Positions 1 through 33,111 of a stretch of DNA of 33,111 nt are shown here, piece by piece. The notes under the pieces are model-generated. The model had not been told where the DNA came from. It saw only the letters and a list, made by a program, of their open reading frames with translations, and did not search any database. Source of the stretch: Candidatus Cloacimonadota bacterium (GTDB lineage Bacteria > Cloacimonadota > Cloacimonadia > Cloacimonadales > TCS61); NCBI GenBank assembly GCA_021735645.1, contig JAIPGP010000041.1, positions 1-33,111 of the forward strand, in the 5' to 3' direction. The position numbers and the translations under genes are program-made. Positions within the stretch are counted from its first letter, which is position 1. Each line of letters begins with the position of its first letter.

Positions 1-2
1 AC

Positions 3-113
3 AGAGTTTTTAAAAGTATAGAAGAAGTTGAGCAAAGGCTTGTAATCGCGTTAGTCGAATTGAATAAAGAAAAATCAAAAATGAGGAAAATGACTCATTT
101 TAATTGGATATAA
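3..113 (+). CDS. IS630-type transposase, C-terminal tail only (cut by window edge)
   Basis: Frame 3 is open from the left edge to a TAA at 111-113 and encodes 36 residues (FKSIEEVEQRL early, ending THFNWI). The pattern of an aromatic-Lys-Ser-hydrophobic-Glu-Glu stretch, an amphipathic helix, and a final Trp-Ile is what I know from the C-termini of IS630-family DDE transposases. The start and catalytic residues lie outside the window, so family assignment rests on a short tail. I could not find a terminal inverted repeat in the roughly 160 bases after the stop. It could equally be a decayed remnant. Confidence 0.5.
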   Translation, partial: RVFKSIEEVEQRLVIALVELNKEKSKMRKMTHFNWI

Positions 114-246
114 ATATAATTGATAGCGGTTTGGTATTAGACATCGAACCGGTGGGCTTCTGGCAATAAACAAACTGTTAGTGGGTCAGATTTTACTTAT
201 TTGATCAATAGTATTAAAAGCTCCTGTGTTAAATAAAAAGAAAGTG

Positions 247-260
247 AGACAAGTTTGTCT
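247..260 (-). terminator. Weak hairpin after the large sensor kinase gene
   Basis: AGACAAGTTTGTCT is a perfect inverted repeat (5-bp stem, 4-base loop) just past the stop codon of the minus-strand kinase gene. On the minus strand it is followed by a T-rich stretch (TTTCTTTTTATTT). The stem is short, so this is only a possible terminator. Confidence 0.3.
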
Positions 261-272
261 GTCAACGGTCTA

Positions 273-3200
273 TTAATTAGCTTCTATTTTTTCTGAATCT
301 GCTGTCTGTTTCGACAGCTTAAATACAAATTCTGCTCCTTCCGGTTTATTCACGAGAATCAGTCTGCCATTTAAGTGCTGCTCAATGATCAGTCGAGCTA
401 AATTTAGTCCTAAGCCGGTATTATTTAATTTACTTTTTGTAGAAATGAAAAGCTCAAATATTTTTTCCCCCAATTTTTCATCCACACCTCCGCCATTATC
501 GCTGATACTGATCAGCAATTCGCCCTGGCAGACCTGCTGCTTCACTTTCACCCAGGGTTTCTCAACCTTGCGTTCCAGCAAAATTTCAAAGGCATTAGAT
601 AATACATAATTGATAGCCTGATGAAATTCACTTCGAGCTCCATACAAAATATATGAATCTCCCTGTTCATAGATCAAATCAATCAGATTATTTTTGAACC
701 TGTTCTGATTAGAATCTATCACTTCAGACATTACATCACAGACCTCAAAATCCTCTAAAACATCATCACAGCGGTAAATAAAGCGCAGCTTATCAATTTG
801 AGATGAGAGCTCTTTCACTGTTTGCAGGCAATTTCCGATTTTCTCTTCCAGCAATTCATCGGTGAGATCATCAAAATCATTGGCATCTCCAATTGATTGC
901 ACAATGGAACCAATAGTATTCAAGGGCTGACGCCAGTTATGCCCTAAGCGGGAAATCATTTCTCCAATAGCTGCCTGGCGAGACCGCTGCTCCAGAGTGA
1001 TGTCTTTTTCCCGGAGTTCATTGACCTTTTTTTCCACTTCCCTGGTGAGATTCTTTTCTGATTCCTGCAATTCGGCTAAGGTAATCTGCAATTTCTCATC
1101 CATTTGCTTACGTTTCAATGCCGAGGCAATCTCATCGGAGACAAATTCCAGAACTTCTAAATCCCGCTGCGTATATAAATTGGGATTATCATAACTCTGC
1201 ACCACGATCACTCCGCTGATCTCAGATTTATAAACCAGCGGTGCACCCAGCCACACCTTGGAGGGTTTTCCCACCAGATCAATTTCGCCATTTGCCGTCA
1301 AAATGTCCATGTCCGCTTCATATAAAAGGGCTGCTTTCCCTTGTGCTATCACATACTTAGATAAAGTCTTACCAGCCGGATAGCATTCAATCTCATCTTC
1401 ACTATCAGCACTCAAGGGAATAGTGAGTTCATCCGTTTGGGGATTGTATAAGGCGATAAATATATTTGTGGTGTCCATCACATAGCTGAGAAGCATTCTG
1501 ATCTCTTCAAACAGTTCAGCAGTATTCTCTGTTTTATGGATAGATTGAGCTATCTGATACATAGTGTTCAGGAGTATCTCATTTCGTTTACGGTCTGTAA
1601 TATCCCAGAGATAAATGCGGGTACCTTGAAAATCACCGTTGTTATTGCGTATGATGTCCACATTAACTTCATTATAGATGATTGTCCCATCTTTACGAAT
1701 TCCTCGCAATTCATAGCGGTCTTCTTCACCCTTACCCTGTATATGCATTTGATGATAATATTTCATCTTTTCTCTGTCAGCTTCATGGATAATCTTACTG
1801 AACGGAATATAACTCAGCTCATTACGCTGGTAGCCAAATAATTCAGCAAAAGTATCATTCAGATATACAATATTACCGGCTTTATCATCAATGGCTACTC
1901 CGACTTTTGCTTTACTCACCAGATTAGTATATTGCCGGTCACGTTCCAGAACGGCAATCTCGGAACGTTTCAGTTTGCTTAAATCCGTCAATGTTCCCAC
2001 TATTTCTACAATCCTGCCATTCTCTCGCATTGGTGTATAATTCACTTCCACCAGCATAGTTTCGCCGGATTTACTCATAAATTCCAGTTTGAATGGTCCC
2101 TGATACGTGCCTTCTTTCAATGACTTACGCGTTTTTTTCAGTCCAGCCTGATTAAGTGGATTAGTTGTGAGCTTATCAACCCAGTTAGTTTGTAATTCCT
2201 CAACTGAATAGCCAAAAAGTTTCACTACCAGCTCGCTGATGTAGCTTAAGTGGAAATCCGGGGTCATCAAGAAGATCACATTAGAGCTGTGCTCAATCAC
2301 CCGGCGAATCATTTCTCCCTGTTCCCACAAGGTTTGTTCCATCACACTGCGATTATTGGCTATTTCAATCACATTGCAGACCTTCAGATAAAATTCTACC
2401 AGGTCTTCATCAAATTTATCTTTTTTTACTCCCACTAATTGCAGTAGGCCGGAAAGTTCTCCATTCTGGTGAAATGGCAAGATAGCTACGCTTTGATAAT
2501 TTAATAGTACCCACATTTTTTCATCAGAATTCAAGTCAGGAAACTTCATGATAAAATCTTTATAATCCGCGAGGTCATTTAACCAGTATTGTGAATTTCC
2601 GCTGGTTTCTTCGGAATCACGATTTTTGAGGCATTCGTGTATCATATCGGAAATTATCTCTTCTTTAACAAAATCCGGTTGTGAAATACTGCCTGGAGTT
2701 TTACTTTTCTCCATTTCCTGGAATCCACTCATTGCCTTAAAATGGAAATGATCAGACTCTACTAAACGAATACCTACTGCCCGAAACATACCAAATTCCC
2801 GAATCCATTCCACGATCTCCTGATAAACCTGCTCAATATTCTGACTGCTGTTCAGCAGTTCAAGTAACTCGATCAAAAAGCTCTGATACTGTCGGATTCT
2901 GGCTTCCCGCCACTGATACCGTTTCTCCAGTTGTATTCGCTCGACTAAAGGTACCAGGCGCTCCAGATTATCCTTTCGTAAATAATCACGTACTCCCAGA
3001 TTCACTGCCTGTAAAACTACTTCTTCATCCAGAAATCCAGATACGAGTACAAATGGTATATCAATGTCTAATTCCTGTAATTGCTCCAAGGCTTGTAATC
3101 CGTTGTAATCCGGCATCTTATAATCAGATAAGATCAAATCCCAACCCTGAAAATGCAATGCTGATAAATAGGCTGCTTCTGAACTGACAGTCTCACATCT

Positions 3201-3338
3201 GATACCCTGCCAGCGGCGCTGCAATTCTCTCTCCATAAGAAGAGCATCTGTGCGGCTGTCTTCTAAAATCAATACCTGTAGATTTTTAGCGTCTTCGTTA
3301 CCTATTTTGGACGGTTTCGCCCCTTGCTTATCGAGCAT
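273..3338 (-). CDS. REC-GAF-PAS-PAS-GAF histidine kinase
   Basis: 1021-residue cytoplasmic signalling kinase with no membrane segment. An N-terminal receiver domain spans about residues 20-135 (acidic E26/D27, phospho-acceptor D72, K122). A GAF-like region lies at about 150-335, two PAS domains at about 337-585 (the second begins after VLERDRQYTNLV), and a second GAF at about 590-755. A coiled coil then leads into a dimerisation helix with the H-box GHNWRQPLN (His800), of the 'HQWRQPLN' kinase subtype. The ATPase domain shows an N-box (SNAFEIL), DNGGGV and GLGLNLAR. The ATG is preceded by GGGAG about 8 bases upstream. The receiver at the N-terminus means it can be controlled by an upstream kinase as well as by ligands of its sensor domains. 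It is transcribed alone; its signal and target are not visible. Confidence 0.93.
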   Translation of the reverse strand: MLDKQGAKPSKIGNEDAKNLQVLILEDSRTDALLMERELQRRWQGIRCETVSSEAAYLSALHFQGWDLILSDYKMPDYNGLQALEQLQELDIDIPFVLVSGFLDEEVVLQAVNLGVRDYLRKDNLERLVPLVERIQLEKRYQWREARIRQYQSFLIELLELLNSSQNIEQVYQEIVEWIREFGMFRAVGIRLVESDHFHFKAMSGFQEMEKSKTPGSISQPDFVKEEIISDMIHECLKNRDSEETSGNSQYWLNDLADYKDFIMKFPDLNSDEKMWVLLNYQSVAILPFHQNGELSGLLQLVGVKKDKFDEDLVEFYLKVCNVIEIANNRSVMEQTLWEQGEMIRRVIEHSSNVIFLMTPDFHLSYISELVVKLFGYSVEELQTNWVDKLTTNPLNQAGLKKTRKSLKEGTYQGPFKLEFMSKSGETMLVEVNYTPMRENGRIVEIVGTLTDLSKLKRSEIAVLERDRQYTNLVSKAKVGVAIDDKAGNIVYLNDTFAELFGYQRNELSYIPFSKIIHEADREKMKYYHQMHIQGKGEEDRYELRGIRKDGTIIYNEVNVDIIRNNNGDFQGTRIYLWDITDRKRNEILLNTMYQIAQSIHKTENTAELFEEIRMLLSYVMDTTNIFIALYNPQTDELTIPLSADSEDEIECYPAGKTLSKYVIAQGKAALLYEADMDILTANGEIDLVGKPSKVWLGAPLVYKSEISGVIVVQSYDNPNLYTQRDLEVLEFVSDEIASALKRKQMDEKLQITLAELQESEKNLTREVEKKVNELREKDITLEQRSRQAAIGEMISRLGHNWRQPLNTIGSIVQSIGDANDFDDLTDELLEEKIGNCLQTVKELSSQIDKLRFIYRCDDVLEDFEVCDVMSEVIDSNQNRFKNNLIDLIYEQGDSYILYGARSEFHQAINYVLSNAFEILLERKVEKPWVKVKQQVCQGELLISISDNGGGVDEKLGEKIFELFISTKSKLNNTGLGLNLARLIIEQHLNGRLILVNKPEGAEFVFKLSKQTADSEKIEAN

Positions 3339-3787
3339 TTTTTATCTCCCAGATACTTGCTGTCAGCAAACGTCAGGCAGATTCCAGTTTCTTTGGGTTA
3401 ATGATTCTATAAATTGTTAGCGGAAAAAATTTATCTTAATCTCCCTTTTATATCCCAATATCTCATAATCCTGACCTCACCGCTTATTCTCTTCAAATAT
3501 CATAATTCTCCACGTAGAATTATACCCACACTTAACCATTTAATTTTTTCTAATCTTCGAATTTATTTATGACGTGTCAAGTTTTTAATTTTTAAACTAA
3601 AATTATAATCATAGGAAAAGGTTAAATCTGTCATTATACAAAACCAGTGAATGTTCTTGCCTCATCGTAATGTTTGAGTTTAACATGTCGGATTAAGTTG
3701 AATTAAACAGGTTAGTTATAATGTTCTAATCCTGAATCATGGAATGTGGCATCATTGCTCAAATCTAAAAAGGCAACTTATATATTT
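3339..3787. other. Intergenic region, no gene seen
   Basis: About 450 bases of A+T-rich DNA between the start of the large kinase gene and the stop of the membrane-protein gene, both on the minus strand. It should hold the promoter of the kinase and the end of the XRE operon transcript. I see no credible open frame, tRNA or strong terminator. The only ordered element is the 8-bp inverted repeat at 3502-3523. A TGAC-GT-GTCA motif at 3570-3579 resembles the boxes upstream of the XRE gene but has a two-base insert. Confidence 0.6.
3502..3523. repeat. Perfect 8-bp inverted repeat, 6-base loop
   Basis: ATAATTCT, then CCACGT, then AGAATTAT. It sits about 165 bases upstream of the large kinase start codon. 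No T-run follows on either strand, so an operator or a transcript-leader hairpin is more likely than a terminator. No regulator can be named. Confidence 0.5.
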
Positions 3788-4144
3788 TTACTCCTCGTCG
3801 TCATCTTCATGATCTGAGCGGAAAATGTATATTCCGGAAGCTCCATGAGTGATCAGAAAAGACAATACAGCAAATTGCAGCCAGTTTCTGCCAATATTTA
3901 TCTGTCCGAAATTGCTGCCGGAAAAATAATAAAGCAGGATAAGAACCATGAGCAGCATGCTGAGTGTGAGGGTATCCGCCTGGTGCAGCAGTAATAATTC
4001 GCGTTCATCAAAATTCTTAATCTTAAAGAAAAACGGATATGCCGCCAGCAGGAAAAATCCCCAGAATCCCACCATCCCGAATAAATAGGTGGCAAGTAAG
4101 ATCACAATCCCAACTATTATCTCAAAGAAAAACTGCTTAATCAT
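3788..4144 (-). CDS. Small four-helix membrane protein, partner of the XRE regulator
   Basis: 118 residues with four hydrophobic stretches, at about 5-22, 25-41, 58-76 and 86-106. A short hydrophilic loop (NFDERELLLLHQAD, 44-57) separates the first and second pairs, and the tail is very acidic (DHEDDDEE). The DERE loop and four-helix layout recall small DUF2178-like membrane proteins that are often encoded beside short XRE regulators; that link is inference. The gene overlaps the end of the XRE gene by 8 bases (ATGATTAA), and its ribosome binding site AAGGAGG lies inside the last XRE codons, so the two are translationally coupled. Function unknown; it may sense or export a membrane-active signal that the regulator responds to. 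Confidence 0.8.
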   Translation of the reverse strand: MIKQFFFEIIVGIVILLATYLFGMVGFWGFFLLAAYPFFFKIKNFDERELLLLHQADTLTLSMLLMVLILLYYFSGSNFGQINIGRNWLQFAVLSFLITHGASGIYIFRSDHEDDDEE

Positions 4145-4379
4145 CTTCTTTATCCTCCTTGACCAGTTTGAAAATATCCTCGATTCGGCACCTGAATTCT
4201 CTCGCTATCTTCATTGCCAGAAAGACGGAAGGATTAAACTTCCCTTTTTCAATAGCGATAATGGTCTGCCGGGATACTCCCACTTTATCGGCAAGGGTCG
4301 CCTGAGTCATTTCTCCGGTATGAAAACGGTGAACTCTCATGTTATTTATCAGCTTAAATTCTTTCTTTTTCTTCTCCAT
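4137..4379 (-). CDS. Short XRE-family (Cro/CI-type) DNA-binding regulator
   Basis: 80 residues, almost entirely one helix-turn-helix domain at about 10-70: MTQATLADKVGVSRQT, then IEKGKFNPSVFLAMKIAREF. Q26, the VSRQT recognition-helix start and the 'I-E-x-G-x-x-x-P' turn are classical for the family. There is no ligand or dimerisation domain, as in YozG-type mini regulators. A highly basic start (MEKKKKEFK) precedes the fold. The ribosome binding site AAGGGGAG is close to the ATG. It is the first gene of a two-gene operon with the membrane protein and lies behind a good promoter and two identical palindromes (4447-4499). It probably regulates its own operon; other targets cannot be read from here. 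Confidence 0.9.
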   Translation of the reverse strand: MEKKKKEFKLINNMRVHRFHTGEMTQATLADKVGVSRQTIIAIEKGKFNPSVFLAMKIAREFRCRIEDIFKLVKEDKEDD

Positions 4380-4403
4380 TCACTCCCCTTTGACGACAGC
4401 ACC

Positions 4404-4432
4404 TATGTAAACTGGTATATATTTCTTGTCAA
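4404..4432 (-). promoter_or_regulatory. Likely sigma-70-type promoter of the XRE operon
   Basis: On the minus strand, TTGACA (4427-4432) is followed by exactly 17 bases and TACATA (4404-4409). The -35 is perfect and the -10 is weak (3 of 6). The expected start point, near 4397, gives a short leader before the ATG at 4379. A weak -10 with upstream palindromes would fit an activated promoter. Confidence 0.6.
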
Positions 4433-4446
4433 GATTAATATACCCA

Positions 4447-4499
4447 CTGACGTCAGATTTTCACATTTGCAATTTATTTATCTATTTTCCTGACGTCAA
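4447..4499. promoter_or_regulatory. Twin TGACGTCA palindromes upstream of the XRE operon
   Basis: CTGACGTCAG at 4447-4456 and CTGACGTCAA at 4490-4499 share the perfect palindrome TGACGTCA. The centres are 43 bases apart, close to four helical turns, so both face the same side of the DNA. The nearer one lies about 16 bases upstream of the -35 box. Spacing and symmetry suggest a dimeric regulator binding twice, perhaps the XRE protein itself. This is inference from sequence only. Confidence 0.55.
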
Positions 4500-5009
4500 T
4501 TTATTAATTGCAGACACTTATCCTTTCTTAAGCAAACACTAGCTTCCTGCATCTACCAAGTTCAATTTGCTTACATCATTTGCGAATTTACCCGAAGGGA
4601 GCTTTCTCGTCAAACACACAATCGTGATCATAGAACAACGGTATAAATTTCAGGCATAAGGCAGGTTAAAAAGCAGCTGCAGGATGTGGGTGAGTTATCT
4701 AGGTGCAGAGATTACTATTTTATAGGTGATTTCGGGGGAGAATCAGTAAATCAGCTTTTTGGAATGAGATAATTTTCTGATAGTAACTTAAAATTCCAAA
4801 AATAGTGGTAAAATGTGATAAATTAGTAAAATCCAGACAGAACGTAGCAAATATAAAGAAATCAGGTAAATAATATTATATTCATAGAAGCATATAACCT
4901 GAGACTGTTCAATCTTATAATTTGAAGTTCAGAACTGATTTAATTTATCTTGACAACATAAGTCAGGTAAGCAGAAAAAAAACAATAGTAGTTAGGATCA
5001 GGGGATTAA
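4500..5009. other. Intergenic region between divergent XRE operon and cheR cluster
   Basis: About 510 bases, A+T-rich, without a credible gene, tRNA or terminator. It lies between two divergently transcribed units and so should carry the promoter of the cheR cluster. A TTGACA at 4950-4955 has no acceptable -10 at normal spacing, so I do not call a promoter. An AGGGG-like ribosome binding site precedes the cheR ATG. Confidence 0.6.
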
Positions 5010-5825
5010 ATGAAAGAGAATATCGGCAAGATATTGAACTTGTTACGTCAGGAGAGTGATTATGATTTTTTGGGTTGTTCACCAGAAATGATAAATCGTC
5101 GGATCGAGATGAGGATAACTGCAACTGGAACAGCAAATATGGAGACTTATTACAGTTACATTGAATCTCATCCAGAAGAGTGTGAGCTATTAATGCAGTC
5201 ACTCACGATCAAGGTCAGCAGTTTTTTTCGTAATCCGCTAGATTTTGAGATCATCAACCGCGTGATAGGTTATTTGATGCAGAATAAAGCGGAGCAAAAA
5301 GAGCCATTGCGAATCTGGTCAGCGGGTTGTGCTTCTGGAGAGGAGCCTTATAGTATGGCAATTCTTGTAGCTGAGCTAATGTCTTTGACACCATGTGCAG
5401 TAGAAATCTTTGCCACTGATATAGATTCTGAAGTGTTGGAAAGAGCTCGTCAGGGGATATATAAAACAGATTCTCTGAAAGAAGTGAAGTATGGTTTATT
5501 GAACAAGTATTTTATTACTCATGAAGACAGATTTGAATTGCAGCCCAGCATCCGAGAGATAGTAAATTTTTCGTTTCACGACCAGTTGAGTAATATAAAA
5601 GTGCCTTCTATGAGTATTTATGGTAATTTTGATATCGTATTGTGCCGCAATGTGATGATATATTATAACAGCAGGTATCAGGTCAAGATGCAGCAGCGTC
5701 TTTATGATTCTTTGAATCTGGGCGGATATTTGATGTTGGGAGAAGCCGAAAGCATATTGGAAAGATATCAAGGCAGTATGAAGCAGGTGGCACCATTGAG
5801 TAAAATATATCGAAAGAATGGTTGA
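5010..5825 (+). CDS. cheR: CheR-type protein-glutamate O-methyltransferase
   Basis: 271 residues, the usual length. CheR uses S-adenosylmethionine to methylate glutamate side chains, classically on chemoreceptors. The N-terminal helical domain (about 1-75) has the typical MINRRIEMRI helix. The catalytic domain shows the AdoMet-binding motif WSAGCASGEEPYS (103-115), FATDID (134-139), and LCRNVMIYYN (211-220). A GGGG-type ribosome binding site sits just before the ATG. The hybrid kinase gene follows after 24 bases, so they are probably cotranscribed. No receptor, CheA, CheW or CheB is adjacent, which suggests the enzyme modifies a partner in this kinase pathway rather than a classical chemotaxis array. 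Confidence 0.93.
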   Translation: MKENIGKILNLLRQESDYDFLGCSPEMINRRIEMRITATGTANMETYYSYIESHPEECELLMQSLTIKVSSFFRNPLDFEIINRVIGYLMQNKAEQKEPLRIWSAGCASGEEPYSMAILVAELMSLTPCAVEIFATDIDSEVLERARQGIYKTDSLKEVKYGLLNKYFITHEDRFELQPSIREIVNFSFHDQLSNIKVPSMSIYGNFDIVLCRNVMIYYNSRYQVKMQQRLYDSLNLGGYLMLGEAESILERYQGSMKQVAPLSKIYRKNG

Positions 5826-5849
5826 GAGTATTACAAGGGAGAATAAGAA

Positions 5850-8800
5850 ATGAATAATAAATTTCGTAAGATCAAAAATAAACTGGCGTTCTGGTTTTTG
5901 CTGATTGCTCTTGTTCCGATGGTTTTTACTGCCATCTTCACCTACATTGAGCAGACATCAGAACTGAAAAAGGAAAGCTATGCCAAACTGGAAGCAATCC
6001 GTGATCTGAAAGTTCTCCAACTGACGAATTGGCTGGCGGAACGGAGCCGAGATTTGCTGGTAATAGCCAATGACATTAAATTAACTGATCTGGAAAGAGT
6101 CACGGGAGATGACCATAATGGAGCGTTAAATCCTGAGATAATAGTTGAAGCTCGAGAAATACTGCAGTATTATAAGGAGAATTTTCCTGATTATAACGAG
6201 ATATTAATCATGCATCCCGAAACCGGCAAAGTGGTAATTTCTACGGAAATGGACCATGAAGGAGCAGATAAATCCAGGAATGCTTATTTTACCAAGCCCC
6301 TAAAATCGCGTTCACTTGAAATCAAAGACATCTATTATTCTGAGGAAGTAAATAAATATTCCATGGCTTTTTCTGTCCCGGTTCTGTGCAGGCAACATAA
6401 TGGCGAGCATCTGGTGGGAATATTAGCAGTACGGGTTAATCTGGACTATTCTTTGTATGAGGTATTGCAGAACCGGATAGGATTAGGTGAGAGTGGTGAA
6501 ACTTTGATAGTGAATAAAGATCAGGTGGCATTGAATAAATTGCGCTGGTATGATAATGCCCAGCTTCTGCTGCACATTGATGCTGAGCCTGCCAGACAGG
6601 CGGCAATAGGAAATAAGGGAATAATCGAGGCAAAAGATTATCGGGGTGAAAAAGTGCTGGCTGCCTATACACATATACCTGCCACGGGCTGGGGATTTGT
6701 CTGTAAGCAGGATATGCGGGAGATCAAGAGACCTATACACAAGCTATTTATGGAATTTCTTCTGCTGATAGGGTTGACCTCACTAGTGATAGTGGTTTCC
6801 AGTTTTTTAATCAGTAGAACGATATCAGAGCCCTTAGTATCTTTAAAGAGAATGGCAGCAAAAATCGAACAAGGTGATTACAGTGTCCGCAATAATGTAG
6901 TCACTCACGATGAAATAGGTTCGCTGGCAAAGTCTGTGAATGTGATGGCAGCGGCTATTGAGTCGCAGGTGCTGGTTCAGAAAGGGGTGAGTCTGATCTC
7001 AGGAGAAATGATCGGCAAATCCAGCCAGAAGGAATATGCGGAAGGATTGCTGCAGATATTAATGGAAATAACCGATTCTGTCATGGGTGCTTTTTATGTT
7101 TTGAATGAAAATATCCAGATGTTTGAGCACAAGCTGTCGATAGGGGTAAATAGTGATTTAAGAGTATCATTTGATGCCCAGCAGCCGGAAGGTGAATTTG
7201 GCACAGCAATATCTGCCGGCAGAATTTATCATTTCAAGAATATAGCTAAAGATAGTATATTTGAGTATCTCACAGTAGCAGGCAGTCTGAAGCCCAGGGA
7301 AATAATCACGATTCCGGTTCTTTCAAGTCATAAGGTAGTGGCGTTAATTTCTTTGGCAGCTATTCACAACTATACAGACGAATGTCTGGACAGTTTAAAT
7401 ATGTCCTGGAATGCCATAAATCTGTCTTATTCCAATATATTGCACAGCGAGAAAACAAGTATGCTTGCCCAGAGTCTATCATACAGTAATACAAAGCTCG
7501 AAGCTCAGAAAGAGGAGCTGGAAGCACAAGCACTGGAACTAAAAAATCAGGCAGAGGAGTTGCAGGAGAATGCCACGGAATTGCGGGAGCAAAATCAGGA
7601 GCTGGAAGTACAGAAGCAGCAGGTGCTTCAATCAACGAGACTGAAGAGTGAATTTCTCTCTAACATGAGCCACGAATTACGTACTCCACTTAATTCTGTG
7701 CTGGCATTATCGGAATTATTACAGCAGCAGACAAAAGAGAAGCTGAACAGTGAAGAGCAGAAATATCTGGCGATCATTGAGCGTAATGGCAGACGGCTTT
7801 TGGAGCAGATCAATGATATTCTTGATCTTTCCAAGATCGAAGCAGGGAAGGTGGATTTAATTTATTCAAAAGTTTCTGTTAATACGGTGCTGGAAAATAT
7901 CTGTGACCTGATGAAGCCGCTGGCTGACCAGAAAGAAACAGAAATCAGGCTGGAATTATTTGAGACTCAGCTGGAAATAGAAACAGATGAAAAGAGGCTT
8001 TATCAGATACTCCAGAACATTATCGGTAATGCGGTTAAATTTACTGAAACCGGCTATGTGCATGTTTCTGCCGGAGTAGAAGATCATAAAGTGAAAATTA
8101 TGATCAAAGATACCGGAATAGGTATTGCACCCGAGAATCTGGCATATATTTTTGAAGAATTCCGGCAGATAGACGGCAGTAATTCGCGGAATTATGAAGG
8201 AACTGGACTGGGGCTGGCAATATCCAGTAAGCTGGTAAAACTGCTGGGCGGATATATCGAAGTGGACAGTGAATTGGGTATGGGAACTACATTCACCGTG
8301 ATGATTCCGGTGCAAGGTTCTGGAGATATCAAAGAGGTATTTTATAAATATGAAATGCCGCTTGAATTGAAGGAAATTGATGATTCTGAAGAAACTGCAG
8401 CAACCAGGTTGCTGGTAGTGGAAGACAATGAATCTGTCATAATCCAGATGAGCAATCTGCTGGAACGCAAAGGCTACATAGTGGCAATTGCCAGAAATGG
8501 CAGAGAAGCTTTGGAATATGTGCAGCATACTATCCCGGACGGCATCATACTTGATCTAATGATGCCGGAAATAGATGGCTTTGAGGTGCTGGAAAAGATT
8601 AGAAGCACAAAGGTTACTCAGCATCTGCCGGTTTTGATACTAACTGCCAAAGACCTTGATAAAAACGATATGGCAAGACTAAGCGAGAATAATGTACAGC
8701 AGCTTGTGCATAAGGATGATATTGATCTGAAAGGTTTATTGTACAAGATAAATTTGATGCTGCATCATCAGTTTGAATCGGCAATCACCCGTTCGACTCA

Positions 8801-9215
8801 AGACTCACGATTCACAACTCACAAAAGGGAAAAGGAAATTCCTGATTCAGCAGCTAAACCCCGCATTCTGGTCATAGAGGATAATCTTGATAGTATGGTA
8901 ACTATGCAGGCGATAATTCCTGATAAATACACGGTCATTAAGGCATTGGATGGAATAACTGGATTGCAGATCGCCGTCACTCAGATACCTGATTTGATTC
9001 TGCTGGATATTAATTTGCCGCGCATGAGCGGAATAGAACTTTTAGGTATGCTCAAAAAAGCTGAGGAAACTGCTCATATTCCTATTATTGCCGTAACTGG
9101 CAGGGCTGGTGATGATGATGAAGAGGAATTACTGGCAGCAGGCTGTGATGATTATCTGGCAAAACCTATTGAGTCAGTGCTTTTACTAAGAAAAATAACC
9201 AAGTGGATTAAATAA
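5850..9215 (+). CDS. Membrane-bound hybrid histidine kinase (dCache-HAMP-GAF-kinase-REC-REC)
   Basis: 1121 residues. TM helix 1 lies at about 12-33, a periplasmic dCache-like sensor at about 35-295, TM helix 2 at about 298-321 and HAMP at about 320-372. A GAF-like domain spans about 395-530, and a Gln/Glu-rich heptad coiled coil about 537-595. The HisKA H-box is SHELRTPLN (His608). The ATPase has an N-box near 721, DTGIGI (754) and GTGLGLA (784). Two receivers follow, with phospho-acceptors D902 (LDLMMPEIDG) and D1053 (LDINLP). Double receivers allow a phosphorelay or branching. The linker between them carries a Thr/Ser/Arg-rich patch encoded by repeat DNA (8795-8823). The gene lies between cheR and a REC-PAS gene with short gaps, so its likely partners are those two products. 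The periplasmic ligand is unknown. Confidence 0.95.
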   Translation: MNNKFRKIKNKLAFWFLLIALVPMVFTAIFTYIEQTSELKKESYAKLEAIRDLKVLQLTNWLAERSRDLLVIANDIKLTDLERVTGDDHNGALNPEIIVEAREILQYYKENFPDYNEILIMHPETGKVVISTEMDHEGADKSRNAYFTKPLKSRSLEIKDIYYSEEVNKYSMAFSVPVLCRQHNGEHLVGILAVRVNLDYSLYEVLQNRIGLGESGETLIVNKDQVALNKLRWYDNAQLLLHIDAEPARQAAIGNKGIIEAKDYRGEKVLAAYTHIPATGWGFVCKQDMREIKRPIHKLFMEFLLLIGLTSLVIVVSSFLISRTISEPLVSLKRMAAKIEQGDYSVRNNVVTHDEIGSLAKSVNVMAAAIESQVLVQKGVSLISGEMIGKSSQKEYAEGLLQILMEITDSVMGAFYVLNENIQMFEHKLSIGVNSDLRVSFDAQQPEGEFGTAISAGRIYHFKNIAKDSIFEYLTVAGSLKPREIITIPVLSSHKVVALISLAAIHNYTDECLDSLNMSWNAINLSYSNILHSEKTSMLAQSLSYSNTKLEAQKEELEAQALELKNQAEELQENATELREQNQELEVQKQQVLQSTRLKSEFLSNMSHELRTPLNSVLALSELLQQQTKEKLNSEEQKYLAIIERNGRRLLEQINDILDLSKIEAGKVDLIYSKVSVNTVLENICDLMKPLADQKETEIRLELFETQLEIETDEKRLYQILQNIIGNAVKFTETGYVHVSAGVEDHKVKIMIKDTGIGIAPENLAYIFEEFRQIDGSNSRNYEGTGLGLAISSKLVKLLGGYIEVDSELGMGTTFTVMIPVQGSGDIKEVFYKYEMPLELKEIDDSEETAATRLLVVEDNESVIIQMSNLLERKGYIVAIARNGREALEYVQHTIPDGIILDLMMPEIDGFEVLEKIRSTKVTQHLPVLILTAKDLDKNDMARLSENNVQQLVHKDDIDLKGLLYKINLMLHHQFESAITRSTQDSRFTTHKREKEIPDSAAKPRILVIEDNLDSMVTMQAIIPDKYTVIKALDGITGLQIAVTQIPDLILLDINLPRMSGIELLGMLKKAEETAHIPIIAVTGRAGDDDEEELLAAGCDDYLAKPIESVLLLRKITKWIK
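8795..8823 (+). repeat. Repeat-word insertion within kinase coding sequence
   Basis: Within the inter-receiver linker the DNA reads as a run of related words: GACTCA, AGACTCACG, ATTCACAACTCAC. Similar words (CACTGTTCAC, CACGATTAACGACTCA) fill the intergenic region near 27254-27300. The reading frame is kept, and the patch encodes a short Ser/Thr/Arg/Gln-rich linker. Confidence 0.5.
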
Positions 9216-9244
9216 AGAATTATTATTGTATATGGGAGGGAATA

Positions 9245-10288
9245 ATGTCAGTGATTTTGGTAGTAGATGATAAACCGGATAACCTGGTGACAATCAAGGC
9301 TTTATTGAACCATTTGAAGCCAGATTGTGAGGTAATCACCGCACTTTCGGGTCAGGAGGGAATTGAATTAGCTCACAAATACAAACCAGATACAATAATC
9401 CTGGATATATTCATGCCTGGAATGGACGGTTATGAGACTTGTAAAAGTCTTAAATCTGATCCGGTTACAGCAAACATCCCTATCCTGATGCTCACGGCGA
9501 TTAAGACGGATACCCAGAGTCGTATAAAAGGCTTGGAAAATGGGGCTGATGCTTTTTTTACCAAACCAATAGACCCTTATGAACTGGGAGCTCAAGTAGA
9601 TGTGCTGCTGCGGATAAAGCAAACAGAAGACAGACTGCGAAACGATAAACTGCTCCTGCTGGAAAGCGTAGATGAAAAGACCCGCGCATTACTTGCCAAT
9701 GAGATAAAACTTAATCAGATTATTGAAGGCTTTTCCATACCGGCTTTTGTAATTGATAAACAGCATAAGATCACCCACTGGAATCAGGCACTGGAAAAGC
9801 TTACCGCTCTACCTGCTGCGGTAATGAAAGGCAGCTCTGATCACTGGAAAGTGATGCATAAAGAAGCACGTCCTCTGCTGGCTGATCTGGTACTGGATGA
9901 AGCTGATGAAGCTACAATCACTAAATATAATATCCATAACTGGCAGCGTTCCACTTTGCAGAAAGATGCACTGGAATCAGAAAAAGTCTTTTTAGACAGG
10001 TATTTTCTGGAACGCTGGTATTATTGCACTGCTGTACCTTTCAAAGATGAAAACGGCAATATCACCTGTGCTCTGCAGACTATACAGGACATCACCAAAC
10101 GCAAGGAAACTGAGATTGAGCTGAATAAGCACCGCCAGAAACTGGAAGAGCTTGTCAAAGAACGCACCCAGCAGCTGTTAGATAAAAATGAGGAACTGGA
10201 GCGGATGAATAGACTCTTCAGCGGCAGGGAATTCCGCATAAAAGAATTACGTGATAGAGTGAAAGAACTGGAAAATAAGATACGGTAA
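9245..10288 (+). CDS. REC-PAS response regulator ending in a coiled coil
   Basis: 347 residues. The receiver domain spans 1-120, with the acidic pair D8/D9, phospho-acceptor D54 (LDIFMPGMDGY) and K107. A short coiled linker (DRLRNDKLLLLESVDEKT) leads to a PAS domain at about 155-285. From 285 the rest is a long coiled coil that contains GREFRIKELRDRVKEL. No DNA-binding, GGDEF, EAL or kinase domain follows, so it probably acts by protein contact or as a phosphate-accepting sensor subunit. A 'GRE-x-R-x-x-ELK'-type segment is known to me as a recurrent tail after PAS domains in many signalling proteins, of unclear role. GGGAGGGA gives a strong ribosome binding site, 29 bases after the hybrid kinase, so it is the third gene of the cheR-kinase-regulator unit. 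Confidence 0.9.
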   Translation: MSVILVVDDKPDNLVTIKALLNHLKPDCEVITALSGQEGIELAHKYKPDTIILDIFMPGMDGYETCKSLKSDPVTANIPILMLTAIKTDTQSRIKGLENGADAFFTKPIDPYELGAQVDVLLRIKQTEDRLRNDKLLLLESVDEKTRALLANEIKLNQIIEGFSIPAFVIDKQHKITHWNQALEKLTALPAAVMKGSSDHWKVMHKEARPLLADLVLDEADEATITKYNIHNWQRSTLQKDALESEKVFLDRYFLERWYYCTAVPFKDENGNITCALQTIQDITKRKETEIELNKHRQKLEELVKERTQQLLDKNEELERMNRLFSGREFRIKELRDRVKELENKIR

Positions 10289-10386
10289 ATTAGAGAGACT
10301 AAACAAACAGCTAAGTTAACTAAAGTTATTGAGTTAAACTGTCACTGGAATAAAGGGATTGGGTAAATAGACATCATGGACTGGTT

Positions 10387-10476
10387 AGACAATATAGACA
10401 TTATAGACAATATAGACAATATAGACAATATAGACAATATAGACAATATAGACAATATAGACATTATAGACATTAT
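10387..10476. repeat. 9-bp minisatellite, ten tandem units
   Basis: Ten consecutive copies of AGACAATAT, with three units reading AGACATTAT, followed by a degenerate TGACAAGAT. It lies in the gap after the REC-PAS gene. Related 9-mers with GG in place of AG (ATTATGGAC) occur at 28325-28351 and 29415-29450. The unit has no evident coding role here because stops interrupt the surrounding frames. Confidence 0.95.
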
Positions 10477-10498
10477 TGACAAGATCACCTGATTGACT

Positions 10499-10681
10499 AT
10501 TAGACCCATATTATGCAGTAGGATTTCACAAATAGCACCAAGTTTATGGCACAGAATAAGATAGAGAATGATAATAAATATAAAAAATATTCACTGATCA
10601 TTTTCTAACTTCTCTGTACTCATCCCGATAGATCGGGATTAGCACTCTATGCAAAAGCCTACTGCATACAATGGGTTTAAT
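10499..10681. mobile_element. MITE-like element with 28-bp inverted ends
   Basis: The left end (10499-10526) and the reverse complement of the right end (10654-10681) match at 24 of 28 positions, including an uninterrupted TATGCAGTAGG / CCTACTGCATA. The interior (about 130 bases) has no open frame. Counting inward, TA dinucleotides at 10501-10502 and 10678-10679 could be target duplications, which is the habit of IS630/Tc1-type elements; an IS630-type tail lies at the left window edge. No transposase matching these ends is in the window, so mobility is inference. A large hairpin of another kind is the alternative. Confidence 0.55.
10622..10639. repeat. Perfect palindrome ATCCCGAT-AG-ATCGGGAT
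   Basis: Two 8-bp arms around a 2-base centre, located inside the MITE-like element. With so short a centre it would form a cruciform or a protein site rather than a normal hairpin loop. No T-run follows, so it is not a simple terminator. Confidence 0.7.
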
Positions 10682-10759
10682 GGTGCGGCTGAATGAGAAC
10701 GGATTGTTTAACTCATTGAAAAATAAATATATTAACAATCCTATCTGAATTCGGGGGAA

Positions 10760-10777
10760 TTGGTATGAAACTTGCTT
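10760..10777 (+). promoter_or_regulatory. Possible sigma-54 (-24/-12) promoter of the first C25 protease
   Basis: TTGGTATGAAACTTGCTT has GG at 10762-10763 and GC at 10774-10775, separated by exactly ten bases. The -12 half TTGCTT is a good match to the sigma-54 consensus, while the -24 half keeps TTGG and the later G. Transcription would start near 10787, 42 bases before the ATG. No enhancer-binding regulator gene is in the window, so this is a consensus match only. Confidence 0.45.
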
Positions 10778-10828
10778 AATATATAAAGGAAAGTTATTTA
10801 TAAGAATTTAATTATAAAGGAGCATAGT

Positions 10829-13800
10829 ATGAGAAAGAGTATTTTAATAGCTCTGATGCTGTCGATAGGAGTCTTATTGACTGGCAGTATGGGAGCTATA
10901 CCAGTATCTGGAGAAGTTACGGGGGTAACCTTAACAGAAGAAAGTGACAACAATCTGGGATTAAGTGTAAACATTAATGAGGTTGATTTTTTTGATGTGA
11001 GCACTCAGGCGGGTGAATTTGTAAATTTATCGATAGCGGGATTTACGAGTACAAATGAAATTGGTGCACCGCGATTACCAAAAGTACGCAGAATATTCAG
11101 TGTTCCAGTTGGAGCGGAAGTGAGTGTACGGGTAAATGATTTTCAAATTGAGCAGTATGAACTGGGAGCTTATGGAATAAGCAATCAGGTGATGCCGTCA
11201 CAGCCACCATTATCTAAGAGTGAAACTGCAGCTGATGTGGAATTTATTTATGATCCGGCGATTTACAGTCAGAATAGTTTTACTGAAATGGAACTGGCAA
11301 ATGTGGAGGAACTGGGTATTTTACGCGGGTTACGTTTATTTGTGGTGAATATTAATCCAGTGCGTTATAATCCGGTTACTAATGAGATACAGGTATATAC
11401 AGCGATAGATCTGAATATTGAATATACTGGTGGAGATGCACTGGCTACGGCAGAGCTTCGCAGCCGAACCTGGTCACCGGTTTTTGAACCTATCTATGCT
11501 CAGAAGGTGATAAATTATCACAGATATGAGATGCGTGATGATCTAACCCGCTATCCGATCAAATATGTGATCATTTCCGACCGGATGTTTGAAGATCAGT
11601 TAGCAGATTTTATTGACTGGAAGACAACACAGGGTTATGATGTAATAGTGAGCTATACTGATGAGATAGGCAGCACAACGAGTTTGATCCACAGTTATAT
11701 CGAGGGCTTATGGGATGAAGCATCTCCTGAAGACCCGGCACCCAGTTTTATACTATTTGTGGGAGACACTCAGCAGATACCGGCTTATAACGGCAGTGAG
11801 GGCAGTCATGTAACGGATTTGAATTATGTCCGTCTGGAAGGAACAGATTTCATGCCGGAAATCTATTATGGCAGATTCAGTGCCCAGAATACGGCTCAAT
11901 TACAGCCACAGATAGATAAGACCCTGGAATATGAGATGTATGCGATGGAAGATCCGAGCTATTTAAATGAAGTAGTAATGATAGCCGGTATGGATGCCAG
12001 TCATGGCAGCACCTGGGGCAATGGACAGATCAATTATGGGACAACTTATTATTTTAATGAAGCTCATGGTTTAACATCCCATACATATCTGTATCCGGAT
12101 TCTGGTAATAATGCAGCCAATATAGTTCAGGACGTGTCTGATGGAGTATCATATATCAATTATACAGCCCATGGCAGTCAGGATTCCTGGGCAGACCCAT
12201 CCTTTACGATCAGTAATGTAAATAGTCTTGAAAATGAAGGGGAGTATTGTTTTGCAGTAGCTAACTGCTGTTTGACTAATAAGTTTGAAGTAGGGACATG
12301 TTTTGGTGAAGCGTGGCTGCGGGCAGAGAATAAAGGTGCTATAGGCTACGTGGGTGGAACAAATTCCACTTACTGGGATCAGGATTACTGGTGGGGCGTT
12401 GGAGCTGGAGCAGTAGTGACTAATCCTACATATGAAACTACTGGTGCGGGAGCTTATGACGGGATGTGGCATGATCATGATGAAGAATTTCTGCAATGGT
12501 ACACAGTAGGTTTTGCCTATATTATGGCAGGTAATCTGGCAGTTGTAGAAGGCGGCAGCATGATGAATTATTACTGGGAGATATATGCTTTAATGGGAGA
12601 CCCATCCTTAAGTGTATTTTTCAGTGAAGCAGAAGAAAACGAAGCAGAATATCCGGAAGAATTACTTCTGGGATTAAATAGTATGGAAATAACCTGCGAG
12701 CCTTATTCTTATGTGGCATTAACTTATGATGGAGAGATCATGGGCGTGGGGCTTGTGGATGACAGCGGAGTTCTCAATCTGGAATATTTACCTTTTGATG
12801 AACCATGTATGGCAAATCTTACTATAACCGGACAGAATCTAATGCCAATAATCACACAGGTGCAGGTGATCCCTAATGAAGGTGCTTATCTGATACTTGA
12901 TGCTTATGAAGTGATGAGCGGAGGTGATGATGTGATCGATGGAGGTGAAAGTACCTCGATTTCACTGGATGTAGAGAATCTGGGAATGGAAGATGCAGAA
13001 GAGACAGTGATGACGATTGGCTGTGCAGATGAATATATAACTCTGGAAGAGACAAGTCTGAATCTGGGACTTATTCCGGCTCAGACACTGATGGAATTTA
13101 CCGAGTTGATCAATTTTGAAGTTTCGGAAGATATACCCTTTGGTCATCCGATCAGAATGGACCTGGAATTTACTACTGAGAGTGGGACCTGGTTGGAAGA
13201 GCTAAATCTTAGTGCTTATGCACCTCCGGGACTTTGGATAGACCCGGGGATGATCGAGGCTGAAGTTGACAGCACAGAAACATATACAACAACATTTGCG
13301 ATTTCAAATTATCTGGATGATCCCGTGGCTTACAGTATCAGAACGGAGTCAGATGATAGAGGTAGAGACCTGACAAACAGTTATATGGAATGCGATCATC
13401 ATCATTTTGAACCTGGCGAGCAATATCAATGGATAGTGACAGTGTATAATTTAACTCCCGACGGTGAGTGGATATCTGATGTAAGCGTCAGTCTGCCTGA
13501 AGGCGTATTTGTAGAAAACACTGGTCTGATGATAGGTGGCAGTGGAGGAGCGATGGAGCCGGATGTAACCAGTGGTGATGGGATCACAATCACCTGGCAT
13601 GGTGCAACTCCTTCCGGATACGGATATCTGCATGAAGGCCAATCTGCTGAGGCAGTGATTGTGCTTACAGTGGATGAAGCATATACGGGATACATTGTAT
13701 GTGATTATGAGTTAACCGGAGATAATTATGGAGCAGCACCGCATGTGATCAATGGCAGCTTTGAATTATCATATCCATTAAGCTGGATAAGTCTGGATAA

Positions 13801-14257
13801 TACAGAAGGTGAATTAGAATATGGACAGACAGACTTTATAGAAGTGAGCCTGAATCCCGAGGGAATGGAAGCCGGGACTTATGAATGTGAGATAGTGATA
13901 ACAGACAGCAGATTAGAAACCAGGATTCCTGTAACGATGGAGATCATGGGCACAAATGAAAATGATGGTGGAATCACAGGGTTAACTGCGTTATATGGTA
14001 ATTATCCTAATCCGTTTAATCCGGAAACAACCATATCTTATTCATTGGAACAGGCAGGAGCAGTAGTTCTGGAGATATTTAATATTAAGGGACAAAAGGT
14101 AGCCACACTTGTGAACAGTCAGCAGTCAACAGGAGCTCATCAAATAACATGGCAGGGAGAGGATGCAATGGGCACTGCTGTAGGAAGTGGAATATATCTA
14201 TATAGACTTCAAACCGGTGATCAGAGTTTTGCTGGTAAGATGATGCTGATGAAATAA
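10829..14257 (+). CDS. Secreted gingipain-like cysteine protease (peptidase C25) with type IX-like sorting domain
   Basis: 1142 residues. A signal peptide (basic MRKS, then a hydrophobic core to about 25) is followed by an inhibitory pro-region to about 230 and the C25 catalytic domain at about 235-600. H448 (TAHGS) and C481 (NCCLTNKF) are the likely catalytic pair; they lie 33 residues apart, the same spacing as His211 and Cys244 of mature RgpB. CFGEAWLRA follows, as in gingipains. Ig-like modules fill about 610-1040. The last ~90 residues (GNYPNPFNP, then EIFNIKGQKVATL, then GIYLYRLQTG) match the FlgD-like type A sorting domain used by type IX secretion. It is therefore probably exported and attached at the cell surface to degrade proteins. 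AAAGGAG precedes the ATG. Confidence 0.93.
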   Translation: MRKSILIALMLSIGVLLTGSMGAIPVSGEVTGVTLTEESDNNLGLSVNINEVDFFDVSTQAGEFVNLSIAGFTSTNEIGAPRLPKVRRIFSVPVGAEVSVRVNDFQIEQYELGAYGISNQVMPSQPPLSKSETAADVEFIYDPAIYSQNSFTEMELANVEELGILRGLRLFVVNINPVRYNPVTNEIQVYTAIDLNIEYTGGDALATAELRSRTWSPVFEPIYAQKVINYHRYEMRDDLTRYPIKYVIISDRMFEDQLADFIDWKTTQGYDVIVSYTDEIGSTTSLIHSYIEGLWDEASPEDPAPSFILFVGDTQQIPAYNGSEGSHVTDLNYVRLEGTDFMPEIYYGRFSAQNTAQLQPQIDKTLEYEMYAMEDPSYLNEVVMIAGMDASHGSTWGNGQINYGTTYYFNEAHGLTSHTYLYPDSGNNAANIVQDVSDGVSYINYTAHGSQDSWADPSFTISNVNSLENEGEYCFAVANCCLTNKFEVGTCFGEAWLRAENKGAIGYVGGTNSTYWDQDYWWGVGAGAVVTNPTYETTGAGAYDGMWHDHDEEFLQWYTVGFAYIMAGNLAVVEGGSMMNYYWEIYALMGDPSLSVFFSEAEENEAEYPEELLLGLNSMEITCEPYSYVALTYDGEIMGVGLVDDSGVLNLEYLPFDEPCMANLTITGQNLMPIITQVQVIPNEGAYLILDAYEVMSGGDDVIDGGESTSISLDVENLGMEDAEETVMTIGCADEYITLEETSLNLGLIPAQTLMEFTELINFEVSEDIPFGHPIRMDLEFTTESGTWLEELNLSAYAPPGLWIDPGMIEAEVDSTETYTTTFAISNYLDDPVAYSIRTESDDRGRDLTNSYMECDHHHFEPGEQYQWIVTVYNLTPDGEWISDVSVSLPEGVFVENTGLMIGGSGGAMEPDVTSGDGITITWHGATPSGYGYLHEGQSAEAVIVLTVDEAYTGYIVCDYELTGDNYGAAPHVINGSFELSYPLSWISLDNTEGELEYGQTDFIEVSLNPEGMEAGTYECEIVITDSRLETRIPVTMEIMGTNENDGGITGLTALYGNYPNPFNPETTISYSLEQAGAVVLEIFNIKGQKVATLVNSQQSTGAHQITWQGEDAMGTAVGSGIYLYRLQTGDQSFAGKMMLMK

Positions 14258-14269
14258 ATTTGAATTATT

Positions 14270-14300
14270 GAGCCGGTACAAAAGTGCCGGCTCTTATTTT
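14270..14300 (+). terminator. Hairpin between the two protease genes
   Basis: GAGCCGGTAC, loop AAAA, then GTGCCGGCTC (10-bp stem with one T-G wobble), followed by TTATTTT. The T-tract is interrupted and the ribosome binding site of the next gene begins right after it, so it may be a leaky terminator that lowers expression of the second protease. Confidence 0.75.
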
Positions 14301-14313
14301 ATGGAGGGTTGCA

Positions 14314-17300
14314 ATGAGAAGGCAAATAGTTCTATTAGTTTTAATATTTTTAAGTATTTTACTCTATGGCAGGGATTTCAACTGGGATAATAATGAATAC
14401 CGTGATGGTCTGCAAATATTAGAATCAGATGTAAACGGAGTAGTTCTCACCTGGTCAACATCATCTTTTAGTTTGAATGATATAGAGATCAATGGGATAA
14501 TAACTCAGGAATTAGTATTTGGAGACGAATTTTTACCCAATGATGCCGGCTGTCCGGATCTGCCAGGTATCAGCAGAATGATAGCAGTGCCGGAAGGAGC
14601 CGAGGTAAAATTAGACTATGAATATTTCAATGAAGAGATCATCAGAGGAGTAGACATTGCTCCTGCCCCGGTAATTCCGAAGGAAACAGAAGATGGACTG
14701 GAATATTTCCGGGGCAAGGCATATCAGCAGGATGAGCTTTATCCATCCGCAGTAAGTCAGATATCAGAAATTGATGAGATAAGGGGAGTGGATTATGTAA
14801 TGTTAGGTATTTCTCCTTTCCGTTATAATCCAATGCAGAAGGAATTGCACGTATATCGTGATATCAGGATAAGCCTTAGTTTTCAAGGTGGAAATGGCAG
14901 ATTTGGTGAAGATCGTCTGCGCAGTCGCTGGTGGGACCCTGTACTCAAGGGTATATTGTTAAACTGGGATAATCTGCCGGAACTCGATTATACACAAACC
15001 CAGTCACAACAGAGAACTCCTGATTATGAATATTTGATTATTAGTCCAACCGGAGAACCATTTGTTACCTGGGCAGACTCGATCAGAATATTCAGAACCC
15101 AACAGGGTATCAGAACCGGTATCGTTACACTGGCTGAGACTGGCAGCTCAAATGCTCAAATTGAAAATTATATAAATACTGCCTATAATACCTGGGATAT
15201 TCCACCGGTAGCGGTTTTATTTCTGGGAGATTATGGGACTAATGCTACAAACTCAGTGAGTAGCCCTACTTATAATAATTATTGCATTTCAGATAATATT
15301 TTTGCAGATATTACGGGTAATAATCTGCCGGATATCTCCACAGCGCGGATAACAGCCCGTACGGATGCTGAACTCGAATTGATGATCCATAAATTTATGG
15401 ACTATGAACGTAATCCGCCTACAAATGCAGGTTTTTATCAGAATCCTGTTATCGCTGGAGGCTGGCAGACCGAACGCTGGTTCATACTTGCTACTGAGGT
15501 TGTGAGAGGCTTCTGGAGCAATGTACTGGATAAAAGCCCGGTGCGCGAGTATGCTATTTATAGCGGAACTCCGGGAACAGTGTGGTCAACAGCCACTAAC
15601 ACCTCAACGGTAGTGAATTATTTTGGTAGTAGTGGTTTAGGCTATCTGGGTGCTTCTCCGCAAATTATTCCCAGTTGGAATGCCAATGCTGCCAGTATAA
15701 ATAATGATATTAATAATGGCTGCTTTATACTACAGCATCGGGATCATGGAGGCGAAACCGGGTGGGGAGAACCGGATTATGGTAATAGTGATCTGGGAGG
15801 ACTCAATAATGACGACCTTTCATTCATTTTCTCAACTAACTGTTTGACGGGTAAATTCAATTGGAGCAGTGAGTGCTTCACAGAAGCTTTACATCGCCAT
15901 GCTCGGGGAGCTTTGGGACTGATCGCAGCCACGGAAGTATCCTATTCATTCGTTAATGACACCTATATCTGGGGAACATATGATTATATGTGGCCTAACT
16001 TTGATCCGGGTCATGGGGCAGACGGTCAGAATTCGATTTTGCCCTGTTTTGCTAACAGCAGCGGGAAATGGTATCTGCAGGCAAGTAACTGGCCCTATAA
16101 TGGCGGGGATAAAGAGGTAACATATTATCTATTCCATCATCATGGAGATGCCTTCTCTACAGTATATACCTCGATGCCTGAGGAAATAGCTATCACTTAC
16201 CCTGAGGTGCTGCTGAGCGGAATGACCAGTGTGAACGTGACAGCAGAGGCAGGAACTTTTATCTGCTTATCAGTAGGAGATGAGATATTGGCTACAGCTG
16301 AGGGTAATGGCAGTCCGCAAAGTATCGTGATAGAATCTCAAACCCCATTGACTCTGGTACATTTGACAGCGACAAAGCAGGATTGCTATCGGGAAGAGGC
16401 AGATATATTGGTAATTCCTCCGGAAGGTGCTTATGCAGTTGTGAATAATGTGGAGATCAGCACAATTGATGATGATGTGATAGAGTATGCCGAAACTGTG
16501 GTCATGAGTGCATCAGTAGAGAATTTTGGCAGTGAGACAGCAGAGAATCTACTGATAACCATAAGCTGTAATGATCAATATATCACAATTACAGATAATA
16601 CAGAAACTGGAGTGCAGGTAGCAGCAGGTGAAACTCTGGTGCTGGCTGATGCTTTCAGTTTCACAGTTGCCCAGGATATACCAGATGAGCACAATTTCTA
16701 TTTTACTGCAATAGTCGCCAGTGATCAGGGCAGTTGGGAGAGTGCCATAAACCTGACCGGTTATGCACCTGTGATTGAGCTGAATGGTTTGAGCATTACC
16801 GGGGATACTAATTCCAATGGCAGACTTGATCCGGGTGAGACTGCGAACTTAAATATTGAGATACTGAATAGCGGTGGGGCAGACCTTTATAACATTGTAC
16901 CCCAGCTAAATGAGACCGACCAGTATTGTACAATAATCCAGAATGGCAGCAGCCTTGCGGAGATAGAAACAGGTGATAGTGGAGTATTCACTTATGAATT
17001 GGAAGTAGAAAATTCTGCTCCGGTAGGTCATGTGATCAGCTTTGATTTTACCTGTGAAGCGGATATGGATTATGGCATTCAAACATCATTTGCTCTTACT
17101 GTGGGATTGTGCCTGGAAGATTTTGAGAGTGCAGGATTCAGCCAGTATGACTGGATAATGAGCGGAACTGGTGGCTGGCAGATGAGTGGGGGCAGTTATG
17201 AAGGATCATATTGTGCCCAGTCAGCAAATATCAGCGATAGCCAGTCAGCAGGTATGGAAGTGGAAGTGAATGTATTGAGCCCGGATGACATCAGTTTCTA

Positions 17301-18741
17301 TTACAAAGTTTCATCCGAAAGTGGCTGGGATTATCTGAAATTTTATATTGATGGCACCCAGATAAATGACTGGAGCGGGACTATAGACTGGACGGAATAT
17401 TCCACACCGGTGAGTGTGGGAACGCATATTTTTAAGTGGGAATATTCTAAAGACAGTTCTGTGAGCAGTGGCAGTGACTGTGCCTGGATAGATTATATTG
17501 TATTCCCTCCGATCAATATTCCTCAACCAGCAGAGATGATACTTGATAATGAGCAATTTGCCTTTAATGTGCTGCCTCAAGGTAGTGATAGTGCAGAATT
17601 GCAGATAACTAATATCGGAGGAAGAGACCTGGAATGGTCTATAAGTAAAAATTATGCGATATCACGAGCCAGCGGTGGACCCGATAATTATGGCTATCAG
17701 TGGCTGGACAGTGATGAACCTGATGGACCAGACTTTAACTGGATAGACATTTCAGGTACGGGAACTCAGGTTGTATTCACCCATAACGATCAGGCAGAGG
17801 GTCCATATCCTATTGGCTTCGAATTTAATTTCTATGGTCAGCAATACAGTGAATTTATCATTAATGCCAATGGCTGGCTGGGTTTTGGTTCAGATAACAG
17901 TGGCTGGAGTAATAGTTCATTACCGGATAATGACGGACCTCGTCCGGCGATAATGGGATTTTGGGATGACCTGTATCCTGCCATTGGCGGCAGCGGTGAA
18001 GGAGAAGTATATTATCAGAGCTTCAATAATTATCTGGTGGTCATGTTTGACAATGTGCAGCACTATCCTGGTAATTATAATGGAAACTACACCTTTGAGA
18101 TGATAATTTATGCCAGTGGAGAAATACTGCTGCAATATGACGAAGTGAGTGGCGATACTGATAGCGGAACTGTCGGTATTCAGAATAATAATGCCAGCGA
18201 TGCTCTGCAGATAGTGTATAATGATAATTATGTGTCTGACAACCTGGCTGTTCGCATTCTGCAGGTAGTGGACTGGCTGGAATTGAGCCAGACTATTGGC
18301 TCAGTGCCTATGGGTAGTAATACGAGCATCACGCTCACAGTTGATGCAGAAGATCTGGAAATAGGTGATTATCTCTGCAATCTGGTATTAAACAGTAATG
18401 ATCCGCAGCAGGGCGAACTGGAAATCCCGGTAAACCTTATGGTTGGAGGTGAAATCGCTTATGGTGATATTGATGATAATGGTGTAGTAGATGCTTTTGA
18501 TGCTGCCATTGCATTACAGTATTTTGTGGATATTGATCCGCCGGCAGCACCATTACCCTGGGCAATATGGCGTATATGGAGGGCAGATGTTGATGGAAAT
18601 GGAGCTGTGGAAGCCTATGATGCCTCTTTGATCCAGCAATATTCGGTAGGTCTTATCTCGGTATTCCCTGTGGAAGTTCCCAGAACAAATATTTCGCGGA
18701 AGAAGACTCAGGATATAAAAAGTAAAAAAAGTTTAGATTAA
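14314..18741 (+). CDS. Secreted gingipain-like protease (C25) ending in a dockerin-like Ca-binding pair
   Basis: 1475 residues from the ATG at 14314, which has GGAGGG in front. An in-frame GTG at 14284 is possible, but it lies within the upstream hairpin. A signal peptide (MRRQIVLLVLIFLSILLYG) and pro-region precede a C25 domain with likely catalytic H478 (RDHGGE) and C510 (TNCLTGKF). CFTEALHRHARGALG follows, as in the first protease. After Ig-like modules comes a jelly-roll-like segment (about 930-1070). The end (about 1382-1450) has two calcium-loop repeats, DIDDNGVVDAFDAA and DVDGNGAVEAYDAS, typical of dockerin type I. Unlike its neighbour it lacks the YPNPFNP sorting domain and ends in a basic Lys/Arg-rich tail. 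It may dock to a cohesin-like partner or use a different exit route. Confidence 0.92.
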   Translation: MRRQIVLLVLIFLSILLYGRDFNWDNNEYRDGLQILESDVNGVVLTWSTSSFSLNDIEINGIITQELVFGDEFLPNDAGCPDLPGISRMIAVPEGAEVKLDYEYFNEEIIRGVDIAPAPVIPKETEDGLEYFRGKAYQQDELYPSAVSQISEIDEIRGVDYVMLGISPFRYNPMQKELHVYRDIRISLSFQGGNGRFGEDRLRSRWWDPVLKGILLNWDNLPELDYTQTQSQQRTPDYEYLIISPTGEPFVTWADSIRIFRTQQGIRTGIVTLAETGSSNAQIENYINTAYNTWDIPPVAVLFLGDYGTNATNSVSSPTYNNYCISDNIFADITGNNLPDISTARITARTDAELELMIHKFMDYERNPPTNAGFYQNPVIAGGWQTERWFILATEVVRGFWSNVLDKSPVREYAIYSGTPGTVWSTATNTSTVVNYFGSSGLGYLGASPQIIPSWNANAASINNDINNGCFILQHRDHGGETGWGEPDYGNSDLGGLNNDDLSFIFSTNCLTGKFNWSSECFTEALHRHARGALGLIAATEVSYSFVNDTYIWGTYDYMWPNFDPGHGADGQNSILPCFANSSGKWYLQASNWPYNGGDKEVTYYLFHHHGDAFSTVYTSMPEEIAITYPEVLLSGMTSVNVTAEAGTFICLSVGDEILATAEGNGSPQSIVIESQTPLTLVHLTATKQDCYREEADILVIPPEGAYAVVNNVEISTIDDDVIEYAETVVMSASVENFGSETAENLLITISCNDQYITITDNTETGVQVAAGETLVLADAFSFTVAQDIPDEHNFYFTAIVASDQGSWESAINLTGYAPVIELNGLSITGDTNSNGRLDPGETANLNIEILNSGGADLYNIVPQLNETDQYCTIIQNGSSLAEIETGDSGVFTYELEVENSAPVGHVISFDFTCEADMDYGIQTSFALTVGLCLEDFESAGFSQYDWIMSGTGGWQMSGGSYEGSYCAQSANISDSQSAGMEVEVNVLSPDDISFYYKVSSESGWDYLKFYIDGTQINDWSGTIDWTEYSTPVSVGTHIFKWEYSKDSSVSSGSDCAWIDYIVFPPINIPQPAEMILDNEQFAFNVLPQGSDSAELQITNIGGRDLEWSISKNYAISRASGGPDNYGYQWLDSDEPDGPDFNWIDISGTGTQVVFTHNDQAEGPYPIGFEFNFYGQQYSEFIINANGWLGFGSDNSGWSNSSLPDNDGPRPAIMGFWDDLYPAIGGSGEGEVYYQSFNNYLVVMFDNVQHYPGNYNGNYTFEMIIYASGEILLQYDEVSGDTDSGTVGIQNNNASDALQIVYNDNYVSDNLAVRILQVVDWLELSQTIGSVPMGSNTSITLTVDAEDLEIGDYLCNLVLNSNDPQQGELEIPVNLMVGGEIAYGDIDDNGVVDAFDAAIALQYFVDIDPPAAPLPWAIWRIWRADVDGNGAVEAYDASLIQQYSVGLISVFPVEVPRTNISRKKTQDIKSKKSLD

Positions 18742-18746
18742 TTAAT

Positions 18747-18775
18747 AAAGCCCGGTTTAATGCCGGGCTTTTTTT
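18747..18775 (+). terminator. Strong terminator shared by the convergent protease and aroK genes
   Basis: AAAGCCCGG, loop TTTAATG, CCGGGCTTT, then a continuous T-run on the plus strand. It lies 6 bases after the protease stop codon. The minus-strand aroK reading frame runs into it: the last AroK codons (KKARH and the stop) are encoded by the hairpin and its T-run. On the minus strand the following TTTATTAAT is a weaker T-tract. Confidence 0.92.
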
Positions 18776-19242
18776 ATACTCATAATCAGGGCATTGAGAT
18801 CACTGCCCCGAAATTCAATATCTGCTATCGCCTTATAAAGCGGCTGGCGCGTATCATACAGCTCCCTGAGTTGATGAGCTTTTTTACTGGTCACTATTGG
18901 TCTATCGGAATCAACAATCCTGTCATAGATAATAGTCCAATCGGGATTAAGCCAGATAATAAGATCAGAAATCAGGGTTAATATGCTGCAGTTTGAGGGA
19001 TTACAGACAATACCGCCACCTGTGGCATATACTGCATCGTCAACTATACCCTGTAGATAGTTCGACTCTAATTGCCTGAAATATGATTCTCCTGACTGAG
19101 AAAATATTTCGGCAATAGTTCTATTTTCACGAAGTGCTATTTGCTGGTCTATATCAATAAATGGCAAACGTAAAGCAATAGCCAGGTTTTGTCCGACAGT
19201 TGTTTTCCCCGCACCCATAAATCCGATTAAAAAGATTTTCAT
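18757..19242 (-). CDS. aroK: Shikimate kinase
   Basis: 161 residues, normal for the family. It phosphorylates shikimate with ATP on the route to chorismate and aromatic amino acids. Visible motifs are the P-loop GFMGAGKTT (7-15), the shikimate-binding FIDIDQ (28-33) with FR at 55-56 and E59, the ATGGGIV loop (73-79), and an SDRPIV lid segment. The start MKIFLIGFMGAGK is the normal family start. There is no Shine-Dalgarno sequence: the ATG follows the T-run of the rpsA terminator by four bases. It must use read-through transcripts, a promoter within the end of rpsA, or a leaderless message. Its 3' end lies in the convergent terminator hairpin. Confidence 0.95.
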   Translation of the reverse strand: MKIFLIGFMGAGKTTVGQNLAIALRLPFIDIDQQIALRENRTIAEIFSQSGESYFRQLESNYLQGIVDDAVYATGGGIVCNPSNCSILTLISDLIIWLNPDWTIIYDRIVDSDRPIVTSKKAHQLRELYDTRQPLYKAIADIEFRGSDLNALIMSIKKARH

Positions 19243-19245
19243 AAT

Positions 19246-19275
19246 AAAAAAAAAGGGCGGCTGTGAAGTCGCCCT
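19246..19275 (-). terminator. Rho-independent terminator of rpsA
   Basis: On the minus strand AGGGCGAC, loop TTCACA, GCCGCCC (7-bp stem with one G-U pair), then nine T. It begins about 19 bases after the rpsA stop and its T-run ends 3 bases short of the aroK start codon. Confidence 0.92.
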
Positions 19276-19293
19276 GTTATTTTTCAGAATTAA

Positions 19294-21504
19294 TTATTCT
19301 GTAGTGTCATTTTTTGTGTCTTCTTCTTCTTCTTCTGGTTCTACTTCCTCTTCCACTTTCACTTCTGGTTCTACACTTTCATCAGAAGTTTCTTCTTTCA
19401 CATCTTCCACTTCTTCCACTGTTTCCGGAGCAGCTTCTTCTGTAATCTCTTCGACTACCGGTTCTGTGACCGTTTCTTCGGCAGGAGCTGTCACATTTTC
19501 AGCTACTTCTTCAGTTGCTTCTGCATCAGGTTTGTGATATGATTCATGAAGGCCCACGTCACCGTGTTCTTTCATCATTTTATCAATATCCGCATCAGGT
19601 TCAATAGCCTCATGAATTTCAGCACTTTCCACTTTGTGTTTATCGATGAAGTTTTGCAATTCCTTTTTATCACGAGCAAAGAAATATGCTTTCACGGAAA
19701 GGATCAGTCTGCGGTTCTCCAGATCAAGTTCAATGATCTTCAAAGGCAGCTGTTCTTTAACTTCAAAGACAATATCTGCCTTTTTAAGACCAGGGATTGC
19801 CAGGTGAGAAAGAGGGACAAAACCTTCTACCAGATTGTCATCTACACTGACATCTACCAGAATACCTTTGGAAATGATCTTCACTATAGTCGCTGATATT
19901 TCTGTGTTTATGGGCAGAAATTCATCCAGATTTTCCCAGGGGTCTCTGGTAAGCTGCTTAACTCCTAAAGCGATACGATGCAGGGTGGAATCAATGGAAA
20001 GCACTTTAACTTCAATTTCTTGTCCCTTACTAAAGATTTCACGAGGATGATAAATTCTCTTTGTCCAGGATATGTCAGAAATATGGATCAAGCCTTCAAT
20101 ATTTTCTTCGATTTCCACAAAAGCACCAAAGGGTGTAAGACTTTTGATCTTTCCTTTAAGGGTAGAACCTACAGGATAGCGCTCTTCTATTGTGAGCCAG
20201 GGATTTGGTTCCATCTGCTTAATACCCAGGGATATCCTTTTATCATCTTTAGAGATAGCAAGCACGATAGCTTTGATATTTTCACCCATGCGAACTACAT
20301 GCTTCGGATGCTTGATTTTCTTTGTCCAGGACATTTCGCTGACGTGTACCAGACCTTCTACGCCTGATTCCAGTTCAATGAAAGCTCCATAATTAGTGAT
20401 ATTGACAACTTTTCCAGTAACAATGCTGCCTTCCGGATATTTGATCTCAATATTATCCCAGGGATGAGGCACTAATTGCTTAAGACCCAGAGAAACTTTC
20501 TGGCTTTCTTCGTTAAAATCAAGAACTTTAACTTTTACTTTATCTCCGATATTCAGCATATCAGAAGGATGATTTATGTGTCCCCATGACATATCGGTAA
20601 TATGAAGCAGACCGTCAATACCACCCAGATCGATGAAAGCACCGTATTCTGTGATATTTCTCACTTCACCATCAAGTTCTCCGCCAACAATCAGTTGCTC
20701 TTTCAAGCTGGAAAGCTGCTCAGTACGTTTCTCTTCCAGAACTTTCTTGCGCGAAACTATTATGTTGCGGCGTTCTTTGTTAATCTTCAGAACTTTGAAC
20801 TCTGTGTCTTTACCAATGAACTGATCAAGGTTGGGGATGGGTTTAATAGAAATTTGTGAACCAGGTAAAAAAGCCTCAAGTCCCAGAACTTCTGCAATCA
20901 TACCACCTTTCACGCGACGGCGGAGGACACCGGAAATAGTCTCATTTTCCTCCATTATTCGGTTTAACTCGTTGAGGTTAAGGTAGAAATCTGCTTTTTT
21001 CTTAGATAGCTTGATCCTGCCACTGATATCTTCTACAGAATCAATATACACTTTAATGGGGGTGCCAATTTCTGGTAAGTCTGTCGGACTGAACTCTTTG
21101 ATTGAGATAGGACTTTCTGATTTGAAGCCTATGTCAATCAATACTGCCCGTTCATCTACGCTGACTACGTATCCATCAATGATCTCACCTTCTTTGAACT
21201 TGGCAAAATGCTGATCCATCAGCTCCATCATGTCCTGCTCAGGTGTCTTTGGTTCTGCTGGCGCTGTGGCATCTTCAGCTGTTTCCGGAGCTTCCTCTGG
21301 CTGGAGCTCTTCTAATTCGGGTTCTTCTTCTGTTTCTTCAACTACAGGTTCTGCAGCTTCCTCAGCTGCTTCTGTTTCGGTTTCAGGCTCATCCGATTGA
21401 GTTTCTTCAACCGGCTTTGTGGTTTCGTCTTTGACAGTAGTTTCTTCTGTGTCAATTTCGATAGGTTCTACTACTTTTTCGTCTTCTTGATCGATAATAA
21501 ACAT
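19294..21504 (-). CDS. rpsA: 30S ribosomal protein S1 with long acidic tails
   Basis: 736 residues, against about 557 for E. coli. S1 binds mRNA on the 30S subunit and helps start translation. Six S1 (OB-fold) repeats can be placed at about 107-170, 188-255, 276-343, 360-430, 447-517 and 532-610. Repeats 3-5 carry the strongest signatures (YGAFIDLGGIDGLLHITDMSW and its relatives). Residues 1-90 and about 640-736 are low-complexity Glu/Val/Thr/Ala sequence of strong negative charge. The stop of ispH is only 2 bases upstream, and the rpsA ribosome binding site AAGGAG is made by the last ispH codons. The operon ends here with a strong terminator. Confidence 0.96.
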   Translation of the reverse strand: MFIIDQEDEKVVEPIEIDTEETTVKDETTKPVEETQSDEPETETEAAEEAAEPVVEETEEEPELEELQPEEAPETAEDATAPAEPKTPEQDMMELMDQHFAKFKEGEIIDGYVVSVDERAVLIDIGFKSESPISIKEFSPTDLPEIGTPIKVYIDSVEDISGRIKLSKKKADFYLNLNELNRIMEENETISGVLRRRVKGGMIAEVLGLEAFLPGSQISIKPIPNLDQFIGKDTEFKVLKINKERRNIIVSRKKVLEEKRTEQLSSLKEQLIVGGELDGEVRNITEYGAFIDLGGIDGLLHITDMSWGHINHPSDMLNIGDKVKVKVLDFNEESQKVSLGLKQLVPHPWDNIEIKYPEGSIVTGKVVNITNYGAFIELESGVEGLVHVSEMSWTKKIKHPKHVVRMGENIKAIVLAISKDDKRISLGIKQMEPNPWLTIEERYPVGSTLKGKIKSLTPFGAFVEIEENIEGLIHISDISWTKRIYHPREIFSKGQEIEVKVLSIDSTLHRIALGVKQLTRDPWENLDEFLPINTEISATIVKIISKGILVDVSVDDNLVEGFVPLSHLAIPGLKKADIVFEVKEQLPLKIIELDLENRRLILSVKAYFFARDKKELQNFIDKHKVESAEIHEAIEPDADIDKMMKEHGDVGLHESYHKPDAEATEEVAENVTAPAEETVTEPVVEEITEEAAPETVEEVEDVKEETSDESVEPEVKVEEEVEPEEEEEDTKNDTTE

Positions 21505-21506
21505 TT

Positions 21507-22400
21507 TTACTCCTTATAACCGGGAATCTCTTCTATGCTGGAGACAAACGGGCAACCGTTCCCGGTATATTTATTTATTTCATTATAAACATTGACTATA
21601 ATCCAATCAGGTGTAGAAGCTCCGGCAGTGAGACCGATCTTAAATTTCCCTGTGAACCAGTTTCCCTGCAATTCTACAGCCGTTTCGATGTGTTGTGTCT
21701 CAATAATATTTTGACAAATTTTGGCAAGCATTTTTGTATTGGAGCTGTTATATCCTCCAATTACTATCATAATATCACTTTCAAGAGCTAAAGACATTGT
21801 TGCCTGCTGGCGGACACTTGTTGCTGAGCAGATAGTGTTAACTATACGTAATTCTTTAGCTTTAGGTAGTAATTTGCTGGCGACATTCTGGAAGTCTTCC
21901 AAACTTTTTGTGGTCTGAGAGATAAGTCCAAGGCGGGTAAAATTTTTTTCTGGCAGTTCATTTTCATTTTCAATAATGAAAACTTCACCTTCTATATAAG
22001 ATCTAATTGCTTTCACTTCCGGGTGACTGGCATTACCCATGATACATACCGGATAGCCTTCTCTGCTCAATTTTTTTGCCAGTTCCTGTGCTTTAGCTAC
22101 ATAAGGGCAGGTAGCATCAATTATCTCAGCTCCTGAATTCTTAAGCTTTTCCAGTACATTATGTTCCACTCCATGAGAGCGGATAATCACGGTCTGATCA
22201 GTAATTGCATCCAGATTATCTACCGAATCCACACCTCTTTGACGGAGTCTTTCTACTAATTGAGGATTATGGATAATTGGACCTAAGGTAACAATTTTTT
22301 TATTTGTTTCAGCTGCTTCCCTGGCGAGTTTGATAGCTCTTTTAACGCCGAAGCAGAATCCCGAGTTAGGAGCTAATCTAATTTCTGTCTTTAAGCTCAT
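21507..22400 (-). CDS. ispH: 4-hydroxy-3-methylbut-2-enyl diphosphate reductase
   Basis: 297 residues. It is the last enzyme of the MEP isoprenoid pathway, an iron-sulfur protein that makes IPP and DMAPP. The three cluster ligands are visible: C16 (SGFCFGVKRA), C98 (DATCPYV) and C191 (NTICSATSVRQ). The substrate-binding histidines H44, H77 and H126 are present. The start overlaps the end of plsC by 23 bases and rpsA follows after 2 bases. In some Firmicutes ispH and an S1 protein are fused; here they are separate but almost touching, so the same gene order is kept. Confidence 0.97.
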   Translation of the reverse strand: MSLKTEIRLAPNSGFCFGVKRAIKLAREAAETNKKIVTLGPIIHNPQLVERLRQRGVDSVDNLDAITDQTVIIRSHGVEHNVLEKLKNSGAEIIDATCPYVAKAQELAKKLSREGYPVCIMGNASHPEVKAIRSYIEGEVFIIENENELPEKNFTRLGLISQTTKSLEDFQNVASKLLPKAKELRIVNTICSATSVRQQATMSLALESDIMIVIGGYNSSNTKMLAKICQNIIETQHIETAVELQGNWFTGKFKIGLTAGASTPDWIIVNVYNEINKYTGNGCPFVSSIEEIPGYKE

Positions 22401-22962
22401 TAATTCTTTCCATCACATAATCAGCCACATATTGATAGTTTTCTTTAGTGTGTTCCAGGTCTTTGAATTGATCAAATTTAATGAATTCTCCAACAATGAA
22501 TAACAGCCTTTTTTTGCCGGTTATACATCCCCAGACATCATCCGAATTCTCCACATATACCGGAAGAATGTCTTTCTGCATTTCCAGAGCAAATTTTCCG
22601 ACTCCTGGTTTTATACTGGCTGCTTTGCGGGTGCCTTCCGGGAAAACCATCAGGCTTTCACCATTCTCCAGACGCTCATTCACCAATCGTAAAGCTTTAC
22701 GATCCATTCTGCCTCTGCGGACCGGGATCACGTGCATTTTGAATAAAAAATCTCCCAGCCACTTCTTTTTAAATAGTTCTGATTTACCCAGGTAACTGAT
22801 CTTTCCTCGAATTAGAGAACCGATCATAGGCGGGTCATTTGCCGAAATATGATTAGCACAGATCAGGCAGTTGTGGGTATTATCGAGTCTTTCTCTACCA
22901 ATCACCTTACGTCGCATCAGGCGCATTAATATACGAAAAAAAGTCTGAACTACTTCATACAT
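22378..22962 (-). CDS. plsC: 1-acyl-sn-glycerol-3-phosphate acyltransferase
   Basis: 194 residues, short but complete for the family. It transfers an acyl chain to lysophosphatidate to give phosphatidate at the inner membrane. The catalytic H-x4-D motif is NHISANDP (H38, D43), and the substrate-binding FPEGTR lies near 120. A short amphipathic N-terminus (VVQTFFRILMRLMRRK) can sit on the membrane. It overlaps cmk by 8 bases (ATGTATGA) and ispH by 23 bases, which indicates translational coupling within the operon. Confidence 0.93.
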   Translation of the reverse strand: MYEVVQTFFRILMRLMRRKVIGRERLDNTHNCLICANHISANDPPMIGSLIRGKISYLGKSELFKKKWLGDFLFKMHVIPVRRGRMDRKALRLVNERLENGESLMVFPEGTRKAASIKPGVGKFALEMQKDILPVYVENSDDVWGCITGKKRLLFIVGEFIKFDQFKDLEHTKENYQYVADYVMERINELKDRN

Positions 22963-23635
22963 TTTTCTTGCCCTCCTGTATTACTTGATAGATATATGCT
23001 ACCTGCTCTGCTATGCTCATGGCTGAAGTATCTATACTGATGGCATCTTTTGCCTGCCTGAGTGGAGAATGAGAACGGGTGGAATCATTTTTATCACGCC
23101 AGCATAATTCTGCTTCTACCGCCGCCAGATCAAGATTTTCACCTTTGTCTTTTGCTTCCTGCCAGCGACGAAGACTGCGGGTTTTCACGTCTGCAACCAT
23201 AAAGAATTTGAAATCAGCTTCCGGGAATACTACAGTGCCAATATCTCTGCCATCCATGATAACTCCGCCATTTTCTCCCATTTTTCGCTGTAAGTCCACC
23301 ATTTTATCCCGAACTATACCGATTATGGCAATTTCTGAAGCCAGACGAGTGATATCAGCTTCCCTGATCCTTTCTGAAACATCAATACCATCCAGAAAAA
23401 TCCGGTTGCCTGCTGCAGCATACTCAATTCTGATATTTATATCCTGCAACATCTCAGCCAGAGAATCCAGATCATCCAAGCTGATATTCTGCTTCAAAGT
23501 CTGCAAACCACAGGCTCTATACATTGCACCAGTATCAATATACACATAATGCAGCATCTTAGCAAGCTGCTTTGCTGTTGTGCTTTTCCCTGAAGCTGCC
23601 GGTCCATCAATGGCTATCACATATTTATCTTTCAT
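22955..23635 (-). CDS. cmk: Cytidylate kinase
   Basis: 226 residues, the normal length. It phosphorylates CMP and dCMP with ATP. The P-loop DGPAASGKST lies at 10-19, and YIDTGAMYRA forms the nucleotide-monophosphate site. Also visible are DGRDIGTVVFP (near 130) and a lid region RSLRRWQEAKDKG. The end RDKNDSTRSHSPLRQAKDAI is characteristic. A GGAA-type ribosome binding site sits in the 9-base gap after the DUF5683-like gene. Order cmk-plsC-ispH-rpsA is a known conserved neighbourhood in several bacterial phyla. Confidence 0.96.
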   Translation of the reverse strand: MKDKYVIAIDGPAASGKSTTAKQLAKMLHYVYIDTGAMYRACGLQTLKQNISLDDLDSLAEMLQDINIRIEYAAAGNRIFLDGIDVSERIREADITRLASEIAIIGIVRDKMVDLQRKMGENGGVIMDGRDIGTVVFPEADFKFFMVADVKTRSLRRWQEAKDKGENLDLAAVEAELCWRDKNDSTRSHSPLRQAKDAISIDTSAMSIAEQVAYIYQVIQEGKKNV

Positions 23636-23644
23636 AAATATTCC

Positions 23645-24109
23645 TTAGAATTTATATTCCAGTAAAACTGATTTATCTTTAAATTTTAATCTTACTTTTT
23701 GCTTCTGATACTCAAAGTCATATAAATATGCATCAGTAACTGCATCCAGAGTGGAGAGGAATATTGTGATTCCCAGCCACCAGATGTCGTTTTCCCGCTT
23801 CTCATAATAATGTTCATATCTGTCAAAGTCAAACTGACTATCAGTCTCTTTCCAGAGGTCGTAATATTTATCTGCTTCCTGATGGTTTTTTATTGCATAG
23901 CCCAGGAACAATCCTTCTATCACTACCACCGCTCCTGCTTTTATATAGGATTGATTATATATCTGTCCTCCGCCTGGCAATAACGCGGAGAGAAGACCAG
24001 CCTTGATGGGACTCCTGTAGGGAGCGTCCAGACTGTCTGATATTGTGATCTCTGCCGCGGCACTGCTCAGCAGCAGATAAAAGGCAATTATCAGCATCAT
24101 CTTTTTCAT
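23645..24109 (-). CDS. Small DUF5683-like membrane protein
   Basis: 154 residues. A signal peptide or first membrane helix ([14 protein letters not shown], ending near 19) is followed by a [23 protein letters not shown] segment that matches the core of DUF5683 proteins of Bacteroidota and relatives. Hydrophobic helices lie at about 57-72 and 108-125. A charged Tyr/Glu-rich stretch (about 75-105) separates them, and the C-terminus is basic. Its start overlaps the end of tgt by 4 bases (ATGA), so it is coupled to tgt. Function is unknown. Confidence 0.8.
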
Positions 24110-25221
24110 GGAACCATATCCTGTATTCTGACTAACATATTCAACCGGAAATTCTCAAATCTATCTTCCAGGATAGCCTCTCTGCTCCACCTTACTAAGT
24201 CCAGATAAAAATGCAGACTGTGGATAGAAGCCAGCGTCATTCCCAGAAATTCATCTACTGTAAACAGATGCCGGAGATATGCCCGACTGAAATTTCGGCA
24301 GGTATAACAGGTGCATTCGCTGTCTATTGGTGAAAAATCATGACTGTAACGGGCAGCTTTTACTATCAGTTTGCCATTCCGGGTGAATACTGTCCCCTTT
24401 CTGGCATTACGCGTAGGCATCACACAATCAAACATATCCACGCCATTAGCGATATTATTCAAAATGTCTTCGGGAGTGCCCACACCCATCAAATACCGTG
24501 GCTTATCTACCGGCAATATACCATTTAAAAATTCGGTAATCCGCAGCATGTGTGACTTTTCTTCGCCCACTGCCAGCCCACCAATTGAATAGCCCGGAAA
24601 ATCCATGTCAATCAGAGCTTCCGCACTCTCCTGACGTAAGTCTTCATAAATACCACCCTGGACAATTCCAAAAAGTGCCTGATCTTTGCGTTTATGTGCT
24701 TCCCTGCCTCTGCGTGCCCAGTCCAGAGTTGTCTTCAAAGATTCTGACACGTATTTCTTTGTTGCCGGATAAGGTGGACATTCATCAAAAGACATTATGA
24801 TATCTGCCCCGATAGCATTCTGAATTTCCATCACTTTCTCTGGTGTAAAAAGATGATAACTGCCATCAATGTGAGATTGAAAACGTACACCTTCAGGAGT
24901 GATCTTTCTAAGACCAGCCAGGCTCATTACCTGAAATCCTCCGCTATCGGTCAATATTGGCTTATCCCAGCCCATAAATTCATGCAATCCCCCAGCTTCT
25001 GCTATCAGCTCATGCCCGGGACGCAGGTAGAGATGATAAGTGTTACCCAAAATTATCTGTGCTCCGATATCGTCCTGCAGGTCACGCGGCATCACTGCTT
25101 TCACAGTTGCTCGTGTGCCTACCGGCATGAAAATAGGTGTCTCTATTTCACCATGTGGAGTTGTGATTATCCCGGCTCTGGCATTTCCGCTGGTTCTTAA
25201 TAATTTGTAATTAAATGGCAT
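24106..25221 (-). CDS. tgt: Queuine tRNA-ribosyltransferase
   Basis: 371 residues, the usual length. It exchanges guanine-34 of GUN-anticodon tRNAs for preQ1 on the way to queuosine. D92 ([10 protein letters not shown]) and the nucleophile D265 ([16 protein letters not shown]) are present, with GGLAVGE at 214-220. The zinc ligands are C303, C305, C308 and H334; the 26-residue spacing from the last Cys to His fits the Zymomonas enzyme. GAGGTGA precedes the ATG. It lies 65 bases after rseP without a clear terminator, so it is probably in the same transcript. Confidence 0.97.
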
Positions 25222-25286
25222 CAGTTACTCACCTCGAGCCAGAAATGCTTTTTGCTTGCAGCCTGAAATAAAAACTTTATGACTGG

Positions 25287-26630
25287 TCATTGGATAATAT
25301 CAGTTCCGTTTATCTGGTTATCCAGCTCGGTTTGCTGGCTTCTGATGGAACCGCTGCGCTTGAATATACGGCTGAAATCATTGCTGAAGGCAAAGAACAT
25401 CAGCAATATCAATATTGAAGCTCCGATTTTTTGCAGGGTCATCTGCGTCTTCAGCGAAAGTGACTTGCCGCGTATCCCTTCGATAATACAAAAGAATATC
25501 ATCCCGCCATCTAAAATTGGAATAGGCAGCAGGTTCATCACCATCAGGATTATACTGATTATGGCAATAAAATTAAGTATGGAATTCCAGCCTTGTTTCA
25601 CTGTCTGCTTGCTCATGGTGTACATCAATACGGGTCCCCCCAGGTTGTTTTTCAATTCGGAAGGTTTCATGAGCAGTTTATAGATTCCCACATAATTGAG
25701 AATTGTAAAATCTATGGCTGTTAAAGTGCCATACGTAATGCTTTGGCCTAAATTATAGCTCTCATGCACTGTAAGTGGCAGTTTCTGGGTGATGCCCAGT
25801 ACCTGACTGCCATCCAGCAGATTCTCCTGCAAAGTGATTTCCCGCTCAAACCTGCCATTATCACGAATTATTTCTACAGTAACCGATTTCCCTTCACTTG
25901 CCAGAACCTCGTTTCGTAATTCATACCAGTTATTTACGGCATTCCCATTGATGGATACCACTTGATCGCCTTCCATCAAACCGGCATTGTAGGCTGGCAA
26001 GCCCGGAGAAACTTCCCCAATAATTGTTGATGTTTCTGGTAGTACCTGCTCTACCCAGGCAGTCTTGGTGAATACTGCTGTGAAATTATATACCTGACCA
26101 GCTCTATCAATGCGAATATCATTTTCTCCATCTCTTATGGCAGAATAGCTGTCACTCCAGCTTTCAATATTCTGGTCATTGATCTCCAGAAGCTTATCAC
26201 CTGATTGAAGATATTCCAGTCCCGCATACTCACCTGAAACTACGTTGCCAATAATGGGACTGTAGTCTTCATAATTTTTTCCCATTCCAAAGGTTATTAT
26301 CAAAATCAGAACAGCAAACAGCAGATTCGTAAAAGGTCCGGCAAAAGCAATTATAGCCCGTTTCCACCACTCAAGTGCCAGAAAGCTGCCCTTGGGATCA
26401 GTTACTTCTTCATCAGGATTCTCACCCTTCATTTTTACGTAGCCACCCAAAGGGATCAGGGAAATCCGGTATTCCGTCATTTTGTCCCGGAAACTGATCA
26501 ATTTAGGCCCGAAGCCGATGGAAAACTTCTCTACATAAACTCCCAGCCATCGGGCTGCCAGAAAGTGACCTCCCTCATGAACTGCTACCAGCAGTCCCAA
26601 GGCGACTAATGCTCCTAAAATCTGTAACAT
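25287..26630 (-). CDS. rseP: RseP-type site-2 zinc metalloprotease
   Basis: 447 residues. It is an intramembrane protease that cuts membrane-bound anti-sigma factors or signal peptides. The zinc motif HEGGH (18-22) lies in the first membrane helix, and the second metal motif LLPIPILDGG lies near 375. Helices flank both (FTNLLFAVLILIITFG near 100; FIAIISIILMVMNLL near 360). Two PDZ regions lie between them, the second starting at EVSPGLPAYNAGLMEGDQVVSING. AAGGA sits 8 bases before the ATG. It is the first gene of the minus-strand housekeeping run and should set its promoter region. Confidence 0.95.
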   Translation of the reverse strand: MLQILGALVALGLLVAVHEGGHFLAARWLGVYVEKFSIGFGPKLISFRDKMTEYRISLIPLGGYVKMKGENPDEEVTDPKGSFLALEWWKRAIIAFAGPFTNLLFAVLILIITFGMGKNYEDYSPIIGNVVSGEYAGLEYLQSGDKLLEINDQNIESWSDSYSAIRDGENDIRIDRAGQVYNFTAVFTKTAWVEQVLPETSTIIGEVSPGLPAYNAGLMEGDQVVSINGNAVNNWYELRNEVLASEGKSVTVEIIRDNGRFEREITLQENLLDGSQVLGITQKLPLTVHESYNLGQSITYGTLTAIDFTILNYVGIYKLLMKPSELKNNLGGPVLMYTMSKQTVKQGWNSILNFIAIISIILMVMNLLPIPILDGGMIFFCIIEGIRGKSLSLKTQMTLQKIGASILILLMFFAFSNDFSRIFKRSGSIRSQQTELDNQINGTDIIQ

Positions 26631-26882
26631 ATTTTTCCTTAATATCTACAATTTATCTGATTGTCAAAAATGTTTTACTATTTCTCAAGGTCAAGACCCT
26701 TTTAATTATCCCTGTTTATATCTTAAGTGGCGCTGCTTATTTGTGCTCTTTTTTTAACCAAAATGCCATTTTTCATTAATATTAGAGGTCACGATTAACT
26801 TCTCATTAATATAATGTATTGTAAGATGTTTTAGCCGCGAATAGGCTTCCTAGATTACGCCCCTTCAAGACAAACCGAACAA

Positions 26883-26918
26883 ACGCGAACTGGAATGTAA
26901 TGTGAAGATATTTACCAC
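26883..26918 (+). repeat. Direct repeat C, left copy
   Basis: Starts ACGCGAACTGGAATG and ends GATATTTACCAC. A near-identical copy with a two-base deletion lies at 28229-28263 in the same orientation, on the other side of the 159-residue gene. Confidence 0.85.
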
Positions 26919-27098
26919 AAAGAGCACAGAGGGCGCAGAGGTAAGAAGATGTGACGATGGGACGATGGGACTATGCGTAGTACAATACAATCAGTGAGAC
27001 GGGAGAAGGGAGACGGGAGAAGTGAAATGTGAACAGTGAAAATGCAAAAATGAGAAACTGCGAAACTGAGAAACTGAGAAACTGCGAAACTGCGTACC

Positions 27099-27116
27099 CA
27101 GACCATCCCTGGTCTG
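27099..27116. repeat. Perfect hairpin CAGACCA-TCCC-TGGTCTG
   Basis: 7-bp stem with a 4-base loop at the start of the first 63-bp repeat unit. The right arm recurs in the other two units but the left arm does not. No T-run follows on either strand. Confidence 0.8.
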
Positions 27117-27246
27117 ATTACATTACATTCCATTTTCCATTTTCAATTTTCAATTTTACATTACTATCTCCCTGGTCTGATTACATTACATTGAATTTTA
27201 CATTTTCAATTTTCAATTTTCAATTACTATCTCCCTGGTCTGATTA
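27107..27246 (+). repeat. 63-bp tandem repeat, two full units and a partial third
   Basis: CCCTGGTCTGATTA starts at 27107, 27170 and 27233, exactly 63 bases apart. After each marker comes TTACATT-type and CATTTTCAATTTT-type sequence that differs slightly between units. Because 63 is divisible by three, one frame stays open across all units. Confidence 0.95.
27193..27225 (+). repeat. Word block A, left copy (inverted partner at 28093-28125)
   Basis: A run of CATTTTCAATTTTCAATTTT type. Its reverse complement occurs at 28093-28125 with about two differences over 33 bases. Confidence 0.75.
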
Positions 27247-27253
27247 CATTCCC

Positions 27254-27280
27254 ATTCACTGTTCACTAATCACTGTTCAC
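27254..27280 (+). repeat. Word block B, left copy (inverted partner at 28144-28170)
   Basis: ATTCACTGTTCACTAATC and following bases. The reverse complement of 28144-28170 matches it at 25 of 27 positions. Confidence 0.85.
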
Positions 27281-27310
27281 GATTAACGACTCATAATTCA
27301 AAATTAAAAA

Positions 27311-27331
27311 GGGGGCTTTCGCCCCCATTTT
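27311..27331 (-). terminator. Strong terminator of the 159-residue gene
   Basis: On the minus strand GGGGGC, GAAA tetraloop, GCCCCC, then TTTTT. The stem starts 5 bases after the stop codon. On the plus strand it is followed by ATTTTTT, so it can work in both directions. Confidence 0.93.
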
Positions 27332-27811
27332 TTAAACAGTCTCTATAGAGCTGTCCAAGGTTTCAAGGTCAAGACCGCAAGCCGGCATACCGGCAGCGGT
27401 GATCAGATTTCCTACATTTGGCTCTGCGGTGCCCAGCAGGTCGCCAGCCTCACCACCGAAATTATCCACAGTAAGTGTGGAAATATCAAAGGCAGAGAGC
27501 TTAGCAACTGCAAAGCAGGCTTTGAGGAAGATATTGAGCTTGTTGTAAGGGATTTGAGTGCGTCCATCAAGCTGGGTCTCGTTCCAGGCTTGCGTATAGG
27601 TGATGATGTCATTAATGAATCCTTCGGAAGCATCCTTCCAGGTATCGATAACAGCGGTTGTTTTGGAGGCGAATGCGGCTTCGCCTGTCGGATTATCGGG
27701 TACAGTGTATTGACATAGAAAAGTGACATCAAGGTCATGCCAGCCATAAGCCACTTTTTCTCCATCACGACCAGTTACGGTGCGATACGGGGTTACTAAT
27801 GTTGCTTTCAT
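27332..27811 (-). CDS. Unrecognised 159-residue protein with strong expression signals
   Basis: I do not recognise this protein. It is soluble-looking, without signal peptide or membrane helix, acidic overall, with a Thr/Asp/Gly-rich start (MKATLVTPYRTVTGRDGEKV), a helical-looking middle (AVIDTWKDASEGFINDIITY; KLNIFLKACFAVAKL) and an acidic end (LDLETLDSSIETV). Three Cys are present (C33, C114 and C145). Its expression signals are unusually complete: TTGACA-17-TATATT promoter, a leader of about 77 bases, a full AAGGAGG site and a perfect GC terminator. This predicts a plentiful single-gene transcript. It stands alone in repeat-rich DNA, bracketed by related word blocks on both sides. A structural or surface-associated role is one guess; there is no direct evidence. 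Confidence 0.82.
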   Translation of the reverse strand: MKATLVTPYRTVTGRDGEKVAYGWHDLDVTFLCQYTVPDNPTGEAAFASKTTAVIDTWKDASEGFINDIITYTQAWNETQLDGRTQIPYNKLNIFLKACFAVAKLSAFDISTLTVDNFGGEAGDLLGTAEPNVGNLITAAGMPACGLDLETLDSSIETV

Positions 27812-27814
27812 AAT

Positions 27815-27828
27815 GAAAGCCTCCTTTC
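27815..27828 (-). promoter_or_regulatory. Ribosome binding site held in a small hairpin
   Basis: On the minus strand GAAAG-GAGG-CTTTC: the Shine-Dalgarno core AAGGAGG forms part of the left stem and the whole loop of a 5-bp hairpin, 3 bases before the ATG. The stem is weak, so it may only tune translation, for example with temperature or a bound factor. Confidence 0.5.
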
Positions 27829-27894
27829 GAATTAATGTTTAGGTTTGATCAGAACCAAACATCATTCATTTAATTTAAGTAAGCTTACGGGGAT

Positions 27895-27923
27895 AATATA
27901 AAACGATAGTATTATTATGTCAA
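27895..27923 (-). promoter_or_regulatory. Near-consensus sigma-70-type promoter
   Basis: On the minus strand TTGACA (27918-27923), exactly 17 bases, TATATT (27895-27900). The -35 matches 6 of 6 and the -10 matches 5 of 6. The start point should lie near 27888, giving a leader of about 77 bases to the 159-residue gene. Confidence 0.8.
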
Positions 27924-28092
27924 GTAAAATATTAATACAAGTGTATATTTTTTTAGCATGAAACTGGTGATTTTTGCTGTGAATGGCTTATTATTGTTGT
28001 AAATGGTTTAATTACAGGTATTAAGCATGATATTTGTCAAAGATTTACAGTGAACCCACAGGGAAGCCACAGGGGGGGGCAGGCGGAGCCTG

Positions 28093-28125
28093 AATTGAAA
28101 ATTAAAAATTGAAAATGTAAAATTG
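28093..28125 (-). repeat. Word block A', inverted copy
   Basis: Its reverse complement matches 27193-27225 with about two differences over 33 bases. Confidence 0.75.
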
Positions 28126-28143
28126 AATGTTAATTTTTAATAT

Positions 28144-28170
28144 GTGAACAGTGATTAGTGAATGGTGAAT
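28144..28170 (-). repeat. Word block B', inverted copy
   Basis: Its reverse complement matches 27254-27280 at 25 of 27 bases. Confidence 0.85.
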
Positions 28171-28228
28171 TGGAATGTAATGTAATGCAATGTAATGTAA
28201 GATATTTAGCCGCGAACAAACGCGAACA

Positions 28229-28263
28229 AGCGCGAACTAATGTAATGTGAAGATATTTACCAC
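28229..28263 (+). repeat. Direct repeat C, right copy
   Basis: Matches 26883-26918 apart from a two-base deletion (GAACTAATG against GAACTGGAATG) and one or two changes near the start. Confidence 0.85.
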
Positions 28264-28324
28264 CATAGTAAAAAACACGGATCGACATGGTCGGCAGAAG
28301 CACTGAAAAGGCTATATAATGGGC

Positions 28325-28351
28325 TTTATGGACATTATGGACATTATAGAC
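28325..28351. repeat. 9-mer array, three units
   Basis: TTTATGGAC, ATTATGGAC, ATTATAGAC. It is a short relative of the ten-unit array at 10387-10476 and directly precedes composite repeat copy 1. Confidence 0.85.
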
Positions 28352-28362
28352 TGATAATTAAA

Positions 28363-28398
28363 TAATTATCGGAGTGGAAATCAGGAACTTTTTGAAAA
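28363..28398 (+). repeat. Composite repeat, copy 1 (partial)
   Basis: Core AATTATCGGAGTGGAAATC followed by an AACTTTTTGAAAA-like end. Shares its core with copies at 28926-28980 and 29462-29516. Confidence 0.75.
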
Positions 28399-28579
28399 CT
28401 GATACTTTTTAGAAAATGGGGTTATTTAAAATGGTTTGTGGATATTGAGTAGATAATTAGATAATTAAGGAAAGGAGAAATTTGAAATATTATTACATTG
28501 ACATAAACACATAATTCTCATTTTTAATTAATTCATTAATAAATGTAATTTTGTGATCTACGTAGAAAAGGAGTTTTTT

Positions 28580-28780
28580 ATGGAATTAGTATGGGAATTC
28601 ATTTCAGGAATTTATATCGGTCATGATGGAAGGTCATACAAATCAGTATCAATTCAGAGAGCAAAAGTTCCTGGAGGTTGGATAATTAGGTTAATATACG
28701 GTAAAGATAGTGGTGGTTTGGGAGGTTTAACCTTTTACCCTGATCCTCTTCATAAGTGGGATGGGAATTCGCTACCATAG
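28580..28780 (+). CDS. Unrecognised 66-residue protein
   Basis: From the ATG at 28580 (AAAAGGAG just upstream) to TAG at 28778. An in-frame GTG at 28553 would add nine residues but lies ahead of that ribosome binding site, so I prefer the ATG. The protein reads as a small beta-rich domain: WEFISGIYIGHDGRSYKSV, then IQRAKVPGGWIIRLIYGKD, and a Gly/Pro/Trp-rich end (GGLTFYPDPLHKWDGN). There is no signal peptide or membrane helix. The aromatic and glycine pattern looks like genuine protein, and codon use is not that of the repeats around it. I do not recognise a family. It stands alone; a small regulatory or toxin-antitoxin role cannot be shown. Confidence 0.65.
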   Translation: MELVWEFISGIYIGHDGRSYKSVSIQRAKVPGGWIIRLIYGKDSGGLGGLTFYPDPLHKWDGNSLP

Positions 28781-28925
28781 CATAAATCTGAAATTCATAA
28801 AATCGAAAAGTATTTTAACAGTCAATAACTTACAAAAATACTCCTAATAGAAAGGTGTATGTGGTGTGTTGTTGCTCAGGCTCTGTATCGATTATCACTC
28901 TATCAACCCAGATAATCTATTTAAA

Positions 28926-28980
28926 GGCTGGGTGAATTATTGAATTATCGGAGTGGAAATCGGAAACTATTTTGCGAAAT
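28926..28980 (+). repeat. Composite repeat, copy 2
   Basis: AGGCTGGGTGAATTATTG, then AATTATCGGAGTGGAAATC and GGAAACTATTTTGCGAAAT. About 55 bases, highly similar to 29462-29516. Confidence 0.85.
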
Positions 28981-29200
28981 CACTATGGGATATATCAACC
29001 ACGGAACACACTGAACACACGGAAAATGTATTCTTTATGCGTGATTGGGAAAAGAGGTGATGGGTGAATGGGGGAAATCGAAACTCGGAACTTGGGGGAA
29101 TACAGGATATATTCTTTTTCTTTGCAGGGTCTTTATTAATCATTATAGAATTATATAGTGTTTAATCTTTTTGGGGAGAGATTGAGAGAAGATATATATA

Positions 29201-29235
29201 CTACTACTACTAAATAATAATAATAATAATAAATA
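29201..29235. repeat. Trinucleotide microsatellite
   Basis: Four CTA units followed by a run of about seven ATA-type triplets. It follows a short TA run and lies in non-coding DNA. Confidence 0.9.
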
Positions 29236-29414
29236 AAAGATAAGAGAGAATATGTTTTGAGAAAATAGTTTGTGATTTGGGGGGAGATAATTCAATAATT
29301 CAGATTTTTCTGGAGGATAAATAATGGGTTGAAGAATAGAACGCTGACGCAACTGATTGGACGGATTGGGCGGATTTACGCGGATAATGGGTTTATTTAT
29401 GGGGGATTTTGGTC

Positions 29415-29450
29415 TGGATGGACATTATGGACTTAATGGACTTTATGGAC
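29415..29450. repeat. 9-mer array, four units
   Basis: TGGATGGAC, ATTATGGAC, TTAATGGAC, TTTATGGAC. It lies 11 bases before composite repeat copy 3, as the array at 28325 lies before copy 1. Confidence 0.85.
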
Positions 29451-29461
29451 GATAATCTGGT

Positions 29462-29516
29462 GGCTGGGTGAATTATTGAATTATCGGGGTGGAAAACGGT
29501 AACTATTTTATGAAAT
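29462..29516 (+). repeat. Composite repeat, copy 3
   Basis: GGCTGGGTGAATTATTG, AATTATCGGGGTGGAAAAC, GGTAACTATTTTATGAAAT. Same order of parts as copy 2. Confidence 0.85.
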
Positions 29517-29651
29517 GAGAAGATTTTTTTAGCACCGAACAAAACTAACAAAACCAACTGGCATTAAATTATTACCAGATAGTGATTTTATCTTCTCAAT
29601 TAATCTCATTTTCGCATCTTCGTCTTACTAACCTTCAAACCCTCTAACTTT

Positions 29652-29675
29652 CGGACTTTCGGACTTTCGGACTTT
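29652..29675. repeat. 8-bp tandem repeat, three units
   Basis: CGGACTTT three times exactly, flanked by similar but diverged AACTTT and CAAACCTTCG words. Non-coding. Confidence 0.9.
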
Positions 29676-29739
29676 CAAACCTTCGCATCTTCACCCCTTC
29701 TTTTCTTCTCCTCTTCGATTTCACCCATCACCAGACTTA

Positions 29740-31278
29740 TTACTTTGGCAAAGAAAAATAAAAAGTTGCCCCTTTGTTTTCTTCTGCTTCTGCCCAGACT
29801 TTTCCGCCATGTCTATAGATCACTTTATAAACTATTGCCAGTCCTACTCCAGAACCATCGTAATCCAAGGAGTTATATAATCTTTGAAAGACACCAAATA
29901 ATTTATCAGCATATTTCATATTAAAACCAATCCCATTATCTTTCACATAATATGTTATTTGCTGATCTTTTTCAAAGCTGGCTACTTCGATTTCTGCTTC
30001 TTCCCTTGGTATTGTGAATTTAAAGGCATTTGATAGCAAATTAGTTACCACATGATGCATCAAAGAAGCATCCGCCGAGCATGGAAGCAATTGAGAGATT
30101 GTTAGATTTATTTTCCTTGCCGGTGATAAGGCTTTTAATTCATTATATGAATCGATAAATATTCGATTCATATCAGCAGGATTTTTTACAACTTCTTTCC
30201 TTCCTAAACGGGAAAATGACAAAAGATCTTCGATAATTTCTCCCATTTTTCGGGTGTTTTCCACTATTATTTTGATCAAATCTTTGCCTTCTTCATCCAA
30301 TTTCTCAAAGTAATCTTCATAAAGAGCATAAGTAAAACCTGATATTGCCCGTAATGGCGTTTTTAGATCGTGCGATACTGAATAGGAAAATGATTCCATA
30401 TCTTTAACGGAAATCTCAAGCTGGTGCGTTCGCTCCATCACCCTTTCCTCCATTTCCTCATTCAGTTGATGGATTCTCAATTCTGCTTTTTTGCGATCCG
30501 ATATATCTACAGCAACCAGTACAGCTCCCTGGATTGTGCCGTTACGATTTAACAAAGCCGATCCAGATATCAGAGCAGGCACTTCAACCTTATTTTTCTT
30601 TATCAGGGTAGTTTCAATTTTATGAAAGGCAAAATCGGTTTTGTGAAGTGATGCTTCATAATTTTTCAAAGAATGCAGCCAGGAGGTATAAATATTATTA
30701 TCAAATAACTGTATGGCTTCTATACCGATCATTTCTTCATATTCATAACCCCAGAGAGATAAAGTAGCTTTATTCACAGTTTTGATTTTGCCTTCTAATG
30801 AGAATACCACTATTGAATCATTGACAGACATCAGGATACTTTCCAGGTAATTTCTGGATTTCTCAAGTTCTATTTTTTCCAGTAATTCTTTCTTCTGTTT
30901 ATCAAGCTGTAAAAAAACCTTCACTTTGCTGATCAGGTAAAAGGGATTATAAGGCTTTGTGACAAAATCTACTCCTCCTGCCTCATATCCTTTAAACACA
31001 TGAGTTTCATCAAAGTAAACTGCTGATAAAAAAATCATTGGCAGATGCTTTGTCTTGTCTTCACTTCGGATAAACTCCGCTAATTCATATCCATCCATTT
31101 CAGGCATCTGCACGTCAAGTATCGCTAAAGCAAAATCATGATTAAGGGTTGCTTTCAAAGCGTCATTTCCGCAATCTACCTGGATTATTTCTACATCAAG
31201 GTCATGCAAAACTCTTTCCAGTGCTATCAGATTCTCCCTTTTATCATCAACAATTAATATTTTCTGCTGGTCGTTCAT
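29740..31278 (-). CDS. REC-PAS histidine kinase
   Basis: 512 residues, no membrane segment. An N-terminal receiver spans about 5-125 (acidic D11/D12, phospho-acceptor D55 in LDVQMPEMDGY, K108). A PAS domain lies at about 142-262, followed by a coiled coil (LRIHQLNEEMEERVMERTHQ). The HisKA H-box is SHDLKTPLR (His303). The ATPase domain has an N-box (N413, N417), DNGIGF (448-453) and GSGVGLAIV (475-483). The SD GGAGG lies 7 bases before the ATG, which follows the cheB stop by only 4 bases. It is the last gene of the REC/cheR/cheB/kinase cassette. The receiver-first layout lets it accept phosphate from another kinase, perhaps the broken hybrid kinase upstream. Confidence 0.94.
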   Translation of the reverse strand: MNDQQKILIVDDKRENLIALERVLHDLDVEIIQVDCGNDALKATLNHDFALAILDVQMPEMDGYELAEFIRSEDKTKHLPMIFLSAVYFDETHVFKGYEAGGVDFVTKPYNPFYLISKVKVFLQLDKQKKELLEKIELEKSRNYLESILMSVNDSIVVFSLEGKIKTVNKATLSLWGYEYEEMIGIEAIQLFDNNIYTSWLHSLKNYEASLHKTDFAFHKIETTLIKKNKVEVPALISGSALLNRNGTIQGAVLVAVDISDRKKAELRIHQLNEEMEERVMERTHQLEISVKDMESFSYSVSHDLKTPLRAISGFTYALYEDYFEKLDEEGKDLIKIIVENTRKMGEIIEDLLSFSRLGRKEVVKNPADMNRIFIDSYNELKALSPARKINLTISQLLPCSADASLMHHVVTNLLSNAFKFTIPREEAEIEVASFEKDQQITYYVKDNGIGFNMKYADKLFGVFQRLYNSLDYDGSGVGLAIVYKVIYRHGGKVWAEAEENKGATFYFSLPK

Positions 31279-31282
31279 TTTC

Positions 31283-31867
31283 TTACCTCCTGAGAGAACT
31301 TATAAATTTCCCAATTTCATCCAAAGACATCACGTTATTTATTGCCCCTGTATCAATTGCGGCCTGCGGCATCATGGAATATTCTGCTGTATTCGGGTCT
31401 TGAGCAATAGTTAATCCCCCCGCATCTTTTATTATTTTTATACCTTTTGCTCCATCAGAGCTAGCGCCTGTGAGAATGATACCGATCAAGCCGGCACCCC
31501 AGGTATTGGCTGCGCTCTCAAACATCACATCTATCGAAGGTCGGGAAAAATTCACCTTTTCATCACTTGAGAGCGATATTGTTTCCTTACGCTCTATCAA
31601 TAAATGATAATTAGGTGGTGCCAGGTAGATTACTCCCGGCTTTATCGTTTCTTTATCAATAGCTTCTTTGACCTTGAGCAAAGTTATCCTGTCTAAGAGT
31701 GTTGCCAGATAACTGTCATCCGCTGGATGCAGGTGTTGCGTGACTACTATCGGAAGAGAAAAATCAGCAGGCAGATTTGAAAAAAGCTCTACCAGTGCCT
31801 TCAATCCTCCTGCTGAAACACCTACGGCTATTGCCTTGATTTTTTTTTCTTTCATCTTAGTATCCAT
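31283..31867 (-). CDS. cheB: CheB-type methylesterase domain protein without receiver
   Basis: 194 residues, only the catalytic half of CheB (the E. coli protein is about 349). It removes methyl groups added by CheR and may deamidate glutamines. The catalytic triad is visible: S18 (GVSAGG), H45 (TQHLHP), D138 (TGASSDGAKG). With no receiver domain it is not controlled by phosphorylation in the usual way. The ATG overlaps the end of cheR by 11 bases (ATGGATACTAA); an internal ATG at 31855 would start just after the cheR stop. Its pairing with cheR and a kinase makes a methylation-demethylation module without a receptor gene nearby. Confidence 0.9.
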   Translation of the reverse strand: MDTKMKEKKIKAIAVGVSAGGLKALVELFSNLPADFSLPIVVTQHLHPADDSYLATLLDRITLLKVKEAIDKETIKPGVIYLAPPNYHLLIERKETISLSSDEKVNFSRPSIDVMFESAANTWGAGLIGIILTGASSDGAKGIKIIKDAGGLTIAQDPNTAEYSMMPQAAIDTGAINNVMSLDEIGKFISSLRR

Positions 31868-32714
31868 TAGTCATGTTTAATCGCTCAGGCTGATATTTTT
31901 TTTGAAATACCCTGGCACTCTCCTCCACAGCTTCATAATGCTTTGCCCTGTCCCAGAAAAGAAGACTTTCCTTATTTCCCAGGCAGAGAAATCCTCCGGG
32001 TCTTAAACTGTCATCAAATAGATCAAGCGCTCTGTTCTGCAGAGTCTTGTTAAAATATATCAATACGTTACGACATAAAACCAGGTGCATCTCTCCAAAA
32101 GTTTGATCTGTTACCAGATTATGATTGGCAAACGTGATATTTTTCCTGAGAGTTTTATCCATCACTATGGAATCATATTTTGCCTGATAATATTGAGAAA
32201 AGGATTCACTTCCTCCGCCCTTTTGATAATTAATGGTACATTGTTTAATATTTTCCAGATGGTAAATCCCCTGTTTTGCCTTTTCCAGTGCTTCATCATT
32301 AAAATCTGTCGCAAATATTGTCGCTCTTGTGTATAAGCCTGCTTCCTGCAGTAAGATAGCCAGTGAATACACTTCTTCTCCTGTGGCGCAGCCTGCATGC
32401 CAGATTTTTATAAATGGGTATGTCTGTAATACCGGGAAAACCTGTTCCTTGATCACTCGGTAAACTCCCGGATCGCGAAACATCTCCGTCACAGTGATAG
32501 AAAATTCCCTGATCAGGGTTTGAAAAAAAGATACGTTATGCAGGAGCAGCGGTATCATCTCGGAAATTGTGCTCAATCCGGCTTTGCCTAAAAACTGCCT
32601 GGCTCTCCTTTCCACTGATGCCCGTGCATAATCCCGAAAATCATAACCATACCTGTGATACATGGCATCCAGTAAAAGTCTCAATTCCAGTTCTTCTATT
32701 TCACTTTTTTTCAT
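31857..32714 (-). CDS. cheR: CheR-type protein-glutamate O-methyltransferase
   Basis: 285 residues from the ATG at 32714. An in-frame TTG at 32744 would overlap the upstream receiver fragment and is less likely. The N-terminal helical domain includes YARASVERRARQFL and SITVTEMFRDP. The catalytic domain has the AdoMet motif WHAGCATGEEVYS (105-117), FATDFN (134-139) and LVLCRNVLIYFN (211-222). It overlaps cheB by 11 bases. It is a distant paralogue of the cheR at 5010, which lacks a cheB partner. The substrate is unknown, since no chemoreceptor is in view. Confidence 0.93.
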   Translation of the reverse strand: MKKSEIEELELRLLLDAMYHRYGYDFRDYARASVERRARQFLGKAGLSTISEMIPLLLHNVSFFQTLIREFSITVTEMFRDPGVYRVIKEQVFPVLQTYPFIKIWHAGCATGEEVYSLAILLQEAGLYTRATIFATDFNDEALEKAKQGIYHLENIKQCTINYQKGGGSESFSQYYQAKYDSIVMDKTLRKNITFANHNLVTDQTFGEMHLVLCRNVLIYFNKTLQNRALDLFDDSLRPGGFLCLGNKESLLFWDRAKHYEAVEESARVFQKKYQPERLNMTNGY

Positions 32715-32728
32715 CTGCTGATCTCTTC

Positions 32729-33001
32729 TTAACGGTAAAGCCAAACTCGCAGCAGAGAAAATAATCTGCTGACATCAACAGGTTTCGGTAGATAGTCGCT
32801 GGCTCCCGCAGCGATGCAATCCTCATAATCTTTCTTCATTGCCTTTGCCGTTAAGGCTATAATCGGCAGTTTGATAAATTTCGCCTGTGCTCTTATTCTG
32901 CGCATGGTCTCATAGCCATCCATTTCAGGCATCATGATGTCCATTAAAACCAAATCTACATGCTCATCTTTCTTTAAATGACTATCCGTATAGCTCCGCA
33001 T
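32729..33001 (-). pseudogene. Truncated receiver domain, C-terminal remnant of a hybrid kinase
   Basis: The frame encodes the latter two thirds of a receiver domain: phospho-acceptor D21 ([15 protein letters not shown]), the T of IIALTAKA, the K of YLPKPVD, then a normal end. The first ~50 residues, with the acidic pair, are missing. The candidate ATG at 33001 lies inside the transposase reading frame in another phase, so only the part up to about 32980 is native. Receivers of this kind usually close a hybrid kinase whose gene precedes cheR. Here the upstream part has apparently been cut off by the IS1595-type element. The cheR gene begins 14 bases after its stop. Confidence 0.75.
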
Positions 33002-33111
33002 AAGTAATTCCGCAAGAATTTGTACAAGCCGTAATTACTCTGTCTAATAACTCATTCTCATGAAATCTCCTATTCAACCTGTAGCAGAATTCATCAAGAT
33101 ATGACTGAAGG
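32982..33111 (-). CDS. IS1595-type transposase, C-terminal part (cut by window edge)
   Basis: Reading right to left from the window edge, one frame encodes 42 residues up to TAG at 32982-32984: [14 protein letters not shown], then [10 protein letters not shown], ending ITYAEL. The '[12 protein letters not shown]' block followed by 'L-D-R-x-x-x-A-C' and a short 'TYxEL' end is what I know from the C-termini of IS1595-family (DDE) transposases. The end looks complete. Catalytic residues and the other end of the element lie outside. I cannot locate an inverted repeat between the stop and the receiver remnant, which begins within about 10-30 bases. Confidence 0.75.

Follow-up and report, generated by a model that had tools for sequence, protein, structure and literature searches.

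The second of two neighbouring gingipain-type (C25) proteases in a Candidatus Cloacimonadota genome, P0002, is in our reading a secreted enzyme that is held non-covalently on the cell surface: its dockerin would sit in the cohesin of a scaffoldin bearing a type IX secretion system (T9SS) tail, and the C-terminal tails of such proteases would be exchangeable labels. We put the probability of this reading at about 0.8. It draws on domains, their co-occurrence, gene clusters, the mosaic structure of P0002 and changes of label among related proteases, all of them observed in sequences. Positions refer to the window, i.e. the whole stretch of 33,111 nucleotides that was analysed.

The calcium-binding C-terminal dockerin of P0002 would plug into a cohesin of a large scaffoldin, whose own T9SS sorting domain would carry the scaffoldin across the outer membrane and fix it there. 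P0001, the first protease, bears the sorting domain itself, as do most of the genome's remaining C25 proteases. Sorting tail and dockerin would be alternative address labels that recombination attaches to one and the same set of protease bodies. Dockerin-cohesin binding, a location at the surface and protein degradation for nutrition are inferred.

Table 1. Features of the tandem locus in the window, and cohesin proteins and a cohesin cluster elsewhere in the genome
Feature	Position	Strand	Description
P0001	10829..14257	+	Kgp-like C25 protease, 1142 aa; Sec-like signal, propeptide, catalytic domain, C25 Ig domain, T9SS type A sorting tail
P0001 catalytic domain	11564..12613	+	H448, C481
P0001 T9SS sorting domain	13997..14254	+	YPNPFNP at residue 1059
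Terminator-like hairpin between P0001 and P0002	14270..14293	+	10-bp stem, 4-nt loop, then TTATTTTAT
P0002	14314..18741	+	C25 protease, 1475 aa from ATG; terminal dockerin, without sorting tail
P0002 catalytic domain	15031..16149	+	H488/C520 from GTG = H478/C510 from ATG
P0002 tail cassette	17518..18738	+	residues 1079-1485 from GTG
P0002 predicted type I dockerin	18460..18642	+	two calcium loops and helices; linker with PLPW
Terminator-like hairpin after P0002	18747..18771	+	
C43_20595			2984 aa; 8 cohesins and T9SS tail
C110_18743			2358 aa; 5 cohesins and T9SS tail
C98_15581			4752 aa; 4 cohesins and T9SS tail
C69_348	L061:348-4139		C10 (streptopain-type) protease with inhibitor propeptide, 2 cohesins and T9SS tail
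C130_11722			1 cohesin and T9SS tail
C98_3			9 cohesins; gene interrupted by contig end
C130_12774			154-aa cohesin protein without sorting tail
PAD cluster	L047:11722-14920		dockerin-bearing PAD, then two small cohesin proteins, the second T9SS-tailed

Two C25 proteases with different C-termini

The original prediction of two adjacent C25 proteases with a common pro-region and catalytic layout was borne out. Both open reading frames are present (Table 1), and Pfam recognised Propeptide_C25 and Peptidase_C25 in each. In P0001 these domains span residues 48-209 and 246-595 (E 9e-63) and are accompanied by Peptidase_C25_C; in P0002 the Peptidase_C25 match (E 8e-45) is followed by a long middle stretch and by Dockerin_1 at 1393-1453. 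The catalytic pairs had been placed correctly, the P0002 numbers fitting a start at ATG 14314. The ORF list gives GTG 14284 for this gene, but ATG 14314 is the likelier start because it is preceded by GGAGG.

Propeptide and catalytic His-Cys pair place both proteins in the C25 (gingipain) family, and proteolysis after Arg/Lys is predicted for P0001. Kgp aligned across P0001 residues 236-680 (E 4e-81), with P0001 D389, T446 and D519 opposite Kgp D388, T442 and D516, which in this numbering we take to be catalytic and S1-pocket residues. Since P0001 retains them, a preference for cleavage after Lys is predicted. P0002 is more distant from Kgp than P0001 and gave no clear alignment at the Kgp-type S1 residues. 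Like Kgp and RgpB of Porphyromonas gingivalis, both proteins have a propeptide, a catalytic domain and the His/Cys pair, and P0001 alone also shares the C25 Ig domain and the T9SS tail. Unlike these gingipains, P0002 ends in a dockerin, and the surroundings of the catalytic His differ (HRDHGG versus NYTAHG).

The two C-termini likewise proved to be as first described. The P0001 tail, with its YPNPFNP motif, scored 40.4 bits with Por_Secre_tail/TIGR04183 (cut-off 23). On P0002, PF00404 (Dockerin_1) reached 30.1 bits (cut-off 22.9), and no T9SS C-terminal sorting domain was found with Pfam, TIGR04183 or home-made models. A 14-row model built from this genome's dockerins, that of P0002 among them, gave 123 bits. 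In a comparison with solved dockerins both calcium-loop repeats could be aligned (4uyp_B, E 1e-12), which speaks against unrelated EF-hand loops; they also align with repeats of 8x39, a chain deposited as serine protease. An AlphaFold model from three input sequences was unusable (pLDDT 39.8), and support for the dockerin comes from sequence comparison. P0002 appears to end in a genuine type I dockerin.

Cohesins, dockerins and scaffoldins

In the whole genome (3.77 Mb, 151 contigs) Pfam found 21 cohesin matches on six contigs, 18 of them over the cut-off, and the absence of cohesin-like proteins that would have spoken against docking does not apply. The same genome has 32 Pfam dockerin matches (40, two of them partial, by a model from 14 of its own dockerins) and 44 C25 matches. 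The search for type IX secretion genes that had been proposed yielded the SprA translocon (449 bits, cut-off 200) and two PorU-like proteins (C48, 384 bits; C150, 263 bits), both under the cut-off of 420. SprA was also over the cut-off in 9/9 relatives examined.

Protein-level counts were obtained from 1.0 Mb of genome stretches scanned with home-made models. Among 35 dockerin proteins, 14 are also T9SS-tailed, whereas the other 21 lack such a tail and have the dockerin at or near their end; eight are C25 proteases, three of which also have the tail. The consensus sequences of dockerins with and without a T9SS tail are much alike, with no clear split into specificity classes. Most dockerin proteins start with a Sec-like signal, as judged by eye. 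The cargo includes C25, M14, GH18, GH57 and PAD; no cellulase turned up in those dockerin proteins that were scanned with Pfam.

The cohesins lie on proteins with up to nine copies, for the most part large scaffoldins with a T9SS tail (Table 1; C98_15581 was identified by home-made models only), and the protease C69_348 doubles as a scaffold. With several-cohesin scaffoldins and several dockerin-tagged enzymes in one genome, the system would be cellulosome-like.

Cohesin and dockerin genes also stand together in conserved clusters. At C110:5238-25819 the gene order is C25-dockerin-CTD, C25-dockerin, dockerin-CTD, scaffoldin. The order is identical in G088; G083 has it with an extra C25-dockerin gene, its first gene being cut off at the stretch boundary with the C25 part not visible; G089 has the first three genes. 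In a second cluster, shared by G000, G083, G088 and G089, a dockerin gene precedes one gene with cohesin only and then one with cohesin and CTD. The dockerin gene of this cluster in G000, the only genome scanned for PAD, encodes a Porphyromonas-type peptidyl-arginine deiminase according to Pfam. In more distant relatives, single proteases combine C25, cohesin and dockerin (G060 L162 by Pfam; G117 L165, with the cohesin found by the home-made model only).

Distribution in the phylum

Among 125 genomes of the phylum surveyed (matches at E 0.001), cohesins were matched in 68 and dockerins in 70. In seven of the genomes the dockerins number 21 to 45, with Pfam cohesins ranging from 22 down to 1. 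At the lower end, 24 dockerins face one Pfam cohesin in G117 and 21 face two in G092. These imbalances, together with the many dockerin proteins that have no T9SS tail, would fit a C-terminal dockerin that acts as a stabilising calcium module or as an export label and not as a docking plug. We consider this unlikely: dockerins and cohesins expand together in the organism's own genus (32/21, 39/22 and 33/14), they share gene clusters, and in G117 a model built from this genome's cohesins detects more of them than Pfam. An opposite imbalance was seen in G116, with 23 cohesin matches versus only 4 dockerins.

Exchange of C-terminal labels

Over its body, P0002 shares 47% identity with C122_28625, a T9SS-tailed (CTD-type) protein. 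The last ~400 residues of P0002 match the dockerin-C25 protein C110_9189 (55% identity), although the bodies of these two are only 24% identical. The switch lies near residue 1080-1100, making P0002 a mosaic in which a CTD-type body is joined to a dockerin tail cassette of 400 residues.

A tree of 36 C25 domains from this genome, labelled with three tail states, requires 7 label changes, and branches with good support force at least 6 of them; with random labels the average was 7.8. When relatives were included (52 rows) we counted 15 changes, at least 10 of them forced for the CTD label, against a shuffled mean of 18.8 for all three labels. The relatives' rows were drawn from loci chosen for dockerins, which makes the count from this genome alone the cleaner of the two. 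The C-terminal label thus appears decoupled from the catalytic lineage and distributed like random labels, which, like the mosaic structure of P0002, is new here.

Export of dockerin proteins

According to PMC11285876, export by the T9SS both requires the T9SS tail and needs nothing beyond it. As 21 of the 35 dockerin proteins have no such tail, these would either take another route or use a carrier. Type II secretion was considered as an obvious route and rejected: no canonical system was found in the genome at curated cut-offs, although a related machine is possible. There are two secretins (173 and 74 bits with the GspD model, cut-off 351), one of them in a PilM/PilB-type cluster, and the GspG model gave 47 bits (cut-off 89). 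Tentatively, and with the odds against it, dockerin enzymes without a T9SS tail might ride through the SprA pore bound to a T9SS-tailed scaffoldin, the dockerin serving as plug and as indirect export ticket.

The missing outer-membrane export tail, together with the small cohesin protein C130_12774 that has no sorting tail either, could also mean that dockerin proteins are periplasmic and held there by cohesin proteins. We regard this as very improbable, since T9SS tails are found on the scaffoldins and on proteases closely related to these C25 bodies, and since chitinase, GH57 and carboxypeptidases among the cargo suggest extracellular use.

The tandem pair and its surroundings

The tandem with both labels is kept in a related genus: in a Cloacimonadota MAG (L091 = G083:C35) the two proteins are 69% and 71% identical to P0001 and P0002. 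Despite this conserved order and the adjacency of the genes, there is hardly any prospect that the pair itself forms the complex originally envisaged, P0001 anchored and P0002 docked on it: P0001 has no cohesin by Pfam or by a model built from the genome's own cohesins, the hairpin at 14270-14293 separates the genes, and ~40 dockerins compete for the cohesins. What stands of that proposal is docking to a cohesin-bearing surface protein, which is consistent with the dockerin, the cohesins and the T9SS in one genome and with cohesins on T9SS-tailed proteins; P0001 as the partner is not supported. The better statement is that P0002 would dock on one of the genome's separate scaffoldins. Within the window, no cohesin gene was seen beside P0001 and P0002.

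In Ca. Stygibacter frigidus (L092) a sequence is 86% identical to P0002 across 702 residues. An apparent dockerin gain at the P0001 locus of this organism was set aside as a hint only, because the two ends of the contig share the same 127 bases and P0002-like sequence runs into P0001-like sequence on it; a paralogue or an assembly join is possible.

Two repeat regions were noted in the window. About 11 copies of the 9-bp repeat TAGACAATA lie at 10386-10482, in non-coding sequence upstream of P0001, and a long gene-poor stretch at 26948-29726 is rich in short tandem repeats, one of them with a 63-bp unit (27106-27258).

Relation to known systems

The combination of dockerin-C25 and tailed scaffoldin was published in outline in 2021 for Ca. 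Stygibacter, and the present system is a further member. There, dockerins were reported on a GH18 chitinase, GH57, a serine peptidase and a gingipain-like C25 peptidase, together with a 3755-aa scaffoldin-like protein whose C-terminal domain was inferred to mediate surface attachment (Williams et al. 2021, PMC8542988). Both systems share this dockerin cargo and a large cohesin scaffoldin with a C-terminal sorting domain, and the organisms, judged by the P0002 relatives L091 and L092, probably belong to the same or a neighbouring genus. One scaffoldin and few enzymes were named there, whereas we find ~40 dockerins and several scaffoldins, in addition to proteins with both dockerin and T9SS tail, cohesin-bearing proteases, conserved clusters, tail shuffling and the question of how dockerin proteins are exported. 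Outside that study, our literature search, which left subscription journals mostly uncovered, returned no other paper with both 'dockerin' and 'peptidase C25'.

With the clostridial cellulosome (type I cohesin-dockerin) the system shares, as far as genes alone tell, the two-repeat dockerin, a multi-cohesin scaffoldin and dockerin-tagged hydrolases. It differs in its T9SS host, the T9SS-tailed scaffoldin and a protease-rich cargo without cellulase among the dockerin proteins scanned with Pfam. For the Planctosome of Nemodlikiaceae (PMC6461901), too, a cohesin-dockerin complex that breaks down peptides has been proposed, and it includes M14 carboxypeptidases; unlike here, no gingipain or C25 is mentioned in that paper, and anchoring was proposed via a lamin tail domain.

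The T9SS sorting tail and the dockerin, each well studied as an address system, are tied here to one protease family in one genome. The tails are seen exchanged between bodies, and the export of dockerin proteins without a T9SS tail becomes a testable question. If such proteins did ride through SprA on their scaffoldin, the T9SS could export pre-assembled complexes.

What the first reader, a model, noticed from the sequence alone, without database searches (positions are those of the whole stretch)
27332..27923. Orphan protein with near-perfect expression signals
Consensus promoter (TTGACA-17-TATATT), AAGGAGG site, GAAA-loop terminator: these are signs of a very abundant product, yet the protein is unrecognised and has no operon partners. 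Abundant unknown single-gene products are often structural, surface or stress proteins.
Basis: partly seen in the sequence, partly recalled or inferred. Interest (0 to 1): 0.6.

Follow-up and report, generated by a model that had tools for sequence, protein, structure and literature searches.

The report
Scattered unknown gene family of Cloacimonadota
The gene really carries strong start and stop signals, but it is not a lone orphan: it is one of several scattered, selectively maintained copies of an undescribed small-protein family that recurs across a phylum of uncultured anaerobic bacteria, with its own shared promoter element and no known function.

Summary
The signals are real: TTGACA-17-TATATT, AAAGGAGG, a 159-codon ORF and a GAAA-loop terminator. 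The product matches nothing in Pfam, PHROGs, NCBIfam or PDB. It is not, however, an isolated orphan. The same genome holds three near-identical copies and one 60% copy; a profile finds the family in 64 of 124 Cloacimonadota genomes. Copies are monocistronic, lie among unrelated genes even between close relatives, and are under strong purifying selection.

In the window's clade the copies share a private element: TTGACA plus the palindrome GTAAGCTTAC starting at the predicted first transcribed base. That pattern occurs 6 times in 59 related genomes, always before this gene type. Six of seven such leaders carry the partner for a 5' mRNA hairpin; the window copy has lost it, has a shortened leader, and has replaced an otherwise Arg/Lys position by Cys. 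Codon usage shows no sign of very high expression.

A weak AlphaFold model gives a beta-hairpin plus helical bundle with no structural match. Best reading: a small cytoplasmic, probably self-assembling protein, expressed from regulated, scattered single-gene units. Abundance and function remain undemonstrated. A faint N-terminal resemblance to DUF6266 is unproven.

The parts
27332..27811 (-). ORF, 159 aa (17.1 kDa, pI 4.3), member of an undescribed Cloacimonadota family; no hydrophobic segment
27918..27923 (-). -35 box TTGACA, present in 7 of 7 close copies that have upstream sequence
27895..27900 (-). -10 box TATATT, spacer 17
27879..27888 (.). palindrome GTAAGCTTAC at the predicted +1 to +10 (start site inferred from -10 spacing); exact in 6 of 7 close copies, one mismatch in the seventh
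27812..27888 (-). 77-nt leader (others 101-111 nt) with a central hairpin; the 5' hairpin partner GTTTAT of the other copies is missing
27820..27827 (-). Shine-Dalgarno AAAGGAGG, 8 nt before ATG
27311..27326 (-). intrinsic terminator GGGGGC-GAAA-GCCCCC + T run
28056..28071 (-). copy of genome-wide repeat TGTGGCTTCCCTGTGG (31 sites with at most 1 mismatch), upstream of the promoter in all three near-identical copies
26894..26918 (+). 25-nt perfect direct repeat flanking the unit (partner 28239-28263)
28239..28263 (+). 25-nt perfect direct repeat flanking the unit (partner 26894-26918)

Best explanation
The gene is one copy of a Cloacimonadota-wide multicopy family of about 150-aa cytoplasmic proteins (N-terminal beta-hairpin plus helical bundle). 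It is encoded as scattered single-gene units that bring their own promoter, structured leader and terminator. In this clade all window-type copies are switched together by one signal: a strong sigma-70 promoter with a 10-bp palindrome laid over the transcription start, probably the operator of an unidentified regulator, followed by a 5' hairpin that should stabilise the mRNA. The product most likely acts by self-assembly as a building block, with two diverged types (A and B) kept side by side, rather than as an enzyme. SHOWN: family, copy number, purifying selection, scattered positions, private promoter element. INFERRED: start site, operator function, mRNA stabilisation, cytoplasmic location. 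GUESSED: self-assembly and abundance. Confidence: about 0.9 for family and anatomy, 0.6 for shared regulation, 0.3 for the structural role; the figure below is for the whole.
For: Four short copies in the genome (100, 97, 93, 60%) plus 5 longer ORFs of 353-379 codons and one fragment; 64 of 124 genomes and 21 of 50 genera of the phylum match. Constraint: window vs C37 copy dS 0.21, dN 0.02; residues 54-159 dN 0.004, dS 0.18. Promoter pattern TTGACA-N24-34-GTAAGCTTAC: 6 matches in 59 genomes, 6 of 6 upstream of window-type copies, 1 match to the reversed control; GTAAGCTTAC occurs 4 times in 3.77 Mb, 3 of them here, the fourth inside a coding sequence. 5' hairpin GUAAGC/GUUUAU in 5 of 7 single folds; six of its seven pairs kept in 5 of 5 leaders in the consensus fold. 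No conserved partner gene: 14 family-bearing stretches compared. A and B types both occur in G000, G001 and G015; two family genes in tandem in L054, L072, L079 and L082. No transmembrane or signal-like segment in 59 members. Model: hairpin 19-34, helices 41-58, 63-80, 93-105.
Against: No expression data. Codon usage is average. Most members elsewhere lack near-consensus promoters (7 of 58 reach 11 of 12) and the palindrome. In the window copy the leader may hide the ribosome site and Cys replaces the Arg/Lys at position 33, so this copy may be decaying. The palindrome evidence is divided: the window copy keeps it without the hairpin partner (favours operator), the C131 copy breaks the palindrome but keeps hairpin pairs (favours RNA). 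Only one of five models reached pLDDT 62, from 7 sequences, and nothing in PDB supports an assembling fold. An enzyme is not excluded.
Confidence: 0.4

Rival explanations
1. Mobile or selfish single-gene cassettes: the unit is spread by recombination between the genome-wide intergenic repeats that flank it, and the protein serves its own persistence (defence, exclusion or similar) rather than the cell's architecture.
For: Copies with 81-97% identity sit among unrelated genes; at the rseP locus the relatives G001 and G015 have other genes and no family member; copy number up to 22 matches per genome; direct, inverted and genome-wide repeats flank the unit; one relative lies beside a Mu-like transposase and repressor (labels from my reading).
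Against: No transposase, integrase or attachment site in the unit; the repeats are present throughout the genome, so flanking by them may mean nothing; both types persist across genera, as expected of a vertically kept function.
Confidence: 0.25
2. Phage-derived virion-type protein domesticated by Cloacimonadota, related to DUF6266-like proteins.
For: The A1 profile scores two DUF6266-like proteins of phage record OP209177.1 at 10.3 and 9.8 bits, above all 265 non-family ORFs, aligned in register over the SGK...R-Y-x-x-P motif; that 8-kb record carries three such ORFs (two with a PF19781 match, the third by my reading) beside a REP_ORF2-G2P initiator.
Against: 1 of 1000 shuffles of each protein scores as high; profiles A4 and A5 do not detect them; hhalign probability 2%; no convincing family member in the phage or plasmid collections and one in IMG/VR.
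Confidence: 0.12
3. Small regulatory or adaptor protein (for example a stress-induced inhibitor), needed in bursts, with the palindrome as its autoregulatory operator.
For: Small, acidic in this clade (pI 4.3), monocistronic, private operator-like palindrome.
Against: Acidity is not conserved (median pI 6.8 over the short members); no known DNA-binding domain in Pfam scans.
Confidence: 0.15

Closest known systems
DUF6266 (PF19781)
   Same: N-terminal pattern S/G-K-x-G-x-x-V ... R-x-Y-x-x-P-x-N that the A1 profile aligns in register
   Different: No member of A1 matches PF19781; no hit in G000, G043, G050; the rest of this protein is predicted helical, whereas I read the DUF6266-like C-terminus as beta-rich (my reading, untested)
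Lineage-restricted multicopy gene families of unknown function in uncultured phyla (general kind, recalled)
   Same: Restricted distribution, many paralogues, no annotation
   Different: Copies carry a private, nearly invariant promoter-plus-palindrome module and share no neighbours
mRNA 5' stabilising hairpins of the ompA type (recalled)
   Same: A hairpin opening at the predicted first base of the transcript
   Different: Sequence unrelated; the start site is inferred; the window copy lacks it

Membership tests
DUF6266 | Pfam score at or above the curated cut-off (23.4 bits) | tested here: not met
   0 of 23 members match PF19781; 0 of 3 genomes (the control rang nowhere, so weak)
DUF6266 | N-terminal SGK...R-Y-x-x-P hairpin motif | tested here: inconclusive
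   10.3 and 9.8 bits, above 265 ORF decoys, but 1 of 1000 shuffles as good; hhalign 2%
Acidic DNA-mimic anti-restriction proteins (Ocr/ArdA kind, recalled) | Strong acidity conserved in the family | tested here: not met
   window pI 4.26 but median 6.8 over the short members
Secreted surface or S-layer protein | Signal peptide or hydrophobic N-terminal segment | tested here: not met
   highest 19-residue Kyte-Doolittle mean 1.59 over 59 members, window 1.43; no dedicated signal predictor was available
Insertion sequence or MITE | Precise terminal inverted repeats with target duplication, or a transposase | tested here: inconclusive
   inverted arms 27243-27306/28118-28181 are 77% complementary and AT-rich; no transposase-like ORF within the unit
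Highly expressed gene | Codon adaptation like ribosomal proteins | tested here: not met
   CAI 0.71; 20 r-proteins 0.72-0.79; background 0.65-0.77
Highly expressed gene | Transcript or protein abundance | not testable with these tools
   no expression data held

The most novel reading that the evidence does not exclude
Cloacimonadota carry a phylum-specific set of self-contained single-gene cassettes (promoter, start-site palindrome, stabilising leader, ORF, terminator) that relocate between dispersed intergenic repeats and encode two co-maintained subunit types of an unknown cytoplasmic assembly, all copies switched by one dedicated regulator.
Probability: 0.15. Interest if true: 0.7.

Novelty: new variant of a known kind. 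Interest (0 to 1): 0.45.

Why it matters
About half of the sampled genomes of an uncultured phylum important in anaerobic digesters and anoxic lakes keep copies of a protein family for which I found no description. The private promoter module gives a direct handle on a regulator, and the repeated relocation of nearly identical units is a tractable case of how single genes spread without a recognisable mobile element.

Tried and rejected
Known families: Pfam, PHROGs, NCBIfam and PDB, single protein and profiles, gave only scattered sub-threshold hits. Phage or plasmid origin: no convincing hit; one IMG/VR contig, L086, places a relative beside a Mu-like transposase. DNA mimic: rejected, acidity not conserved. 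Pseudogenes: the one-stop rows looked like decayed copies, but the one I compared with its locus (G043, 972110) is a profile running over the normal terminal stop, so I make no pseudogene claim. A regulon beyond the family: none found among relatives; the same pattern in IMG/VR gave 88 stretches, of which the 32 matches with spacing 29 are mostly one phage-borne sequence unrelated to this promoter, and one with the same hexamers (L162) precedes an unrelated phage ORF. Literature: searches for Stygibacter, CLOAM0/Cloacimonas/metaproteom, DUF6266, L8635, Bacteriophage N55, Cloacimon/metatranscriptom and others, and multicopy/orphan gene/Cloacimonadota showed nothing on this family in their listings; of PMC8542988 and PMC13082233 I saw only found passages. 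First AlphaFold run with 6 sequences was useless (pLDDT 43).

Rows dropped: one search left out L020, L025, L027 and L031 (partial or broken); one search left out L027 and the long forms; A1 used 23 of the 32 places fetched.

Full report
OBSERVATION. The listed elements are present at the stated coordinates on the minus strand: TTGACA 27923-27918, 17-nt spacer, TATATT 27900-27895, AAAGGAGG 27820-27827, ATG at 27811, stop at 27332, GC stem with GAAA loop at 27326-27311. Eleven of twelve promoter matches is rare here: 2 of 72 sampled gene upstreams. The protein has no match in Pfam, PHROGs, NCBIfam or PDB.

NOT AN ORPHAN. The same genome (G000, 3.77 Mb) holds copies at C37 (97%), C59 (93%) and C151 (60% over residues 29-159). 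A protein search rang in 12 of 59 related genomes, and a profile of 23 members (A1) in 64 of 124 Cloacimonadota genomes, 21 of 50 genera, with up to 22 matches per genome. In G000 the profile also finds five longer ORFs (353-379 codons) and one fragment. The genus is Candidatus Stygibacter if the G002 contig of 10803 bases is JAVCCT010000324.1, which has the same length and match. The single-contig genome G043 has 7 matches; its length recalls Candidatus Cloacimonas acidaminovorans (recalled, untested).

SELECTION. Between the window copy and the C37 and C59 copies dS is 0.21 and 0.25 and dN 0.02 and 0.04; in residues 54-159 dN is 0.004 in both pairs. The copies are therefore maintained proteins, with a faster evolving N-terminus. 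The window copy has Cys at position 33, where 22 of the 23 aligned members have Arg (19) or Lys (3).

PRIVATE REGULATORY MODULE. GTAAGCTTAC occurs at 4 places in G000, about what composition predicts (4.4), but three of the four sit at nearly the same offset behind the -35 box of the three near-identical copies, and the fourth is inside a coding sequence. The pattern TTGACA-N24-34-GTAAGCTTAC occurs 6 times in 59 genomes, in 3 of them, and all 6 precede window-type copies (gap 29 in five, 30 in one); the reversed control rang once. The seventh close copy with upstream sequence (C131 of G015) has GTAAGCTCAC. Since most comparisons of G015 with G000 copies are at or near saturation at synonymous sites, I read this as selection, not recent descent. 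From -10 spacing the palindrome begins at +1 (inferred). In single folds GUAAGC pairs with a GUUUAU just downstream in 5 of 7 leaders, and the consensus fold of five leaders keeps six of those seven pairs in all five. Folding z-scores of six leaders run from -0.5 to -2.5, so the rest of the leader is only moderately structured. The window leader is 77 nt against 101-111, lacks the hairpin partner, and in its predicted fold the ribosome site is largely paired. Operator and 5' hairpin are both possible roles; the evidence is split.

EXPRESSION LEVEL. Codon adaptation to 20 ribosomal proteins is 0.71 for the gene, inside the background of 32 ORFs (0.65-0.77) and below the r-proteins (0.72-0.79); 1303 of 2000 random synonymous versions score as high. 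Bias is weak in this genome, so this neither supports nor excludes abundance. Across the family strong promoters are not general: 7 of 58 reach 11 of 12 (one of the 58 had no usable upstream), while 58 of 58 have at least 5 of 7 Shine-Dalgarno matches and a simple finder sees a terminator in 19 of 58.

POSITIONS. Comparing all neighbours of 14 stretches (the window included) and 3 rseP regions, I find no shared position. Exceptions to tell: L092 and L095 share a two-gene pair (44% and 58%), 0.9 kb from the gene in one and about 7.5 kb in the other; L091 and L097 share a repeat-containing protein; other cross-hits are kinases, response regulators and shared C-terminal domains. At rseP, relatives G001 and G015 have four other genes (by my reading a radical-SAM-like, an FAD-like, a response regulator and a kinase gene) and no family member; the G002 contig ends too soon to tell. 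The window unit lies between a 25-nt perfect direct repeat, AT-rich inverted arms, and a 16-mer present at 31 sites of the genome. Whether that flanking means mobility is open.

PROTEIN. No transmembrane-like segment in 59 members. Invariant in A1: Met1, Gly14, Asp68, Tyr72. Foldseek on PDB found nothing at E below 9, VIA-align nothing at Z 2, BFVD nothing at E below 2. A tree of 54 members separates types that recur side by side in the same genomes (A and B in G000, G001, G015; two types in tandem in genomes of family f10), which suggests that unlike copies are kept together.

RELATIVES. The nearest described family I could suggest is DUF6266. The A1 profile aligns to two of them over the N-terminal motif at 10 bits, better than 265 ORFs but matched by 1 of 1000 shuffles each; other family profiles and hhalign do not support it. 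I do not file it there.

VERDICT. A real, constrained, multicopy family with its own promoter module; function unknown but most plausibly an assembling cytoplasmic protein. The 'abundant orphan' idea is half right.

Noticed in passing
L025 (1-160) and L031 (genome G015, contigs C83 and C94): A window-type copy in genome G015 is broken by what looks like a short (about 160 bp) element with about 19-bp perfect terminal inverted repeats and a TA duplication; the two contigs end in the same repeat.
   Followed up: partly
L090 (OP209177.1): An 8-kb record filed as Caudoviricetes has a REP_ORF2-G2P replication initiator and three DUF6266-like ORFs, more like a small rolling-circle phage.
   Followed up: partly
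L005, L006, L007, L029, L032: Proteins of 343-367 aa carry the family module at the C-terminus and a degenerate copy of its N-terminal motif near the start, with a stretch between that looks beta-rich (my reading).
   Followed up: partly
window 27106-27265: Tandem 63-bp units TCCCTGGTCTGATTACATTACATT..., part of AT-rich intergenic repeats seen at other places of the genome.
   Followed up: no
window 28313-28352, 29394-29460, 28926-28980 and 29462-29516: Nine-base repeats of the ATGGACATT type and a 55-bp direct repeat (91%) in the gap upstream of the gene.
   Followed up: no
window 10829-18741: Two adjacent very large ORFs (1142 and 1485 aa) that read like gingipain-type peptidases, the first ending in a T9SS-like sorting domain and the second in a dockerin-like stretch (my reading, no family scan run).
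   Followed up: no
L072 8722-14001 (G043): A tandem pair of family genes lies just upstream of genes that read like a type III CRISPR-Cas locus (my reading).
   Followed up: no
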